Shown one piece after another: positions 1 through 64,000 of a stretch of DNA of 64,000 nucleotides (position 1 is its first letter; each line of letters opens with the position of its first letter). A model generated the notes under the pieces. It was not told the origin of the DNA. It was given only the letters and a program-made list of their open reading frames with translations, and ran no database searches. The stretch spans positions 1-64,000 of the forward strand of contig JAHBUW010000002.1 in the NCBI GenBank assembly GCA_019637875.1. The letters run 5' to 3'. The position numbers were made by a program, and so were the translations under genes. This DNA is from Pseudobdellovibrionaceae bacterium. Lineage in GTDB: Bacteria; Bdellovibrionota; Bdellovibrionia; Bdellovibrionales; Bdellovibrionaceae.

Positions 1-1173
1 AAGGCCGAGACCACTTCCCCGTTCGCCCATCGTGCCAAGCTGGGGCTGGGTCATTGTTTCAAGAAGAGCCTCATCGACCCCGGTCCCGCCGTCCTGAATG
101 CGCCATTCGACACGGTTTCCACGACGCGCTGTCGAGATCACGATACGCCCCCCTCGAGGAGAAAATTTAATCGCGTTCGTGAGTAAATTGAGCAGAATTT
201 GATAGGTCACGCTTTCAAAGTGACCACGCAGGACATGTACGGCCTCGATCCCATCGACGACGAGCACGATCTTCTTCTCTGCGATGCGTGACTCCAGCCA
301 CGGTAAGATTTTATCCAAGCAGTCCTGGAGACGAACTTCCGCCATACGCGAATCTAAAACGAGGGCCGACAAGTCCATATTCTCTACATTATTGATGATC
401 TCTTTCGCCGAGGCTTGTGCCGTCTCGATCTGCTGAATCTCCCTTTCCGCGCCCAAACCGCGCATCTTTAAGCTGCGCAAGGCCAGTAAGGAATGCACGA
501 TAGGGGCCTTCAGGTCATGGGTCAAAATGCGAACGTAATACTCCTTCTCGGCCTTCTGGCGCTTCACATCTTGCACGCGCGACGTCCAAAAGATCGAGAA
601 CAGAAGCGAGTTCAGGACGATAATGATATAAACGGTGCTTTCGACCAAGGGGCGAACACCTTCGATCGCCATGACGTGCACACGATAACTTCCATAAAAT
701 TCGCCCATGAAAGGGTAGTAAGGGCTAAAGAAGGCGAAAAGCGACAGACCGATCGAAAGCATCAACCAACCCGGATGCCTGGGGAAGAACATCATCAGCG
801 AAATGATGAAGATCGAAAGTGCAGACAAATTCACGCCCGAGTCCGGTCCGAGAAAGCAAACGATCCAAAGGATGGCGCCATAACTGCAAATCACCGAAGC
901 CGCATCCAGATACAAAAATCTCACTGGGAGTCCGCGGCCCCAATAAGTCAGCCCCATTCCAAAAAACAAAAAGTTCGCCCAAAGGACGGTCCAGTCCCCT
1001 CTCAGCTTCAGATAGAAGAAGAACGAGCACCCCAAAGAAATGAGGCTCGTCGACAACATGATCAACTGTAGAAGTTCGCGCTGGATTTTTAGGGATTCGG
1101 AGTTCTCCCCACCTAAGTCGTCAACAAGATCACGCAGAGATTCAACGAATTTCCGTGGAGTCAGAGTTTTCAT
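1..1173 (-). CDS. Membrane sensor histidine kinase, C-terminus cut by window edge
   Basis: Open from an ATG at 1171-1173 to the first base of the window without a stop (391 residues visible). About six hydrophobic segments fill residues 25-190, so the sensing part is a membrane bundle with little outside the membrane. A HisKA H-box follows, with the phospho-accepting histidine about residue 219 (LTHDLKAPIVHSL). The ATPase domain has an N-box (QILLNLLTNAIKF), a D-x-G segment (QDGGTGVDE) and the start of the G-box (GERGSGLGL), where the window ends. Only the last part of the ATPase domain is missing. The signal sensed cannot be told. The response regulator at 2403 is nearby, but a lipoprotein gene separates them, so pairing is a guess. 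Confidence 0.9.
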   Translation of the reverse strand, partial: MKTLTPRKFVESLRDLVDDLGGENSESLKIQRELLQLIMLSTSLISLGCSFFFYLKLRGDWTVLWANFLFFGMGLTYWGRGLPVRFLYLDAASVICSYGAILWIVCFLGPDSGVNLSALSIFIISLMMFFPRHPGWLMLSIGLSLFAFFSPYYPFMGEFYGSYRVHVMAIEGVRPLVESTVYIIIVLNSLLFSIFWTSRVQDVKRQKAEKEYYVRILTHDLKAPIVHSLLALRSLKMRGLGAEREIQQIETAQASAKEIINNVENMDLSALVLDSRMAEVRLQDCLDKILPWLESRIAEKKIVLVVDGIEAVHVLRGHFESVTYQILLNLLTNAIKFSPRGGRIVISTARRGNRVEWRIQDGGTGVDEALLETMTQPQLGTMGERGSGLGL

Positions 1174-1207
1174 ATTTCAATTATGAACCGGAGAAACCCT
1201 GGAGTCG

Positions 1208-1233
1208 AGAGTTCGAGGGCGCCCTCGAACTCT
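1208..1233. terminator. Perfect 26-nt palindrome after a lipoprotein gene
   Basis: Arms AGAGTTCGAGGGC and GCCCTCGAACTCT are exact reverse complements with no spacer. The palindrome lies 16 nt after the stop of the minus-strand lipoprotein gene and 34 nt before the start of the histidine kinase. There is no T-run after it on the minus strand, so it is not a textbook intrinsic terminator. It could be a terminator hairpin or an operator of the kinase gene. Confidence 0.45.
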
Positions 1234-1249
1234 GCAAGTTGAAGGTGAG

Positions 1250-2278
1250 TTACGGCAGCTGACTCGCCACGGTCGCGAGATCGAAACCGATGATCGCATC
1301 GAAGTCCGAGGTCGTCGGCATCGTGGTGTTGTTCGTCACGGTCAATCCAAATCCCGACGGCGCCGTATTGATCGAGCCGCAACCCGACGAAGTCGTATCG
1401 ATATCGTCGGCCAAGACGCAGCCCGCTCCCGCATCCGCTGTTCCCCCGGGAACGGTGATACCCGTCGAGACACAGGAACCCGAACTATCACGCTCAACAT
1501 CGAAATACAGCGCGGTGCCATCGGTCCGGCCGAAGAAGTGGCAGAGACCATTCCAGTTGTTCACCTCGGTGGTCCCGAAGTAGTAAGACATTTCAAGTGC
1601 CGTCCGATTCGCGATCGCACGGGTCGTCGTGATGTCCGAACCCGAACGCGCGACACTCCACACTTCCGCAATATTGCCCGCGATGTCCGCCTTCGCGATC
1701 ATCACCATTCCGCTCGTCGCGGAATTCGAGATCGTCCGCATCATATAAAAATGAGTCGCCGTCTTTCCGTAGGCCGCCTTCTGCGTTCCCGCCCCCCCCG
1801 AGATATTCTCCCAGCAACTGAAATAGAAATCCTCGGTGTGCCCCCCCAACGAGAACGTCGCTTTATTCGAGGCGGATGCTTCACCGGCGAAGCACTCCGG
1901 CACCGTCTCGAAGCGGGCCTCCATCGAATTAATCGTATCATCGAGTTGCTTAACGTTCCTACGGTAGTAGGTCACGCCCGAGCAACCCGCGACCCCGTTC
2001 GCTTCGCAGTCGTTAAAAAAGCGCTCCTGAATCCAGCCCTTAAATGAAGCGTAGTCAGAGATCGCCGTCATCAGACGTACCTCGCCGAACGGCATGAACG
2101 ACGTCGCCGTCAACCCCGCCGGAGTGCTGTCCGCCACGATCTTGTCGATCGAAGGCATGCCACTATCAAACTTCGGCTTACTTGCATTATCGCTTTTCTG
2201 CGAACAGGCGGCGATTGCGAACACCCCCACGCACGGGACCATCCATTTCAGCGACTTCTTCAAAACCTCATGCAACAT
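1250..2278 (-). CDS. Secreted lipoprotein of unknown function
   Basis: 342 residues. The N-terminus has a type II signal peptide: a positive start (LKKSLKW), a hydrophobic core and the lipobox AIAAC with the lipidated Cys at residue 25, followed by Ser-Gln (not the Asp that favours inner-membrane retention). The rest is soluble and contains several cysteine pairs (NDCEANGVAGC, GLCHFFG, SSGSCVS, AGCVLADD), suggesting disulfides outside the cytoplasm. No family is recognised. It is transcribed towards the histidine kinase gene and ends 16 nt before the 1208-1233 palindrome. It is divergent from the response regulator at 2403, with a 124-nt shared upstream region in which I see no clear promoter. 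Confidence 0.85.
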   Translation of the reverse strand: MLHEVLKKSLKWMVPCVGVFAIAACSQKSDNASKPKFDSGMPSIDKIVADSTPAGLTATSFMPFGEVRLMTAISDYASFKGWIQERFFNDCEANGVAGCSGVTYYRRNVKQLDDTINSMEARFETVPECFAGEASASNKATFSLGGHTEDFYFSCWENISGGAGTQKAAYGKTATHFYMMRTISNSATSGMVMIAKADIAGNIAEVWSVARSGSDITTTRAIANRTALEMSYYFGTTEVNNWNGLCHFFGRTDGTALYFDVERDSSGSCVSTGITVPGGTADAGAGCVLADDIDTTSSGCGSINTAPSGFGLTVTNNTTMPTTSDFDAIIGFDLATVASQLP

Positions 2279-2402
2279 ATATTACCCCTTTCGGCAAAAA
2301 CAGTGTCGGAGAGCCTTACAAGCAAGTGAACTCATCAAATTTTGAGAGTCTGCGGCGAAGACCAAAGTCCAAACTTAACTAACTCTAAAGGAAAATTTTC
2401 AG

Positions 2403-3140
2403 TTGCATTCGACCTCGTGCTTCGGCTGCAATGACTTGATGGACTTGAACTCCCCCCCCGTAAACACAGCACGTATTCTTTGGTTCGAAGACGATGTTCG
2501 TTTCGTCGAACAGCTGCAGCCTCATCTGTCGACTCACTTTCAGATCGATCATGTCTGCGAATTCAATGAGGACGCACCTCCGTCGGATGGCTATGACGCG
2601 GCCCTGGTGGATCTTTCATTGCTGAAGGAAAATTCAAGCCAGCTCGTCGTTGAAAAATTGCGGGCGAAGGGTTTTTGCGGGGCGATTTTAGTGCTGTCGT
2701 CCGACGAAAGTGTCGCTACGAAAGTGAGATTCCTACGCCAAGGGATCAACGACTATCTCTGGAAAACCATGGAGATCCCGGAACTTCAGGCGCGCATCCA
2801 GAACGCGATTGAGCTTCAATCGTCATCTAAGCTGAGGACCCACGAAGTTTCGCGTTCGGGATTGACGCTCGATCTCGTCACTCAAAAAGCGCATCTGGGC
2901 GGACAAATATACGTCCTGACACGCGTGGAATTTCGTTTTTTGCATCTGCTGCTGACGCACCACGGCGAATTAATCCCCGTGTCCGAGCTGGCTCATAAAG
3001 TTTGGGATTTGAATTACGTCGATCGCGGTGCGCAGGATACGTTGGCATGGAAGCTCAATAAGAAACTGAACGATTGGAATCTACGAATTCGCCGCACCGG
3101 CGACATCTTCAGACTGGTCCCAAAGGACCAGCCTCACTGA
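2403..3140 (+). CDS. OmpR/PhoB-type response regulator
   Basis: 245 residues with a TTG start. An AAAGGA ribosome site sits 9 nt upstream, which favours this start over the ATG at 2439. The receiver domain (about residues 24-135) has the acidic patch E29-D30-D31 (WFEDD), the likely phospho-acceptor D70 (ALVDLSLL), a Ser pair in VLSSDE and the conserved Lys 121 in YLWKTME. A winged-helix DNA-binding domain follows from about 150 to 240 (LTRVEFRFLHLLL, ELAHKVWD, RRTGDIFRLV). It should be a DNA-binding transcription factor controlled by phosphorylation. Its partner kinase is not certain: the partial kinase at 1-1173 is the nearest candidate. It ends 7 nt before the convergent gene at 3148. Confidence 0.9.
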   Translation: MHSTSCFGCNDLMDLNSPPVNTARILWFEDDVRFVEQLQPHLSTHFQIDHVCEFNEDAPPSDGYDAALVDLSLLKENSSQLVVEKLRAKGFCGAILVLSSDESVATKVRFLRQGINDYLWKTMEIPELQARIQNAIELQSSSKLRTHEVSRSGLTLDLVTQKAHLGGQIYVLTRVEFRFLHLLLTHHGELIPVSELAHKVWDLNYVDRGAQDTLAWKLNKKLNDWNLRIRRTGDIFRLVPKDQPH

Positions 3141-3147
3141 AAAGCCA

Positions 3148-4176
3148 TCAAGAGAAGTAGTAAGCGCCGATATACACGGCTTCGTTCGTCTCGGTGTCGA
3201 TGATGAGAACCGCGCTGCCGTCGCTGTCGCTCGCCGACCAGTTCAGCAAGTAGACCTTCACGGTCGGGCGCTTGTTATCGAGGTACTGTGCGAGTTGCTC
3301 GACGTATTTGAAGAGCGGAGCGTATTCGGCCTCCAGCTGCGCTTTCTCGGCGGGAGTCTCGGCCTCGTTCAGGCGGTCTTTCGCGATGCCGATGACCGTC
3401 GCGAGCGCGCGCTCGGCGAACGACTGACCTTTCGAGGCTTTCGTGAACTGCGTGACCTCGATGTCGCTGAAATCGGTGTTCTGGGGCAGGATCAACGAAC
3501 CGACGACCTCTTGGATCTGCTCTTTCGAGGGAACCTTATTGAAGCGCAGGGTTTCGAACTGCACGGTCGCTTGATCGTAGTCCGCGTCGTTTCCGAGGTT
3601 CGGAGCCAGCGCATTGTACTCGGCCGAGATGTCGGCCATCAGCTCGGTCTCGATTTGGTTCGGATCATTTCTCAAAGACTTCAGCGTGCAAGAAGCCGAA
3701 GCGTCTTTCGCATGACCGTACAGGCGCTTCGTGACCGACTCGACCTGCATATCGTCGCCCTTCATGATGAAGGTCATCGTGGTGGTATAGCCAAGGTCGG
3801 GCCAGCTGCGCGCGCCTTTGCGTTCGTAGGTTTCGGTGAACGTGAGCGTGTCGCCCGCGGTGACGGTCTCCCAAGTCTCGGTTCCGCCCGAGCTCGTCGC
3901 ATTGTCAACGCCTTGACCTAAACGCACCGACAGATCGTCGCGGGTTTCGTTCGAGTAAGCGACGAAAGAGACGACGTTGCTTTTCGTCCATTCGCTGTAG
4001 CCCAGGTTCACGACGACCTTTTCGCCGTTTTTCAGGGAGTAAATATCGCAAGTGCCGACCGCGTAAACGCCAAACATCCGATCCACGACGGGATCGCCGT
4101 AACGGGCGTTCGAAGTTTGGGCAAAGGCCGTTAGGGACAGAGACATCACGACAAAACCGAGGGCTTTCAAAGTCAT
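3148..4176 (-). CDS. Secreted protein of unknown function
   Basis: 342 residues. A type I signal peptide is clear (MTLKALGFVVMSLSLTAFA, cleavage probably after residue 19), so the protein is periplasmic or exported. A strong ribosome site (AGGAGCCCAAC before ATG) fixes the start. The N-terminal half looks beta-rich with Thr/Glu-rich strands; the middle is helical (residues about 190-290). It ends in a short beta-rich segment (VKVYLLNWSASD, SAVLIIDTETNEAVYIGAYYFS). Only two cysteines are visible after cleavage. No family is recognised. Confidence 0.82.
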   Translation of the reverse strand: MTLKALGFVVMSLSLTAFAQTSNARYGDPVVDRMFGVYAVGTCDIYSLKNGEKVVVNLGYSEWTKSNVVSFVAYSNETRDDLSVRLGQGVDNATSSGGTETWETVTAGDTLTFTETYERKGARSWPDLGYTTTMTFIMKGDDMQVESVTKRLYGHAKDASASCTLKSLRNDPNQIETELMADISAEYNALAPNLGNDADYDQATVQFETLRFNKVPSKEQIQEVVGSLILPQNTDFSDIEVTQFTKASKGQSFAERALATVIGIAKDRLNEAETPAEKAQLEAEYAPLFKYVEQLAQYLDNKRPTVKVYLLNWSASDSDGSAVLIIDTETNEAVYIGAYYFS

Positions 4177-4269
4177 GTTGGGCTCCTAAAAGAGTGGTGT
4201 TTGCGGCCTCCGCTTACCAAGCCGATTTCACAGGGTCGTGTGAGCATTCCCTCGCTGGAAAAAATGACA

Positions 4270-4285
4270 GGGCATCCTCCTTGCT
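4270..4285 (+). promoter_or_regulatory. Possible sigma-54 promoter
   Basis: GGGCATCCTCCTTGCT carries GGCA at -24 and TTGCT at -12 with the spacing of the sigma-54 consensus (12 nt from GG to GC). It lies about 127 nt upstream of the periplasmic protein gene at 4412. About one such match is expected by chance in a window this size, so only the intergenic position supports it. Confidence 0.25.
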
Positions 4286-4411
4286 TAGATCCCCAGCGTC
4301 ACGAACCCGGGAACAAGCCTGGCGGCGGCGGGACGACCTCCCGACGCCCCAAAACGTCCCTCGTCCAAAGCTTTGACGAGGATCTGGGCGCGCGCACGAA
4401 AGGACGAGCCG

Positions 4412-6688
4412 ATGAAGTCGAAGCTTTTGAATCTGAGCCTGTCGTTGACCATGGTCCTGACCGCCGCTCTACACGGACCCTCGGCCCATGCGCAAAGCCT
4501 GCTCGACGACACCGTCGACCTGGGCGCGGTTTCGGGCAGCGACAACAAAGCGGGCACGATCAAACTGCCGAAGCTTCCCGATCCCCGTCCCACCATCACC
4601 GAGCCGATCAAAGAAGAGCCGAAGAAGCCCGTGACGCCCCCGGCGGCGGCCACGGCGATCAGCGCGACCCCCACCAAGCCCGGACAGATGGCCGCGGTCA
4701 CGACGTCGTTCCCCGGGATCTCATGTTCGCTCGTCGACAATCGCCCGCACCAGGAAATCCTCGCGGCGATCAACAAACTTCAGGCCGCGGTCCGCCCGCC
4801 CGAAGAATGTAAGGACAACGCCGACCTCGCCCGCGCGCAACAGGACACGCAGTCGCTCGCGGCTTCGGTCGGCGCGCTGCAAGCGTATTGGGAAAATCCG
4901 GATCTGCTCGCCCAGTCGAACCAGATCACGAATTTCCAAGGCCATATGGAGACCGTCATCCGCGGCATCGAACGTCTGGGCAGCAACATCTCGTCCAACG
5001 CTTTGCTCGATAGCCAGTGCGGCCAGAAACTCACCAGCGCCGGCGACGTTTTCGTCGCGTTCACGGATCTGATCAGCGCCTTCGCGCCGTTCGCGCTCAT
5101 CGGCGCGTCCATGAATCCGTCGCTGAAAGTCGCCCTTCCTTATATTTTGGGAATCACGGGCGCGGGCAGCGCCGCGAAGATCGGGAATAAAATCCTGAAA
5201 GAGCAGGCCATCGAGATCGGCCGCCCCGAAGTGCGTAACGCCGTTCTGCAAAACGTCTGCGAATACATCAAGATCAGCGAGAAAGTTCGCTTCCTGAAAC
5301 TCGCGCAAAGCGGACAATTGGAAACCGTCACGCGCGAACTGCAAACGCGCGGACAGGACCGCCTGAAACATCTGTACAGCGCGCAAGGTGCGCGCGTTCG
5401 TCTGCTGATGAGCGTTCGCGACCAAGCGGCCGGCAACCTGGACAACGTCCAGAAAGAGCTCACCCGCGACGAGCGCACGATGTCGGGCGTACTCGCGCAA
5501 TTGAAAGACAGTCCCCCGGCCTCTTACGTCTGTAACCTGACGAAGACCGTACTCGCACGCGCCGCGAGCGAAACCGAGTTCCCCGGTCGCGCGATCGGGA
5601 ACTTCCGCCGCACGCTGGAGCTGCAAACCCAAACCTCGATGGAGCAAACGATCCTGCTCGAAAGTGAACAGAGCTTGCGCCAGGATTTCGCCGCGCAAGC
5701 GAACCTGGGCATGAACGCCGCGACCTGCGCCGAGATGGGGAATTCATACCTGACGGCGATCTCGAAAATCCTGATCCAGAATCGTGAGCTGATCCGCGAG
5801 CTGCGTTCATCGTTGAATCAAGAGCTGTCGAAGAACGATCCCGCGTTCCGTCAGTTCCTGTCGAACGAGGCCGCCGCGAAGGGCGAAGTCGAAACCGCGA
5901 AAAAGATCTCGCAGATCATGACAATGCTTTCGCAAGAAAACGCCGTCATCGACAAAGTCGAGATGCACAGCCAGATGCTGAGCCTGAAGCGCGCGCTGTT
6001 CTCACCGTCGGATTCCATGCGCTCGAGCTGGGTGAATTTCTTCGCCGTGATCGAACCTTTCGGGCTGGTGAACGAAGTCGGATCGCCCGCCTTCGAATGG
6101 CTGCGCTTCATCGAGAACCAGCAGGCGCAGATGATGAACGTCTTCAAAACCGAATTCGATCAACTGCAACACGAAGCTTACATGAGCACGCCCGCGGGCC
6201 GTGGCGATTTCTACCGCCGGGACGCGAACGGTCAGATCATGAAGGATAAATTCGGCTATCCGGTTCGTCTCGGCCAATACGAGATCAACCAGCGCTTCAT
6301 CGACGACATCAAAGCGTCCCAGCAGCTGAGCGCGCTGACCGCGATCAAGATGCCGCAAGGTTCAACCGTGCAGAAGCGCGCCTGCCAGCGATTGGAAAAC
6401 GTGTGGCTCGCGTGGGCGGCCGCGATGGATCATTTGGCGGCGCAAGAGTTCTTCTGCTCGCAGATCTCGAACCTGTTCGACGCGGATACCGATCGCAAAC
6501 TGATCCAACGCTGCGAAGGCGTCGTGCGCATCACGGGCGAGCAAATGCGTCCTTCGGATCTGGCCGCGCAACGCACCCGCATCGCGCAGAAGGGCCAGCG
6601 CGACCAGGCGCTTTTGATCAATCAACGGATGAAGGACTTGAGCTGCGAAATGCCGAACCCGCTGCAAGCGATGTACGGGATTCAGTGA
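4412..6688 (+). CDS. Large periplasmic helical protein of unknown function
   Basis: 758 residues from the ATG at 4412, chosen because GAAAGGACGAGCCG gives a ribosome site and the protein then begins with a clean signal peptide (MKSKLLNLSLSLTMVL... AHAQS). A Pro/Lys/Thr-rich linker covers about residues 50-90. Long helical stretches rich in Glu, Gln and Arg follow, probably coiled coil. A short hydrophobic stretch (FAPFALIGASMNPSLKVALPYILGITGAG, about residues 225-255) could be a buried hairpin or a membrane-inserting segment. Cysteines are scattered. I recognise no family; a structural role in the cell envelope is a guess. It ends overlapping the convergent gene at 6682 by 7 nt. Confidence 0.85.
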   Translation: MKSKLLNLSLSLTMVLTAALHGPSAHAQSLLDDTVDLGAVSGSDNKAGTIKLPKLPDPRPTITEPIKEEPKKPVTPPAAATAISATPTKPGQMAAVTTSFPGISCSLVDNRPHQEILAAINKLQAAVRPPEECKDNADLARAQQDTQSLAASVGALQAYWENPDLLAQSNQITNFQGHMETVIRGIERLGSNISSNALLDSQCGQKLTSAGDVFVAFTDLISAFAPFALIGASMNPSLKVALPYILGITGAGSAAKIGNKILKEQAIEIGRPEVRNAVLQNVCEYIKISEKVRFLKLAQSGQLETVTRELQTRGQDRLKHLYSAQGARVRLLMSVRDQAAGNLDNVQKELTRDERTMSGVLAQLKDSPPASYVCNLTKTVLARAASETEFPGRAIGNFRRTLELQTQTSMEQTILLESEQSLRQDFAAQANLGMNAATCAEMGNSYLTAISKILIQNRELIRELRSSLNQELSKNDPAFRQFLSNEAAAKGEVETAKKISQIMTMLSQENAVIDKVEMHSQMLSLKRALFSPSDSMRSSWVNFFAVIEPFGLVNEVGSPAFEWLRFIENQQAQMMNVFKTEFDQLQHEAYMSTPAGRGDFYRRDANGQIMKDKFGYPVRLGQYEINQRFIDDIKASQQLSALTAIKMPQGSTVQKRACQRLENVWLAWAAAMDHLAAQEFFCSQISNLFDADTDRKLIQRCEGVVRITGEQMRPSDLAAQRTRIAQKGQRDQALLINQRMKDLSCEMPNPLQAMYGIQ

Positions 6689-7152
6689 GCGGACAAACCT
6701 GACCACTCGGCGATCCGATTCGCCGAGGGGAACAGCAGGAGCTGCCCCAGGATCGTGATCCCGCAAAGGATCGCCACGGCCAAGATGTCGCCCGTATTCA
6801 TGGTCATGATCAGACCCATGAGTCCCAGCGACTCCAGAACCGCCATACGGATCAAGAACGGAACCATGAACGCCGAAATCGCCTGCCCCGGACGCTTCTC
6901 TATAGGGAGCGTCGGGATATAGTGGCGATTGTACGAGATGATCCGTTGGGAGAGCCCGAAGCCCAAAGCGATGATGACGAGCGCGATCAGGATCAACATC
7001 CGCGAGCGCGGATCGTGGATGAAAGACTCCGAGATGGACTCATCCTTCACGAGCAGATAACCGACCACGATGTACATGAGCATCGAGTAAACGAGCGCGC
7101 CCCAGATGATGAGCGCGCGACGGGCACCGGGATGATTGCGGATCGCTTCCAC
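6682..7152 (-). CDS. Small integral membrane protein
   Basis: 156 residues with four hydrophobic segments (ALIIWGALVYSMLMYIVVGY, MLILIALVIIALGFGL, ISAFMVPFLIRMAVLESL, ILAVAILCGITILGQLLLF). The loops are short, so it is an inner-membrane protein with no soluble domain. It starts 12 nt after the M23 peptidase gene and is the last gene of the minus-strand operon PP2C phosphatase, M23 peptidase, membrane protein. This placement hints at an envelope role, but no family is recognised. Its 3' end overlaps the end of the convergent gene at 4412-6688. Confidence 0.82.
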   Translation of the reverse strand: MEAIRNHPGARRALIIWGALVYSMLMYIVVGYLLVKDESISESFIHDPRSRMLILIALVIIALGFGLSQRIISYNRHYIPTLPIEKRPGQAISAFMVPFLIRMAVLESLGLMGLIMTMNTGDILAVAILCGITILGQLLLFPSANRIAEWSGLSAH

Positions 7153-7164
7153 GGAAAAACTCCC

Positions 7165-8169
7165 TTATTCGTCGAGGATGTAGAGCATCGGATTGCGGGG
7201 CATACCATTCACGCGCACTTCGTAGTGCAAGTGGGGTCCCGTCGAACGACCCGAGCTGCCGACGCTCGCGATGACGTCCCAACGCGAAACGCGCTGACCG
7301 ACTTGAACGTAGGCTTGCGACAAGTGACCGAAGCGCGTGGTCACGCCGTAACCGTGATCGATGGTCACGAGCTTACCGTAACCGTCGTCGTAACCGGTGT
7401 AGGAAACGACGCCGTCACCGGGAGCGAAGACCGGCGAGCCGGGCGCCGCCGCGATATCGATCCCCGCGTGGAAGGCGGGCTTTCCGCTGAAGGGCGAGAT
7501 GCGGTAACCGTAACGCGAAGTCGACCAACCCCGCGCGGGCCGGATGTTCGGCGTCGCCGACAAAAGGCTCTGACGTTCGGACAGGACTTCCCACAGATCG
7601 ATCACGCTTTGTTCGCGGAGCGAAGTCTCTTGAATCGCTTTGTCGATACGAATCGCGAGGACCTGGTAGTCGCGACCGGGCTGGGTCGAAAGTTCGCCGC
7701 GCAACTCGTTGAGGGGCTTTTTCTGCGCGAACTCGGCGTCCTCTTTTTCCAGCTCGTGCAGCGGCGGGCGATTCGCCATGGGCTGCTCGAAGTCTTCGAC
7801 CTCTTGATTCGGCGCGGGCTGGGCGCCCATCGACAAATTGAGGTTACGGTCTTCGGAATCGATGTTCGTGATCAGTTTCAGCTTCGTCGTGAAGGACTTC
7901 ACGCGCTCGAGCGAGTTTTCCAGTGAGCTGACTTTACTTTCGATGACTTGCAGCTGACCGATCATCTGCGCGTTTTCGGCTTTCAAACGTTTGTTCTCGA
8001 CGGATTGGGCGAGCAGTCCCACGTAGTCGACGACGCCCGCGACGATCACGAGGGCACAGATGCCCGCGACAAGTCCCAGGACCTTGATGCCATTCGCCGA
8101 AATGACCCACTTGCGCGTGGGCTCCAGCTCGTTGGTCATGACCCATAGGGTGAGTTTTTTCTTTTCCAT
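7165..8169 (-). CDS. Membrane-anchored M23 (LytM-type) peptidase
   Basis: 334 residues from the ATG at 8167-8169; a longer reading frame exists upstream, but it would run into the preceding gene. A short cytoplasmic N-terminus is followed by one membrane segment (about residues 29-50), a coiled coil (50-105), a Pro/Gln-rich linker and a C-terminal M23 domain. Zinc ligands are present: H234 and D238 (HAGID) and the HLH pair H313/H315 (GPHLHYE), with another His at 282 (GHLS). The enzyme should therefore be active against peptidoglycan cross-bridges, facing the periplasm. The PP2C phosphatase gene ends 19 nt upstream, so the two are very likely co-transcribed. Confidence 0.93.
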   Translation of the reverse strand: MEKKKLTLWVMTNELEPTRKWVISANGIKVLGLVAGICALVIVAGVVDYVGLLAQSVENKRLKAENAQMIGQLQVIESKVSSLENSLERVKSFTTKLKLITNIDSEDRNLNLSMGAQPAPNQEVEDFEQPMANRPPLHELEKEDAEFAQKKPLNELRGELSTQPGRDYQVLAIRIDKAIQETSLREQSVIDLWEVLSERQSLLSATPNIRPARGWSTSRYGYRISPFSGKPAFHAGIDIAAAPGSPVFAPGDGVVSYTGYDDGYGKLVTIDHGYGVTTRFGHLSQAYVQVGQRVSRWDVIASVGSSGRSTGPHLHYEVRVNGMPRNPMLYILDE

Positions 8170-8188
8170 TACGGTGTCCCCGAAAATT

Positions 8189-8947
8189 CTAGAAGAAGGA
8201 CAACAAAAGTACGGTGACGTTGTCCTCGCCGCCCGCTTCCAACGCTCGGTTGAGAAGTTCGTTAACGGCGGCATCGCGCTCGCGCGAGCCCATGGTTTCG
8301 CTCATCAATTCGTCGCTGATCATTCCCGAAAGTCCGTCTGAACACAAAATGAACTGATCGCCTTTTTGCAGAGGACGCTCTAAAACGTCGGGCATGACTT
8401 CGCGCTCATAACCGACGCTACGCGTAATCACGTTTCTGCCTACGAATTGTTTCACTTGGTCTTCGCGGATGAGTCCGGCGCGCAGCTGCTCGTTCACCAG
8501 CGAGTGATCTTCCGTCACCTGCCACAAGTGCGGTTTGCGGTACAGATAAGCCCGCGAATCGCCGACGTTTCCGATGAACAAAGAATTGCCCTGGTGGTAC
8601 GCCATGACCATGGTCGTGCCCATTCCCGACAGCTGAGTTTCGCGGGCGGCGCGGTCGAAAATGCGGTGGCTGGACTCTTCGTAAGCTTTTTGGATGAGGT
8701 CCCGGGGAGTCATCCCGCGGTTGCGGAACTCCGAGACCACGTACTCCACGCTCTGGACCGCGAGCTGGCTGGCGACCTCGCCGCCGGAGTGCCCGCCCAT
8801 GCCGTCGGCCACGACAAAGAGGCCGATCTCTTTATTGATCAGAAAGCTATCCTGATTGGATTCACGGCGAAGGCCCTTGTCCGTCCGGCACCAGACGTCG
8901 AATTTCAAACTCACAAATCCCAGCGTAGGTGGTTCCGCACCGGACAT
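8189..8947 (-). CDS. PP2C-family protein Ser/Thr phosphatase
   Basis: About 252 residues. The PP2C metal-binding motifs are all present in order: NQDSF near the start, VADGMGGHSGGEVAS, GNVGDSRAYLYR, LCSDGLSG and GGEDNVTVLLL at the C-terminus. It is a compact bacterial (Stp/PrpC-like) enzyme of normal length with no membrane segment, so a cytoplasmic phosphoprotein phosphatase. The start is uncertain: a TTG at 8971, this ATG at 8947 and a GTG at 8914 are all in frame, and the family normally begins close to the GTG. It heads the operon with the M23 peptidase. No Ser/Thr kinase gene is in the window. Confidence 0.92.
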   Translation of the reverse strand: MSGAEPPTLGFVSLKFDVWCRTDKGLRRESNQDSFLINKEIGLFVVADGMGGHSGGEVASQLAVQSVEYVVSEFRNRGMTPRDLIQKAYEESSHRIFDRAARETQLSGMGTTMVMAYHQGNSLFIGNVGDSRAYLYRKPHLWQVTEDHSLVNEQLRAGLIREDQVKQFVGRNVITRSVGYEREVMPDVLERPLQKGDQFILCSDGLSGMISDELMSETMGSRERDAAVNELLNRALEAGGEDNVTVLLLSFF

Positions 8948-9094
8948 CAAGCATTTGGGCGACTGGACCAATGTCGGTTCGCTGGGCGCTCACGTCCGAC
9001 GGTTTGCGTATCGAAAAGTTGTCCCAAAAATTGTCGTCGAAATTTCATCGATTTTGACTCGAAATCCACGCGGGTTCTGCCGATCAAGGAAGTG

Positions 9095-10084
9095 ATGAAG
9101 ACGTTTTCCCTCTCGCGCACCCAAAAAGCCATCCTTCTGTCGCTGGCTTTGCACTTGCTGTTGGTCCTGACCGTTTACGTGTCGGGCCTGCAAACCGAGC
9201 CGGCGCGGGAAGTGATCACGATGGAGATCGTCGAGACGCCCCCGCCCGCCGCCCCGGCGGTCGCGGAACCCACGGAAAAAGTCCAAGCGAAGAAACCGCA
9301 GCCGAAAGACGATACCCAAAAAATCGTCGACCAAGCGGACAAAGCTTTGAACGACGAGATCGATCCGAACGCGCGCTTTCTTTCGAAAAACAATCAGCGC
9401 GTGGAAAAACAGACCGTGGCGAAAAATCGCGGTGAATTCCAAAACCGCGCCACCCAAGGACCGCAAGGTAAAGAGGGCTCCGACAAACCCGCGAATCCGA
9501 TGGACCGTTTTCTTCCGCAATTCGACGCCGTGAAAGCGGTCGCCGATCATGCGGAACGTGAAAAGCAATACGAAGAAGACGCGGAAGCGCTGATGGCGCA
9601 AGCGCAGAAACAGAAGAAGGCCGAGGTCGCCGAAGCCCAAGCGAAACGCGATGCGGGCACGGGAAACGACTCCACCAAAGGCAGCGACACCAGTCAGACC
9701 CTCGATTACATCAAAGATTTGGATCCGGGACTCGAAACGCTTTTGAGCTCGAAGGAATTCAAATTCTATACGTACTTCTCGCGCGTGCGGACGCAGCTGA
9801 ATCAGCATTGGACGCCCAAAGTCCGCTCGAAAGTCAGCCAGATGTACAAAAAGGGCCGCCGAATCGCCGCCAGCGACGACATGATCACGCGCTGCTTGGT
9901 CACGCTGGATCGCTCGGGCAAACTCGTCAAAGTTCAAATCATCGGCAATTCCGGCGTCATCGAGCTGGATGAAGCCGCCGTCGAGGCGTTCCGCTCTGCG
10001 GCGCCCTTCCCGAATCCCCCGTCTGGCATGGTCGACGGCGATGGGACGATCAAAATCCGCTGGGATTTCATTCTCGAGGCCTAA
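9095..10084 (+). CDS. TonB/TolA-like protein with C-terminal TonB domain
   Basis: 329 residues from the ATG at 9095 (AAGGA just upstream); the same frame is open far upstream, but that part is antisense to the phosphatase. It has one N-terminal membrane anchor (AILLSLALHLLLVLTVYVSG), a Pro-rich stretch (EIVETPPPAAPAV), a long charged region rich in Lys, Glu and Ala, and a C-terminal TonB-like domain (VRTQLNQHWTPKV ... FPNPPSG ... IKIRWDFILEA). The layout fits a periplasm-spanning energy transducer or TolA-type envelope protein. ExbB/ExbD or TolQ/TolR genes are not in the window, so its partner is unknown. It is divergent from the phosphatase gene. Confidence 0.85.
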   Translation: MKTFSLSRTQKAILLSLALHLLLVLTVYVSGLQTEPAREVITMEIVETPPPAAPAVAEPTEKVQAKKPQPKDDTQKIVDQADKALNDEIDPNARFLSKNNQRVEKQTVAKNRGEFQNRATQGPQGKEGSDKPANPMDRFLPQFDAVKAVADHAEREKQYEEDAEALMAQAQKQKKAEVAEAQAKRDAGTGNDSTKGSDTSQTLDYIKDLDPGLETLLSSKEFKFYTYFSRVRTQLNQHWTPKVRSKVSQMYKKGRRIAASDDMITRCLVTLDRSGKLVKVQIIGNSGVIELDEAAVEAFRSAAPFPNPPSGMVDGDGTIKIRWDFILEA

Positions 10085-10179
10085 TCCTCTGCGCCACATA
10101 GGGCGATTTGCTTTGGCGCCAGCCTTCCCTTCGAGTAATTATTCGACTTTCGATTCCGCACCTGTGAGGAGTAACGCAA

Positions 10180-13002
10180 ATGGCAAAGACCACCCCGACT
10201 TCGAATCTTGAGTCTCAACGCGAGGTTTTGGAAAGCATCGCCCGTCGCGCGCACTACCTGGCGACCCAGATGATTTACCAAGCCAATCACCGCGACGACA
10301 AAGAAAAGGGCGACCCCAAAGTCGGTGGTCACGTTTCGGCGAGCGCCTCGGCGCTGCACATCCTGGGCGCGCTTCACCTGGTCACGCGCACCGGTTTCGA
10401 CCACATCGCGAACAAACCGCACGCCTCGCCCTCGGATCACGCTTACCACTACCTGCTCGATCTGTTCTTGAATCAAGACCTGTCGAAGGTTTCGCTCGAA
10501 GACGCGAACACCGCAATGATGGGGCTGCGCAAGTTCTCGCAAAATGGCGAGCCCGTGTTCCAATCCTATCACTCGGCCTATGATTCGGATCACCACAACT
10601 TCTTCCCCTCGGGCACCGTCGGCATCCCGCCGGTCAACGCCGGCTACCTGGCGCTCGCTTACCGTTACGCGAAAGATCACGGCTACAACGTGCCCGACGC
10701 GCACTTCTGGGCGATCATCGGCGACTCCGAGTTCCGTGAAGGCTCGCTCTTCGAGGCGATCCCCGATTTCGCCGAGCGCGAGCTCGGGAACCTGACCTGG
10801 ATCGTCGACTACAACCGCCAGTCGCTGGACGGTCACCGCATCTCGAACAAAAAGATCATGGATGGATCGGATGCCGACCGCATCGAGCGCACCATGCGCG
10901 CGAACGGCTGGGACGTGATCCAGGTCCGTCACGGCGCCCTTCGCCAAGCCCTGTTCAAGAAACCGGGCGGCGACGCCTACCAGAATTTCCTCGAGAACGA
11001 ACTCGAGGATTACGAACTGCAAGCGCTGCTGCTCGTCCAGGACATGAAGGCGCTGAAAAAAGGCATCGCGAAAGAGCACGCGAACATGAAGAAGTTCCTC
11101 GACTCCGTTTCGGACGAAGAGCTTTACAAATCGCTGCGCGACTTCGGCGCGCACGACATGATCATCATGGCGAACGCGCTCGAAGAATCGAAAAAGAATC
11201 CGCGTAAACCCACGCTCATCGTCGCGCACACATTGAAGGGCTGGAACCTGAAGATGGCCGCGGCGCCCGGGAACCACTCGGCGCTCCTGCAAGACGAAGA
11301 GATGGAAGAGCTGCGCAAACGCCAGGGCATCACCGGCGACGCTTTGTTCGCGCGTTTCGACGCGAAATCGGCGGAAGGCAAATACCTGAAAGAGCGCGGC
11401 GAAAAGCTCTACTCCGAGATCAAAGCGCAGAACCAGCTGCGCGCCGAGAACGAAGAGTTCTTCCGGCAAAAGCTCGGTGAGTTCGGCGAAATTCCGCCGA
11501 GCCTCGAGATCTCGACCAAAATGGCGAGCTATCCCCACACGCAGTGGATGCTGGGACAGTTGACCGCGAAGCTGACCCGGATCGCGAATACGCCGCTCAA
11601 CGAAAAAGAACTGAAGCAAGGCCAGAAGGCCCTGCCCGATTCCGAAAAGCCGTGGAAGACGCCCGGCGAGCTGCTGGTTTCGATGGCGCCCGACGTGGGA
11701 ACTTCGACGAACCTGAACCCCGCGATGGACGGAAAGATCTTCGGCGCCCCCGTGGTGCAGGACTTCGAGGCAGACCTCGGCGTGAAGGACAACAAACTTC
11801 CCGACCTCGTTCCCGGCGAAGACCCTTCGGATCGTTACATCCGTTTCGAGATCGCGGAAGCGAACGTCATGTCCTGCGTGGGCAGCTTCGGTCGCCTGCG
11901 TGACACGCTCGGCATCCCGATCATGCCTTTGATGACCGTCTACGACTTCTTCATCAAACGCGCGCTGGATCAGTACTTCTACAACCTGTATTGGAAATCG
12001 AGCTTCATCCTGGTGGGAACGCCCTCGGGCGTGACCCTGTCGCCGGAAGGCGCGCAGCACGGCTGGAAGTCGGACATTCAGATCCCGAACCAGATCACGT
12101 GGGAACCTTTCTTCTGCCAAGAGCTCGACTGGATTTTGTCGGACGCGGTGAAACGCCACATGACCTACGACAACGTGGGACGTAACGGCGTTCTGATCCG
12201 CGGCGTGACCCGCGGCGTGGAGCAGAAGGACATGATGCTGCACTTGAAACGCCAACTGCGTTTCAAACAGGATCAGTCCCAAGCCTTGGGCCGTGCGGAG
12301 TTCCTGCTGAACGGCGCCGCGAACGAAGCGGACGTTCCGGCGGTGGACGAAGCGACGATCCTGTCGACCTTGCGTGAAGAAGTGCTCGCGGGCGCCTACT
12401 ACTTGGTGGATTACCGCGGCTACGCGGGCTACGAGCCCGGCGACAACGTCGTGAACGTCTTCGCCATGGGTTCGATGTGCACCGAAGCGCTGAAGGCGTC
12501 CGAGGCGCTCCTCGCCCACGGCATTTACGCGAACGTCATCGTCGTGACCTCGTCGGATCTGCTGTGCGGAATCCAGGCTCACGAAAACGACTACGCTTAC
12601 CTGAAAAACAATTTGGGCGTGAACGGCGATCTGATCGCGCATCCGACCGAACAGCTGAACGGACACGAGTTCGTGACCGTCGCCGGTCGCCGCGTGCCGA
12701 TCGTCAGCGTCGCGGATGGCGAAGCGGGTCTGCTCGACAACTTGGGCTCCATCGTCGGCGTGAAACAAGAGTCGCTCGCGGTGCGCAAGCACTCGAAGTG
12801 CGGACGCCCGAAAGACGTCTACGCGTATCACCACATCGATGCGGCGGCGGTCGTGGAAGCCTGCGGTAAAGTCCTCAGCGAAACGGCTTTGGAAAACGTG
12901 CAGGTCAGCCAGGCTGTGCTCGGCGAAGTTCGCGCGGCGGCGGGACAAAATCCCGGCCAGTGGACCGACCTGTGGCCCCAGCGCGCCGAGAATCAGCACT
13001 AA
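10180..13002 (+). CDS. aceE: Homodimeric-type pyruvate dehydrogenase E1 component (AceE-like)
   Basis: 940 residues, slightly longer than the usual 880-900 of AceE. The transketolase-like fold is visible: an N-terminal thiamine-diphosphate half with HASPSDHAYHY, the FFPSGTVGIPPVNAGYLALAYRY segment and the cofactor motif (GDSEFREGSLFEA ... NLTWIVDYNRQSLDG), then a C-terminal pyrimidine-binding half (RFEIAEANVMSCVGSFG, GTPSGVTLSPEGAQHGWKS). It should decarboxylate pyruvate (or a related 2-oxo acid) and acetylate a lipoyl domain. The cofactor motif reads GDS where most members have GDG. No E2 or E3 gene is nearby. The downstream hydrolase starts on the last base of the stop codon. The AceE-like assignment is firm; pyruvate as substrate is inferred. 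Confidence 0.87.
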   Translation: MAKTTPTSNLESQREVLESIARRAHYLATQMIYQANHRDDKEKGDPKVGGHVSASASALHILGALHLVTRTGFDHIANKPHASPSDHAYHYLLDLFLNQDLSKVSLEDANTAMMGLRKFSQNGEPVFQSYHSAYDSDHHNFFPSGTVGIPPVNAGYLALAYRYAKDHGYNVPDAHFWAIIGDSEFREGSLFEAIPDFAERELGNLTWIVDYNRQSLDGHRISNKKIMDGSDADRIERTMRANGWDVIQVRHGALRQALFKKPGGDAYQNFLENELEDYELQALLLVQDMKALKKGIAKEHANMKKFLDSVSDEELYKSLRDFGAHDMIIMANALEESKKNPRKPTLIVAHTLKGWNLKMAAAPGNHSALLQDEEMEELRKRQGITGDALFARFDAKSAEGKYLKERGEKLYSEIKAQNQLRAENEEFFRQKLGEFGEIPPSLEISTKMASYPHTQWMLGQLTAKLTRIANTPLNEKELKQGQKALPDSEKPWKTPGELLVSMAPDVGTSTNLNPAMDGKIFGAPVVQDFEADLGVKDNKLPDLVPGEDPSDRYIRFEIAEANVMSCVGSFGRLRDTLGIPIMPLMTVYDFFIKRALDQYFYNLYWKSSFILVGTPSGVTLSPEGAQHGWKSDIQIPNQITWEPFFCQELDWILSDAVKRHMTYDNVGRNGVLIRGVTRGVEQKDMMLHLKRQLRFKQDQSQALGRAEFLLNGAANEADVPAVDEATILSTLREEVLAGAYYLVDYRGYAGYEPGDNVVNVFAMGSMCTEALKASEALLAHGIYANVIVVTSSDLLCGIQAHENDYAYLKNNLGVNGDLIAHPTEQLNGHEFVTVAGRRVPIVSVADGEAGLLDNLGSIVGVKQESLAVRKHSKCGRPKDVYAYHHIDAAAVVEACGKVLSETALENVQVSQAVLGEVRAAAGQNPGQWTDLWPQRAENQH

Positions 13003-13742
13003 TGTTGTCCCTCAGTTTCGGAGCCGAGTTTCATCCGGCTCCGAAAAAGCTCTATCAAGAAACGATCCTGTTCATCCCGTTTTACGGCGGGAAGAAACCG
13101 CAGATCCGTCGTCATGTGGAGTTCGCGAATGAGCTTGGCTTCGACGCGGTCGACGTCGAGATGGACACGAGCGTCCTCGGCTTTCCGAACCGCGTGATCT
13201 CGTCGCAACGCGGTCTCGGCTACAAACACGTCTGGGCCGATCAGGTCGAGCAGCTCTTGAACGAGATCCCCGGACGTAAAATCGTGTTCGCTTTTTCGAA
13301 CCCCAGCTCGGGCGCGATCGAAGCCTTAGGGCGTCGCCGCGCGGTCGACGTCGCGGCCCTGATCTGCGACGGCGGTCCCACCGCGCGCTACTGGGATTCC
13401 CTCGTGAAATACTACACCAGCGAAACGCCACTCCCGATCTTGCCGGCACGCTGGGCGGCCGCGACGCTGCTCACGCCGCTGTGGTCGTTGAACGCGCGCG
13501 GAACCCTGGCCGAGGATTTGGCGAAGCTGCCGCAGGGATTTCCGGTCTTGTCGATTCGCGGCTGGAAGGATCACCTGATCCCGCCGAAACACATCGACGA
13601 GGTCTTCGAGCCCCATTTGAATTTGAACTGGCGTAAATTGAGCCTACCCGAAGCGGGTCACCTGAACGGTCTGCGCGACTTTCCCGAGGACTACATCCCG
13701 CCCGTCCGCGACTTCCTCATCGAAGTCGCGCGGCCGGTTTAG
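13002..13742 (+). CDS. Alpha/beta-hydrolase-like protein coupled to AceE
   Basis: 246 residues from the ATG at 13002, which shares one base with the aceE stop codon (TAATG), so translation is probably coupled. The order of segments fits an alpha/beta-hydrolase fold: an early strand (ETILFIPFYGG), a nucleophile-elbow-like turn (FAFSNPSSGAIEAL), a late acid region (IRGWKDHLIPPKH) and a final His (EAGHLNGL). The elbow reads N-P-S-S-G rather than the usual G-x-S-x-G, so catalysis is likely but unproven. There is no signal peptide, so it is cytoplasmic. A thioesterase or deacylase helping 2-oxo-acid metabolism would fit the context, but this is a guess. Confidence 0.75.
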   Translation: MLSLSFGAEFHPAPKKLYQETILFIPFYGGKKPQIRRHVEFANELGFDAVDVEMDTSVLGFPNRVISSQRGLGYKHVWADQVEQLLNEIPGRKIVFAFSNPSSGAIEALGRRRAVDVAALICDGGPTARYWDSLVKYYTSETPLPILPARWAAATLLTPLWSLNARGTLAEDLAKLPQGFPVLSIRGWKDHLIPPKHIDEVFEPHLNLNWRKLSLPEAGHLNGLRDFPEDYIPPVRDFLIEVARPV

Positions 13743-13785
13743 CGATCTTCATTCGCCTGGTCTACTGGGCGATCTTCATTCGCCT
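13742..13785. repeat. 17-bp direct repeat at a gene end
   Basis: The 17-mer GCGATCTTCATTCGCCT occurs at 13742-13758 and again at 13769-13785 (period 27). The second copy includes the last codons and stop of the minus-strand secreted protein gene at 13776; the first copy lies just beyond it, at the end of the convergent hydrolase gene. It looks like a small tandem duplication of the 3' end. Confidence 0.8.
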
Positions 13786-14198
13786 TTAAAAACAAGTTTT
13801 CCCGATTTGCCTTTGCAGGAGCCGAAAGGGGTCAGGTCCGTTCCGCTGAGCTCCAAGGTCTCGTCGGTGCGCGCGGCTTCGAAACGGTTCAGCACGTAAG
13901 TCGGCATGGCGCCCGAGCACGCGGTCCAGCTACCGCTCGCGAACTCCGCCGACAGGATGTTGCCGTCCATCTGCACGATGCCTTCGATGGTGATCTCGCA
14001 ACCGTCTTTCACCAGCACCGCGCTGATCAGGTCGCCGCTGATCGAAAGGCCGACGGTCTCGTAACGCTTCTCGCCCATGGTGCCGTCATCGCAAGGCACG
14101 GAATCAAGAGTCCAATCGCCGTCGACATCGACGGGCGCATTCGCCCAAGAGATTGCGGGAAGGGTCAGCAGAGCCAAAATCCAGACGCGGAAACGCAT
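13776..14198 (-). CDS. Small secreted protein of unknown function
   Basis: 140 residues from the ATG at 14196-14198. A ribosome site (AAAGGACATTTTC) and a clear signal peptide (MRFRVWILALLTLPAISWANA) support this start over the longer frame. The mature part is about 120 residues, beta-rich, with four cysteines (VPCDD, DGCEITIEG, TACSG, GSCKG) that could form two disulfides. The alternation of short strands resembles a small lipocalin-like barrel, but this is only an impression. The gene lies just downstream of the large hairpin element at 14268-14472 and shares its 3' end with the 17-bp direct repeat. Confidence 0.8.
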   Translation of the reverse strand: MRFRVWILALLTLPAISWANAPVDVDGDWTLDSVPCDDGTMGEKRYETVGLSISGDLISAVLVKDGCEITIEGIVQMDGNILSAEFASGSWTACSGAMPTYVLNRFEAARTDETLELSGTDLTPFGSCKGKSGKLVFKGE

Positions 14199-14267
14199 GA
14201 AAATGTCCTTTCGATTTGCAAACGTACCGATTCGGCAATGACTCGAAAGGATTGGCAACAAAAATCA

Positions 14268-14472
14268 GAAGCCTCTGCTGCCCCCTGCGACACCAAAATC
14301 AAGGAGTGAGCGAAAAGAATAGAAGTTTCCCATTTCTGCGAGGCACGGCCCTCCAGGCCTCGCCGCAGATGAATACGCCATCCTGGCGCTGCGGAGGCCT
14401 CCCATAAATGGGAAACTTCTATTCTTTTCGCTCAGCCGAAATCTGGTTTTCGCAGGGGGCAGCAGAAGCTTC
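14268..14472 (-). repeat. Long hairpin element with conserved core, copy 1
   Basis: A nested inverted repeat. Outer arms at 14268-14290 and 14450-14472 pair over 23 nt with one mismatch. An internal loop of 16 and 15 nt follows. Inner arms at 14307-14335 and 14406-14434 pair perfectly over 29 nt. The core (14345-14397) contains CCGCAG...CTGCGG and, inside it, CGCC-ATCCT-GGCG. The core matches the element at 29580-29770 at 45 of 53 positions, while the stems are unrelated. The outer arm overlaps the stop codon of the minus-strand methyltransferase gene, so the element would form the 3' end of that transcript. The strand given follows that gene. Confidence 0.85.
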
Positions 14473-15160
14473 AGAACAGCTTGCGCGAGACGGCCATCCC
14501 GTCGGAGCTCGGGATCATGAAAGTCTCGTAACGAGCGGGCGTCATGACACGCGCAAGGTAGCCACGCATGACCTGCACTTGCTTCGCCGAAAAGCGATCA
14601 TCGCCTTCTTGCTGAGCATCGGGCTGAAAGACCGCGCCGCGCAGAAAGACGTTGTCCGCGACGACGAGCGCGCCGGAACGAAGGTTCTTTTCGGCCCAAT
14701 CCAGATCGTTTTGGTATTCGGCTTTCGCGCCGTCCAGAAAGATTCCGTCGAAAGGACCGAGGGATTCGAGCGTCGCTTTGGCCGCGCGCGAGTCGCCCTC
14801 CACCAAGTGCAGACGCCCGCTGAGCTCCGGGGCGGCGAACAGCTCTTTCAAGAAGCGGCAACGATCGGGCGACTTCTCGATCGTCCACACCTCACTGCCC
14901 TCCGCGAGCGTAGAGAGAAGGCACAGCGCCGAATAGCCGGTCAGCGCACCGACCTCCACCCATTTCGCGGGTTTCAGATGCGCGCCCGTGAGCTTCAATG
15001 CTTGCGCGAACATCGCCATCTCGGCTTCGCCCAGCGACATGAAGCCGACCTCGGTGCGCGCGGCTTCTTCTTTCGCCCGCCGCATGAGGTCCGGAAACCG
15101 CCAGGGCTGAGGGAAATCCTGATGAAACTGCGCGATCAAATCGGAAGTGACACGGTCCAT
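14471..15160 (-). CDS. Class I SAM-dependent O-methyltransferase (CCoAMT-like)
   Basis: 229 residues from the ATG at 15158-15160; the longer open frame upstream is antisense to the neighbouring phosphatase. The catechol/caffeoyl-CoA O-methyltransferase pattern is visible: WVEVGALTGYSALCLLSTL (SAM loop), VWTIEKSPDRC, LVEGDSRAAK, FDGIFLDGAKAEYQNDLDWA (metal-binding acid) and VVADNVFLRGAV. It should methylate a hydroxyl on a small molecule in the cytoplasm; the substrate cannot be told. The start codon is 27 nt from the divergent HAD phosphatase start. The stop codon lies inside the outer arm of the large hairpin element. Confidence 0.92.
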   Translation of the reverse strand: MDRVTSDLIAQFHQDFPQPWRFPDLMRRAKEEAARTEVGFMSLGEAEMAMFAQALKLTGAHLKPAKWVEVGALTGYSALCLLSTLAEGSEVWTIEKSPDRCRFLKELFAAPELSGRLHLVEGDSRAAKATLESLGPFDGIFLDGAKAEYQNDLDWAEKNLRSGALVVADNVFLRGAVFQPDAQQEGDDRFSAKQVQVMRGYLARVMTPARYETFMIPSSDGMAVSRKLF

Positions 15161-15187
15161 GGGCGCACAGTAGCCTCCCTGGCTAGG

Positions 15188-15841
15188 ATGATCAAACACC
15201 TCGTCTTCGATTTGGACGGCACTTTGGCCGACACCCTGCCCGAAATCCATGCGACGGCCGACGCCTTGGCGGTCGCACGGGGCTTTCGCCGTCCGACACT
15301 TGAGGAAACCCGCCACGGCATCGGTTACGGCGGACGGACTCTGCTCTGCAATCTGTTCGGTTTCCAGAAGAACTCGCCCGAGCTCCAAGCCGCCTATGAC
15401 GAGTTCCTCGGTTTTTATGACGAAATCTCTGGGACGACCGCGACACTTTATCCGGGTGTCGATCAATTTTTACGAGAATGGCGCGGCGGTCTTTCCATCA
15501 TCACGAATAAGCCCGGCAAACCCGCCGCGAAAGTCATCCGTTTCACGGGACTCGATGCGCACCCTTGGTCGGTCGTCATCCACGGCGAAAGTTTCCCGAA
15601 GAAAAAACCCGACGCGCTTCCTTTCACCGAGTGCTTTCAGCGCGTCGGCGTGGCGCCCGAAGAGGTCCTCGTCATCGGCGACAGCGATGCTGACGTTTTA
15701 GGAGCCCAGGCCTGTGGCGCGAAGTCCTTGGCCGTCAGCTTCGGGTATATGAACTTGCCCGAGCTCGAGGCCCTGAGACCTGACGGCATCCTCCATCGTT
15801 ACGAGGATCTTCCGGGTGAAATTCGGCGCCTCTCGCGGTAA
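15188..15841 (+). CDS. HAD-superfamily hydrolase, phosphoglycolate phosphatase-like
   Basis: 217 residues from the ATG at 15188. HAD motif I is DLDGTLADT with the nucleophile Asp and acid Asp two residues apart. Motif II is IITNKPG, motif III is the Lys in KKKPDALPF, and motif IV is VIGDSDADVLGAQACG. A helical cap lies between motifs I and II, as in Gph and related phosphatases. It is a soluble cytoplasmic enzyme of normal length, probably removing phosphate from phosphoglycolate or a similar metabolite. It is divergent from the methyltransferase, with only 27 nt for both promoters. Confidence 0.9.
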   Translation: MIKHLVFDLDGTLADTLPEIHATADALAVARGFRRPTLEETRHGIGYGGRTLLCNLFGFQKNSPELQAAYDEFLGFYDEISGTTATLYPGVDQFLREWRGGLSIITNKPGKPAAKVIRFTGLDAHPWSVVIHGESFPKKKPDALPFTECFQRVGVAPEEVLVIGDSDADVLGAQACGAKSLAVSFGYMNLPELEALRPDGILHRYEDLPGEIRRLSR

Positions 15842-15955
15842 GAATTCTCGGTTTTTATAAGGCTCATAACGCCCCGCCAAGATTCTGCCTAAAATGAGCG
15901 CAAACGCCCTCCCTATTCTTTGACTTGGCCCCCGGGAAATTGCAGTCTGCCGCGC

Positions 15956-17686
15956 ATGACTAAAGCCTCGCCGAACCTGATTGATGTTAAAAACCTGTCC
16001 ATCGATTTTGCGACCGAAAACGGTCTCGTGAAAGCGGTGAGGAACGTCTCGTTCAGCATTCCGCGCGGCAAGACCCTGTCGATCGTCGGCGAGTCGGGTT
16101 CGGGAAAGTCCGTCACCTCGCTCGCGCTCATGCGTCTTTTGCCTTCGCCCCCGGCGCTCATCCGCAGCGGCGAAGTTCTGCTCGACGGCGAAAATTTGCT
16201 CAACGTCAGCGAGTCGCGCATGTGCGACATCCGCGGCAAAAAAATGTCGATGATCTTCCAAGAGCCGATGACCTCGCTGAACCCGGTTTATTCGATCGGC
16301 AATCAGCTCGTCGAAACTTTGATTCAGCACGAAAAGATGACGAAGAAGGAAGCTTGGGCGCGTGGCATCGAGCTGCTCCACAACGTCGGCATTCCGAAGC
16401 CGCAAGAACGCATGGAGTGGTATCCCCACCATATGTCCGGTGGACAGCGCCAGCGCGCGATGATCGCGATGGCGATCGCCTGCAATCCCAGCCTGCTGAT
16501 CGCCGATGAGCCGACGACCGCGCTCGACGTGACGATCCAGAAACAGATCCTGAAGCTGCTGGCGGACCTGCAACAGCAGTACAACATGAGCCTGCTCTTC
16601 ATCACCCATGACTTGGGTGTCGTCGCGGACATCGCGGATGAAGCGCTCGTCATGTACCGCGGTGAAATTGTCGAGCAAGGCAAAACCGCGAAGCTCTTCA
16701 ACCAGCCCGAGCATCCCTACACCAAGGGGCTGCTGGCGTGCCGTCCGGCGCTCGACAAAAACCCCGAACGTTTGCCCGTCCTCGCGGACTTCATGAACGA
16801 CGACGGCAGCGAAAAGACTGCGCGCGAAACTCGTCTGGAAGTGAAATCGAAAGCCGAAAAACCCAAAGACGAGGGCTCCACCCTGCTGCAAGTGCGCGGC
16901 GTGAAAACGCTCTTCCCCGCGAAGCACGGCTTCTGGGGCAACGTGAAGTCGTACACTCACGCCGTCGACGGCGTCGATCTCGACATCAAGAAAGGCCGCA
17001 CACTCGGCCTGGTCGGCGAATCGGGTTGCGGCAAGACCACGCTCGGTCGCTCGATCCTGCGCTTGATCGAACCCACCGAGGGCGAAATCATCTACAACGG
17101 CACCGACGTCACGAAGCTCTCGAAGACCGACATGCGCGAAATGCGCCGGAAGATGCAGATCGTCTTCCAAGATCCCTTCGCTTCGCTGAACCCGCGGATG
17201 TCGATCGCCTCGATCCTGAAAGAGCCGCTCGAGATCCACAAAATCGGCGACGGCGAAAGCGAGCGCACCGACCGCGTCGCGGAGCTGATGCGTGTCGTGG
17301 GTCTCAAACCCGAAATGCTGAGCCGTTATCCGCACGAGTTTTCGGGCGGGCAGAAACAGCGGATCGGCATCGCGCGCGCGCTCGCGGTGAACCCCGAATT
17401 CATCATCTGTGACGAGTCCGTGTCGGCGCTCGACGTCTCGATCCAGGCGCAGATCCTGAACTTGTTCCTGGATCTGCAAGAGCAGTTCAACCTGACCTAC
17501 GTTTTCATTTCCCACGATCTCGCGGTCGTGAAGTTCATCGCCGACGAAGTCGCCGTTATGTACAACGGCAAGATCGTCGAGCGAAACACCGCGCTCGGCA
17601 TTTATGAAAATCCGCAGGATCCCTACACCAAGAAGCTCCTCGACGCGATTCCGAAGGGGATCCCGAAGGATCTGCTCTCGCACTAA
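15956..17686 (+). CDS. Fused two-domain oligopeptide ABC transporter ATPase (DppD-DppF type)
   Basis: 576 residues from the ATG at 15956. Two complete ABC ATPase domains lie in one chain. The first has Walker A GESGSGKS, signature MSGGQRQR and Walker [13 protein letters not shown]. The second has Walker A GESGCGKT, signature FSGGQKQR and Walker [13 protein letters not shown]. Each ends with the oligopeptide-type tail ([23 protein letters not shown]). This matches the fused GsiA-like arrangement that powers dipeptide or oligopeptide import. No permease or binding-protein gene is near, so the rest of the transporter must be encoded elsewhere. A hairpin starts 21 nt after the stop. Confidence 0.93.
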
Positions 17687-17707
17687 TCCCGTCACAGATT
17701 TTTCAAG

Positions 17708-17754
17708 GCGCTGTCTAACTTTCCGCGAGGTGAACTCGCGGTGATTGACAGCGC
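17708..17754 (+). terminator. Two-tier hairpin containing CTGTCTAA
   Basis: Outer arms GCGCTGTC (17708-17715) and GACAGCGC (17747-17754) and inner arms CCGCGAG (17723-17729) and CTCGCGG (17735-17741) nest around a 5-nt loop, with small internal loops TAACTTT and TGATT. It begins 21 nt after the ABC ATPase stop and could end that transcript, although no T-run follows. It shares CTGTCTAA and TTGACAG with the hairpin at 21274. Confidence 0.5.
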
Positions 17755-17849
17755 GGGCGCCAACTCGAAAAGGGCGCGCGACCGTCTCGGCTCAACGTTT
17801 GCTCTTAGCTTTCTTCGCTCGGATCTGGGGAGATCTTGAGGGGGCTCAA

Positions 17850-19064
17850 GTGAAGCAACGTGGGGTCAGCATCCTTGGCTTAGCGGCCTGTTCTTTATTC
17901 TTTCAAAACTGCGGTCGGTCGTTCGAGTTCATCGATCCGGTGGCGAAATCCGAACTCCTTACCCAACGCTCGGTCTTTCAGGGGAAAGCGACCTACATCT
18001 ATCTTCATAAAGCACCCAAGCTTCGCGCGCTCGAAGACCGCAATGATCTCGATACCGAAGGCGAAATCCCCGTCACCGGCCCGAACGGCGAAGGCGTGAT
18101 CATCATCACCGAGCCCGGCGTTTTCGGACCGGGTTCCGGAGTCATTCCGGTAGGAGCCGGCAGCGCCATGGGTGAGGTCTCGGTGGTGGATGGGGTCGCA
18201 CGCGGCCCCAACTGGTATGTGCCCCCGCCCGTGGTGACGATCACCACCACTCCCGGCCCAACGAACGGCGGCGGCGAGGCCAACATCGCGGCGCTCTTCG
18301 GTGCTTTCATGGGCATGATCGGCGCGATGGGAAATGCACCTTCCGGAAATACCGTCACGAACTATCAATCCTACGCGCCCACGAACAATTCGGGCGGCGG
18401 CGGCGTGAACTGCGCGGCGAATGATACCCACTGCCAGGAGTTCGGAATTCCCATGTGCGCGGATCGCAACAACGTTGAATCCGATCCGAACTATTGGGCG
18501 GGCAAATGCCACTCGCCGCTTTTGATCGCGTTCAACGAGGATCACGACGAGTTCCGCAGCTTCGAGCTCACGAACCCCGTGACCGATGGTCGCTGGTTCG
18601 ACATCGCGGGCGCGCGCGCAAAACCCGCGCCGCACACGAAGTTGAAGATCAGCTGGCTCAAGAAAAAATCCTATCTGTTCATCACGCTGCCGAACGCCGC
18701 GGGCGAGGTGAAAGGCGTCGACGAACTCTTCGGCAACAATACGCGCGGTCCCGATGGCCGGTTCGCGCCGAACGGCTACGAAGCGCTCCGCAAATTCGAC
18801 GAAAACGGCGATGGCTACATCTCGGCGAAAGATTCCATCTTCCCTCGATTACGTCTGTGGAACGACGAAAACGCCGACGCCATCGCGACCCCGGACGAGC
18901 TCCTACCGCTCGCCGACCGCCAAGTCGAAGTCATCGACCTGCACTACAACGCCCGCTACATCGAAGCCGATCGCTACGGCAATCTGACGGCCCTGAAAAG
19001 CGCGATCCGCACCTCGGACGGCCGCCTCCATCTGCTCTTCGACCTCTGGTTCCGGGTCCCGTAG
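17850..19064 (+). CDS. Lipoprotein with EF-hand-like calcium motif
   Basis: 404 residues from a GTG at 17850; the signal peptide begins directly there. The hydrophobic core ends in FFQNCG, giving a likely lipidated Cys at residue 21, though C14 (GLAAC) is an alternative. The middle is Gly/Pro/Thr-rich and low in complexity (about residues 85-185). The C-terminal part has a D-x-N-x-D-G loop (FDENGDGYISAKDSI) followed by WNDENADAIATPDEL, which looks like a pair of calcium-binding EF-hand-type loops. It is probably an outer-membrane lipoprotein exposed to the periplasm or surface. Function is unknown. It ends exactly at the GGTACC palindrome cluster. Confidence 0.8.
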   Translation: MKQRGVSILGLAACSLFFQNCGRSFEFIDPVAKSELLTQRSVFQGKATYIYLHKAPKLRALEDRNDLDTEGEIPVTGPNGEGVIIITEPGVFGPGSGVIPVGAGSAMGEVSVVDGVARGPNWYVPPPVVTITTTPGPTNGGGEANIAALFGAFMGMIGAMGNAPSGNTVTNYQSYAPTNNSGGGGVNCAANDTHCQEFGIPMCADRNNVESDPNYWAGKCHSPLLIAFNEDHDEFRSFELTNPVTDGRWFDIAGARAKPAPHTKLKISWLKKKSYLFITLPNAAGEVKGVDELFGNNTRGPDGRFAPNGYEALRKFDENGDGYISAKDSIFPRLRLWNDENADAIATPDELLPLADRQVEVIDLHYNARYIEADRYGNLTALKSAIRTSDGRLHLLFDLWFRVP

Positions 19065-19140
19065 GGTACCACGTACCGCGTGCGGTACGTGGTACCTTCT
19101 GGAAGGTACCTGCTACCTTCCGGAAAGTACGTGGTACCCT
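19065..19140. repeat. Cluster of GGTACC-based palindromes
   Basis: Directly after the stop codon of the lipoprotein gene, GGTACCACGTACCGC (19065-19079) and its exact reverse complement (19082-19096) form a 15-bp stem with a 2-nt spacer. A second palindrome follows (GGTACCTTC and GAAGGTACC, 19091-19110), then GGAAGGTA and TACCTTCC (19101-19121), then GTACGTGGTACC. The units overlap and could fold in alternative ways. One stem may end transcription of the lipoprotein gene, but the repeated motif suggests a palindromic repeat family. Confidence 0.8.
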
Positions 19141-19247
19141 TCCTGCAGTTCCGGGGCACGGACGTTGAGAGATCGAACGGAGCGCGGGTGGCGCACCGGT
19201 ATGGGAAATTCTTCCCCGATTGTCGACGTCCGTAACAGGGAGTCGCT

Positions 19248-20111
19248 ATGGGTTGGGGTTCTTGGGGTGCGCTCGGGTTCGGGCTGGTTTTGAGTGGATC
19301 CGCACATGGGATCATCATGGGCCAGATCGTGAATCCGCAAGACCGGATCGCGCGTTCGACCGTGATGCTGCTGCATACGGGATTCATGGAGACCGGACGC
19401 GGGCTCTGCTCGGGCACGTTGGTCGCGCAGGATCTGGTCATGACCGCCGCTCACTGCGTGGTGAATCTCGAGAACGGCGAGCCCTATCCCGCCTCGCGCT
19501 TCCGCATCTACTTCGGAAACTTCCACCGCGCCGAAGACGGTACCCACGACTGGATGGAGTCGCGCGCCCGTGACGTGCGCCAAGTGATCCCGCACGAGGG
19601 TTACAAAATTCCCTATGGCGGAGGCGATCTTCACGATATCGCGCTCGTGCGTTTGAAGGACGAGGCCCCCTCGGACTTCGAACCGGCGACACTGCTGACG
19701 GACCTGTCGGTCTTGGGCGAAAAGCAACCGGTCACCATCGCGGGCTTCGGCAACATCAAATACTACGGAGATCCCTCCGAGCCGCGCTCACGTTTGCTGC
19801 GTTCGTTCAAAACCTTCGTGCACAGCGCGCGCGATGAAAAGACCGGCATGGTGACGTTCGTTCGCCCGACCACGATCCGCACCAATGACGAGTACCGTCT
19901 GGCCGTGGGCGGCATGGCCGGCGGAGATTCGGGCGGACCGGGCTTTGTCGAAGTCGGCAACGAGCTTCTCGTCTTCGGGGTGGCTTCGGGCTACCGCGAC
20001 GATTTCGCCTCGTATGAAAACGTCCCGACGCATCTGGAGTGGCTGCGTGAAACCGCGCGCCGCCTTCAGAGTTGCCTTGCTCCGCAATCGGGCGCACATT
20101 GCGCTCCATGA
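19248..20111 (+). CDS. Secreted trypsin-like serine protease (S1 family)
   Basis: 287 residues from the ATG at 19248. A hydrophobic export signal covers about residues 1-22 and the protease domain fills the rest. The catalytic triad is complete: H69 (TAAHC), D130 (HDIALVRL) and S228 (GGDSGGP). Cysteines C54 and C70 flank the active His as in trypsins. There is no long pro-region, so the mature N-terminus (IIMGQIVN) may be made by signal-peptidase cleavage rather than zymogen cleavage. It is exported to the periplasm or outside. The reading frame ends in a 4-nt ATGA overlap with the flavin reductase gene. Confidence 0.93.
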   Translation: MGWGSWGALGFGLVLSGSAHGIIMGQIVNPQDRIARSTVMLLHTGFMETGRGLCSGTLVAQDLVMTAAHCVVNLENGEPYPASRFRIYFGNFHRAEDGTHDWMESRARDVRQVIPHEGYKIPYGGGDLHDIALVRLKDEAPSDFEPATLLTDLSVLGEKQPVTIAGFGNIKYYGDPSEPRSRLLRSFKTFVHSARDEKTGMVTFVRPTTIRTNDEYRLAVGGMAGGDSGGPGFVEVGNELLVFGVASGYRDDFASYENVPTHLEWLRETARRLQSCLAPQSGAHCAP

Positions 20112-20668
20112 GCAAACCCAAGATTTCGGTCCTCGTCGGTAGCCTTCGCAAAGAATCCATCGCCCGCAAGATCGCGCTCAAAGTCATCGAGCTCAATCGC
20201 GACGCGGGCGATTTCGAAATCCTGAACATCGGCGATCTGCCGCTCTACAATGAAGATCTCGAAACCGAAAAGAAAGAGCCCAACTCGTGGCTCGAGTTCC
20301 GCGCGGCGCTGAAGAAAAGCGACGGCGTTTTGTTCGTCACCCCCGAGTACAACCGCAGCCTGCCGGGCTGCTTGAAAAACGCGATCGACGTGGGCTCGCG
20401 GCCCAAGGGCGACAACGCCTGGGCGAACCTGCCGGTCGCGGCCATCAGCCACAGCCAGGGCTCGATGGGCGGCCTCGCTTCCCACTTGCAGCTGAAAGCG
20501 CTGCTCCCTACCCTGAACACCTTCTTGATGCCGCAACCCGAGATGTACCTGGCAAATTCCGGCAAGCTGATGGACGAAAAAGGCGATTTCGCGGACCCGA
20601 AAAGCCTCGCGCTCGTCCAGAAGTTCTCGGAGTCGATGCTGAAGTGGTTTGAGCGCTTCCGTAAATAG
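20108..20668 (+). CDS. NADPH-dependent FMN reductase (ChrR/quinone-reductase-like)
   Basis: 186 residues from the ATG at 20108, inside the stop region of the protease gene (ATGA). The flavodoxin-like fold shows the phosphate loop VGSLRKESIARKIA, the acidic DLPLYNEDLE, and the FMN-side loop FVTPEYNRSLPGCLKNAIDV that is typical of this family. Another flavin-binding loop is ISHSQGSMGG. It should reduce FMN, quinones or chromate with NAD(P)H in the cytoplasm. Coupling to an exported protease makes no obvious metabolic sense, so the overlap probably reflects compact gene packing. Confidence 0.92.
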   Translation: MSKPKISVLVGSLRKESIARKIALKVIELNRDAGDFEILNIGDLPLYNEDLETEKKEPNSWLEFRAALKKSDGVLFVTPEYNRSLPGCLKNAIDVGSRPKGDNAWANLPVAAISHSQGSMGGLASHLQLKALLPTLNTFLMPQPEMYLANSGKLMDEKGDFADPKSLALVQKFSESMLKWFERFRK

Positions 20669-20695
20669 AGCCCGGAACTTGCACTCCACCGCGCC

Positions 20696-21268
20696 ATGCG
20701 GAATCAAATGCGACTGGTCTTGCTGATCGTGCTTTTCTTCGTGAACCCTTTGCGGGCGGCGGAGCCCGTTAAAATCTCGGCGCGAAATCCCGAGGTCCTC
20801 GCCAGCTACGCCGAGGCCGCGGAAATGCGTACTCAGCTCAAGTCGCTTTCCCCCAAGCTCCAACGGGTCTGCGGCGATCTGCTCGAAACCCAGCTCCGCA
20901 TGCACAATGAGACCGACAACTGGAAGATGTACTCGCTGTATGAGGTCTTCGAGCGCGAGGCCCTGATGACCGGCCCCCTTCAGCGCGTCCCCACGATCAC
21001 CGAGCTCGCGGGCGCCATTCCGAAGTACACCGCCTACCGCCCCATGAAGACCAAACAAGTTCCCATCCCCGCGCTTTTGAAAAACGGCTCGATCCTGATC
21101 GCCGACAAAGGCGTCGCCTGCGGACCGGACCCTCTCGCCCTGACGAAGGGCGCCTACTTCATGAAATGCGGCGCCTATTTGATCGGGAGCGGCCTGATGA
21201 AGACCCAGGCGCTCGCGGTGAAATCCTGTAAGGGCATTCGTGTCCTTGTGAACGCCGATCTTGAATAA
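20696..21268 (+). CDS. Secreted protein of unknown function
   Basis: 190 residues. The signal peptide is clear (LVLLIVLFFVNPLRAAEP), so it is exported. The mature protein is helical in its first half (ARNPEVLASYAEAAEMRTQLKS) and has four cysteines towards the ends (VCGDLL, VACGPD, MKCGAY, KSCKG). No family is recognised. It follows the FMN reductase by 27 nt on the same strand and may be co-transcribed. The short hairpin at 21274 lies 5 nt past the stop codon. Confidence 0.78.
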   Translation: MRNQMRLVLLIVLFFVNPLRAAEPVKISARNPEVLASYAEAAEMRTQLKSLSPKLQRVCGDLLETQLRMHNETDNWKMYSLYEVFEREALMTGPLQRVPTITELAGAIPKYTAYRPMKTKQVPIPALLKNGSILIADKGVACGPDPLALTKGAYFMKCGAYLIGSGLMKTQALAVKSCKGIRVLVNADLE

Positions 21269-21273
21269 AGGAC

Positions 21274-21292
21274 CTGTCTAAGATTTTGACAG
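21274..21292 (+). terminator. Short hairpin with CTGTCTAA
   Basis: CTGTC TAAGATTTT GACAG, five paired bases and a nine-base loop, 5 nt after a stop codon. There is no following T-run, so it is weak as a terminator. It shares CTGTCTAA and TTGACAG with the hairpin at 17708 and CTGTCTAAGA with the one at 31802. Confidence 0.4.
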
Positions 21293-21434
21293 CGACTCCC
21301 GCGCCATGTCCCCGGGCGGGCGGATTCCATACTTCCTCCACTTTTTCACCGATAAATCCCGCTGATTGCGTGCATCAACTTGGCACGCCCGCTGCACTAA
21401 GAGGTGTTGGACTCAATATTTTTAGGAGGCACCC

Positions 21435-22109
21435 ATGGTGCGGTATTGGAAATCAGAAAACCCCGTGTGGCATTACGTTCAGATCGGACTCGTGATTTCG
21501 TTCTTCGCCGTCGTGCTGTCTTCGGGACTCGCGGCCTGCGGTAAGAAATCGAGCGATGGCGATACGAACCTCAACGTGGGATCACTCACGAGCGACGGTT
21601 ACGCGGTGAGCTCGAACACCACTTTGAGCGGTTATCCCGTGAGCCTGACGATCTCGAACATCCAGCCCACCGGCACCGGTCATATCAATAACCAATGTTA
21701 CTGGAACGGGTATCAGCAAGTCTGTAATCAACAGGCCAACTGCTATAATCAGTACGGTCAGTACATCTGCGGTGGCAACATCGGCGGATACAGCTCTCTG
21801 ATCTTCACCGTCCAGATCAACGGTCAGTCGCAGCAACTGAGCGCCGCGATGAATACCAACGGTGGTTACACTCAACGGAGCAGTGCCCAAGTCGGTGGTT
21901 TCCAGGTTCTGTACCAAGCCGCTTGCTACACGACGGACTGCGCGGATGTCGCACTGGAAGTCGTCATCGGCGGTACTCACGACTACCGTCAAATCGGAAT
22001 TCGTCGCAGCAACTCGCAGGGCAAGATCGTGAAACTCGGCGAATGGCAGCTCACTTGGAACACGCTCTCGAGCCGCTCCATCCAACAAATGATGACGGAA
22101 CTGCAATAA
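21435..22109 (+). CDS. Lipoprotein with Asn/Gln/Tyr/Cys-rich segment
   Basis: 224 residues after a very strong ribosome site (AGGAGG, 7 nt before ATG), so probably highly expressed. The long signal (residues 11-34) ends in the lipobox GLAAC with Cys 35. A short repeat-like segment rich in Asn, Gln, Tyr and Cys follows (NNQCYWNGYQQVC, NQQANCYNQYGQYIC), then a beta-rich domain with a Cys pair (AACYTTDCADV). This composition is common in surface lipoproteins of Bdellovibrio-type bacteria, but I recognise no family. A canonical terminator follows at 22135. Confidence 0.82.
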   Translation: MVRYWKSENPVWHYVQIGLVISFFAVVLSSGLAACGKKSSDGDTNLNVGSLTSDGYAVSSNTTLSGYPVSLTISNIQPTGTGHINNQCYWNGYQQVCNQQANCYNQYGQYICGGNIGGYSSLIFTVQINGQSQQLSAAMNTNGGYTQRSSAQVGGFQVLYQAACYTTDCADVALEVVIGGTHDYRQIGIRRSNSQGKIVKLGEWQLTWNTLSSRSIQQMMTELQ

Positions 22110-22134
22110 GTCAGGGCTTCATCGCAAAACAAAA

Positions 22135-22170
22135 AAACCCGAACCGGCTGCGGTTCGGGTTTTTGTTTTT
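22135..22170. terminator. Bidirectional intrinsic terminator
   Basis: AAACCCGAACCG and CGGTTCGGGTTT form a perfect 12-bp stem around GCTG, with an A-run before and TTTTGTTTTT after. It serves the lipoprotein gene on the plus strand and, through the A-run, also the convergent membrane protein gene at 22177. Confidence 0.93.
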
Positions 22171-22176
22171 AAGAGC

Positions 22177-22851
22177 TTAGCTCGGATTGACCTGGAAATT
22201 TCCCGGCGTCGAGGGCGCCCCGGCGGGATCGGCGGGGATCATCCCCTTCTGGCGCTCGAGATCGTCGACCATCTCGATCATGATCAGATACGAGATCGGC
22301 ATCGTGACGAGCAGACCAATCATCAGGCACAGCGCGCCCGCGATGTTCAGCAGCACGATGAAGCTCATCATTCCGCACACGCGCCACCAGTTGCCCGTGA
22401 CGAGATCGTACGACGCCTTCACCGCCGCCACGCCGTCCAGATCGCGCTTCACCTGCACGACGGTCGTCAGCGACAACATCACCCAGAGCCAGATCCCCGG
22501 AATGATCAAAAAGATGAAACCCATGACGATCGCGATCATCACGATCAGCGCCGCCAAAATGACGTGGATCAGGCGATTCATATTCTGGAACGCCCACAGG
22601 AAATCCGCGAACTCGAACTGCTGACCGCGACGCAAACGCATCAGGCACGCGATGTAACCGACGCCGATCAAAGCATTGATCGCCCAGCCCAGAAACGGGA
22701 GCGAACCCGTGGCCATCACCCCGATGAGCATCACCAGGCTGAGGCCCGCGACAAGCGCGATTTGCCCTTTGATGCTGTTCCAACCCCGATCGAAAAGCTG
22801 ACCCAACGTGAGTGGAGAAGCGGCCGGACTGACGGCGTTCATGGTCGACAT
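22177..22851 (-). CDS. Integral membrane protein
   Basis: 224 residues with a good ribosome site (AAGGAG, 7 nt before ATG). Five or six hydrophobic segments are seen (IALVAGLSLVMLIGVMA, LPFLGWAINALIGVGYIAC, VILAALIVMIAIVMGFIFLIIPGIWLWVMLSL, MMSFIVLLNIAGALCLMIGLLVTMPISYLIMI). Between them lie cytoplasmic turns such as AAVKASYDLVTGNWWRV. That layout resembles small bacterial membrane proteins of the DUF975 type. It is an inner-membrane protein of unknown role. It shares the terminator at 22135 with its convergent neighbour, and its start is about 185 nt from the divergent lexA promoter. Confidence 0.85.
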   Translation of the reverse strand: MSTMNAVSPAASPLTLGQLFDRGWNSIKGQIALVAGLSLVMLIGVMATGSLPFLGWAINALIGVGYIACLMRLRRGQQFEFADFLWAFQNMNRLIHVILAALIVMIAIVMGFIFLIIPGIWLWVMLSLTTVVQVKRDLDGVAAVKASYDLVTGNWWRVCGMMSFIVLLNIAGALCLMIGLLVTMPISYLIMIEMVDDLERQKGMIPADPAGAPSTPGNFQVNPS

Positions 22852-23019
22852 CGAAGAACTCCTTGAGAAGGTGATCCCACGCGTTTAACCGCTTGCGACG
22901 CGTGAATCAAGAACCACGGAGATTCACCGCAAGTCTTTGAAATCGGTGAAGACTCGGTAAACCTGAGGTTTCACGCCTCGCCCCACCAAGACCGAAGCCC
23001 AAGACTTGCGAAAATGCTT

Positions 23020-23057
23020 TTGACTTACACAGAATTTACACTGTACGTTCAGTGTAA
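23020..23057 (+). promoter_or_regulatory. lexA promoter with palindromic LexA operator
   Basis: TTACACTG-TACGTT-CAGTGTAA at 23036-23057 is a perfect inverted repeat with 8-nt arms. A second half-site-like TTACAC lies at 23025-23030. TTGACT at 23020-23025 can be the -35 box, and the operator spacer TACGTT (18 nt further) can be the -10 box, so a bound repressor would cover the promoter. The TTAC...GTAA ends fit what I know of Bdellovibrio LexA sites. Autoregulation of lexA is the natural reading. Confidence 0.78.
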
Positions 23058-23106
23058 GTCGCGACGGGCATTTCCCCGCGACCGATGATGGAAAGGACGC
23101 GTTGGA

Positions 23107-23814
23107 ATGAAGAAGCCCCTCCCCCCGCTGACGGAAAAAGAAAAAGGCGTCCTGGCCATGATCGAAGCGAGCCTCGCCGACAACGGCATCTCGCCCTCCT
23201 ACCAAGAGATCCGCGATCATTTCGGATTCGCCTCGTTCAACTCGGTTCAGAATTATCTGAAGCAGCTGACGAACAAAGGCTACATCCAGATTCCGTCGCA
23301 CCAGAAGCGCGCGATCGTGGTGCTTCACTCAGCGAACGCGGTTCAAGAAAGCATCCGCACGCAGCGCGCACAGTCCGCGCCCGCGCCGCGCGAACGCAAT
23401 GAACCGCGCTCGGTCGAAGCCTGTGAGCTGCCGCTTCTCGGCAAAGTCGCCGCCGGTCTTCCGATCGAGGCGATGACGGACAACGAATTTATCGATGTGC
23501 CGCTCTCGCTTGTACGCAATCCGCAGAAAACCTTCGCCCTGCAGGTCTCCGGTCAGTCGATGATCGAAGACGGCATCTTCGACGGGGACTTGATCCTCGT
23601 GCAGAAGCAGACCACCGCCTCCAATGGCGAAATCGTGGTCGCCACCGTCGACGGCGAATCGACGGTCAAACGTTTCTACTTCCAGAACAGTCCCGGCCGC
23701 TCGGAAAAGCAGGTTGAACTGCGACCCGCCAACTCCACCATGAAAACGATGTGGTACGCACCTCATCTCGTCAAAATTCAAGGCGTAGTCGTCGGACTCA
23801 TCCGGAAGTTTTAG
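23107..23814 (+). CDS. lexA: LexA SOS repressor
   Basis: 235 residues, a little longer than most LexA (about 200) because of a Gln/Arg/Pro-rich linker at 78-104. The N-terminal winged-helix domain (residues 1-75) shows SYQEIRDHFGFASFNSVQNYLKQLTNKGYI. The C-terminal S24 peptidase domain has the Ala116-Gly117 cleavage site (GKVAAGLPIEA), the catalytic Ser151 (SGQSMIEDG) and Lys188 (GESTVKRF). It should repress SOS genes and cleave itself when RecA is active. The palindrome at 23036 lies about 50 nt upstream. The mutagenesis genes imuA, imuB and dnaE2 follow. Its stop codon is the first triplet of a 122-nt hairpin. Confidence 0.97.
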   Translation: MKKPLPPLTEKEKGVLAMIEASLADNGISPSYQEIRDHFGFASFNSVQNYLKQLTNKGYIQIPSHQKRAIVVLHSANAVQESIRTQRAQSAPAPRERNEPRSVEACELPLLGKVAAGLPIEAMTDNEFIDVPLSLVRNPQKTFALQVSGQSMIEDGIFDGDLILVQKQTTASNGEIVVATVDGESTVKRFYFQNSPGRSEKQVELRPANSTMKTMWYAPHLVKIQGVVVGLIRKF

Positions 23815-23933
23815 AGACTGCCCTCAAAAGCCAGCTGACTGCGTTGCCGCGTCGTCGACGTGCGCGGACGGCGAGTCCTTTCGGTACGCCTTCCTCCTTG
23901 CGCCTTGCATCTGGCTTTTGAGGTCAGTCTCTA
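23812..23933 (+). repeat. Long hairpin starting on the lexA stop codon
   Basis: Arms 23812-23834 and 23911-23933 pair over 23 nt with a single mismatch; the left arm begins with the lexA TAG. The 76-nt interior is GC-rich and contains a CGTCGACG palindrome and a GGCG...CGCC pair, and it reads GTACGCCTTCCTCCTTGCG near its end. That interior looks like a hairpin repeat I have seen after genes in other Proteobacteria (from memory, not checked). It differs from the core of the 14268 and 29580 elements. It could end or attenuate transcription between lexA and imuA. Confidence 0.75.
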
Positions 23934-24004
23934 GCAATGAAAGTCACATAAAAAAATTTGGGTCTCATGAAGAGGCCTCACCCACGCGGGTGTGATGCGG
24001 TCGA

Positions 24005-24024
24005 CACGAGTTCTCGGACTCGTG
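24005..24024 (+). promoter_or_regulatory. Small hairpin in the imuA upstream region
   Basis: CACGAGT and ACTCGTG form a perfect 7-bp stem around TCTCGG, 46 nt before the imuA start. A second imperfect palindrome (CACCC...GGGTG) lies just upstream. No copy of the lexA-type TTACACTG operator is seen in this 255-nt gap. These may be operator or leader structures for the cassette, but nothing decides this. Confidence 0.3.
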
Positions 24025-24069
24025 AAGGCCGACTTGCGTTCGCCAAACCCGATCACCAAGGAGGGAGTC

Positions 24070-24831
24070 ATGAATGAAGGTCTTGTGGAAAAACCGGTGG
24101 ATGTTGTGGACACACTTTCAAAACGATCCGTTCCCGCGAAAGACGCGCGCATGGCGGAACTGCGGGAAGAGCTCGGCGATCTTCTCCGCGGGGTCGATCA
24201 GCTGCAGCCTCCGGACGGTCTTTCGACCGGGGTGGAGGTCTTCGACGATTTCCTTCTCTGGCGCGGGATTCCGAAAGGCGATCTCAGTCTTTTTCTGGGG
24301 CGACCGGGGACGGGGGCCACCAGCTTGTGGCTCAAGACGGCGCAGAAAATCCACGCGCAAAAGAAGTGGGTCGCGTGGGTGAACTCGGATTGGGATCTTT
24401 TGCCGAACTCGCCGCTGGCGCGGGAGCTGCGACTCGACCGACTGCTCGTCGTGAAAAAGCCGAAAGAGAATCAACAATTGTTCTGGATCCTGCAGGAGCT
24501 CATTTCGAGCTCGCTCTTTGAAATGGTGGGTTGCCATTTACCCGAAGCGCTTCTGCGCAACCACCAACTGCAAAAACTCAAAAAACTCGCGCGCGTGCAT
24601 CACGTCGCGCTGGTGCTCGTCTCGCACGCGAAGAACTGGTCCGTGAATCCCATCTTCGGCTTGGTGATCGAGTGCGGCCGCGAGTACTTCACGGTCCGTC
24701 GCGCGCTCCACCGTCCGACGCCGTTTACGGTCAGCGGCGGCATGGTTCATTCGGACCTCTTGGGGCAACTGCGCGCCGTACTCGGGGCACCACTAAAATC
24801 GGCACCGCCCCGAGCCCTAGCCCCCGTCTAA
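24070..24831 (+). CDS. imuA: ImuA-like RecA-fold protein of the mutagenesis cassette
   Basis: 253 residues from the ATG at 24070 (AAGGAGGGAGTC ribosome site). The region from LSTGVEVFDDFLLWRGIPKGDLSLFLGRPGTG onward aligns in layout with RecA-like proteins: an entry helix, a P-loop and then strands such as WVAWVNSD and VALVLVSHA. The P-loop reads GRPGTGATS (residues 77-85), with Ala83 where the Walker A lysine should be, so ATP hydrolysis is doubtful. In other bacteria ImuA works with ImuB and DnaE2 in error-prone translesion synthesis. Assignment rests on fold and on the position directly before imuB and dnaE2. Confidence 0.83.
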   Translation: MNEGLVEKPVDVVDTLSKRSVPAKDARMAELREELGDLLRGVDQLQPPDGLSTGVEVFDDFLLWRGIPKGDLSLFLGRPGTGATSLWLKTAQKIHAQKKWVAWVNSDWDLLPNSPLARELRLDRLLVVKKPKENQQLFWILQELISSSLFEMVGCHLPEALLRNHQLQKLKKLARVHHVALVLVSHAKNWSVNPIFGLVIECGREYFTVRRALHRPTPFTVSGGMVHSDLLGQLRAVLGAPLKSAPPRALAPV

Positions 24832-24923
24832 GTCAACCCCTCCGGCACGGTCGCTGGAGTTCAAAAAGGCGCGTTCCTGAACGCGCTTGAAGCCAAGGAT
24901 GATTTTATGAACAAGGTGAGAAC

Positions 24924-26270
24924 ATGCGAACGCTCTGTCTTGATATATCCCCGGTCGAACAAGCCTGCGCGGCGGAAGCCTTTTTGGTCCTCTCGCCTCG
25001 TGTTCAGTTTCGTCTTCCTCATTTTATTTTTGTTGATCTTGAGTCAACCGCTGGGCTCCTGGGTGGAGAAGATCGGGCTCTGAACCGCGCGCTGGAAATC
25101 GCCCTTGCTTTGGGAGCGAGGGCCCCGCGAGCGGCGATCGCTGATCACCCCGCCCTCGCGCAAGTGCTCGCGGTGGGTGGACGGGATTCCATTTCCCCTC
25201 CCGGCGAAGACGCCGCAACGCTCAAGCGTCTGCCCCTCCCCGTCTTGACCGAGTACGAAGGCCTGAAACCCTGGCCCCAGCGCCGCCGCATCGAACACAT
25301 CGTCGAGTTCTTCGAGTCCCTGGGACTGCGGCAGATCGACGGGATCTGGGACCTGACTTTATCGTCGTTCCGCGAACGCTGGGGCGAAACCGGCGTCCTC
25401 TTGTGGAAGCGCCTGCACGGACAGGACGGCCAGGTGCTGTCGCCGCTCCTGCCGACGGAAGGTTTTCAAGCCTACGCCTATTTCGACGATTCCGTGGGAC
25501 TGCTGCACTTGCTGCGCACACGCTTAGATGAGCTGCTGAGTTTTCTTTTTCTGCGCCTGGAAGGCCAGGGGCGTTTCGCGCGCCGGCTGGAGCTGATCCT
25601 GCACTGCGAGTATTCGAACGCGCGGCACTCGATCGTTATCGAGCCCGTCTCGCCGAATCGCGATCTGAAACTGTTCCAAGATCTGCTCTTCGCGAAGGTT
25701 GAAGGGGTCGACCTGCTGAACCCCATCCGGGAATGCGAACTTCTGCTCGAGGACGTTCCCGAAAAAGTCGAACAGATGGATTTCTTCGAACCGCGCGACA
25801 CCAGCGAAGACCGCTGGCAAAGACTCATCAGCTTCGCGCAGCAGTCGCAGATCGAAGTCGGTTTTCTGGAGCTCGTCCCGCAGCATTTCCCCGAGAACAG
25901 CTACCACCTGAAGCCCGATTGGCCGCGCGTGCTCGAAGCCCGCGATCACATCGAACGCGACGAAGCCGCGATCCAGGTGAAATCCGTTTACGCCAAGGCG
26001 CTGCTGAATACCCCGCGCCCGACCCTTCTGCTCGATTCGCCGAAAGAACTGACGAAGGGCGAACTGCGCCGCTTTCGTAAGCTGAGCTTTTTCCCGACCG
26101 AACGCCTCGAAGCCTCGTGGTGGTCGCGGCTGCGCGACGCCCTGAAGAGCGAGGGGCAAAAGGCCGCCGATCGCGATTACTATTTCGCGGTCTCCGACGC
26201 GGGCGAGCTCGTGTGGATTTACCAAGATCACCAATCGAAGAGCTACTTCCTGCATGGCTACTTCGACTGA
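24924..26270 (+). CDS. imuB: ImuB-like Y-family polymerase homologue (probably catalytically inactive)
   Basis: 448 residues, shorter than typical ImuB (about 500). The N-terminal part keeps the ImuB landmark FVDLESTAGLLGGEDRAL and the following AAIADHPALAQVLA, but the first part of the palm is abbreviated and the full set of polymerase acidic residues is not seen. Helix-hairpin-helix and little-finger regions follow. Residues 284-288 read QMDFF, a good sliding-clamp-binding motif, inside EKVEQMDFFEP. ImuB in other bacteria bridges ImuA, DnaE2 and the clamp, and this motif fits that role. It overlaps dnaE2 by 17 nt, so the two are translationally linked. Confidence 0.88.
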   Translation: MRTLCLDISPVEQACAAEAFLVLSPRVQFRLPHFIFVDLESTAGLLGGEDRALNRALEIALALGARAPRAAIADHPALAQVLAVGGRDSISPPGEDAATLKRLPLPVLTEYEGLKPWPQRRRIEHIVEFFESLGLRQIDGIWDLTLSSFRERWGETGVLLWKRLHGQDGQVLSPLLPTEGFQAYAYFDDSVGLLHLLRTRLDELLSFLFLRLEGQGRFARRLELILHCEYSNARHSIVIEPVSPNRDLKLFQDLLFAKVEGVDLLNPIRECELLLEDVPEKVEQMDFFEPRDTSEDRWQRLISFAQQSQIEVGFLELVPQHFPENSYHLKPDWPRVLEARDHIERDEAAIQVKSVYAKALLNTPRPTLLLDSPKELTKGELRRFRKLSFFPTERLEASWWSRLRDALKSEGQKAADRDYYFAVSDAGELVWIYQDHQSKSYFLHGYFD

Positions 26271-29200
26271 CGGGGCCGTGGCCCCTTTGAGTCCGACCGC
26301 CTCCGGCGCGATCGCCCACCGTGAAGGAACACTTGCGCCGGTCGCGCGGCCCGTGCGCTTCATCGAGCTCATGGCCCGTTCGAACTTCTCGTTCCTGCAG
26401 GGCGCCTCGCATCCCAATGAAATGGTCGAGCAGGCGATCCGCGAGGATTACGAAGGGATCGCGCTGTGCGACCTGAACGGCCTTTACGGCGTCGTGCGCG
26501 GCCACCATACCGCGTCCGAGCCGTCGCTGTTCGTCGCCTCGGTTTCGCCGAAAGAAAGCTTCCGGTATTTGGTCGCTTCGGAGCTCACGCTCGTGGACGG
26601 CACCTCGATCGCGTTCATGCCGATGACGTTCGAAGGCTACTCGAATCTGTGCCTGCTTTTGACGATCGGCAAACGCAATGTCGCGAAGTACTTCTCCGAA
26701 ATCACCCTCGAGCAGGTCGAAGCCCACGCGGCGGGACTGCTCGCCTTTCCGCTGCCCCCCTTCAACGTCGAACGCTTCGAGCATTTGCGCCGCATCTTCG
26801 GGGATCGTCTTTATTTGCCGGTGTGGCGGGATCTGACCTGGGAGTCGCTCGAGTTCGGCCGGCAGGCGTTCGAGCTCGAGCGCACGCACGAGGCGCAACT
26901 TTTCGTGACCCAACGCCCGTTCATGCATACGCCCGAACGCAAACGCCTTTTCGACGTCCTGACCTGCATCCATCACCACACGACGATCGGAGAGGCCGAG
27001 CAGACGCTCATCCAGAACTCCGAGCGTTATCTGCGCCCCCTCGCCGACCTCGCCGTCCTTTGGCGGGATCGTCCGGACCTGCTCGAAGAAAGCGTCGAGA
27101 TCGCCAAACGCGTCGACTTCAAACTCACGGACATCAAATACCAGTACCCGCACTCGAAAATCCCCGCCGGGATGACCGCGACGACCTATATGCGCCACCT
27201 GGTCGAAGAGGGCGCCCGGCGCCGCTTTCCGAAAGGAGTCACGCCCGAAGTGCGGCATCAGATCGATCACGAACTCGAGATCATTCGCGACCTCGCTTAC
27301 GAGGACTACTTCCTGACCGTGTACGAGATCTGCGAGTTCGCGCGCGAGAAAGGCATTTTATACCAGGGCCGCGGCAGCGCCGCGAACTCGGTCGCCTGCT
27401 TCTGCCTGGGTTTGACCGCCGTGCATCCCGAAAAGGTGGGACTGCTTTTCGAGCGCTTCATCTCGCGCGAGCGCCAGGAGCCCCCCGACATCGACATCGA
27501 CTTCGAGCACGAACGCCGCGAAGAGGTGATCCAGCACATTTACCGCACTTACGGCTCCGAACACGCGGCGATGGTCTGCACCGTCATCCGGTTCAAATCC
27601 CGCCTCGCGATCCGCGAGGTCGCGAAGGTCCTCGGCATTCCGCTCTCCACCGTCAACGCCATGGTGAAGTTCATGGGCCGGGACGGCATGCGCCGCCTGG
27701 TCGCGGACGAAAGCCTCCACGAGAAATTCAAAATCGAGAAATGGCGCTGGCTCGCGATGCTGCAGCTAACCCAAGAGATCAAAGGTTTCCCCCGCCACCT
27801 CGGCATCCACACGGGCGGCTTCTTGATCACGCAAGAGCCGATCACGCGCATCGTGCCCGTCGAGAAAGCGACGATGGACGGTCGTTACGTCATCCAGTGG
27901 AACAAGGACGACATCAACGACATGAAGCTCATGAAAATCGACGTTCTGGGGCTCGGTATGCTCTCGGCGCTGCGCCGTTGTCTGGAGCTTTTGCGGACGC
28001 ACAAAAATTTCCGCGGCGATCTTGCCGAGCTGCCGTCCGAAGATCCCGCGACCTACGACATGATCTGCAAGGCCGACACCGTGGGCGTCTTCCAGATTGA
28101 GTCGCGGGCGCAGATGCAGACGCTCCCACGGCTGCAACCCCGCAATTTCTACGACCTCGTGATCGAGATCGCGCTCGTGCGGCCCGGCCCGCTTCAGGGC
28201 GGCATGGTGCACCCCTACCTGCGGCGCCGCAAAGGCCTCGAAAAACCGACCTACGCCGTGAAAGAGCTCGAACCCGTGCTCCGGCGCACTCTCGGCGTCC
28301 CGATCTTCCAGGAGCAGGTCATGCAGATCGCGGTCGCCGCCGCGGGCTTCACCCCGGGCGAGTCGGACGAACTGCGCCGGATCATGTCGCGGGCCTGGCG
28401 CCAGGAAGGAACGATGGAGGGCGTGCGCGGCCGTCTGTTCCGCGGTATGGCCGAAAAAAACATTCCGCAGTCCATGGCCGAGCAAATCTACCAAACCATC
28501 GAAGGCTTCGCGAACTACGGCTTTCCCGAAAGCCACTCGGCGAGCTTCGCGCTGCTCGCCTACGCGAGCTGCTACATCAAGTGCCACCATCCGGACGTCT
28601 TCACCTGCGCGCTTCTGAACTCGCAGCCGATGGGCTTTTATCCGCCGCGCGTTTTGATCCGCGAAGCGCAAAAAAGCGGCGTGAAGTTCCTGCCCCTCGA
28701 CATCCAAACGTCGGACGTCGAGTACCGACTGCTGTCGCGACCGCGAGAGGCCGAGGGCTACCGCGCGCCCGAACGCCCCCCGCGCCTTGATCACCTCGAC
28801 GACATCCGGGTGGGCTTCATCGGCCTGTCCGCTTTTCCCCGCGAGTGGATGGAAAAGATCGTGAGTGAGCGGCACGCACGCGGACACTACCTGTCGCTCG
28901 AAGATTTCGTGCGCCGGCTGGAAATGCCGCGCCCCCTACTGGCGAAACTCGCGCGGGCGGGCGCCTTCCAATGCTGGGGGCTCGAACCCCGCCGTCTTTT
29001 GTGGCAGATCGAAAGCCTGTCGCTGGATCCGCAGAGTTTTCTGTGGGGCCAGGCGAAGGAAAATCCCGACGACCGCGAAACCGAATTGCCCTTCGAGTCC
29101 AATTGGGACCGCATGGCGCGCGAATACGAAAGCTCGGGCTATTCGCTGGACACGCATCCGCTCGGCATCTTGCGCGCCGGAATCAATGCCCGCAGCGAAC

Positions 29201-29553
29201 AGCTGCGCGCCCGTCGGCTCATCCCGTTTTCGGATTCACGCGACCTCGAGCGTGACCGCAGCGGTTTGAAGGTGCGGGTCGCCGGCATGATCGGCGTGAC
29301 CCAGCGCCCGCCCACCGCGAAGGGGATGTGCTTCATCACGCTCGAAGACGAATTCGGCTTCATGAATATCGTGATCCCGCCCGACGTCTACCAAAGGGAC
29401 CGGCACACGGTCTACTCGAACGGTTTTCTGGAGGTCCAAGGCCGACTCGAAAAAACCGGCGACGGCCTCGTCAACCTGCGCGCCGAGCGGGTGTTCCTGT
29501 TGCGGATCGAGACCACAACCCCCGAGCTCGATCACAGCTCACGACATTGGTAA
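26254..29553 (+). CDS. dnaE2: Error-prone DNA polymerase DnaE2
   Basis: 1099 residues, usual for DnaE2. The order is: a PHP domain (residues about 35-250; FIELMARSNFSFLQGASHP), then a PolC-type catalytic core with PPDIDIDF (D412 and D414) and the third acid D563 in MKIDVLGLGM, then fingers and an HhH region (DDIRVGFIGLSAFP), and an OB-fold near the end (KVRVAGMIGVTQRPPTAKGMCFITLEDEFG). It lacks the C-terminal clamp-binding tail of replicative DnaE1, so it should depend on ImuB for the clamp. It carries out mutagenic translesion synthesis after DNA damage. It is the last gene of the cassette and is followed by a large hairpin element 26 nt after the stop. Confidence 0.96.
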   Translation: MATSTDGAVAPLSPTASGAIAHREGTLAPVARPVRFIELMARSNFSFLQGASHPNEMVEQAIREDYEGIALCDLNGLYGVVRGHHTASEPSLFVASVSPKESFRYLVASELTLVDGTSIAFMPMTFEGYSNLCLLLTIGKRNVAKYFSEITLEQVEAHAAGLLAFPLPPFNVERFEHLRRIFGDRLYLPVWRDLTWESLEFGRQAFELERTHEAQLFVTQRPFMHTPERKRLFDVLTCIHHHTTIGEAEQTLIQNSERYLRPLADLAVLWRDRPDLLEESVEIAKRVDFKLTDIKYQYPHSKIPAGMTATTYMRHLVEEGARRRFPKGVTPEVRHQIDHELEIIRDLAYEDYFLTVYEICEFAREKGILYQGRGSAANSVACFCLGLTAVHPEKVGLLFERFISRERQEPPDIDIDFEHERREEVIQHIYRTYGSEHAAMVCTVIRFKSRLAIREVAKVLGIPLSTVNAMVKFMGRDGMRRLVADESLHEKFKIEKWRWLAMLQLTQEIKGFPRHLGIHTGGFLITQEPITRIVPVEKATMDGRYVIQWNKDDINDMKLMKIDVLGLGMLSALRRCLELLRTHKNFRGDLAELPSEDPATYDMICKADTVGVFQIESRAQMQTLPRLQPRNFYDLVIEIALVRPGPLQGGMVHPYLRRRKGLEKPTYAVKELEPVLRRTLGVPIFQEQVMQIAVAAAGFTPGESDELRRIMSRAWRQEGTMEGVRGRLFRGMAEKNIPQSMAEQIYQTIEGFANYGFPESHSASFALLAYASCYIKCHHPDVFTCALLNSQPMGFYPPRVLIREAQKSGVKFLPLDIQTSDVEYRLLSRPREAEGYRAPERPPRLDHLDDIRVGFIGLSAFPREWMEKIVSERHARGHYLSLEDFVRRLEMPRPLLAKLARAGAFQCWGLEPRRLLWQIESLSLDPQSFLWGQAKENPDDRETELPFESNWDRMAREYESSGYSLDTHPLGILRAGINARSEQLRARRLIPFSDSRDLERDRSGLKVRVAGMIGVTQRPPTAKGMCFITLEDEFGFMNIVIPPDVYQRDRHTVYSNGFLEVQGRLEKTGDGLVNLRAERVFLLRIETTTPELDHSSRHW

Positions 29554-29579
29554 GGCATGGTGGTGAGCATTGAAAAAGT

Positions 29580-29770
29580 CACCCTTTCCGTGTTGCAAAA
29601 ATCTATTTCCGGAGAATGAAGAAGCCCTCTCTTTTCGGTTGGGTGGGACCTCCGCAGCGCCCGGACGGCGTAAGACTCTGCGGTGAGGCCAGGAGGGCCG
29701 TGTCCCAGCCAAGCGAAAAGAGAGGGCTTGTTCATTCACGCCGAGATCGAGTTGCAACACGGAAAGGGTG
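29580..29770 (+). repeat. Long hairpin element with conserved core, copy 2
   Basis: Outer arms 29580-29598 and 29752-29770 pair perfectly over 19 nt. Internal loops of 15 and 14 nt follow. Inner arms 29614-29649 and 29702-29737 pair over 36 nt with three mismatches. The core 29649-29701, read on the minus strand, matches the core at 14345-14397 at 45 of 53 positions. Shared pieces include ACGGCCCTCC, CCGCAG, TACGCC and GGCGCTGCGGAGG. The stems share no sequence with copy 1. It lies 26 nt after dnaE2 and fills more than half of the 359-nt gap to the next gene; in the remaining 140 nt I see nothing definite. Confidence 0.87.
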
Positions 29771-29912
29771 CAGCTCTGAGCTGTCGAACCCACCGACACC
29801 CCTGAAAAGAAATCCCGGCCTCCCCGCCCGGCCCCGCGCCGTTTCGTTCCCGCAGCCGTAAAAGCCGGTCCCGTCCTTGCTTTGTTCCGGCGCAGCTATG
29901 GGGAGTACAACA

Positions 29913-30389
29913 ATGAAAGCATCGCTTTTCGCGGTCGGATTGCTGTTGGCGTCAGGGGTGGCGCACGGACAAGCACTGACCAAAGAGGAATATGAGGCTT
30001 TCCACCTGAAACGCGTCGCCGCGGTGAACTGCGCGACGCAATCGGGTGGACGCATCATCTTGAAATCGTCCGATCAGGGACGCCGCTACAACCTGCTCTT
30101 CGCCCGCAAGGCGCACGAGCAGCCGCGGATGATCGTGCGGGGCGCGCGTTGCGAGGACTTCGGTCCCCGCAACTGGGGCCTGCACTGCATGAATGACGAG
30201 AAGAAGACGCTCTTCCACTTGTCGGTCACCGGTTACTATCTGCAAAAGCCCGACGGTCGTAGCTACGACCACAACATGGCTTTCAGTATCAACCGGAGTC
30301 AGATTCCGAAAAAGGACGGGATGGACAAAAAACATATCTCGTACTTGGAAGTCGCCTACAGCTCGAAATGTTTGGTTCAACGTTACTAG
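29913..30389 (+). CDS. Small secreted protein of unknown function
   Basis: 158 residues from the ATG at 29913; a longer frame exists, but the signal peptide begins here (MKASLFAVGLLLASGVAHGQA). The mature part is about 138 residues with four Cys (VNCATQS, ARCEDFG, LHCMND, SKCLVQ) that could make two disulfides. The chain is rich in aromatic and basic residues (RRYNLLFARKAHEQPR). No family is recognised. A canonical terminator follows at 30429. Confidence 0.8.
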   Translation: MKASLFAVGLLLASGVAHGQALTKEEYEAFHLKRVAAVNCATQSGGRIILKSSDQGRRYNLLFARKAHEQPRMIVRGARCEDFGPRNWGLHCMNDEKKTLFHLSVTGYYLQKPDGRSYDHNMAFSINRSQIPKKDGMDKKHISYLEVAYSSKCLVQRY

Positions 30390-30428
30390 GACGGAAGTCC
30401 TTCCGACATCGAGCGAAAGCCGAATGAG

Positions 30429-30453
30429 AAAAGCGCCGCGAGGCGCTTTTTTT
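30429..30453. terminator. Bidirectional intrinsic terminator
   Basis: AAAAGCGCC and GGCGCTTTT form a 9-bp stem around GCGA, continuing into a run of seven T. It ends the secreted protein gene and lies 4 nt before the stop of the convergent deacetylase gene, which it probably also serves. Confidence 0.9.
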
Positions 30454-30456
30454 ATT

Positions 30457-31734
30457 TTACGGAGTCGGCAGGAGCGCCGTCGGAATCGAGATCTCTTCCC
30501 CCGTCAGCAGCACGTTCTGCGTGCGGGACATCGGATCCTGAGCGCGCAGGACCACGATCGAGTAACCGCCCTTCGCCAACCGGTGCAGCAGCTCCGGTAA
30601 GATCTCGGCGGTCCGGCGATGAATATCGTGCAGCAAAATGATCCCGCGCTGATCTTTATCGAGCTGAGCCATCATCCGGTCCAGCACCGCTTCGTTCGAA
30701 TGCGAGAAGCGCCAGTCTTCGGAATCCACGTTCCAGAAAAACTCGCCCATACCGTGCGCTTTCAGGAAAGCGCCCAGGCCTTTCGTCTTCGCCCCGAAGG
30801 GGAACCGCACGAAAGGCTCCACTTGGCCGACGAGATCGAAAAGCAATTGGTGGGTCTTCTGCAGTTCGAACAAGGCTTCGCGCTCGCTGACCCAATTCTT
30901 GCGGCAGTCTTCGCCTTTACACTCTTCCAGCGGTCCCATGTAGGGATGCGAATAGCTATGGTTCGCGATCACGTGACCTTCGCGCGCGAGTTCTTGCGTA
31001 ACCCACGGATTGCGTTTCGCCGCTTGTCCCAAGGTGAAGAAGATTCCTTTGGTCTGCGCCGACTTCAAAGTCGCCGCGATCAGCGAGGTCATCAGCGGGT
31101 GCGGACCGTCGTCGAAGGTCAGGATCACCTGCTTCGGCTGGACGTCGCCACGAATCGCGACGTAGCCCTTCGAAACGTCACGCAGCTGCTCTTCGGTCTT
31201 CAGCGCGGGCATTTTTCCGCCATCGACTTCGGCGTAAACGTTCTTCATGATTTCAGTCATGCTGTCGGGATTCTGCAGATCCAACGCAAGGACGTCGTTG
31301 ATCCGCCCGTAATTCAGGACGGCGAAACCCTGCGCCTTCATGCGCGCGCGGTTCGCGGCGTGGATACGCTCCAAACGACGCAAAAGCTGATCGCGACATT
31401 GGCCGATCACGGTCTTATTCGAGGCCGAACGGATTTCGTTTTCAAATAAGAAGAGCTTCGCGTCCTCTTCGTACTTTTTCAGGGTCGCGCAAACTTCGTT
31501 CGGCGTGATCTGATCATCGGGATTCGTGGTCATCTGTCCGCGCAGGTCGGCGAAGATTTTCGTCGGGTTCGCGGGCGAATTGATCCACTCCGCTTCGTTG
31601 AGCGCTTGAGCGTTCGCCTCGGGCGTGAGCTCAATTCGCTCTTTGAAGCTGGGCGCGGGCGAGCAGGCCGCGACCGTCATCAGGAAGGCGGGGGCCAATA
31701 CGGCGGCGGTAATCCAGGTCGACAAACGTCTCAT
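30457..31734 (-). CDS. Polysaccharide deacetylase lipoprotein (CE4/NodB family)
   Basis: 425 residues from the ATG at 31732-31734 (a TTG six codons upstream is possible). The signal ends in a lipobox, MTVAAC, with Cys 24. A helical region of about 170 residues precedes the C-terminal NodB domain. Catalytic motifs are present: TFDDGPH (acid pair), HSYSHP (metal-binding His pair), RFPFGAKTKG and the final LLHDIHRRT. It should remove acetyl groups from N-acetyl sugars of peptidoglycan or another polysaccharide while anchored in the envelope. The N-terminal helical region is not part of the standard domain and may bind a partner. A leader hairpin with a T-run lies 62 nt upstream of the start. Confidence 0.92.
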   Translation of the reverse strand: MRRLSTWITAAVLAPAFLMTVAACSPAPSFKERIELTPEANAQALNEAEWINSPANPTKIFADLRGQMTTNPDDQITPNEVCATLKKYEEDAKLFLFENEIRSASNKTVIGQCRDQLLRRLERIHAANRARMKAQGFAVLNYGRINDVLALDLQNPDSMTEIMKNVYAEVDGGKMPALKTEEQLRDVSKGYVAIRGDVQPKQVILTFDDGPHPLMTSLIAATLKSAQTKGIFFTLGQAAKRNPWVTQELAREGHVIANHSYSHPYMGPLEECKGEDCRKNWVSEREALFELQKTHQLLFDLVGQVEPFVRFPFGAKTKGLGAFLKAHGMGEFFWNVDSEDWRFSHSNEAVLDRMMAQLDKDQRGIILLHDIHRRTAEILPELLHRLAKGGYSIVVLRAQDPMSRTQNVLLTGEEISIPTALLPTP

Positions 31735-31795
31735 TCCCGATGGGAAATCCAAACTCCGTGCCTCGGTCCCCTCCCGTCCAAAGGGCTCCGGGAAG

Positions 31796-31822
31796 AAAAA
31801 ACCTGTCTAAGAACGAGACAGG
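31796..31822 (-). terminator. Terminator-like hairpin in the leader of the deacetylase gene
   Basis: Read on the minus strand, CCTGTCTCGTTCTTAGACAGG folds into a 7-bp stem with a 7-nt loop and is followed by six T (the A-run 31796-31801 on the plus strand). This has the form of an intrinsic terminator, but it lies 62 nt upstream of the deacetylase start, with no minus-strand gene further upstream before 32689. It may be a leader attenuator, or the end of an unseen small RNA. It contains CTGTCTAAGA on the plus strand. Confidence 0.5.
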
Positions 31823-32010
31823 GGACGTTTTTGAGGTATGGGAACGAATAAGGAAGAGTTCGCCCCGTCTCAGCTTGAGAAGACCCGCCAAGTCTGATCA
31901 GTCAGTTTTCCCCCTAGGCCTAGAGATACTGAATGTGTCGCAAGTCGTATGAATGCCAGCCCGGGAACGATGGACCGGAACCCCGAACTGGCTCAAGGGA
32001 GGATGCTCAC

Positions 32011-32673
32011 ATGAAACTCAAAATTTTCCAGATCGTGCTTCTGGTTCTGACGCTGATCGCGGGCAACGCCCACGCGAAACGCAACAACAAACTGCCGAAA
32101 CAACTGGGACAAGAGCGCGTCGACGCCCGTCAAGCCCGCCAGGCGAAACGTATCGACAACGGTTTGAGCGCGGGACGCCTGACGCAAAAAGAGTACGACC
32201 GCCTGAAGAAAACCCAAGAGCGCATCGCCAAGAAAGAACAAGCGTTCCTGGAAGACGGCAAACTCTCGAAAAAAGAAGCCAAAAAGCTCGAGAAAATGCA
32301 GAAGCGCGCTTCGAAGAAAATCTACGCGCAAAAGCACGATAAACAACGCAATCGCATGAAGCGCCAAGCGGACCGCATCGCCGAAGGCGTCAAGAACGGC
32401 GAGCTGACCGAAGCGGAACAAAAGCAACTCGAAGCCTCGCGTAAAGCCATCCAAGAGTTCCGCAAAGAAGCGAAGGCCGACGGCAAACTGACCGCTTTCG
32501 AACGCAAGACCCTGCGCTCGATGAAAGACAACGCCTCGTCGGAAATCTACAAGCTGAAGCACAACAACCGCGCCCCCGCATCGCTGCAAGAAGACACGCA
32601 AGTAGCGTCGGTCGACACCCAGAACACGGGAACGCCCGTGCAGTCGACGCCCGAAATCGGCGGCGTGCAGTAA
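32011..32673 (+). CDS. Secreted protein with two 68-residue helical repeats
   Basis: 220 residues from the ATG at 32011 (GGGAGGA ribosome site). The signal peptide is MKLKIFQIVLLVLTLIAGNAHA. Two tandem repeats follow, at about residues 44-111 and 119-186. Both share the pattern Q-A-x-R-I-x2-G-x3-G-x-L-T, then D-G-K-L, then A-S-x2-I-Y and K-H. They are strongly charged (Lys/Glu/Arg) and almost wholly helical, so probably antiparallel helices. A Thr/Ser/Pro tail ends the protein. It is exported; a binding or structural role is likely, but no family is recognised. Confidence 0.85.
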   Translation: MKLKIFQIVLLVLTLIAGNAHAKRNNKLPKQLGQERVDARQARQAKRIDNGLSAGRLTQKEYDRLKKTQERIAKKEQAFLEDGKLSKKEAKKLEKMQKRASKKIYAQKHDKQRNRMKRQADRIAEGVKNGELTEAEQKQLEASRKAIQEFRKEAKADGKLTAFERKTLRSMKDNASSEIYKLKHNNRAPASLQEDTQVASVDTQNTGTPVQSTPEIGGVQ

Positions 32674-32682
32674 TTTCGATGG

Positions 32683-32702
32683 ACCGGGTCAGTCGGCCCG
32701 GT
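32683..32702. terminator. Hairpin between convergent genes
   Basis: ACCGGG and CCCGGT pair around TCAGTCGG. The structure straddles the stop codon of the minus-strand gene at 32689 and begins 9 nt after the stop of the plus-strand repeat protein. There is no T-run, so it is a weak candidate. Confidence 0.35.
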
Positions 32703-33330
32703 TCTCTACGAATAGAAAATGATCCCGGTCATTGTACTTGCGCATGAAATAGTAGCGCGCCGACGCATCCTTCAGCTTGCGGGCCACTTCACGGACACCG
32801 ATGGGGCCCAAGCATTCCAAGTCCAGGCGCGCTTCGCGATCGCAAGTCTCCGAGACCGGCTCACCACGGTGAAAACCAATCCAGCTGACGCTCATGTAGG
32901 GCCGGCCCAGCGTCACGATCTTCTCGGCAATGAAAGGGTTCGGTCGCATCTCGTTGGCCCCGTCACGGGGAAGCAAAAGCCAACAAGGGGCCGCGCACGC
33001 CGCGAGCTCTTCGCGGGACCGCGCGCCCGCGCTTTCCAGAATCGTCACGGGTTTCCCCAACAACTTCTCGCCCTCCACGCGCATGGCCGACAGTAAGGCG
33101 CGCGTTTCGTCGGACTGGGGCTCCAAACCCAAGAGCACATAGTGCGAGCTTGAGAAATCCGGATACAAACGCAGGACCACATCGTGTCCCGCGTTCGCTA
33201 AATCCGGCGCAAGCACGCTGGGCTTGATGATGGGCGCGCTCCGCAAAACGACGCCGGACACGACCAGATAGATCATGCAGCCCGTGATGATGACGAGCGC
33301 GAGCCCCAGCAGCCAACCGATTTTCTTCAT
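32689..33330 (-). CDS. Single-pass membrane protein of unknown function
   Basis: 213 residues. One N-terminal membrane segment (WLLGLALVIITGCMIYLVVSGVVL) precedes a soluble domain of about 180 residues, which should face the periplasm. Cysteines are paired (AACAAPCWLL, TCDREARLDLECLG). No family is recognised. The start codon overlaps the stop of the PlsC-like gene in an ATGA, so it is the last gene of the minus-strand operon that starts at 39008. Confidence 0.8.
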   Translation of the reverse strand: MKKIGWLLGLALVIITGCMIYLVVSGVVLRSAPIIKPSVLAPDLANAGHDVVLRLYPDFSSSHYVLLGLEPQSDETRALLSAMRVEGEKLLGKPVTILESAGARSREELAACAAPCWLLLPRDGANEMRPNPFIAEKIVTLGRPYMSVSWIGFHRGEPVSETCDREARLDLECLGPIGVREVARKLKDASARYYFMRKYNDRDHFLFVENRAD

Positions 33331-34118
33331 GTGGGCCTCGGAATCGGGACGAAGTGCTTTTCCACGAGTTCACGCGCGGTCGCGGCGACGTGATGGCGAT
33401 CCTCTTCACTTTGGACGTGGATCTCTTCGTGAAAGCTGATCTCGACATCGATGGTCTTCAGACAGAACAGGCCCCAGATCGCGGGCAAAAAACTCATATC
33501 GCCGTACCAGCAGACCGAGTCGCGCCATTTATCCGACATGGGTTCGCCGTTCACCCGGCGGTAGTTGATGACCATGACCTTGATCGGAATGCCCGTGCCG
33601 GCGGCGGAGATCAGCAGCGACTTTTTGAAGGGCAGAAGCTTTTCCCCGTCGCCCGACGTTCCTTCCGGATAAAGCACGACGTCGAAGCCCTGCTTGAGCG
33701 CATCGCGAATCTCGCCCATTTCACCGACGATCTTCGTGCGGCTGCGGCGCTCGACGAACAAACATCCGCCCATCTCGCACAAAGTTCCCAAGAAAGGCGT
33801 CTCGCGCATTTCCACCGACGTGATGAACAGGCAGCGCTTCACCGACGACAGCGCCAGAATATCCATGAAGCCCAAGTGATTGCCGACCAAAAGAAAGTTC
33901 TGTCCCTTGGGGGGCAGTCCCTTCGCTTCGACCTTCACGCCCATCATCTGGCACGCACCCCGCGTGTAACGCGAAACCGTGCGCGCGTGAAAACCCCGAC
34001 GCGCCACCTGTCCGCGAATGAATAAGCGGCCGACGTAGGACTCGATCAGGTAGCTCAGTACGTAGACAATGAAGATGCTGAAGCGGACGGCGCCGCGCAG
34101 ACGATCAGTCAAACCCAT
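33327..34118 (-). CDS. plsC: 1-acyl-sn-glycerol-3-phosphate acyltransferase-like (PlsC family)
   Basis: 263 residues. An N-terminal hydrophobic segment (FSIFIVYVLSYLIESYVG) anchors it to the inner membrane. The acyltransferase motifs are in order: NHLGFMD (H81 and D86, the HX4D catalytic pair), then GCLFVERRSRTK, then VVLYPEGTSGDGEKLLPFKKSLL, then IPIKVMVINYR. It should transfer a fatty acyl chain to a lysophospholipid or a related acceptor. The start is 3 nt after the stop of sua5, and the end overlaps the next gene by 4 nt, so it is in an operon. Whether it is the main PlsC or a side enzyme cannot be told. Confidence 0.92.
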   Translation of the reverse strand: MGLTDRLRGAVRFSIFIVYVLSYLIESYVGRLFIRGQVARRGFHARTVSRYTRGACQMMGVKVEAKGLPPKGQNFLLVGNHLGFMDILALSSVKRCLFITSVEMRETPFLGTLCEMGGCLFVERRSRTKIVGEMGEIRDALKQGFDVVLYPEGTSGDGEKLLPFKKSLLISAAGTGIPIKVMVINYRRVNGEPMSDKWRDSVCWYGDMSFLPAIWGLFCLKTIDVEISFHEEIHVQSEEDRHHVAATARELVEKHFVPIPRPT

Positions 34119-34121
34119 GGC

Positions 34122-35135
34122 CTACAAAAGCGATAGACTGGCCGCTTTTGTCAAGCGCTCGAGGACGGCGGCCCAATGCTCGCCCGTCTGCCCGTCTTTG
34201 CAGCGGAAATAGAGGAGTTCCGTACCCGATTCGGCGAGGGCCCGGAGGTCCGCGTAAAGCCGCCGGGCCGCGAGTTCCGCGTCGTCCGGCAAACGCAGCT
34301 CGCGAAGCTCATGATAGGCTCCCGTGGGCCGCTCCAAACGAAGATCCACACCTTCCAGCTGATGGGGGATCTCGTCACGACGGGTATTCACCCGCGCCAA
34401 GATCTCGGACTCGGTCATTTCGGCGGGCACGAGCACCAAAGGGATCCGGGGCATGTAGTGATGTTTCATCTGGCCGGGGGCTTCACCGCGAATGGCGGCC
34501 TCGCGCCAACGGGCTTTCACGCCGGCTTGCGCGAGCGCGGCGTCGATCTGTCCCCGGGACACCATGCCCGGCCGCAACAGGGTCAGCTCATCCCCGTCCA
34601 TCTTCAATACGGTGGATTCGATGCCCACGCGTCCCGAATCGGCTTTCAGAATGTAGACCGCTTCGCCGAACTCGTCTTGCACGTGCTGCCAAGTGCTAGG
34701 ACTCGTGTGACCGAAACGATTGGCGCTCGGTGCCGCCAAGGGAACCTGCGCCAACTGGATCAGCTGACGGGCGACGGGATGATCGGGCGACCGTAAGCCC
34801 ACGCCATCCAAACCCGAAGTGATAAGGTCGGAAACCAATTCGCTTTTGGGCAGCACGATCGTCAGCGGTCCCGGCCAGAAGGCGGCCGTCAAAGCGTCCG
34901 CGGTGGGCGGCCACTCACGGGCGCACGTCCGCGCCATTTTTACCCCGTCGACATGAACGATCAATGGATCGAAGAAGGGCCGTTCTTTGACGGCGAAAAT
35001 GCGTTTGAGTCCGTCCTCGCGATCAATACGCGCGGCCAAGCCGTACACCGTTTCGGTGGGCATGGCGACCACGTCGCCGCGCTCAAGCAATTGCGCGGCG
35101 GCGGATAGGCTTTCCGGGGAAGGGGTCAAAGGCAT
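34122..35135 (-). CDS. sua5: Threonylcarbamoyl-AMP synthase (Sua5 type)
   Basis: 337 residues, the long Sua5 form rather than the short TsaC form. The N-terminal YrdC domain (residues 1-200) shows VVAMPTETVYGLAARID, KRIFAVKERPFFDPL, FWPGPLTIVL, VGLRSPDHP, PLAAPSANRFGHTSP and the linker LLRPGMVSRGQI. The C-terminal Sua5 domain follows with APGQMKHHYMPRIPL. The enzyme makes threonylcarbamoyl-adenylate from threonine, bicarbonate and ATP for the t6A modification of tRNA. It starts 7 nt after the ybbP-like gene, in the middle of the minus-strand operon. Confidence 0.95.
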   Translation of the reverse strand: MPLTPSPESLSAAAQLLERGDVVAMPTETVYGLAARIDREDGLKRIFAVKERPFFDPLIVHVDGVKMARTCAREWPPTADALTAAFWPGPLTIVLPKSELVSDLITSGLDGVGLRSPDHPVARQLIQLAQVPLAAPSANRFGHTSPSTWQHVQDEFGEAVYILKADSGRVGIESTVLKMDGDELTLLRPGMVSRGQIDAALAQAGVKARWREAAIRGEAPGQMKHHYMPRIPLVLVPAEMTESEILARVNTRRDEIPHQLEGVDLRLERPTGAYHELRELRLPDDAELAARRLYADLRALAESGTELLYFRCKDGQTGEHWAAVLERLTKAASLSLL

Positions 35136-35142
35136 GCCCAGG

Positions 35143-37704
35143 CTATAACCGAACGGATTCCAGAACGCGAGCGGGATTCGACCGAGCCAGTTTCAGACTG
35201 AAAAAGCTCGTCAAAATCAGGCTCAAAACGCAACTCGCCCCGAGGGTCAGCGCCAGGCTCATGAAGTCGATCCGGAAATTCCCTTCGAAGAACTGGTAGG
35301 ACAACCCAATGCCGATCGCGATCGCGAGCAGACTTCCGAAGAACGTCGCCGCCAACACCAGAATGCCGAATTCGACTTGGAACAGACGCAAAACCCCCGG
35401 CGTGGGCGCCCCCAGAAGACGGAACAAGGTCGCATCCCACTCTTGGACTTGCAATTGCCGGTACAAAATCGAGAGCAGCACGAACAATCCCGAAATCCAA
35501 GTGAGCGTCGACATCAGCTGTAGCGCGAAGACCATCTTGTCCAGGACTTCCAGTCCCTTTTCGATCGCGCGCTCGACGTCGATGGCCGACACGTTCGGGA
35601 AGGCCCGCGCCACCCGCGTTTGGATCTTGTTCTTCGCGTCCTCGTTCGCGCCCGTCACGTCGGCCAGCCAAATCTTCGGCGCATCGTCCAGCGCGCCCGG
35701 TTGCACCAGGATGAAGAAGTTCGGTTGGAAGCTGTTCCACATCACCCGGCGCAGGTTCACGATTTCACCTTCGATTTCGAAGCCCTGGATATCGAACTTG
35801 ATCACGTCGCCGATCTTGAACCCCATACGGCCGGCATAGCGCCCTTCGACGGACAATTCGATCGGTTTCCCCTCGCGAAGGGTCGGCGAAAATTCGCGAC
35901 CTTCGGTAATCGCTTCGGCCGCCGTCAAGCGTGGACGGGACGACAAATTCACGCCGCGATTGCGGAAGCGATTTTCCGCTTCCTCTTCACGGGTGACGAA
36001 GCCTTCCGCAGCTTCTTTGCGTTCGTAAGGTTTGCCGTTCACTTCCAGAACGCGGGACCGGATCAAGGGCGAAATATTGTTCAGCTCGTGTCCCTCTTCG
36101 TTCACGATCTTTTTCACGCCGTCGATTTGCTCATCTTGAATGTCGAAGAGGAAAATCGACGGTCGACTCGCGGACCGGTCGCCGATGAGCTCATCGTACA
36201 GGCCCGCGCGAATTTGCGGAATCAACGTCGTAAGCAATGTCCCCAAAGACAGCGCCACGAAGGTCGTCAGCAGGACCGGCTTACGGGCCAAGTACAAAAA
36301 GCCTTGCCGCGCCCACCAGGGACCGCGCAGCTTTCCCACCGCACGGAACAACGCCCAGCCCGCGAAGGCCAAGATCAAATACGAGCCGATCAAAGCCCCG
36401 AAGAAACTCGAACCCAGGATGTACGAGTTCGCCTCACGAATCGACAGATACCAGAATCCCGCCAGCACCGGCGCCCACAAAAGCGCGTAGATCGGCCGGA
36501 AGTCGCCGACCCACGTGGAGGCTTCCGAGAACAAACGCTGCGTCGGCACATCCTGAAGCTGACGGATGAACGGCAACGTCACGCCGATCGAACCCAGCGC
36601 GATCAGGAAGAAACCTTTCACGACGGTGCGCAGCTGCAAGGTGACATTGACGTCGACGCTGATGAACTCTTTCAGCAAGGCGCCCAGGACCGGCAATCCC
36701 AAACCGACGGCCGCCATCGCGACCGCCGTCGTCGCCACGCTCAGCAGTAGAAGCTGCATCAGGAAAATGCGTCGGATATTGCTCGAACGCAGTCCCAGCG
36801 CATTGTAGACCGCATAAGCCTTCACCTTTTGGTTCAGCCAAGAGCGTACGAGCGCCGCCAGACCGAAGCCCGCCAGCGAAACGCCGACCAAGGCCCCGAG
36901 GCCCAAGTAGTCGAATAGAAATCCCATCGCGCGGCCGGTGTCCTCGCTGGCTTCAAGGTAGCTGCTCCAGCGCACGGCGGGCTCGTTCACCTCGTCCAGG
37001 AATTTCTTTTCGCGCTCTTTCAGCTGCTCGGGCGTGGGCATCGCCGATTCGGGATATTTGATCAGGACCGCGTCCGTCATCGTCGTGCCGAATTGGATCA
37101 ACGTCGTTTTTTCGATTTGCGATCGGCCCGCGTAAACTTTCGGCGCTAAGCTCGCCAAACGGAAAGTTTGGCTGCTGTCTTCCTCGACGACATCGGCGAT
37201 TTCGAAGGACGTTCCGCCCAGCTCCAGTTTGTCGCCGACTTTCAGATTCAGCTGCAAAAGCAGCTCGGGATAAACCCAGATCTTCGGTTCGTTCACGATC
37301 GTCTTCGCGCTCGCGCCCGTGATGACGCCCCCGTCTTTCAGACGGATCTCTCCGTAAGGCGGATAGCTTTCGTCGATCGCTTTGATCTGCACCAAACGCG
37401 AATCCGGCCCCGCCGCCACCATCGAGAAGAACTCGTACAGGCGGCTGGAGGTCGCCCCTTCCGGAACGTGACGCCCCAAGATCTCGAGCTCTTTCGCGGT
37501 CAGCTGACGGCGCACGCTGATCGCGACATCACCCGAAAGATTCGCTTTCGCGTTCGCACGCAAAGAATCCTTCAACGCATCCTGAAAGGTCGAAAGGATC
37601 AGATATCCCGACAACCCCAAGGCCAAATTCATGATCAGCAAAAAGACGAGCGCGCGCATCGCGCGGAACTCGGTCCACGCCAACCGGGACTCAAGACGGA
37701 ACAC
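35143..37704 (-). CDS. ybbP: ABC transporter permease, YbbP/FtsX-type
   Basis: 853 residues from the GTG at 37704, preferred because GCGGAGG lies 5 nt upstream; an ATG at 37734 without a ribosome site is the alternative. It has an N-terminal membrane segment, a periplasmic domain, and two FtsX-like blocks of three segments (LGALVGVSLAGFGLAALV ..., and the last three near the C-terminus). Extra segments lie in the middle (WVGDFRPIYALLWAPVLAGFWYL). The size and order match YbbP, the permease beside the lysophospholipase TesA and the ATPase YbbA in many Proteobacteria. The substrate is unknown. It overlaps the end of the ybbA-like gene by 14 nt. Confidence 0.9.
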   Translation of the reverse strand: MFRLESRLAWTEFRAMRALVFLLIMNLALGLSGYLILSTFQDALKDSLRANAKANLSGDVAISVRRQLTAKELEILGRHVPEGATSSRLYEFFSMVAAGPDSRLVQIKAIDESYPPYGEIRLKDGGVITGASAKTIVNEPKIWVYPELLLQLNLKVGDKLELGGTSFEIADVVEEDSSQTFRLASLAPKVYAGRSQIEKTTLIQFGTTMTDAVLIKYPESAMPTPEQLKEREKKFLDEVNEPAVRWSSYLEASEDTGRAMGFLFDYLGLGALVGVSLAGFGLAALVRSWLNQKVKAYAVYNALGLRSSNIRRIFLMQLLLLSVATTAVAMAAVGLGLPVLGALLKEFISVDVNVTLQLRTVVKGFFLIALGSIGVTLPFIRQLQDVPTQRLFSEASTWVGDFRPIYALLWAPVLAGFWYLSIREANSYILGSSFFGALIGSYLILAFAGWALFRAVGKLRGPWWARQGFLYLARKPVLLTTFVALSLGTLLTTLIPQIRAGLYDELIGDRSASRPSIFLFDIQDEQIDGVKKIVNEEGHELNNISPLIRSRVLEVNGKPYERKEAAEGFVTREEEAENRFRNRGVNLSSRPRLTAAEAITEGREFSPTLREGKPIELSVEGRYAGRMGFKIGDVIKFDIQGFEIEGEIVNLRRVMWNSFQPNFFILVQPGALDDAPKIWLADVTGANEDAKNKIQTRVARAFPNVSAIDVERAIEKGLEVLDKMVFALQLMSTLTWISGLFVLLSILYRQLQVQEWDATLFRLLGAPTPGVLRLFQVEFGILVLAATFFGSLLAIAIGIGLSYQFFEGNFRIDFMSLALTLGASCVLSLILTSFFSLKLARSNPARVLESVRL

Positions 37705-38356
37705 AAAGGCCTCCGCGCAGGCTGTAGCGCTCATCGCACAGACGCGCGAGTTCCGGATTGTGGGTCACGAGGATGGTCGTGATCCCCGCTTTGCGGATTT
37801 GATCGAAGAAAACTTGCGTGACCTTTTCACCCGTTTCGAGATCCAAGTTCCCGCTCGGTTCATCGGCCAAGATCAGACTCGGCCGTCCGACCAAGGCGCG
37901 CGCGATGGCGACCCGCTGACACTCCCCGCCGCTCATGGTGCCGGGGTGGTGATGCAAGCGGTGCCCCAGCCCCAGGCTTTCCAGCATGGCGCGGGCTCGA
38001 CTTTCGACGTCGGTTTCACCCTGGATTTCCAAAGGCAGCGCGACGTTTTCGAGCGCGGTCAAATGCGGGACCAAGTGAAACTGCTGGAAGACGATCCCGA
38101 TTTGTTTACCGCGGAAAAGCGTGCGCGCCTCGGGCGAGAGCGCACTGACGTTTTGTCCGCCGATCTCGACCGATCCCGAATCCGGAACGTCGAGCCCCGA
38201 CAGCAATCCCAGAAACGTGGACTTGCCGGCGCCGCTTTGACCGAGGATCGCCACGATCTTTCCCGTCGCGACCTCGAGGTTCAGCCCCTTCAGCACTTCG
38301 ATCCGCGACTCACCTTGGGCGAAGGACTTCTTCAGATTCGTGACTTTCAGGCTCAT
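37691..38356 (-). CDS. ybbA: ABC transporter ATP-binding protein, YbbA/LolD-type
   Basis: 221 residues, the normal size of this family. Walker A is LGQSGAGKST, the Q-loop region is GIVFQQFHLVPHLTALENV, the signature is MSGGECQRVAIARAL, Walker B is LILADEPSGNLD and the switch His is in ILVTHNPEL. It belongs to the MacB/LolD/FtsE group that works with FtsX-type permeases, and its permease is the next gene. The TesA-like esterase gene ends 16 nt upstream, so the order tesA-ybbA-ybbP of other bacteria is kept. Confidence 0.94.
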   Translation of the reverse strand: MSLKVTNLKKSFAQGESRIEVLKGLNLEVATGKIVAILGQSGAGKSTFLGLLSGLDVPDSGSVEIGGQNVSALSPEARTLFRGKQIGIVFQQFHLVPHLTALENVALPLEIQGETDVESRARAMLESLGLGHRLHHHPGTMSGGECQRVAIARALVGRPSLILADEPSGNLDLETGEKVTQVFFDQIRKAGITTILVTHNPELARLCDERYSLRGGLCVPS

Positions 38357-38372
38357 GCGTTCACTTCCGTCC

Positions 38373-39008
38373 TTACTTTTTGACCGTGGTGGATTTCAAG
38401 ATGGGTTCAAGCGTCTTCCAAACGTTGTCGGCGACGATGACGTAGCCCTTTTCATTTGGATGAATGCCGTCTTCGAGATTCAAGTCTTTCGCGCCGCCGA
38501 CCTTGTCGAGCAGAAACGGGATCAGGTCGATCTTCTGCTCCTTCGCGAGCGCGGGATAGACTTTGCGGAAATCGTCGCGGTACTTGTCGCCGTAGTTCGG
38601 CGGCATCTCCATGCCCGCGAGCACCACCCGCGCACCGGATGCTTTCGCTTTCACGATCGCCTCCTCTAAATTTTTGCGGGTGTCGGCGGGTTTGAAACCG
38701 CGCAAGCCGTCGTTGGCGCCGAGGGCGATGACGATGATTTCGGGTTTGGATTTCAATTGCCAGTCGAGGCGCGACTTCGCGCTGGCGGACGTCGAGCCGC
38801 TGACGCCGGCGTTGATGACTTGCCAATCGAGTTTCGCGGCTTTGATTTTCTGATCGATGAGCGCGGGATACGCTTTCTCTTTAGCGACGCCGTATCCCTC
38901 GGTCAGTGAGTCACCCAGGAAAACGATTCGGGGAGTCTTCGCGAACGCGAAGGAGGAGAAATTCAGGAGCGCCAAAAACAAAACGGCCGATGCTGTTCTG
39001 ACCTTCAT
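38373..39008 (-). CDS. tesA: Secreted SGNH esterase/lysophospholipase, TesA-like
   Basis: 211 residues. Signal peptide MKVRTASAVLFLALLNFSSFAFA; the enzyme is periplasmic. SGNH blocks are complete: GDSLTEGYG (S34), NAGVSGST, LGANDGLRG and DGIHPN (D180, H183). Length and blocks match TesA, which hydrolyses acyl esters, thioesters and lysophospholipids. It is the first gene of the long minus-strand operon. With ybbA, ybbP and the acyltransferase plsC downstream, a shared role in turnover of envelope lipids is plausible, but this is inference. Confidence 0.93.
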   Translation of the reverse strand: MKVRTASAVLFLALLNFSSFAFAKTPRIVFLGDSLTEGYGVAKEKAYPALIDQKIKAAKLDWQVINAGVSGSTSASAKSRLDWQLKSKPEIIVIALGANDGLRGFKPADTRKNLEEAIVKAKASGARVVLAGMEMPPNYGDKYRDDFRKVYPALAKEQKIDLIPFLLDKVGGAKDLNLEDGIHPNEKGYVIVADNVWKTLEPILKSTTVKK

Positions 39009-39072
39009 AGGGTCCCGAGTTTAGCACCGGCCGTTGAGTTATTAAATCGTTAACAGTTGGAGTCGGGGACGA

Positions 39073-39432
39073 TTAGTAACGTCCGCCGCCGCCGCCACGT
39101 CCGCCGCCGCCGAAGCCGCCACGTCCGCCGCCACCGCCGCGTCCACCACCGAAGCCACCACGTCCGCCGCCGCCTTCACGGGGAGCTTGAGGGCGAGCCT
39201 CAGAAACGTTCAGCGCGCGTCCGCCGACGTCTTTGCCGTTCGCTTCTTCGACTGCGCGATCTGCATCGGCGTCGTTTTCCATTTCGACAAAGCCGAAGCC
39301 TTTCGAACGTCCCGACTCACGGTCAGTGATGACCTTCGCCGAAAGGACGGGTCCGTAAACCGCGAAAGTTTCGTGCAGAGACTGATCGTCTACGCCGTAC
39401 GGAAGATTGCCGATATAAAGTTTCTTGCCCAT
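39073..39432 (-). CDS. RRM RNA-binding protein with Gly/Arg-rich tail
   Basis: 119 residues from the ATG at 39430-39432, behind the strong ribosome site GAAGGAGGTACC. A single RNA recognition motif fills residues 1-80, with RNP2 (LYIGNL) and RNP1 (KGFGFVEM) intact. The last 35 residues are nearly all Gly and Arg with a few Phe, ending in Tyr, as in cold-shock-type RRM proteins of cyanobacteria and Bdellovibrio. It should bind single-stranded RNA, perhaps as a chaperone. The Gly tail is coded by GC-rich repeats (39073-39180), a likely spot for length change. A long upstream region (39433-39718) with a G-tract precedes it. Confidence 0.93.
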   Translation of the reverse strand: MGKKLYIGNLPYGVDDQSLHETFAVYGPVLSAKVITDRESGRSKGFGFVEMENDADADRAVEEANGKDVGGRALNVSEARPQAPREGGGGRGGFGGGRGGGGGRGGFGGGGRGGGGGRY

Positions 39433-39659
39433 GGTACCTCCTTCAAAGTCCCAACCCTGGCGTGGGTAATTCATATGTCGGTACCAAGAACAGACGCACT
39501 AAAACAGGCAATCGCTTTCTGGAACACGGACACGAATCAGTGATTACAGGCTAACAAATAAATCGGCAAATCAAAAGAAAGAGTCAGAACTCAAGAGCGG
39601 GAAATCCTGTATTTAGACGATCTTAACGGTCTTAGGCAAAGCCAAAGGAAGGGGCTTGA

Positions 39660-39672
39660 GGGGGGGGGGGGG
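39660..39672. repeat. Run of 13 G
   Basis: A homopolymer of 13 G followed by A and four more G, in the gap between the SlyD-like gene (ends 39719) and the RRM gene (starts 39432). Such tracts slip during replication and could vary in length. It lies about 230 nt upstream of the RRM start. Apart from this tract and an AT-rich stretch at 39530-39660, the 286-nt gap shows no clear structure. Confidence 0.85.
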
Positions 39673-39718
39673 AGGGGTACGGAGCGTCAGCCCGGTCCCC
39701 CTTGAAATCTATGGCGAA

Positions 39719-40201
39719 TCAGTGGTGATGCCCACCGGGACCATGCACGTGACCATGCGAGATCTCTTCCGAGGTCGCAACGCGCGATTCGATCAGCTCC
39801 ACGTCAAAAACGAGATCCACGCCCGCCAGCGGGTGGTTGCCGTCGAGCTTCACATTCTCTTCGCCGATTTCGGCGATCCGCACGACTTTCATTTGTTGAC
39901 CGAGGTTCAATTGCAAGAACGCACCGACTTCGATCTTCAAGTGCGCGAGTTCTTTCTTGGGAACTTCCATCACCATTTTGGGGTCGGGCTCGCCGTAAGC
40001 ATCCGAAGCTTTCAGACTGACGGTCTTCTTTTGGCCGATCAGCATTCCCATCACTTCCTCTTCGAGCTTCGGAATGATTTGTCCGATTCCGGTCAAGAAG
40101 GCCAAGGGTCCATCCGAGCTCTCATCCAGCAACTGGCCTTTGGTATCTTTGAGGGTGTAGTTGAAGCTGATGACACGTTGGGGTTGGGCCGACAGGCTCA
40201 T
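39719..40201 (-). CDS. slyD: FKBP-type peptidyl-prolyl isomerase, SlyD-like
   Basis: 160 residues from the ATG at 40199-40201 (AGAAGGAGATTTTCC ribosome site). The FKBP domain is split by an insert-in-flap domain as in SlyD: FNYTLKDTKGQLLDESSDGPLAFLTGIGQIIPKLEEEVMGM, the insert KMVMEVPKKELAH... VRIAEI, then LDGNHPLAGVDLVFDVELI. It ends in a His-rich tail (HGHVHGPGGHHH) that can bind nickel or zinc. It should help protein folding and perhaps nickel delivery in the cytoplasm. The tail is shorter than in E. coli SlyD and has no Cys. Confidence 0.94.
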   Translation of the reverse strand: MSLSAQPQRVISFNYTLKDTKGQLLDESSDGPLAFLTGIGQIIPKLEEEVMGMLIGQKKTVSLKASDAYGEPDPKMVMEVPKKELAHLKIEVGAFLQLNLGQQMKVVRIAEIGEENVKLDGNHPLAGVDLVFDVELIESRVATSEEISHGHVHGPGGHHH

Positions 40202-40332
40202 GGAAAATCTCCTTCTGGAACGGGGCCAAATTGTTGTGAACCATAAACCACGCTTATAGGGACCCGGCAAGAAGAAAGGCGGTTCCTACAATTCGCTTGC
40301 GGGACGGGCGTTTCACGACCGACAATTTTCTA

Positions 40333-40875
40333 ATGACGGGTCCGAGTCCTTTCCGACAAGCTCGATCGTTACTTTTGAATTCCAGTTACCAACCTATGAA
40401 AATCATCCCGTGGCAAAAGGCTTTGATCCTTTGGTTCCAGGGGAAGGTCGAAGTGCTGGAGTATCACAACGTCTTCGCGCGCAGTGCTTTCAACGCTTTT
40501 CAACTTCCGAGCGTCATGCGACTGAAAACCTACGTGCGTCCCCGCAACTTCGGGGTGGTTCGCTTCTGTCGCGAGAACGTCTACATCCGCGATAACTTCA
40601 CCTGCCAGTACTGCGGCATCCAACACGCGGCGAAGTCGCTGACTCTGGATCACGTCGTCCCGGCCTCGAAGCAAGGACCGAAAAGCTGGACGAATGTCGT
40701 GACCGCTTGTCGCGATTGCAATCAGCGTAAGGGCAATCGCACGCCCTCCGTCGCGAAGATGCCGCTTTTAAACGAACCGCGTATCCCCTCGTGGCTGCCC
40801 ACGACCGATCTTGACTACAATTCCACGCAGATGCCAGGATCCTGGGGTCCCTACCTCAACGATCCGGCAGGCTGA
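40333..40875 (+). CDS. HNH endonuclease-domain protein
   Basis: 180 residues from the ATG at 40333; no strong ribosome site separates this from other starts at 40297 and 40396. A N-terminal part (LLNSSYQPMKIIPWQKALILWFQGKVEVLEYH) is typical of the bacterial family with a C-terminal HNH domain. The HNH finger is FTCQYCG ... LTLDHVVPASKQG ... NVVTACRDCNQRKGNRTP, with both CxxC pairs, the D-H and the N in place. It is likely a zinc-bound nuclease fold of the cytoplasm; members of this family are common single genes without a known restriction partner. It heads a four-gene operon and ends 2 nt before the acetyltransferase. Confidence 0.9.
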   Translation: MTGPSPFRQARSLLLNSSYQPMKIIPWQKALILWFQGKVEVLEYHNVFARSAFNAFQLPSVMRLKTYVRPRNFGVVRFCRENVYIRDNFTCQYCGIQHAAKSLTLDHVVPASKQGPKSWTNVVTACRDCNQRKGNRTPSVAKMPLLNEPRIPSWLPTTDLDYNSTQMPGSWGPYLNDPAG

Positions 40876-40877
40876 CC

Positions 40878-41357
40878 TTGAGCGAACTGATTCTTAAGAA
40901 CATTCATTGGCGCGAGACCCTCCCGCTACGGCAGTCCGTGCTGCGCCCGGGACAGCCGCCCGAGCAATGCCACTTCCCCGGGGACGAGGACAAAGGCACC
41001 TTCCACATCGGCATGATTGATCCCGCAAACGGACTCGTGGTCGGCATCGGCAGTTTTCGCCGGGACGCCCTGCCCAGTGAACCGCCGCTTCTCGGCGCGG
41101 ACGACGCCAGGGGCCGGCCGCTTCCCTATCGGCTGCGGGGCATGGCCGTCCATCCCGATTACCGCCGCCGCGGGATCGGTGACCAAATCCTTCGCGACGG
41201 CGAACGACAACTCCGAGAGCTGGGATCGGGACTTTTGTGGTTCAACGCCCGCCAAGACGCCTTTCGATTTTACCAAACCAACGGCTACGATTTCGCCAGC
41301 GAACTGTTCTCGATCAATGGAGTCGGACCGCATAAGGTCATGCTCAAGAGACTTTGA
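40878..41357 (+). CDS. GNAT-family N-acetyltransferase
   Basis: 159 residues with a TTG start. The acetyl-CoA-binding motif is YRLRGMAVHPDYRRRGIGDQILRDGERQ (R/Q-x-x-G-x-G/A form), followed by LLWFNARQDAFRFYQTNGYDFASE, which are the usual last strands and helix of the fold. There is no membrane segment or signal. It should acetylate a small molecule or protein amine in the cytoplasm; the substrate is unknown. It starts 2 nt after the HNH gene and is probably translated from the same message. Confidence 0.9.
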   Translation: MSELILKNIHWRETLPLRQSVLRPGQPPEQCHFPGDEDKGTFHIGMIDPANGLVVGIGSFRRDALPSEPPLLGADDARGRPLPYRLRGMAVHPDYRRRGIGDQILRDGERQLRELGSGLLWFNARQDAFRFYQTNGYDFASELFSINGVGPHKVMLKRL

Positions 41358-41387
41358 CCTCCGCGCGTTTTCGCGGTGTTATGGTCT

Positions 41388-43037
41388 ATGGCGAAAAAAG
41401 TCGACGATATCACTCAGCGAATTCTGCTGAAAAGCTTCATCCGCATCATCTCGGAAACCAACGGCGTCTCGTTGGTCGATACCCTGGATCTGATTACCCA
41501 CAGCGAACTTTCAACCGAAAGTCCCCGCGCTTTCGAGCTGATTCAAGAGTTCAAAACCCTGGTCGGGCGTTTCCGCGCCAACGAAGTCAAAATCAACGCG
41601 CTGCTGGAGCATCCCGCTTCGCAGGCCCTCTTCGACTTCTTCCGTCTGTTCCCGCTGAAATACCGTGAAGAGCACATTCACTTGACGGGCGCGTTGACCG
41701 CCGAGTTTCTGTGGCCACGCCTGAAGAAATTGATCGAAGGGCCGCACGCGGAAATCTACAAGAAGAAAATCACCGACGTCTACGGTCCCTCGGCTTGGCC
41801 GATCACCTCCGAAGCCGACGTCGACAAGCTTATCCGCCTGCAGGACACCGAAGGCTTCTCGCGCTACTTGCAGATTTTGTATCTTCCCAAATTGGTTTTG
41901 GTCGATCGCGACGCTCACGCCGAGTGCGCCTACCACATGGCCGAAGAACTTTACACGAAGTACAACGTGGGGAACTTGCGCCTGAAGTTCACCTTGTCGC
42001 GGGCGACCTCGAGTTCCAGCGACCAGATCCCCGGCGCCGACAACGTGACTTCGGAAGACGTCGTGTTGGGACTTTACCAGGGCTTCAAAGAGTTCCAGAA
42101 AAAACATCCCGATTTCTTTTTCACGCTGTCGCCGTCCTTCCGTAAGGAAGCGAACTTCTTCGATTCGTCGCGCTTCAAGCTGCGCCGCGAACACTTCGAA
42201 GCGCAGGTCGACGAGCTCGTGAACCTGATCGACACCTATCCGTTCTTGGCCGAGCACATGACCGACGTCGATACCGTCGGCAGCGAGACCGAGCTTTACC
42301 GCAAAGAGCACTTCAACGAGTTTTCGAAGGGCTTCCGCAAACTGCGTTACCGCGGCTTCAAGATCCGCTCGCACCACGGCGAAACCTTCCACACGCTGAA
42401 GAAGGGGATCCAGGCCGTCGACAACGCCATGAACATCTGGCACATCGACACGCTCGAGCACGGTCTTTCGCTCGGGATCAATCCGAACTACTACTTCCAC
42501 CGTCTGTACCAGTGCGTGATCGACAAAAACCGCAATCGCCAGGCGATCACCGAAAAAGATCCCGAATACAAAGAGCTGATGGAGCTCGACTGGGGCGTGT
42601 ACAAAAACATCCTCGATCCGCTTTTGCAGGGACGCCCGCTCACCGAAGACGAGAAGGTGCATTTCCTGAAAGCGAAGTTCCACACCGCGCGCGAGGTCGA
42701 GCATTACCAACACGACGTCTTGAACCGCATCCTGCAAAAAGAAGTGACGCTCGTTTCCCTGCCGTCGTCGAACAACAAGCTGACCGGACAGTTCGAAGAC
42801 TACAAAGACCATCCGTTCTCGTGGTGGGAAAAGAAGGGCATGCAACTTGGCGTGGGGACCGACAACTACGTCACGCTGAACACCAATTTCATCCAAGAGA
42901 TGCTGATCCTGCTGTACACGGATTCGGAAAACCTGAAGATCACCAAACTGCTGATGGTCACGACCGGCGAAGCCCGTCGTCCCTACATCAGCCATCTTCT
43001 GTGGAAGATGCGCAAACAACCGGGATTTCTTGAATGA
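41388..43037 (+). CDS. Adenosine/AMP deaminase-like metal hydrolase
   Basis: 549 residues from the ATG at 41388 (a GTG at 41376 is also open), longer than adenosine deaminase (about 340). Metal-site motifs of the family are seen: HIHLTGALT (H96, H98), SHHGETFH (His and the catalytic Glu), TLEHGLSLG (His) and GVGTDNYV (metal-binding Asp). Two usual purine-recognition residues differ: the Asp of HVHLDG is Thr100, and the second Asp of TDDP is Asn. LPSSNNKL resembles the AMP-deaminase SPLSNN loop. It is cytoplasmic and likely a deaminase or related hydrolase with an altered substrate. Its stop overlaps the ampG-like start (ATGA). Confidence 0.82.
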   Translation: MAKKVDDITQRILLKSFIRIISETNGVSLVDTLDLITHSELSTESPRAFELIQEFKTLVGRFRANEVKINALLEHPASQALFDFFRLFPLKYREEHIHLTGALTAEFLWPRLKKLIEGPHAEIYKKKITDVYGPSAWPITSEADVDKLIRLQDTEGFSRYLQILYLPKLVLVDRDAHAECAYHMAEELYTKYNVGNLRLKFTLSRATSSSSDQIPGADNVTSEDVVLGLYQGFKEFQKKHPDFFFTLSPSFRKEANFFDSSRFKLRREHFEAQVDELVNLIDTYPFLAEHMTDVDTVGSETELYRKEHFNEFSKGFRKLRYRGFKIRSHHGETFHTLKKGIQAVDNAMNIWHIDTLEHGLSLGINPNYYFHRLYQCVIDKNRNRQAITEKDPEYKELMELDWGVYKNILDPLLQGRPLTEDEKVHFLKAKFHTAREVEHYQHDVLNRILQKEVTLVSLPSSNNKLTGQFEDYKDHPFSWWEKKGMQLGVGTDNYVTLNTNFIQEMLILLYTDSENLKITKLLMVTTGEARRPYISHLLWKMRKQPGFLE

Positions 43038-44374
43038 GCCAAACGACCGAGCCCCGACGCCGCCTGACCTGGATGGAAACGATGAAAGCCCTCACCCGTC
43101 CGAAAGTGGCGGTGATGTTGGCGCTGGGTTTTTCCTCGGGGCTCCCTTTCCTGCTCGTCGGCAACACCCTGGGTTTCTGGCTGCGCGAAAGCGGAATTGA
43201 GCTTGCGACAATCGGCTTTTTGTCTTGGGTGGGACTCGCCTATTCCTTGAAATTCCTGTGGGCCCCGCTGATCGATAAAGTTGACGCGCCTCTTTTCGGA
43301 CGGCTTCTGGGTCGACGTCGCGGCTGGATGATGGTGTCGCAGCTGTTGATCGCCTTGGGACTCGTCGCGATGGCGGTGGTGCAACCCGGAGAGCTCGAAA
43401 GCCTGCGCATGACCGTGTTCATCCTTTCGGCCGTGGTCGCGGCTTTCGCCTCGGCGACCCAGGATATCGTCGTCGACGCGTGGCGGATCGAAGTCTCGGA
43501 CGCCAGCGAAGAGATGGCGATGCTGTCCTCCGCGTACCAGCTAGGCTACCGGGCCTCGATGCTGACGACGGACGCGCTCATTCTTTTCTTGGCCGCATGG
43601 GTCGGCTGGTCGGTGTCGTTCATCACCATGGGCGCTTTGATGGGCGTCGGACTCGCGGCGACTTACTTCGCCCGCGAACCTTCGCGCTCGACGGAGGCGG
43701 TCACCGAAGCGACGACGTGGTCCCTGCGCCGACTGTGGGACGCGATCGCGGGTCCGTTCTTCGCGTTCTTCGAGCAACACGGGCAGAAAGCGTTGCTAAT
43801 CCTGGCGGCGGTCAGTCTTTATCGTCTCTCCGATTTCGTGATGGGACCGATGATCAATCCGTTCTATACCGACCTCGGACTTTCAAAAGAGGTCATCGCG
43901 TCGGTCCGCGGCTCGGTGGGTTTGATCGCTTCGGTCGTCGGCGTCGCCGCGGCCGGCGTTTCGGCGATGCGTTTGGGCTTCATCCCCACGCTTCTGCTGG
44001 GCGCGATCGTGGGGCCGGCCTCGAACTTGGGATTTTCCGTGATGGCGGTGTTCGGTCCGTCGACGGAAGTGTTTTCAGCCGTGATGTTCGTCGACAACTT
44101 CTCGACGGGTTTTGCGGGAACGGCCCTCATCGGCTACATGTCCAGTCTGACCACATTCGGGTATACGGCGACCCAGTACGCGCTTTTGAGTTCGTTCTAC
44201 GCGCTGCTCGGCAAAGTGCTGAAAGGCTTTTCGGGCGTCGCGGTCGAACAACTGGCCGTGGGCCGCACGCAGATGGACGCCTTCGCGCTGTTCTTCGTGG
44301 GGACGGCGGCGATCGGGATCCCCGCGTTCTTACTATGCCTATTGTTGGTACGTAGCTACCGCGCCCGCGCCTAG
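43034..44374 (+). CDS. ampG: AmpG-like MFS permease (muropeptide transporter family)
   Basis: 446 residues with about 12 membrane segments. The N-terminal signature of AmpG is strong: LGFSSGLPFLLVGNTLGFWLRESGIELATIGFLSWVGLAYSLKFLWAPLIDKV, and the first inner loop LLGRRRGWMMVSQL is the usual MFS type. ASATQDIVVDAWRIE also matches the family. AmpG brings anhydro-muropeptides from the periplasm into the cytoplasm for reuse. In this lineage that could also serve uptake of cell-wall fragments from digested prey, but this is only an inference. It is the last gene of the operon and ends 15 nt from the convergent gene. Confidence 0.9.
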   Translation: MSQTTEPRRRLTWMETMKALTRPKVAVMLALGFSSGLPFLLVGNTLGFWLRESGIELATIGFLSWVGLAYSLKFLWAPLIDKVDAPLFGRLLGRRRGWMMVSQLLIALGLVAMAVVQPGELESLRMTVFILSAVVAAFASATQDIVVDAWRIEVSDASEEMAMLSSAYQLGYRASMLTTDALILFLAAWVGWSVSFITMGALMGVGLAATYFAREPSRSTEAVTEATTWSLRRLWDAIAGPFFAFFEQHGQKALLILAAVSLYRLSDFVMGPMINPFYTDLGLSKEVIASVRGSVGLIASVVGVAAAGVSAMRLGFIPTLLLGAIVGPASNLGFSVMAVFGPSTEVFSAVMFVDNFSTGFAGTALIGYMSSLTTFGYTATQYALLSSFYALLGKVLKGFSGVAVEQLAVGRTQMDAFALFFVGTAAIGIPAFLLCLLLVRSYRARA

Positions 44375-44388
44375 ACTCGGCTTGACGG

Positions 44389-46269
44389 CTAACCTTTGTC
44401 TTCTTTGCCGTGGATGTAGTGGTTCAGGATCCAAAGCCGAATGGCTTTCAACTGTTCGTCGCGCATCCCGAAAAAGGTGAAGCGAATTTTTTGCGGCGAT
44501 TTCGCGTCGGCGCCCTCGTCCACCTGGTGTACGACTCCGCACAGCTCGGGGGCCGCGATTTCGTAAGGCTGCCATAAGAGGAATTCGCGGAAGCTGTGAA
44601 TTTCGATCGGACGGTAATAGGCCATGACCAACACGGCTTCGGAAATCTCTTCGATCTGCACCGGATTCGCCGCGCGAATGACGTGCGCCATCTTCTTTTC
44701 GTTCACGACCACGGGATCTTCCAGCACCTTCAGGCTCGGAACATGGAATAGGATCTTCTGCAGAAGGTAGATGCGGTCCAGCGGCTGAAAGAAAACGTCG
44801 TCGACGAATTGCGCCAAGGTACGCTCTTCGTCATCCGTGAACTCCCGGTTCGCGAGCAGAAAGACCGGCGGCTTACGCCCTTGATCTTTCTCGAGATTGG
44901 TCAGGAAATTTTCGAAAGCCGCGGGGTGGGCGATGTCCAAACCTTGGTTCTCGACGAAGACGGCCGCTACGGGGCGCTTCACTAAGCGGAACCCGCGCAG
45001 AAAATCGCTCCGTTCGAAGCCCTGCAGTTCACGCACGGTCAGACGATCATTTTCACGTTCAAACTTTAAAGCGCCGTACTTGCCATTGGCCTGCGTGGGC
45101 AGCGTGATCGTGGATTTCTTGCCCATAAGCCACAGGCCCAGGTTCTGCCCATTTTCTTTGGTCAGAAAACGTCCCAGCCCCGCCCCCATCAACGGCTCAC
45201 CCCAAATTGTCGCATCATTGGGCGCACATTGAGTGACCACCAGCCCGCGATCGGCTTCGAAAGTCACCGTGCCCTGCGGAAGGATCTGCGCGGCCGCGCC
45301 ATCCGCATAACCGAGGTCGGCCTCAAACTCGGCGCGTGACTTGAAAATCACGACTTCGGCGCCGGAAATTTTTCTTTGCAGGGTTCCGGCCAGACTGCGC
45401 GCTTCGTCTTCGTTCGAGTCCACGATCACGAAGTTCATCTGCGCGGGAATCGCATCGACGAACGCCTTGCCGCCCTCGACGACGTTTTCCACCCGGGGCG
45501 GCTTCACTTCGCGGGGACCGTTGGTTTCTTTCGCGCGTACGCGTTTGCGGATGTGCGTGATCTGCGTCGGATCCAACGCGAAGAGGCGAAAATCCAGCTG
45601 GTAAGTGTCGTTCCCGTTCGGACGGCAGTGCACCAGTCGCGCCATCACCGACCGATGTCGGTCACTGATAAACTCCGGCCCGTAGTATTTGTTCACCACG
45701 CCCGGCTCGAAAGGGCGATTGGAAACCGACGTGAAGCCCAGCTCGGTCATCGATTCGACGTTCACCTTCTTCAGCATTTCGACGAGCGCACTCGCCTTCT
45801 GCATGCTGAGGGCGTCGGCGCCGGACTTCACTTGCGGCATCGCAAGTTGCAAATGCTGCTGCAAGATCAAACGATCGAAGGGCTTGAAGATGACGTTCTG
45901 AACGATGTCTTTTTTGAGCGCGTTCAAATCGAGGTCGGGCTCATCGAAGGCGGTAAAGACGAAGCGCATGGGCTCTTCCGGAGTACAGACTCCGCGTCGC
46001 ATGAAGAAGTCGCGGGTTTTCTCGAGAAGGCTCAGCCGGTCGGCCCCAATGAATTCTAAACGTGTGACCACCAGGACGACGCGGATGGTCTCGGCATCGT
46101 CTTTCGCTAACGCCAGGGCGCCGTGAGTCATAACGGATTTCACCAGACGCGAAAACGCGTCCAATGAATCGAAGGTGCGGATCTCGAAGCTGTCCTGAAT
46201 CTGCTTCAGGGCTTCGACGATCTGTTTTTGGTAGACTGGATCGTCTTCCAGGACGAACACGTAGTCCAT
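44389..46269 (-). CDS. Protein with three receiver-like modules and a PilZ-like C-terminus
   Basis: 626 residues. Three receiver-like folds can be picked out: near residues 1-145 (YVFVLEDDPVYQK ... VFTAFDEPD ... IFKPFDRLILQQHL), near 280-320 (NFVIVDSNEDEARSLAGTLQ) and near 430-510 (AAVFVENQGLDI ... PVFLLANREF ... VFFQPLDRIYLLQKILF). The usual phospho-acceptor Asp is not obvious: VVTRLEF in the first and VFVEN in the third stand in its place. The C-terminal 110 residues look PilZ-like (REFLLWQPYEIAAPELCG ... IRFTFFGMRDEQLKAIRLWILNH). It is cytoplasmic and probably a scaffold or c-di-GMP-responsive regulator. It is divergent from the PAS kinase (51 nt apart). Confidence 0.75.
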   Translation of the reverse strand: MDYVFVLEDDPVYQKQIVEALKQIQDSFEIRTFDSLDAFSRLVKSVMTHGALALAKDDAETIRVVLVVTRLEFIGADRLSLLEKTRDFFMRRGVCTPEEPMRFVFTAFDEPDLDLNALKKDIVQNVIFKPFDRLILQQHLQLAMPQVKSGADALSMQKASALVEMLKKVNVESMTELGFTSVSNRPFEPGVVNKYYGPEFISDRHRSVMARLVHCRPNGNDTYQLDFRLFALDPTQITHIRKRVRAKETNGPREVKPPRVENVVEGGKAFVDAIPAQMNFVIVDSNEDEARSLAGTLQRKISGAEVVIFKSRAEFEADLGYADGAAAQILPQGTVTFEADRGLVVTQCAPNDATIWGEPLMGAGLGRFLTKENGQNLGLWLMGKKSTITLPTQANGKYGALKFERENDRLTVRELQGFERSDFLRGFRLVKRPVAAVFVENQGLDIAHPAAFENFLTNLEKDQGRKPPVFLLANREFTDDEERTLAQFVDDVFFQPLDRIYLLQKILFHVPSLKVLEDPVVVNEKKMAHVIRAANPVQIEEISEAVLVMAYYRPIEIHSFREFLLWQPYEIAAPELCGVVHQVDEGADAKSPQKIRFTFFGMRDEQLKAIRLWILNHYIHGKEDKG

Positions 46270-46320
46270 AACATGAGTTTAGGATGACCATCCCCCATTT
46301 GTCCCGATAAAATACTGCCC

Positions 46321-48201
46321 GTGAACCTGAGCCAGATGGTCTCTCAATTCAAGCATCCCGCCTTCCTGCTTGGGCCCGATTTGAGCCTGAAGGCGGCGAA
46401 TACGGCCGCGCGCGAATGGCTGCCATTAGCGGAAGTCGCAGTCGGCAAGGACCATTCTTGGACAGTGAACTGGGACAAAGGTCTGGGACGTTTCATCGAA
46501 CCTCTCGCCCGTCGCTGTTTGGAAACGAAGGCGCCGCAAGAAGAGATCTTTTCGGGAGACCTCGAAGGCCGCATCCACCCCCGCTTGCTCACGCTTCAAT
46601 ACCTCTTGGACGACGGCGAGATCACGCTGCTCGCGCAGTCTTTCCCGATGACCGAGCGCTCTCTCTCGAAACTGGGGCAAGAAGCCTTGGTCACCTCCGA
46701 ACGTGTCTCGCTCGCACTGCGATCACGTCGGGTCGGTTTCTTCGACTGGAATATCAAAGAAGACATTTTGGTGTGGGACCGCACCCAGTGGGAAATTTTC
46801 GGCCGCGATGCTCATGAGTTCGATCATCCCATGCAGGCGTTCAATGCGTCGCTGGACCAAAAAAACAGCGAAAAAGTGTGGTCGGAAATCAAAGACGCTC
46901 TGGATGGAGTCAGACCCTACAATGCGGAGTTCGAAATTCGGACTGCCGATGGAGAGCCCCGCACGATCCGCGGCTCGGGAATTTGTTTTTGGGATGAGAA
47001 CGGAAAACCCGCACGCCTGATCGGCCTGAACTGGGATGTCACCCACCGGCGTCGCCTGCAGACTCAAGCCAACGAGCAGGCCCGCATGCTGCAAAAGATT
47101 ACCGAGATGATGCCGGCCTTCATCACGATCGGAAACTTACCGCAAGATCGAATGAAGTTTTTCAATCGCCGGTATATCGAGATCTTCAATTTGGATCCCG
47201 AGCAAGTGCGGACCTCGCCTTTTTCGCAGTGGCGCGCGCGCATCCACCCCGAGGAAATTCCGAATCTCGAGGCTTACGGCCGCCAAGTGAACTCTTTGGC
47301 GGACAACGAAATCGCCGACATCACGATGAAGGTTTTGGACAACGACGGACGGCCGCGCTGGTTGCGAATCCAAACGCAGGTCTTCGAACGCGATCCCGCC
47401 TCGGGCCAAATCATGGAGCTGATTACCGTCGGCGTCGACATCACCGAAGAAAAGCGCCTGGCCGCCGCGGCCGAAACGGATCGCGCGAAGGCCTTCAACT
47501 CTTCGAAACACGCGGCGCTCGGACAAATGGCGGGCGGAATCGCCCATGAAGTGAATAACCCGCTGACGATCATCATCGCGAAGGTCGAACAGATTCGCAA
47601 AAGCATGAACGCGGCGACGGGAATCGACCCCAAGGTCAACGAGGACATCGACCGGATCGTTCAGATGTGCCAACGGATCGCGAAAATCATCCGGAGCATG
47701 CGCACCGTCTCGCGCATCGAAGAAACCGAAGTTTTCCAACGCGCCTCTTTGAATTCGGTCGTCGAAGACGTCATGATCCTGTGCCAATCTCGTTTAGCCA
47801 ATTTACGAATCGAGATGAGCGTCGGCGAAATCCCAGAGACTCTCATCGATCTACGCCCCGTGCAGGTCTCGCAAATTTTGCTGAATCTACTGAACAACGC
47901 CGTGGACGCGGTCAGCGAGCTGCCGGAAAAATGGATCCGACTGGAATTCCGCGAACACCAGACGCAAATCGAAATTTCGGTCACCGATAGCGGACGCGGA
48001 ATCACCCCGGAAATCGCCGCGCGGATGACCGAGCCCTTCTTCTCGACGAAACCCGTCGGGCAAGGTACGGGCCTAGGCTTGTCCATTTCGCTTTCTCTAG
48101 CCGAACTTCATGGTGGAACGTTGACCTACGACGCGCTTTCGCCGCATACCCGTTTCATTTTTCAATTCCCGAAGCATCAGCACACAAGCGAGACCCGATG
48201 A
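46321..48201 (+). CDS. Soluble PAS-domain sensor histidine kinase
   Basis: 626 residues from a GTG at 46321. No membrane segment is seen. Three PAS-like domains follow each other: about residues 5-110, 135-245 (VGFFDWNIKEDILVWD ... GLNWDVTHRRR) and 255-385 (MMPAFITIGNLPQ ... ITVGVDITEEKR). The HisKA domain has H409 in MAGGIAHEVNNPLT, and the ATPase domain has QILLNLLNNAVDAV, VTDSGRGITPE and GQGTGLGLSIS. It is a cytoplasmic sensor of a small ligand or redox state. Its stop codon overlaps the start of the acyl-CoA dehydrogenase (ATGA). The multi-receiver protein at 44389 is divergent and could be linked to it. Confidence 0.92.
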   Translation: MNLSQMVSQFKHPAFLLGPDLSLKAANTAAREWLPLAEVAVGKDHSWTVNWDKGLGRFIEPLARRCLETKAPQEEIFSGDLEGRIHPRLLTLQYLLDDGEITLLAQSFPMTERSLSKLGQEALVTSERVSLALRSRRVGFFDWNIKEDILVWDRTQWEIFGRDAHEFDHPMQAFNASLDQKNSEKVWSEIKDALDGVRPYNAEFEIRTADGEPRTIRGSGICFWDENGKPARLIGLNWDVTHRRRLQTQANEQARMLQKITEMMPAFITIGNLPQDRMKFFNRRYIEIFNLDPEQVRTSPFSQWRARIHPEEIPNLEAYGRQVNSLADNEIADITMKVLDNDGRPRWLRIQTQVFERDPASGQIMELITVGVDITEEKRLAAAAETDRAKAFNSSKHAALGQMAGGIAHEVNNPLTIIIAKVEQIRKSMNAATGIDPKVNEDIDRIVQMCQRIAKIIRSMRTVSRIEETEVFQRASLNSVVEDVMILCQSRLANLRIEMSVGEIPETLIDLRPVQVSQILLNLLNNAVDAVSELPEKWIRLEFREHQTQIEISVTDSGRGITPEIAARMTEPFFSTKPVGQGTGLGLSISLSLAELHGGTLTYDALSPHTRFIFQFPKHQHTSETR

Positions 48202-49364
48202 AAACATTTGAAGCCCTGGACCTCTTCTCGATCGACGATGAGCTCACTTCCGACGAAAGAATGATTCGCGACTCCGTTCGACAGTTCGTTTCCGACGAAA
48301 TGCTTCCCCTGCTGCCTGAAGCTTACGACGAAGGACGTTTCCCGCAAGAGCTCGTGCCCGGGCTCGCGCAGCTCGGCGTTTTCGGAGCGAACCTGACCGG
48401 GTACGGCTGCGCCGGACTCTCGGCCACGGCCTACGGACTGATCATGCAAGAGATCGAGCGCGGCGACAGCGGTCTGCGCAGTTTCGTCAGCGTGCAGAGC
48501 TCACTTTGCATGTTTCCGATCTGGAAATACGGAAGCGAAGAGCTGAAACAGAAGTACCTGCCGAAGATGGCGCGGGGTGAAATGATCGGCTGCTTCGGTT
48601 TGACCGAACCGGATTTCGGCTCGAACCCGGCGGGCATGCTCAGCCGCGCGAAACGCGACGGCGATCACTATATCTTGAACGGCACAAAAATGTGGATCAC
48701 GAACGGTGGAATTTCGCATCTGGCGATCGTGTGGGCACGCAATGATGAGGGCGAGGTCATCGGCCTGGTCGTCGATCGCGACACGCCCGGTTTCACCGTG
48801 CGCGATATCGGCAAGAAGTTCTCGCTCCGCGCTTCGGTCACCAGCGAACTGCACTTCGATCAGTGCCGGGTCCCCGTCTCGCAGCAGCTGAACGTCAAAG
48901 GCTTGCGCGGTCCGTTCTCGTGCTTGAATCAGGCGCGTTTCGGTATCGCCTTCGGCGCCATCGGCGCCGCCATGGCCTGCCTGGACGAAGCGATCCAATA
49001 CGCGAAGACCCGCGTCCAATTCGACCGTCCCATCGCGCAGTTTCAGCTCGTGCAAGCGAAGCTCACCAACATGGCCACCGAAGTCACGAAGGCGCAGTGG
49101 CTGACGTTGCGTTTGGGCCGACTGAAGGACCAAGAACGCGTCGAGCCCCACCAGATCTCGATGTGCAAGATGAACAATGTGCGCATGGCCCTCGACGTCG
49201 CGCGGACGTGCCGGGACGTACTCGGTGCCAGCGGTATCACTTACGAGTATCAGGTGGGACGTCACATGTTGAATCTGGAAAGCGTGAACACCTACGAAGG
49301 CACCGAAGACATCCACCGCCTCATCGTGGGTGAAAAACTGACGGGCCTTCCCGCCTACAAATAG
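48198..49364 (+). CDS. Acyl-CoA dehydrogenase, glutaryl-CoA dehydrogenase-like
   Basis: 388 residues. The family landmarks are all here: IGCFGLTEPDFGSNPAGM (FAD site), GTKMWITNGGISHLAIVWAR, LRASVTSELHFDQCRVP, ARFGIAFGAIGAAMACLDEAIQYAKTRVQFDRPI and the catalytic Glu in NTYEGTEDIHRLIVG. The pattern is closest to glutaryl-CoA dehydrogenase, which oxidises and decarboxylates glutaryl-CoA in lysine and tryptophan breakdown. The GcdH assignment is likely but not certain against other short-chain members. It is a soluble flavoenzyme. Its start overlaps the kinase stop by 4 nt; it ends 1 nt before the convergent SDR gene. Confidence 0.9.
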   Translation: MKTFEALDLFSIDDELTSDERMIRDSVRQFVSDEMLPLLPEAYDEGRFPQELVPGLAQLGVFGANLTGYGCAGLSATAYGLIMQEIERGDSGLRSFVSVQSSLCMFPIWKYGSEELKQKYLPKMARGEMIGCFGLTEPDFGSNPAGMLSRAKRDGDHYILNGTKMWITNGGISHLAIVWARNDEGEVIGLVVDRDTPGFTVRDIGKKFSLRASVTSELHFDQCRVPVSQQLNVKGLRGPFSCLNQARFGIAFGAIGAAMACLDEAIQYAKTRVQFDRPIAQFQLVQAKLTNMATEVTKAQWLTLRLGRLKDQERVEPHQISMCKMNNVRMALDVARTCRDVLGASGITYEYQVGRHMLNLESVNTYEGTEDIHRLIVGEKLTGLPAYK

Positions 49365-49365
49365 C

Positions 49366-50217
49366 TCAAAGTCCGCGCGCGGACAGGCGGATGAGTCCAT
49401 CCACCCAGCCGGTCGGCAGACGCGAAACGATGTTACCCGCCTTGCTTTGTCCGCCGACGAAATAGCGGGCGCGCGGTTTCTTCGCGAAAGCCGCGTGCTC
49501 GATGGCGCGCACCACGACCTCGACCGGGTCCGCCGACGCGGCGGTTTTCGCGGTGTATTCGACGAATTTGCGCAAACGGGTTTCGTAAATTCCCAAACGC
49601 TCGGTCGGAATTTGGGCGAGTAGATCGTCTTTTCCGGACAAGCCCTTCTCCCAGATCGGCGTGCGGATCGGTCCGGGTTCGATCAGGCTGACGGAAATGC
49701 CTTGGGGCGCGAGTTCGCGGCGAAGCGAGTCGGTCAGCCCTTCCACGGCGAACTTCGAAGCGCTGTACGGCCCCAGAAACGGCGCCGCCAAACGACCCGA
49801 GATCGAGCTGATGTTGACGATACGTCCGCCAGTTTCGCGAATGAGCGGCAAAAACTTTTGCGTCATGTCGATCAGACCGAACACGTTCACTTCGAACTGT
49901 TTGCGAAACTCCGCCAGCGGCAGACACTCGATGGGCCCCGCGACCGCGATGCCCGCATTGTTAATGAGAACAAGCGGCGCGCGGGATTCGGTAACCGAGT
50001 CCGCGCGTACCCGCGCCACGGCCGCGTCGACGCTTTCGGGAACGGTGACATCCAGAATCAGCGTACGAATTTGAGAATTCGCCTTTTGCAGACGTTCCCC
50101 GTCGCTCGCCTTACGGACACCGGCGTAGACCTCGTGGCCTTTTGCCGCCAGCTCGACGGCCGTCGCGAAGCCGATCCCCGTCGATGCCCCACTGATCAAA
50201 ATGCGCTGCTTGCTCAT
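49366..50217 (-). CDS. Short-chain dehydrogenase/reductase (SDR)
   Basis: 283 residues. The cofactor loop is SGASTGIGFATAVELA (GxxxGxG), followed by NNAGIAVAGPIE, the catalytic Ser in VNISSISGRLAAP and Y-x-x-x-K in YSASKFAVEGL, then SLIEPGPIRTPIW. It is a classical SDR with NAD(P)H and a broad substrate range. The 3' extension beyond residue 240 (AIEHAAFAKKPRARYFVGGQSKAGNIVSRLP) is typical of the group that acts on lipids or steroids. The substrate is unknown. It is convergent with the acyl-CoA dehydrogenase, and the two stop codons are almost touching. Confidence 0.93.
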   Translation of the reverse strand: MSKQRILISGASTGIGFATAVELAAKGHEVYAGVRKASDGERLQKANSQIRTLILDVTVPESVDAAVARVRADSVTESRAPLVLINNAGIAVAGPIECLPLAEFRKQFEVNVFGLIDMTQKFLPLIRETGGRIVNISSISGRLAAPFLGPYSASKFAVEGLTDSLRRELAPQGISVSLIEPGPIRTPIWEKGLSGKDDLLAQIPTERLGIYETRLRKFVEYTAKTAASADPVEVVVRAIEHAAFAKKPRARYFVGGQSKAGNIVSRLPTGWVDGLIRLSARGL

Positions 50218-50373
50218 GTCGCCTCCGTCACGAATCCGTACGACGATGCGATTGCCCCTCCGAGAATGTCAATCTTCTAGACAATTCCCGAATGAATTCG
50301 CCGAGTCTTCACACGCTTTATCACCTTGCGACGCCACTCTTTGCTAGACTGAGAACTCGAGGAAGGAGGGGCC

Positions 50374-52092
50374 TTGAAATCCATTTTCGTCGCGTTCGGC
50401 ATTTTGCTTTCTGCCCCTTCCGTTTGGGCCTACGCATACGTGCCCCCCATAAAGCTAGCCATCGATCAGGCCGCAGAAGATAAATCCAAGTCCACGCAAT
50501 TCGGAATCACGGCGCAACAAGCGCAGCAGGAATATCAATGCGCCTTGAACCCCTCGGCGGCCGGATGCGACGCGACTCCGCGGAACGCCGAAAACGCGAA
50601 CATCCCGGAATGCGGTGAAGGAAAATTCGCCGCCCCCGCACAAAATGGTGGCTACTCCTGCGTCCCGATGCCCACGTTGCAGACCCAGCAGATCGGCACG
50701 GGTGACGCGAACGTCGCGAGTGGGGGCGAAGAAAAACCGCGCGGCGAGCCCCGCACTTCGGTTGAAGACAAAGACAAAAGCAAAGGCGAAACGGGCCCCG
50801 CCCGCGCGCGCACGGACGACGATCAGGTGACGACGGCGCAACAGAACCAAGCGAATCAATGTCGTTCGACCGCCGCGACCGCCAATACGCGCTGCCAACA
50901 ATCGCTCCGCTCGATCAATGGTTTGAAAAGTGAAGTCGCCTCATTGAGCGAAACCGGTTCCAACGGCGAGTCGGCCGCCAGCGCATGTAAATTCATGCAG
51001 GAGCGGGCCGCCAGCATCGGTTCACAGATGCAAACGTTCCGCGGACAATGCGAATCCGCGGTTTCCGCTTGCGAGACCGCTTGCGCGGCCGCGGTGGACG
51101 GTCTGGCGCAGTTGCGCACGAGCGCCGCCTACGTTACCGCGACCAACGGCCGCAGCACCTGCGCGACGGGCCGCTCGAACGTCTCGACCATGAATGTGAA
51201 TATCCAGCAGGCCCACGACGCCTCGACGCGCGGGCAGCAATGTTATCGTCAAGCGACCGGCGGGGAATCCGGTGACGCGAACGACACGGCCGGAAACTCC
51301 AACACTCCCGCCACCAATACCAACAACGCGAACACCAATACCGCCAACAACAATACGCAAGCGCAGAATAATACCGGCAGCGGTTGGCAGATGCCGGACT
51401 TCAGCGGACTGATGAACTCGAACACCGCGACGCCGACCACCACCACGCAAATCGCGGATGCCCCGCAGGACTGCAACAATCCGCAGTTCGCCGCCAGCAG
51501 TCCCGTTTGCATCTGTCGAATCAATTCGGCCGATCCCCGCTGCGGCGGCGCGATCACCGCCGCGGAAGGCCTAGGCACGGCCGTGAAAGACATCAACCCC
51601 AACTTCAAAACGGCGGGAGACTCGTCTCCGCAAGCGCTCCGCCTGGGTGCTGAAGACAAACCCGTCAACGGCCATCAGCCCTCGAAAATGGGACGTTACC
51701 AAGGCCAGGGACGCGGGGGCGGAGGCATGCCCTCGGCGGGCGGCAACACGTCCCCTGGTTCGCCGAGCGCGGCCCGAGGATGGAGTTATGGGTCACCCCG
51801 CGCGGATTCTTCCGTCGGCAGCGGTGGCGCGATGGGCGGCGGCCGGTCCGCCGGTGGCCAGGCGTGGAGCCCCGAGGAAGGTCATACCGGTCGCGGTGGA
51901 CGCGGGACGACCGCACGTCCCGCGAACGTACAGCCCCGTGCCCAAGTGGACCTGCGACGTTTCCTCCCGAGCGCCAACGGCAATTCCGAGCGCGGTCCCG
52001 CGAACGTCGGCGCGATCGGCCTGAAACACACCGACATCTTCCGCACCGTTCGTGATCGTTACGGGCGCAAAGCGGAAAGCCTGAATCCCTAA
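50374..52092 (+). CDS. Cysteine-rich secreted protein, tandem paralogue A
   Basis: 572 residues from a TTG behind GGAAGGAGGGGCC. The signal peptide is MKSIFVAFGILLSAPSVWA. Its regions are: an N-terminal Cys-rich part (IPECGEGKFAAPAQNGGYSC), a central helical part with spaced Cys (CRSTAATANTRC, CESAVSACETAC, TCATGRSN), an Asn/Thr/Ala-rich low-complexity linker (about 305-350), a short Cys module (DCNNPQ ... VCICRINSADPRCGG), a Gly/Ser-rich region and a conserved C-terminus (VDLRRFLP, IGLKHTDIFRTV, RYGRKAESLNP). The same order recurs in the next gene. It is exported; disulfides are likely. No family is recognised. Confidence 0.82.
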   Translation: MKSIFVAFGILLSAPSVWAYAYVPPIKLAIDQAAEDKSKSTQFGITAQQAQQEYQCALNPSAAGCDATPRNAENANIPECGEGKFAAPAQNGGYSCVPMPTLQTQQIGTGDANVASGGEEKPRGEPRTSVEDKDKSKGETGPARARTDDDQVTTAQQNQANQCRSTAATANTRCQQSLRSINGLKSEVASLSETGSNGESAASACKFMQERAASIGSQMQTFRGQCESAVSACETACAAAVDGLAQLRTSAAYVTATNGRSTCATGRSNVSTMNVNIQQAHDASTRGQQCYRQATGGESGDANDTAGNSNTPATNTNNANTNTANNNTQAQNNTGSGWQMPDFSGLMNSNTATPTTTTQIADAPQDCNNPQFAASSPVCICRINSADPRCGGAITAAEGLGTAVKDINPNFKTAGDSSPQALRLGAEDKPVNGHQPSKMGRYQGQGRGGGGMPSAGGNTSPGSPSAARGWSYGSPRADSSVGSGGAMGGGRSAGGQAWSPEEGHTGRGGRGTTARPANVQPRAQVDLRRFLPSANGNSERGPANVGAIGLKHTDIFRTVRDRYGRKAESLNP

Positions 52093-52175
52093 TTGAGACA
52101 CTCCATCTTGAAAATCCGCCGACTTTGGCCGTCTTCCTCTAGAATGGAAAAGGGGCATCGTTCGGGAGGGTCGTC

Positions 52176-53750
52176 TTGATTTGGAATGTCGTGTGGCTTC
52201 TTTTCGCCACGATCATGCTGACATCGACAAACGCGCGGGCGGCTTGCCGCTACGGACCCGAAGAGGTCATTCAATGCGATACCCCTCAAGAAGAAATCAT
52301 GTACCTCCAAAAGAGGGCGGAACAACAAAAGGCCGAAGAAGCCGAGCGAACACGCGCGGGCCAAGAACGCGAACAAGCTTACTGCGCGGCCAACCCCAAC
52401 TCGACCGATTGCCGTGATACCAACTGGGTTTCCAACGGCGGATTGAACTGTCCCGCCGGGCAAATTTCTTCGGGCGGCCCTCCCACCTCGGCGATGTGTA
52501 TCCCCGACACCTCAAAAATCCCGATCCCGGAGCCTCGGCCTGCCGGAGCGGGCGCGCCCTCGGGCACGACGACGGTCTCACGCGGCACCACGGCTATCGC
52601 GCCCGCGAATCAGGACGCCCAGGTCTCGTCGGCGGCCGACCAACAGGCGACGCGCTGTAAAGAAGCAGCCGAGTCCGCGGTTTCGACGTGCGATTCGGCC
52701 ATGAACAGTATCCGTTCGCTTGCGGGTCAAGTGTCGCAGCGGTCCGGAGCGATCAGCCAGGGAGGCGCCAGCGGTTGCGCGCAGATGGGCCAAACCGCGA
52801 ACAACGCCGGAAACCAAATGCAATCGCAACGCAACTCATGTCAGTCCGCCGTCAGCAGCTGCAACTCGACCTGCGATTCCGCGCTCTCGAGTTTGTCCCA
52901 TGCGCCCTCCAGCGCGGCTTCGGTTCGCGCCAGCCAGGCGCGCGCGCGTTGCCAAAGCGCGAGCGCCTCGATGAGCACGATGGACATGAATATCAATCAA
53001 GTCCGTACCGCCGCGAACCAGGCGAATCAGTGCTACCAGCAAGCGACGGGTTCTTCGATTCCGGGAATGGGCAACACCGCTTCCGACACGCCCAGCCTGA
53101 TGGCGGCGAATACGCCCGTCCTCGACTGCTCGAATCCGCAAGTCGCGCAAAGCAATCCGGTCTGCATCTGTCGCGACAACCCGGGACATTCCATGTGTGG
53201 TTCCTCGACCGCCTCTTCGGACTACTTAGGCGGCGCGCGCGCCATCAAGCCCGACACGATCTCGGGAGTGACGCGAGATTCAAACGTGGGGCTCTTGGGT
53301 GCCGAGGACGAGGCCGCATTGCCGCCCGGATACGTGCCCAGCCGCACGGGGCGATTCGCGCAACAAACCGGCGGCGCGGGACAGATCGGCTCGGGCCCAA
53401 GTGGAGCGCTCCCGGCGCCCGCGAACTTCCGCGGCGGCGCGCGGGACTCACGCTACAATCCCGACGTTCTGAAAGGGGCTCACGGTGCCAATGGTGGCGG
53501 ACGTCGCGCGAACGGTGGCGGCTACGCCGAAATGGATGGAACGAGTCCCGGGCGCGGCACCGCCCGCGGGGCCACGAAGGGAAAAACCGCCGCCAATGCC
53601 GTGGACCTGCGGCGCTTCCTTCCCCAAGACGGACGCACGGCCGGGCGGGGTCCCGCCTCGGCCAATGGCTCGATCGGCCTGCGCCACACGAATATCTGGA
53701 CGACCGTCAACGGGCGCTATAACCGCGTTTCCGATTCGCTCGATCCGTAA
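52176..53750 (+). CDS. Cysteine-rich secreted protein, tandem paralogue B
   Basis: 524 residues from a TTG behind GGGAGGG. The export signal is IWNVVWLLFATIMLTSTNARA. The layout copies the preceding gene: an N-terminal Cys part, a central helical part with repeated Cys (CKEAAESAVSTC, CQSAVSSCNSTC, CQSASASMST ... QCYQQATG), a Cys module (DCSNPQ ... VCICRDNPGHSMCG), a Gly-rich region and the same C-terminus (VDLRRFLP, IGLRHTNIWTTV, RYNRVSDSLDP). The two genes must be a tandem duplication. The best conserved parts are the ends and the Cys spacing, so the C-terminal 50 residues may be a sorting or anchoring signal. Function is unknown. Confidence 0.82.
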   Translation: MIWNVVWLLFATIMLTSTNARAACRYGPEEVIQCDTPQEEIMYLQKRAEQQKAEEAERTRAGQEREQAYCAANPNSTDCRDTNWVSNGGLNCPAGQISSGGPPTSAMCIPDTSKIPIPEPRPAGAGAPSGTTTVSRGTTAIAPANQDAQVSSAADQQATRCKEAAESAVSTCDSAMNSIRSLAGQVSQRSGAISQGGASGCAQMGQTANNAGNQMQSQRNSCQSAVSSCNSTCDSALSSLSHAPSSAASVRASQARARCQSASASMSTMDMNINQVRTAANQANQCYQQATGSSIPGMGNTASDTPSLMAANTPVLDCSNPQVAQSNPVCICRDNPGHSMCGSSTASSDYLGGARAIKPDTISGVTRDSNVGLLGAEDEAALPPGYVPSRTGRFAQQTGGAGQIGSGPSGALPAPANFRGGARDSRYNPDVLKGAHGANGGGRRANGGGYAEMDGTSPGRGTARGATKGKTAANAVDLRRFLPQDGRTAGRGPASANGSIGLRHTNIWTTVNGRYNRVSDSLDP

Positions 53751-53803
53751 GCGGAACGCGCACCGCCTTGCCTCCAGGGAAGATCGGAACGAGGATCTTC
53801 CCC

Positions 53804-54658
53804 ATGGTTCTTTCGATCTCGACTCTTCTCGCACTGACGGCTTCGGGGCTCCTCGCGGGACTGGTGGGCGCACTGGTCGGCGTCGGTGGCGGCATCATCG
53901 TCGTCCCCACCCTCGTCATCGGCTTCGGCCTTGATATCAAAATCGCGGTGGCCGCATCGCTGGTCGCCGTCGTCGCATCCTCGACCGCCGCCAGCAGCGT
54001 TTACGTCGGCAAGGGCCTGTCGAATATGCGCTTGGGCATGATTCTCGAAGTCGCGACGACCCTGGGGGGAATTTGCGGCGGGCTGCTCGCCGTCTGGATC
54101 GCACCGGATTTGATCTCGATGATTTTCGGTGCGTTGCTGGTCTTCATCGCGGGCCTCATGCTACGCGATTCTCTTCGCCCCAAAACCGAAACGCCCGTGC
54201 TCGCGGCCTCTTCCCACGCCTCATCACTGGGGGGCGAGTATTACGACGATTTTCAGAAACGCACGATCGCGTACAACGTCCGCCGACTGCCCTTGGGCTT
54301 CGCGGTCAGCTATTTCGCCGGAATCCTGTCTGGTCTTTTGGGAGTCGGCGGCGGCTTCATCAAAGTGCCGGCGATGAACATGGGCATGAATGTCCCCATG
54401 AAAGTCGCAACGGCCACGTCGAATCTGATGATCGGCGTGACCGCGATTTCGAGTTTGTTCGTTTATTTCGCGCGGGGGTTCGTACAACCCTTGATCGCGG
54501 CCCCGGTCGCGGTGGGCGTCGTCGGCGGCGCGCTCCTCGGCACCAAGATCGCGGCGCGGATCTCGCCGAAAATGCTGAAGCGGGTCTTTTCGATTCTTCT
54601 GTTTTTCATCGCGATCCAAATGATCTTACGAAGTGCGGGGGTCCTCGGTGGCCACTGA
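53804..54658 (+). CDS. TauE/SafE-family membrane permease
   Basis: 284 residues from the ATG at 53804 (GAGG 8 nt upstream). About eight membrane segments are seen in two halves, each opened by a Gly-rich motif: LLAGLVGALVGVGGGIIVVPTLV and GILSGLLGVGGGFIKVPAMNM, the mark of the TauE/SafE family. These inner-membrane proteins move organosulfur anions such as sulfite, sulfoacetate or taurine, usually outward. The next gene, a DUF1634 protein, overlaps it and is a usual partner. It begins 53 nt after the second Cys-rich protein gene and may be in the same transcript. Confidence 0.93.
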   Translation: MVLSISTLLALTASGLLAGLVGALVGVGGGIIVVPTLVIGFGLDIKIAVAASLVAVVASSTAASSVYVGKGLSNMRLGMILEVATTLGGICGGLLAVWIAPDLISMIFGALLVFIAGLMLRDSLRPKTETPVLAASSHASSLGGEYYDDFQKRTIAYNVRRLPLGFAVSYFAGILSGLLGVGGGFIKVPAMNMGMNVPMKVATATSNLMIGVTAISSLFVYFARGFVQPLIAAPVAVGVVGGALLGTKIAARISPKMLKRVFSILLFFIAIQMILRSAGVLGGH

Positions 54659-55001
54659 AGTGCAAGTCGCTCCCAAAGAAGATCAGAAAATCGTCCAACG
54701 CATTTTGCAAATCGGCTTGGGCTTGGCGGTTTCGTTGATGGCCGGCGGGATCGTGGCCCAACTCGCGCTCGATCCGGATCTGCCGGCGGCGGCGCTCAGT
54801 CTTGAGGGTCTCGTGGATCCCGACGCGGGACTTCCCGCGCGGCTTTTGGGCTGGGGGGTTTTCGTGCTCGCCCTCACCCCCGTCGTGCGGGTGGTGAGCC
54901 TGATCGTTTTGTGGGTCCGGATGAAAGATTGGCTTTACGCGGCGGTCTCGATCACGGTGTTGCTCACACTCGCTCTCGCGGTCGCCGTCGGACACCGTTA
55001 G
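54648..55001 (+). CDS. DUF1634 membrane protein, partner of TauE-like permease
   Basis: 117 residues from a GTG at 54648 (an alternative GTG is at 54633). Three membrane segments are seen (ILQIGLGLAVSLMAGGIVAQLAL, LLGWGVFVLALTPVVRVVSLIVLWV, YAAVSITVLLTLALAVAV), the pattern of the DUF1634 family. It overlaps the TauE-like gene by 11 nt, so the products are probably made together and may form a complex. Function is otherwise unknown. Its stop codon overlaps the end of the convergent cytochrome gene at 54998. Confidence 0.9.
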   Translation: MATEVQVAPKEDQKIVQRILQIGLGLAVSLMAGGIVAQLALDPDLPAAALSLEGLVDPDAGLPARLLGWGVFVLALTPVVRVVSLIVLWVRMKDWLYAAVSITVLLTLALAVAVGHR

Positions 55002-55330
55002 TTGCGGCGTTCATCCTTTTGCGGATAACGGTCGCGGCGGATCTCCGTATCGTTGTCGACGCCGTCGTTGTCGGAATCCAAGCGCCCCAACTCGTACCAA
55101 ACCTTGTCCATGTTATCGGCGCCGATTTGCAGCTTCAGGCGCAGGAAATCCTGCCCGTACGAGGTGTACTCTTTCCCGACCGTATGGCAGATGCTGCAGC
55201 CCGCGGCCAAGCGGCTTCCGGGATAAAGATTCGTCATGTTGTAGAGGTAAATGGGTTTCGCGTTGAGCCCCGGTACGAGTCCCAAAAAGGTCCCTAAGAG
55301 TACGGCGAAGAACTTCAATTTTGGCTTCAT
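54998..55330 (-). CDS. Small periplasmic c-type cytochrome with acidic calcium-like tail
   Basis: 110 residues. Signal peptide MKPKLKFFAVLLGTFLGLVPGLNA. One haem motif CSICH (C45, C48, H49) fits covalent haem attachment in the periplasm. A second His or Met for the sixth haem ligand is not evident in the short chain, apart from Met57-type positions that I cannot judge. The C-terminus carries LDSDNDGVDNDTEI, a calcium-binding loop like those of thrombospondin type 3 repeats. Such small fusions are known in Bdellovibrio-type and myxobacterial proteins. It may carry electrons or bind the surface. Confidence 0.8.
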   Translation of the reverse strand: MKPKLKFFAVLLGTFLGLVPGLNAKPIYLYNMTNLYPGSRLAAGCSICHTVGKEYTSYGQDFLRLKLQIGADNMDKVWYELGRLDSDNDGVDNDTEIRRDRYPQKDERRN

Positions 55331-55398
55331 GACGCGGTCATAAAACTTTTCGGACGCCGAGCCTAGTTCCCGGGCCGAGTTCTGTTAAAGTTATAGGG

Positions 55399-56262
55399 AT
55401 GAAGTTCAATCTCGAAGACATTCGCGTTCCCGAAGGCAAAAAACTCAAACTGCGCGACTGGCCCACCCGGGTGGACCCGCTTTACTCCTCGAAAGACGAT
55501 GTGCGCGCGCAGATGGGCGACGGGGTCGAGAAACTCGCCCGCTGTCAGGAACGACATTACGCCGCCCGCGCGAACGCGATCCTGTTGATCTTTCAGGGGA
55601 TGGACGCCGCCGGTAAAGACAGCGCCATCGAGCACGTCATGTCCGGCGTCAACCCGCAAGGCTGCGTGGTCCACTCCTTCAAAGAGCCAAGCACTAAGGA
55701 GCGCTCGCACGACTTTCTTTGGCGGGCCGCCACGCATCTCCCCGAGCGGGGCCAGATCGGCATTTTTAACCGCTCTTACTACGAGGACGTACTGATCGTC
55801 CGCGTGCACCCGGAGCTTCTGACGGGCGATCACGCCGTGCGCCCCGGTAAGAAAAAGGACGTTTGGAAAGAGCGTTACGAGTCGATCCGCAACTTCGAAC
55901 AACACCTGCATCGCGAAGGAACGCACGTGTTGAAGTTCTTCCTGCATCTTTCGAAAGAAGAACAACGACTGCGCTTTCTTTCACGCATCGACGACCCCGA
56001 AAAGAACTGGAAGATGTCCCCCTCGGACATTCAAGAACGCAAATACTGGGCGGATTATCAAAAGGCCTATGGCGAGGCCATCGGCGCGACCAGCACGAAG
56101 GACGCCCCGTGGTTCATCATTCCCGCCGACGACAAAGACAACGCGCGGTTGATGATCTCAAAAATTCTGCTGAAAAAATTCAAGGACTTGAAACTCGAAC
56201 TGCCGATCACGACGAAAGAGCGCGCTGCGGAACTGAAGAAACTGCGCCGGGAGCTGGACTAA
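55399..56262 (+). CDS. ppk2: Polyphosphate kinase 2 family phosphotransferase
   Basis: 287 residues. The PPK2 core is clear: ILLIFQGMDAAGKDSAIEHVMSGVNPQGC (P-loop), then SFKEPSTKERSHDFLWR, then GIFNRSYYEDVLIVRVHPE, then FLHLSKEEQRLRFLSRID and WFIIPADDKDNARLMISK. It transfers phosphate between polyphosphate and nucleotides, either making nucleotides from polyphosphate or the reverse. The single-domain length fits the class I or III enzymes that use AMP, ADP or both; which class cannot be told from sequence reading alone. It is soluble. The stop overlaps the convergent gene at 56259 by 4 nt. Confidence 0.93.
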   Translation: MKFNLEDIRVPEGKKLKLRDWPTRVDPLYSSKDDVRAQMGDGVEKLARCQERHYAARANAILLIFQGMDAAGKDSAIEHVMSGVNPQGCVVHSFKEPSTKERSHDFLWRAATHLPERGQIGIFNRSYYEDVLIVRVHPELLTGDHAVRPGKKKDVWKERYESIRNFEQHLHREGTHVLKFFLHLSKEEQRLRFLSRIDDPEKNWKMSPSDIQERKYWADYQKAYGEAIGATSTKDAPWFIIPADDKDNARLMISKILLKKFKDLKLELPITTKERAAELKKLRRELD

Positions 56263-56675
56263 TTCCCGGTCAATGCCTCATTGAACTTACGTAAAGCCAA
56301 GCGCAGATGGCCGTGGTCGAGCATCAAGTCCGGAATGCCGATCAAACGGTCACGGTACTTCTGCGCGAACTCGGTTTCCTCCGCCTGCACCATCAGCCGA
56401 TCAACGTCCGCATGAACTTTGCGCGCTTGCGCTTCGGTGATGGGCTCTTTTTGAAAGTAGACTTCGTCGACGGCGGCCATTTCTTGACTGAGGGCGCGCA
56501 ACCACGACAACTCGGGCGCGGTCAGCAGTAACTGCAAACGTCCCGCGGCGGCGATCGTGACGCCTTCACGACGTTCGAGTTCCTCGATTTCGTTTTCCAT
56601 GATCAAACGGTGGATTTTCTGAAGCGCCGAAGAGACCCGGCGCAGATGATCGCGATAGATTTGGTCGTTCGTCAT
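56259..56675 (-). CDS. Small helical protein of unknown function
   Basis: 138 residues from the ATG at 56673-56675. The frame stays open far upstream, but that part is antisense to RadD and thioesterase coding and lacks a start signal. The protein is predicted all-helical, rich in Glu, Arg and Leu (DHLRRVSSALQKIHRLIMENEIEELERREG), with no Cys, membrane segment or signal. The start overlaps the thioesterase stop (ATGA), so the two are co-translated. No family is recognised; a cytoplasmic partner of the thioesterase is possible. Confidence 0.75.
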   Translation of the reverse strand: MTNDQIYRDHLRRVSSALQKIHRLIMENEIEELERREGVTIAAAGRLQLLLTAPELSWLRALSQEMAAVDEVYFQKEPITEAQARKVHADVDRLMVQAEETEFAQKYRDRLIGIPDLMLDHGHLRLALRKFNEALTGN

Positions 56676-57160
56676 GATTGGGTCCCTTCCCGCGCGCCCG
56701 GAATCTTGGCGCCCCGATAAACATACATTCCCGTGAATCGCGCCGCCACGACATTTGAGCCTTGCTCGCGAATTTCCGCGTGCAGCTCCAAACGCGCTTT
56801 TCCGTGACGGCGCAGAGTCTCGATAAATTGGCCGGCCTGATCCGGTGTCGTCAATCGCGTTTCGACCTCGAAATCGCGCGCGACCGGAGCCAAATACTGG
56901 ATGCGACCTTCTTGAATGACGAGCTCGTCGCTGAAGCCGCCGGCGGACGCGGCAAGTGCTTGAAAAAGGGCGTAACAAGAAAGTGCCGCCGCCGCGTACA
57001 ACGAACCGCCGAAGGCCGTTTGCACGTGATTGATGTTCGGCAACAGCGGGGCCTGAAGTTTCGCGTGGCGATCCGAAATCTCCACCACCTGCAGGCCCAA
57101 GGCCTGACTGACGGGGATTTTGGCGTGGAAGTGACGGGTCAGATCCGCGGGTTGAAGCAT
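56672..57160 (-). CDS. Hotdog-fold thioesterase-like protein (YiiD C-terminal type)
   Basis: 162 residues. The hotdog signature region is HVQTAFGGSLYAAAALSCYALFQALA (long central helix after the N-H-V-Q turn), preceded by the strands VVEISDRHAKLQAPLLP, and followed by GRIQYLAPVARDFEVETRLTTP and RLELHAEIREQGSNVVAARFTGMYVYRG. This is the C-terminal thioesterase domain family seen in YiiD of E. coli. It probably cleaves acyl-CoA or acyl-carrier-protein thioesters. It is divergent from radD (64 nt apart) and coupled to the small helical protein gene. Confidence 0.87.
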   Translation of the reverse strand: MLQPADLTRHFHAKIPVSQALGLQVVEISDRHAKLQAPLLPNINHVQTAFGGSLYAAAALSCYALFQALAASAGGFSDELVIQEGRIQYLAPVARDFEVETRLTTPDQAGQFIETLRRHGKARLELHAEIREQGSNVVAARFTGMYVYRGAKIPGAREGTQS

Positions 57161-57224
57161 CCCGCCAACCTAAGACGTGTTCGCGGGATTGTCCACCGCC
57201 TCGCGAACTGCTAAAACATTCGCC

Positions 57225-59021
57225 ATGTACGAGCTGCGCCCCTACCAGCACGACGCCGTCCAGGCCACCCTCCGGCACTTCCGGCAAGAAAAGACCCCGG
57301 CCGTCATCGTTTTGCCGACCGGCGCCGGCAAAAGTTTGGTTATCGCAGAGCTCGCGCGTTTGGCGCGGGGCCGCGTTTTGGTTTTGGCCCATGTCCGTGA
57401 GCTGGTCGAACAGAATCACGCGAAATACCTGAGCTTTGGCTTGGACGCGGGCATTTATTCGGCGGGCTTGGGGCGTAAGGATCAAAACCAAAAGGTGATC
57501 TTCGGCAGCATTCAATCCATCGCCCGCGCGCAGGACGAGTTCTTCCGCGAGTTTTCGTTGTTGATCATCGACGAATGCCATCGCGTCTCCGACGAAGGCG
57601 AAACGCAATACCAGCAGGTCATCACGCAGCTGCAGGCGACCAATCCCGAGCTTTGTGTCTTGGGTCTGACCGCGACGCCCTACCGGCTGGGGCTCGGCTG
57701 GATTTACGAGTACAACTCGGCCCGCAAAGAGTTGAAAACCACGCAGCCGCGTTTCTTCAAGAAATGTATTTTCGAACTTTCGATCCAAACGATGATCGAC
57801 GACGGATTCCTGACTCCCCCCGTCCGGATCGACTCGCCCGTCGCCAGTTACGATTTTTCGGCGCTCGAGCTGAAGGGCGGCCGCTTTGTCATCAGCGAAA
57901 TCGAAAAAACCTTGAAGGACCAGAAACGCATCACGCCCCTGATCATACGGAACATCGTCGAGATGGCCGAGGATCGTCAAGGCGTCATGATCTTCACGAG
58001 CTCCGTGCGCCACGCCACCGAGATCATGGCCAGCCTGCCGCCGTTCGTCTCGGCGCTCGTGGTCGGCGAAACCTCAAGCCAAGACCGCGAAGACACGATC
58101 CAAGCGTTCAAAGAGCGCAAACTGAAATTTCTGGTGAACGTTTCGGTTCTGACCACGGGATTCGACGCCCCCCATGTCGACGTGATCGCGATCTTGCGGC
58201 CCACGGAATCCGTCAGTCTGTACCAGCAGATCGTGGGCCGCGGACTGCGCTTGTCGCCCGGGAAACAGGACTGTCTGATTCTGGACTACACCGGCCAAAC
58301 CCACGACGTTTTTTCACCCGAAGTCGGTAACGCTCGTCCGAATTCGCAGGCCGTGATGGTGAAAGTGGATTGCCCCGCTTGCGGACATGAAAATGACTTC
58401 TGGGGCCTCAAAGACGACGAGGGCCAAATCGTCGAGCATTACGGTCGCAAATGCCAGGGCGCCTTCGAAGACCCGGTCACGGGCGAAATCGCGGCCTGCG
58501 GCTTTCGCTTCCGCTTCAAGGTCTGCGGCGAATGCGGCGCCGAAAACGACATCGCGGCGCGCGTCTGTCACGAATGCGCGCAGACGTTGGTCGATGCCGA
58601 TCAACGGTTGAAAGAAGTCATGTCGTTGAAAGACGCGCACATCATGCGGGTCGACTCGATGGCCTTCCACGAAATCGTCGATAAGAAAGGACGCCACCGT
58701 CTGGAGGTTGATTACTACGACGCCGACGGCGAAGTCCTAAAAGAATTCTTCGACTTGGCCACGCGCGAGGAAATCAAGGCGTTCGAGCTGAACTTCCTGC
58801 GCGTGCATCACCGCGTTCCCGGCCTCCGGCCCGACGTGCGCGGCATCCGCGACGTCCTGGGTCTGCGCTCGCGTCTGCGGCAGCCGGCGTTCCTGGTCGC
58901 GCGTAAACACCGCCAGGACTGGAAAATCCGCGAGAAAATTTTCGGCGATGTTTCACCGGACGGACGAACGCGGCGCAATCTCGAACTTTACCCCGGCGCG
59001 GGCCTCAAGGAGGAACCATGA
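57225..59021 (+). CDS. radD: RadD-like (YejH) superfamily II helicase
   Basis: 598 residues from the ATG at 57225. Helicase motifs are in order: Q-motif (LRPYQHDAVQ), Walker A PTGAGKS, LAHVRELVEQN, DECHR (DEAH-type), GLTATPYRLG, VMIFTSSVRHA, then LTTGFDAPHVDVIAILRPTESVSLYQQIVGRGLR. A zinc region follows: CPACGHEND, CQGA, CGFRFRFKVCGECGAEND and CHEC. Length and zinc finger match RadD, which acts with RecA and SSB in repair and recombination. It is soluble. The start is 64 nt from the divergent thioesterase gene, and the stop overlaps the amino-acid permease start (ATGA). Confidence 0.94.
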   Translation: MYELRPYQHDAVQATLRHFRQEKTPAVIVLPTGAGKSLVIAELARLARGRVLVLAHVRELVEQNHAKYLSFGLDAGIYSAGLGRKDQNQKVIFGSIQSIARAQDEFFREFSLLIIDECHRVSDEGETQYQQVITQLQATNPELCVLGLTATPYRLGLGWIYEYNSARKELKTTQPRFFKKCIFELSIQTMIDDGFLTPPVRIDSPVASYDFSALELKGGRFVISEIEKTLKDQKRITPLIIRNIVEMAEDRQGVMIFTSSVRHATEIMASLPPFVSALVVGETSSQDREDTIQAFKERKLKFLVNVSVLTTGFDAPHVDVIAILRPTESVSLYQQIVGRGLRLSPGKQDCLILDYTGQTHDVFSPEVGNARPNSQAVMVKVDCPACGHENDFWGLKDDEGQIVEHYGRKCQGAFEDPVTGEIAACGFRFRFKVCGECGAENDIAARVCHECAQTLVDADQRLKEVMSLKDAHIMRVDSMAFHEIVDKKGRHRLEVDYYDADGEVLKEFFDLATREEIKAFELNFLRVHHRVPGLRPDVRGIRDVLGLRSRLRQPAFLVARKHRQDWKIREKIFGDVSPDGRTRRNLELYPGAGLKEEP

Positions 59022-60322
59022 GTGAATCGGCCGCATCGCAAAACGGCTCCCGCCTGAATCCCACTCTGGGTCTGCCCATGCTGACCTTCTACGGAACGGG
59101 AATGATTCTGGGCGCGGGAATCTACTCCATCATCGGGAAAGCCGCGGGCGAAACCGGTGAGGGACTCTGGCTCGGTTTCCTGGTCGCGGCCGTCGCGGCG
59201 CTGTTGACCGCCCTGTCCTACGCGGAGCTGTCGACGATGTTTCCCAAAGCGGGCGCGGAGTACGTTTACCTCACGCACGCCTTCCCGAGTACGCCCTGGC
59301 TGGGCGCGACGTTGGGAACGCTGATGTCTTTCGCCGGCGCCTCGACCGCGGCGGCGGTCGCCGTGGCTTTCGGCGGTTACCTGCGGGAATTCGCGGACGT
59401 TCCCGTGACCTTGATTGCGCTCGCGGTCGTCGCGTCCTTCACGCTGCTCGCCCTCGCCGGCATCCGCCAATCCGGTTGGGTCACGGCCGTCTCGACGCTG
59501 ATCGAAGCCGGCGGACTCGTTTTGGTGATCGCGCTCGGCTTCATGTCGCCAACCTTCGGTGAAGCCCTGGCGGCGATTCCCCATCAAGGCCTGATGACGG
59601 GCGCGGCCTTGATCGTCTTCGCGTTCTTCGGTTTCGAAAATATCGTGAGTCTGGCCGAGGAGGCTAAACATCCCGAACGCGATCTTCCCCGCGCCATTCT
59701 ATTGAGCCTGGCCATCGCGACCGTGCTTTACTTCTTCGTCGCGTTGGCCGCGGTCAGTCTGATGCCCCCGGCAAAATTGGCCGCCAGCGGCGCGCCCCTG
59801 ATGGAGGCCACGCGCGCCGGATCGCCCCGCATGGCCACGATTCTCGGCGCGGTCGCGTTGTTCGCGACCGCCAACACCGCACTGATCTCGATCATCGGCG
59901 CAAGTCGCGTTTTGTACGGCATGGGTGACGCCGGGGCGATTCCCAAGATGTTCAGCTTCGTCCTCTCAAAAAGAAAAACCCCGTGGCTCGCCACGCTCGT
60001 CACCGCCGGCGCGGCGCTCGCGCTTTTGCCTTTGCGCCAACTCGAAACCATCGCGAGCGTCTCATCCTTCGCGACGCTTTCGGCATTCGCGGCGATCAAC
60101 GTGGCGCTCATCCGGTTACGCTTCACCGATCACGACCGGCGGCGCCCGTTCCGCGTCCCGCTCACGATCGGGCGTTGGCCGATTCTACCGACCGCCGCCG
60201 CCGCGATGGCGGCCGCGTTACTCACGCAGCTGGAAGCCCGGGCTTTTTACGTCGGGGTGCCGCTCATGCTCGTGCTCGTGGCCTTCTTCATGCTCTACGC
60301 TCGATCAAAAAGAAATTCCTGA
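59018..60322 (+). CDS. APC-superfamily amino-acid permease
   Basis: 434 residues with about 12 membrane segments. The APC entry motif is GTGMILGAGIYSIIGKAAGETGEG, the usual substrate-binding break in the first helix, followed by LSYAELSTMFPKAGAEYVYL and FAFFGFENIVSLAEEAKHPERDLPRAI, both hallmark regions of the family. It should carry an amino acid or polyamine across the inner membrane; the substrate cannot be told. It overlaps the RadD stop by 4 nt, so it belongs to the radD operon. The histidine kinase follows 48 nt later. Confidence 0.92.
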   Translation: MSESAASQNGSRLNPTLGLPMLTFYGTGMILGAGIYSIIGKAAGETGEGLWLGFLVAAVAALLTALSYAELSTMFPKAGAEYVYLTHAFPSTPWLGATLGTLMSFAGASTAAAVAVAFGGYLREFADVPVTLIALAVVASFTLLALAGIRQSGWVTAVSTLIEAGGLVLVIALGFMSPTFGEALAAIPHQGLMTGAALIVFAFFGFENIVSLAEEAKHPERDLPRAILLSLAIATVLYFFVALAAVSLMPPAKLAASGAPLMEATRAGSPRMATILGAVALFATANTALISIIGASRVLYGMGDAGAIPKMFSFVLSKRKTPWLATLVTAGAALALLPLRQLETIASVSSFATLSAFAAINVALIRLRFTDHDRRRPFRVPLTIGRWPILPTAAAAMAAALLTQLEARAFYVGVPLMLVLVAFFMLYARSKRNS

Positions 60323-60370
60323 AGTTCAAAGGCGGTTGACCCCGCAAGCACGGGCGCGGACGATACGGTC

Positions 60371-62425
60371 ATGAAGTTCACGTCCGCGCATCCCGGTCTG
60401 CGTCTCGCCATCATCCTACTCGTGGGCGTTCTGCTCACCTTTATCGCCGCGGACATCGCGCTCCAACCCTTACGTTACGATCGTGTTTTCAACGCCGGCG
60501 ACTCTTTAACCCTCGCGAGCGGCGAGACGTTCGTGCTCGAGGCCGACGACTTGATTCAAGAGCCCGGGGAAATCGACAAGGTCCCGCGGCTCTGGCGTTT
60601 CTACGAACGCCAAGGAAAACTCCACGAAGCGCTCAGCGCGGGACGACTTCAAGTCGCGGGCGAAGATTTAACCGGACGACGCGCCTCGATCGCCGATCTG
60701 CCCCCGCTTTTCTGGGTGCACGTCTTCGTCGCGTTCGCGGGAATACTGATCTCGGGTTGGTTATGGTCTTTGAAATCGCGCGATTTAGCCGCGACCTTTT
60801 TCGCCGGCAGCGGCGCGGGGCTTTTCATTTCGGCCATCCCGGCGGGTGTTTATACGACGCGCGAACTCGCGCTTCCCGCCACGACGTTTCGGGTGCTCGA
60901 AGAACTGAACGCGATCGGCGCATCCATCTTCGGCATCAGCATGATCGGGCTCTTCTTGGTGTTCCCAAGGCGCTTGAAATCGTGGCGGCCACTTTTCATC
61001 GGCCTCAGCATCGCCTTCGCACTTTGGACTTTTCTCTTCGCGATGAAGTGGACGCCGGATTGGGCCAACGTCAATTTGATCACCTCGAGTGAAATGTTGG
61101 TCATCTGCGCGGTGATCGGCGCGCAGTTCTTCGCGACCCGGCGCGATCCCGTCGCACGCGCCTCGTTGACCTGGTTGGGGGTGTCGGTCCTTCTGGGCGC
61201 GGGTGGATTCATCGCGCTGAACTCCGTGCCGCTGGTCTTGAAGAAGACGCCGCTGAATCAAGGCTATGCGTTCATGTTCTTCGTGATCATTTACCTCGGC
61301 CTGGCTGCGGGCCTTACACGCTATCGCCTGTTCGACGTCGGACAATGGGCGTTTCGCCTTCTGTACTACGCGATCGGCGCCGCCCTCTTGATCTTGATGG
61401 ACGCGGCGTTGATCTACGCCTTGGGGATGGAGCGGGTCTCGGCCTTGGGTCTGTCCCTACTGCTGATCGCCTCGTTATATCTGCCGCTACGCGATTTGAT
61501 CTGGCGACGGATCGCGCGTCGCACGAACGTGGAACCCGACGTGCTTCTTGCGGATGCGATGCACGTCGCGCTGGCCGCCACCGCCGGTGAGCGCACGGAC
61601 CGCTGGAACGCGGTCCTACGCAAGCTTTTCGACCCTCTCGAGCTGACGGTGAACGCGACTCCCGTCGCCGAAACGCAAGTCACCGACGACGGCCTCACTT
61701 TACTGGTGCCGCCGTTGGCCGGTTCTTCATCTTTGAAAATCGCGTACCCGATGGGGGGACGCGCCCTTTTCGATCGTGCCACGTTGAACCTGGCCCGCCA
61801 GCTCGTGCGGCTTGTGCAACAAGCCGAACTTGATCGCCAGGCCTACGATCGCGGGGTTTTGGAAGAGCGGCGGCGGGTCGCCCAAGATCTGCATGACGAT
61901 GTCGGCGCGCGGCTTTTGACCGGCTTGAACACGTCCGACGAAAAGACTCGCTCGACGCTGGAAGGTGCCCTGGCCGATATCCGTTCGATCGTGAGCGGTA
62001 TGTCGGGCGAAACCGTCACCTGGGAAAGACTGCTGGCGGACACTCGTTACGAATGCACGCAGCGCTTGGATTCCGCCCGATTGGAATTGCGGTGGACGGC
62101 CGAGCCGCACGCCTTCGCTTCCCGCGTGGTGCCCGAGGCCCTGCGCAAACTCGTCACCTCGGCTTTACGGGAAAGCGTCTCGAACATCGTTCGCCACGCC
62201 CAGGCCCGAAAGGTCCAAGTCACGTTCGAATTCCGTCGGGAATCGCTGCATCTTCAAATCGAAGATGACGGCCGCGGCCCCGAAGCCAAACCGGCGGGCG
62301 AGCGGGAAGGCTTCGGTCTGAAAAGTCTGGAGCGGCGGGTCCATGCGATTGGGGGCAGTTGGTCCCTGAACGCCTTGAATCCCGGCACCCGCCTGGAAAT
62401 TCGCACGCCAATGCCCGTTGAATAA
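60371..62425 (+). CDS. Membrane sensor histidine kinase of the NarX/DesK type
   Basis: 684 residues. One N-terminal segment is followed by an external domain of about 90 residues, then about seven further membrane segments (residues 115-375), so sensing is probably across or inside the membrane. A short helical linker leads to HisKA_3-type dimerisation with H508 (RRVAQDLHDDVGARLL), then an ATPase domain (ALRESVSNIVRHAQA, DDGRGPEAK, GFGLKSLERRVHAIGG). It should phosphorylate the LuxR-type regulator that starts 17 nt after its stop. It follows the amino-acid permease by 48 nt. Confidence 0.92.
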   Translation: MKFTSAHPGLRLAIILLVGVLLTFIAADIALQPLRYDRVFNAGDSLTLASGETFVLEADDLIQEPGEIDKVPRLWRFYERQGKLHEALSAGRLQVAGEDLTGRRASIADLPPLFWVHVFVAFAGILISGWLWSLKSRDLAATFFAGSGAGLFISAIPAGVYTTRELALPATTFRVLEELNAIGASIFGISMIGLFLVFPRRLKSWRPLFIGLSIAFALWTFLFAMKWTPDWANVNLITSSEMLVICAVIGAQFFATRRDPVARASLTWLGVSVLLGAGGFIALNSVPLVLKKTPLNQGYAFMFFVIIYLGLAAGLTRYRLFDVGQWAFRLLYYAIGAALLILMDAALIYALGMERVSALGLSLLLIASLYLPLRDLIWRRIARRTNVEPDVLLADAMHVALAATAGERTDRWNAVLRKLFDPLELTVNATPVAETQVTDDGLTLLVPPLAGSSSLKIAYPMGGRALFDRATLNLARQLVRLVQQAELDRQAYDRGVLEERRRVAQDLHDDVGARLLTGLNTSDEKTRSTLEGALADIRSIVSGMSGETVTWERLLADTRYECTQRLDSARLELRWTAEPHAFASRVVPEALRKLVTSALRESVSNIVRHAQARKVQVTFEFRRESLHLQIEDDGRGPEAKPAGEREGFGLKSLERRVHAIGGSWSLNALNPGTRLEIRTPMPVE

Positions 62426-62442
62426 TCGGGTCGTTTCGTTCT

Positions 62443-63123
62443 ATGCTGATCGCAATGAACGCCCTGTGCCTGATTGTCGAAGACCAAATCGAATCGCGTA
62501 AACTTCTCGTGGATCTGGTTCGCCGGACCTTCCCCGCTCTGACCATCGAGACCGTCGGTTCAGCCCGGGATGCGTTGAGTTGGATCGCGAGTCGTGCGGC
62601 ACAGCCCCAAGGCCCTTCTTTGAAACTCGCGCTCGTCGATTTGGGCCTTCCGGACGGATCGGGAGTCGATCTGATCCGTGCGCTCAGCGAGAAAGAGCCC
62701 CACGCCGTCAGCATCGTCGTCACCATTTACGATGACGACAACTATCTTTTCGATGCGCTCGCCGCCGGGGCTGGCGGTTACTTGTTAAAAGGTGGCGATC
62801 CGCAACTTCTCTCAGAAACCCTGCGCCGCCTCGACCAAGGCGAGCCGCCTTTGTCCCCCTCCATCGCGCGCCGTTTGGTCGCGCATTTCCGCACGCCCGT
62901 GGAAACTCGCGCCACCGAACCCCACACGGGCGCGGAACTCAGCCCGCGCGAACGCGAAACTTTGACGCTTTTGGGACGCGGATTGACCGTTTCGGAATCG
63001 GCGCGGGAAATGGGACTGAGCCCGCAAACCGTCGCGGGCTACGTTAAAGTCATTTACCAAAAACTCCACGTATCGAATCGCGCCGCCGCCATTCGCGTGG
63101 GTATCCGACGCGGACTCGTTTAA
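62443..63123 (+). CDS. LuxR/NarL-type response regulator
   Basis: 226 residues (an internal ATG at 62455 is another possible start). The receiver domain has the acidic pair at IVEDQ, phospho-acceptor D66 (LALVDLGLPDGSG), the Thr in VVTIYDDDN and Lys in GYLLKGG. The output domain is LuxR-type: LSPRERETLTLLGRGLTVSESAREMGLSPQTVAGYVKVIYQKLHVSNRAAAIRVGI. It is the expected partner of the kinase directly upstream. Its target genes are unknown. Its stop codon overlaps the convergent DUF1904 gene by 4 nt. Confidence 0.93.
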   Translation: MLIAMNALCLIVEDQIESRKLLVDLVRRTFPALTIETVGSARDALSWIASRAAQPQGPSLKLALVDLGLPDGSGVDLIRALSEKEPHAVSIVVTIYDDDNYLFDALAAGAGGYLLKGGDPQLLSETLRRLDQGEPPLSPSIARRLVAHFRTPVETRATEPHTGAELSPRERETLTLLGRGLTVSESAREMGLSPQTVAGYVKVIYQKLHVSNRAAAIRVGIRRGLV

Positions 63124-63455
63124 CTTCCGAAGTGGCGGCCGTTTTCATAGTACGCGGTGCGGCCCAAGGGCAGAAAACAAACAACCACATCACCTTCCGG
63201 ATGAATCGCCCGCAGGTGGCGGGTGATGAGTTCCGCCGCTTGATCTTGCATCGCCGGCCCACGATCAAACCAAAGCACTTCGCAGAAGGGATCCCCCGCG
63301 GTAGGTTTCCCCGCGGAGAATAACTTCGAAGAGATCAACTCCAAAGTGTAGTGATCCGCAGGCGTTTGCGTCAGTGACGCGAGCTCGGGGATCATCTTTT
63401 CGCTTAGGTGCTGCACTTTTTCTTCGGTCAAAAATCGAACGCGTAAATGAGGCAT
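63120..63455 (-). CDS. DUF1904-family protein
   Basis: 111 residues from the ATG at 63453-63455; an upstream extension is open but would include the antisense of the next gene's leader. The DUF1904 pattern is seen: MPHLRVRFLTEEKV at the start, then LASLTQTPADHYTLELISSKLF and EVLWFDRGPAMQDQAAELITRHLR, ending YYENGRHFG. The fold resembles small tautomerase/MIF-like proteins (alternating strands and helices), but there is no N-terminal Pro at residue 2 in the catalytic sense beyond Pro2 itself. Pro2 is present (M-P-H), so tautomerase-type chemistry is possible. Cytoplasmic. Confidence 0.82.
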   Translation of the reverse strand: MPHLRVRFLTEEKVQHLSEKMIPELASLTQTPADHYTLELISSKLFSAGKPTAGDPFCEVLWFDRGPAMQDQAAELITRHLRAIHPEGDVVVCFLPLGRTAYYENGRHFGS

Positions 63456-63535
63456 CGAAACAAGATTCACGATCCGCAATCCCGAGTCAAGGCGACGCAG
63501 TTGACACCCTCCCGAGAGCGATTTAACCCGGTAGG

Positions 63536-64000
63536 GTGATTTTTCTGCTGCGAGTCCTTTTTCTTTTAAGCCTGTCGACTCCCTCATTCGCGCAGGCGAC
63601 GGACGGTTGTTCGGTTATACCGGGCTGCAAAAAACTTTACGAGGCGAAGCATGAACCTTTCGTCGCTTCGATCACGGTCCTGACCGACTACTCCGGGCAG
63701 GTTCGCCACCTGCTCAACGTCAACTACTTCGAGAACGAATCCTCCACGCTGCGTTTTTGCGCTGGCTCGAACGTCCGTGATCTTGATCTCATCATCGTCA
63801 CCGGTCCGCCGGAAAAGCCCACGACTTTCCGCAGGGCGATGCTGCTCAGTTGCCCGCGCGATTTCGGCGCCCATCCGGTTCTGCGCAACAGCGCACGCTG
63901 GACGGTCGAGATGGAAGAGCATCCCGAACTCTGGGATCTGCTGTTCCCGCTGGATGTGGAGGGCGTACGACGCTTGAAACTTCAGGTCGCGGTTGTCAAT
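63536..64000 (+). CDS. Secreted protein, C-terminus cut by window edge
   Basis: Open from a GTG at 63536 to the last base (155 codons). The signal peptide is clear (IFLLRVLFLLSLSTPSFAQA), so it is exported. The visible mature part is about 135 residues with Cys at GCSVIPGCKK, LRFCAGS and LLSCPRD. The strands VASITVLTDYSGQV and LDLIIVTGPPEKP suggest a beta-rich fold. No family is recognised. TTGACA at 63501-63506 could be a -35 box, but no good -10 is seen. It is divergent from the DUF1904 gene (80 nt apart). Confidence 0.75.
   Translation, partial: MIFLLRVLFLLSLSTPSFAQATDGCSVIPGCKKLYEAKHEPFVASITVLTDYSGQVRHLLNVNYFENESSTLRFCAGSNVRDLDLIIVTGPPEKPTTFRRAMLLSCPRDFGAHPVLRNSARWTVEMEEHPELWDLLFPLDVEGVRRLKLQVAVVN

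Follow-up and report, generated by a model that had tools for sequence, protein, structure and literature searches.

Results and Discussion

Two Palindromic Units in the Window

The window analyzed comprises 64,000 nt (positions 1 to 64,000 of contig JAHBUW010000002.1 from a Pseudobdellovibrionaceae bacterium) and contains two palindromic units, termed here copy 1 and copy 2. The gene upstream of copy 1 encodes an O-methyltransferase on the minus strand (14471-15466), and that upstream of copy 2 a DnaE-type DNA polymerase III alpha (26254-29553). Both hairpins were located where the initial annotation had placed them, with the nested build described there, and their arms were mapped (Table 1). 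The reported identity of the two cores at 45 of 53 positions was confirmed, and the internal loops show some conservation too. A 35-nt stretch of the core is present twice in the window and in none of 100 shuffles, and folding z-scores of −12.9 and −12.1 were obtained for copies 1 and 2, respectively.

Table 1. Positions of the palindromic units in the window and of the likely partner insertion sequence.
Feature	Position	Strand	Description
Copy 1, whole unit	14265..14475	.	Palindrome made up of outer and inner stems, internal loop and core
Copy 1, outer arm, 5′ side	14265..14299	+	83% paired with 14441-14475
Copy 1, outer arm, 3′ side	14441..14475	+
Copy 1, inner arm, 5′ side	14307..14344	+	95% paired with 14397-14434
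Copy 1, inner arm, 3′ side	14397..14434	+
Copy 1, conserved core	14345..14397	+	53 nt; window minus is the GGA-loop strand, proposed to be selected
Copy 1, hairpin P1	14347..14359	+	GGCC-CTCCA-GGCC; GGA loop on minus strand
Copy 1, stem P2	14363..14394	+	14363-14368/14389-14394; bears hairpin P3 (14376-14388, CGCC-ATCCT-GGCG)
Copy 2, whole unit	29574..29776	.	Eroded ends
Copy 2, outer arm	29580..29598	+	100% paired with 29752-29770; probable terminal inverted repeat remnant of insertion sequence
Copy 2, outer arm, other side	29752..29770	+
Copy 2, inner arm	29614..29649	+	92% paired with 29702-29737
Copy 2, inner arm, other side	29702..29737	+
Copy 2, conserved core	29649..29701	-	GGA-loop strand is window plus
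Copy 2, hairpin P1	29687..29699	-
Copy 2, stem P2	29652..29683	-	29678-29683/29652-29657; bears hairpin P3 (29658-29670)
Likely partner insertion sequence, 966 bp	G000:C8:27957-28922 (L230:1458-2423)		26-bp ends; own 9-bp duplication AATTTCTAA

The stems had been described as unrelated in sequence, which holds for copy 1 compared with copy 2 but not for copy 2 compared with two other copies in the genome, to which it is 83–88% identical over its full length. The identity reaches 88% over 193 bp with the copy at G000:C4:15041-15233 (L028), whose ends are intact and flanked by a 9-bp duplication, whereas those of copy 2 are worn. Copy 1 is more diverged than copy 2, and no intact target-site duplication was found at either. 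Read in the sense of the gene upstream, neither window copy has a T run directly after its outer stem, and the suggestion of a terminator-like structure was abandoned for want of a U run.

Copies in the Genome and Covariation of the Stems

With up to three mismatches allowed the core occurs 10 times in the genome, and whole-element searches raised the total to 14 copies, every one of them within a long, almost perfectly paired hairpin. In the alignment of these copies 91.5% of the cells pair, and changes on both sides were found in 40 of 54 pairs, compared with 22 in shuffles and 14–21 in slid versions, in agreement with the initial proposal of a structured element whose stems are free to vary while the core is kept. 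Departures to wobble pairs are almost absent from the long helix, and the core covaries at a few pairs, as where CCGCAG/CTGCGG is replaced by CCGCCA/TGGCGG. One copy (L027:3050-3107) has an extra stretch of about 14 nt (CTGGCCGCCCGCGA) between the core and the 3′ arm, and its fork is longer.

Distribution in Relatives and Anatomy of the Tip

A near-exact core pattern gave no match in relatives outside this genome, so that a covariance model was needed; it was built on the genome's own hairpin copies and run against the relatives. At the level of the bacterial family 37 of the 66 genomes had matches, and at that of the order 52 of 141, along with a small number elsewhere in the phylum; some of these genomes are drafts. 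The matches are patchy, with up to 32 in one genome and none in the 15 genomes of one genus. The exact core pattern searched in GTDB and viral contigs gave just scattered single matches in unrelated taxa. The initial annotation had proposed such a covariance search, and would have given the element up had neither further copies in the genome or its relatives nor a transcript covering it turned up; copies were found in both, which answers the copy-number half of that condition.

The cores share a common anatomy, in which the long free stem is followed by AC and hairpin P1, then by TC and stem P2, interrupted by either a bulge or an additional hairpin, and last by hairpin P3 and GAGG. Hairpins P1 and P3 have the same loop, N-TC(C/G/A)-N on the strand given in the initial annotation, and the opposite strand therefore reads GGA, CGA or TGA. 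GGA is present in both loops in 71 of 118 copies and in at least one loop in about 110, eight copies having none as called.

At some loci two copies face each other about 170–190 bp apart. In genus g7, orthologous facing pairs with strongly diverged stems lie directly 3′ of rplL, identified by its C-terminal residues, in several species (L099, L114, L117 and L133, at about 2100-2920), and from their presence across species it follows that the element is also inherited vertically. Further facing pairs of similar spacing were observed in other genera (L088, L122, L150 and L157). The fixed orientation relative to the neighboring gene, noted previously for the two window copies, does not extend to the family, in which orientation (as judged by a simple ORF choice) is mixed and opposite-orientation pairs exist.

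The Strand Probably Selected

Across 75 copies, the mismatches in the inner 34 bp, read on the strand of the initial annotation, comprise 79 C·C, C·T or T·C and 42 A·C, with G·G and G·A nearly absent and nine G·T. On the opposite strand the same mismatches are G·G, G·A and G·T, that is, of tolerated kinds. The asymmetry is alike in copies following a gene in one orientation and in the remainder, and 43 further copies, counted without gaps, gave the same direction more weakly because misregistered arms add background. Of 117 copies, 84 fold more stably on the GGA-loop strand under RNA parameters and 98 under DNA parameters; these figures, like the mismatch counts, come from copies that share ancestry and so are not fully independent. 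From the mismatch asymmetry and the folding energies we conclude that selection acts on the GGA-loop strand in folded, single-stranded form, RNA and single-stranded DNA being alike compatible. The strand apparently selected thus seems to be the opposite of that written out at first. Strand asymmetry of stable mismatches provides a simple test for which strand of a hairpin is under selection.

Turnover of the Stems

Comparison of 24 separate copy pairs gave 229 Watson–Crick double changes against 30 single steps via wobble, and in the nine closest pairs (assembly duplicate excluded) the ratio of doubles to wobble singles was about 43 to 11. The double changes often occur in runs or adjacent blocks. 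G-T pairs make up about 2% of the element stems against about 7% of terminator-like hairpins at the same loci, a rough comparison. The published footprint of template switching inside hairpins consists of concerted multi-base changes with few intermediates (PMC8794818). As the changes observed here are of this kind, the stems are read as having been rewritten by DNA copying, and not as shaped by RNA selection alone; part of the double changes could come from strong selection with fast compensation. The element would then be an unusually clear example from nature of concerted change in hairpin arms, and it carries a warning that covariation in long stems may stem from DNA copying and need not, alone, prove RNA function.

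A Palindromic MITE and Its Probable Partner Insertion Sequence

In several copies of this genome the unit measures about 205 bp and ends in GAAACTG...CAGTTTC, the termini at which the homology between copies stops. Perfect 9/9-bp duplications abut these ends exactly in L026 (TATCGAGTA), L028 (TGAAAGGCT) and L029 (AAACTAGAA), and perfect 9-bp duplications accompany slightly worn ends in L031 (TTTTTATTT) and L027 (CTTCATTTC). Duplications were thus found in five of the 14 genome copies; the nine without them include both window copies. A search for the ends returned, besides the copies themselves, a pair 966 bp apart on contig 8, which delimits an insertion sequence (Table 1) whose 26-bp ends are identical to those of L026 at 25 of 26 positions. 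It encodes one protein of 306 aa with an N-terminal CxxC zinc-ribbon-like region. The best family for this protein was the IS1 transposase (NF033558; E 2e-11, 44 bits against a curated cut-off of 100); no Pfam family scored above cut-off, and no match was found on plasmids. A 9-bp duplication is usual for IS1.

Given the 9-bp duplications and the ends common to the insertion sequence, the element in this genome is, to judge from its sequence, a palindromic MITE, most likely moved by the 966-bp insertion sequence with its IS1-like transposase. The early guess of a mobile hairpin element was thus right for this genome. Its corollary, that the arms are copied from flanking sequence, was wrong, because the entire 205-bp unit, arms included, moves between the terminal repeats. 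In other genomes target-site duplications were at chance level, so that the evidence for mobility is confined to this genome. A literature search found no paper on Bdellovibrio MITEs.

Proposed Explanation

The two window features are, in our view, probably old copies of a dispersed palindromic MITE that carries a hairpin module with GGA loops. The outermost stem of the approximately 205-bp MITE would be the terminal inverted repeat of the 966-bp insertion sequence, whose IS1-like transposase presumably mobilises it in trans, with 9-bp target-site duplications as the result. The window copies would descend by such transposition, for which five sister copies display the ends and duplications. 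Within the MITE ends would lie a hairpin module of greater age that occurs in much of the Bdellovibrionota and consists of a long stem and a tip of two small hairpins, their loops GGA (or CGA); the module would be selected as a folded single strand bearing the GGA loops. The pattern of changes suggests that each arm is overwritten by the other through template switching within one molecule during replication, and for this reason the stem sequence would be free while both sides change together. For the tip, the likeliest role is that of a TwoAYGGAY-type twin hairpin that binds a protein when transcribed from flanking genes; this assignment is our preferred guess and is held with low confidence.

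Relation to TwoAYGGAY and Alternative Explanations

TwoAYGGAY (Rfam RF01731) was reported in 2010 by Weinberg et al. as a probable RNA of unknown role, with occurrences in human gut, gamma-Proteobacteria and Clostridiales (PMC2864571), and has been proposed to bind CsrA (PMC4333381). The remark that no named family has the pattern seen here thus needs amending, in that a related named motif exists with a sub-threshold match. No Rfam family matched the window at gathering score; RF01731 had no match to the window copies and none in their genome at E 10. Its two best copies in the Bdellovibrionota scored 32.5 and 37 bits on the predicted strand (gathering score 43), and unrelated generic long-hairpin families give comparable scores. 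Membership of RF01731 is therefore not claimed. A Pseudomonas-type prophage contig carries a true TwoAYGGAY copy (58.9 bits) of the same build, and the feature of two GGA-loop hairpins on a long stem, both on one strand, is present in the element. TwoAYGGAY hairpins were observed in prophage contigs at L206:2832-2951 (over the Rfam threshold), with a C4 antisense RNA nearby, and at L213:1019-1083. An IS3 transposase beside a Pseudomonas phage TwoAYGGAY-like copy was judged coincidental.

The likeness invites another reading, in which the element is primarily a structured, TwoAYGGAY-like RNA within transcripts and its mobility here is incidental; the twin GGA hairpins would bind a CsrA dimer, and so sequester CsrA or put the flanking mRNA under CsrA control. 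We consider this reading rather unlikely, though it explains the frequent GGA in both loops, agrees with the strand of the sub-threshold RF01731 matches and with the published CsrA proposal, and has a CsrA gene available in 65 of 66 family genomes; at both window copies the GGA strand is, moreover, the sense strand of the upstream gene. Across the family, however, copies following a gene mostly have the GGA strand antisense to it (30 against 4 by simple ORF calls), and CsrA does not track the element, being equally present in the element-free genus g3. The ANGGA consensus was found in just 51 of 118 cores, and the eight copies with no GGA loop as called, the scarcity of wobble pairs in the stems relative to the terminator-like hairpins and the lack of any conserved promoter noticed also speak against it. 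An independent small-RNA gene was rejected as a candidate, a conserved promoter-like flank being absent in an 11-copy alignment. No paper dedicated to Bdellovibrio CsrA was found in a literature search.

The perfect stems of 30–40 bp, and the orthologous paired copies just after rplL in genus g7, would suit a long RNA hairpin between genes that is processed by RNase III or stabilises the mRNA, as compared with Correia elements and the E. coli rplL-rpoB site. This is improbable, since it leaves the conserved tip and the strand preference unexplained, and the rarity of wobble pairs and the mixed orientation do not favor it.

Still less commends a REP-like element whose hairpin tip is recognised by RAYT/Y1 (HUH) transposases, which would move it as single-stranded DNA. 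The strand-specific hairpin, the intergenic location, the resemblance of the facing pairs to BIMEs and the commonness of Y1 transposases in the family agree with such an element, but its identity was rejected on co-occurrence: G019 (13 matches) and G020 (three matches) have no Y1 match, whereas the element-free genus g3 has many. In addition, 9-bp duplications and ends of the insertion-sequence type are at odds with RAYT movement. Y1 (RAYT-like) transposases of about 200–250 aa are abundant in the family, with up to 12 per genome, and are unrelated to the element.

Chance palindromes or an assembly artefact, for which the sole support is one locus present on two contigs of another draft genome (L158 and L159), can be dismissed, as 14 copies share the core, well over 100 occur across the phylum in independent assemblies and the covariation far exceeds that of shuffles. 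The L158 and L159 sequences (625 bp, 99.8%) are a single locus in one draft assembly, an assembly duplicate and not a recent insertion.

Significance

The palindromic MITE explanation joins three subjects that are mostly treated separately: a candidate RNA motif whose function is unknown, a palindromic MITE together with the insertion sequence identified as its partner, and concerted arm change. Its extension, that "structured RNAs" of the TwoAYGGAY kind are widely transposon-borne twin hairpins, with a protein-binding tip on a mobile palindrome and a stem rewritten by template switching, is speculative and in our judgment doubtful. If true, mobile elements would seed ready-made post-transcriptional control sites beside genes across the phylum.

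Comparison with Known Systems

With MITEs of IS1-like insertion sequences the element shares terminal inverted repeats common with an autonomous insertion sequence, 9-bp duplications, multiple copies and the lack of coding sequence; it differs in its internal conserved twin-hairpin core, which other genomes have without those ends. Like REP/BIME and Correia elements it is a dispersed intergenic palindrome with paired copies that would give a hairpin RNA if transcribed, but it has no RAYT link, its size, ends and core are different, and its stems are locus-specific. CsrA-binding RNAs of the CsrB/RsmZ type also have paired hairpins with GGA in the loop, whereas the element has two sites per dispersed copy on a long duplex stem, and the full consensus is often absent. 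The likeness to TwoAYGGAY lies in a long, poorly conserved outer stem followed by a pair of hairpins whose loops are of the (A)YGGA(Y) type, and in the purine mismatches of the stem, while the loops of the element are mostly shorter, include CGA and TGA variants and are combined with a shared P2/P3 fork with a bulge.
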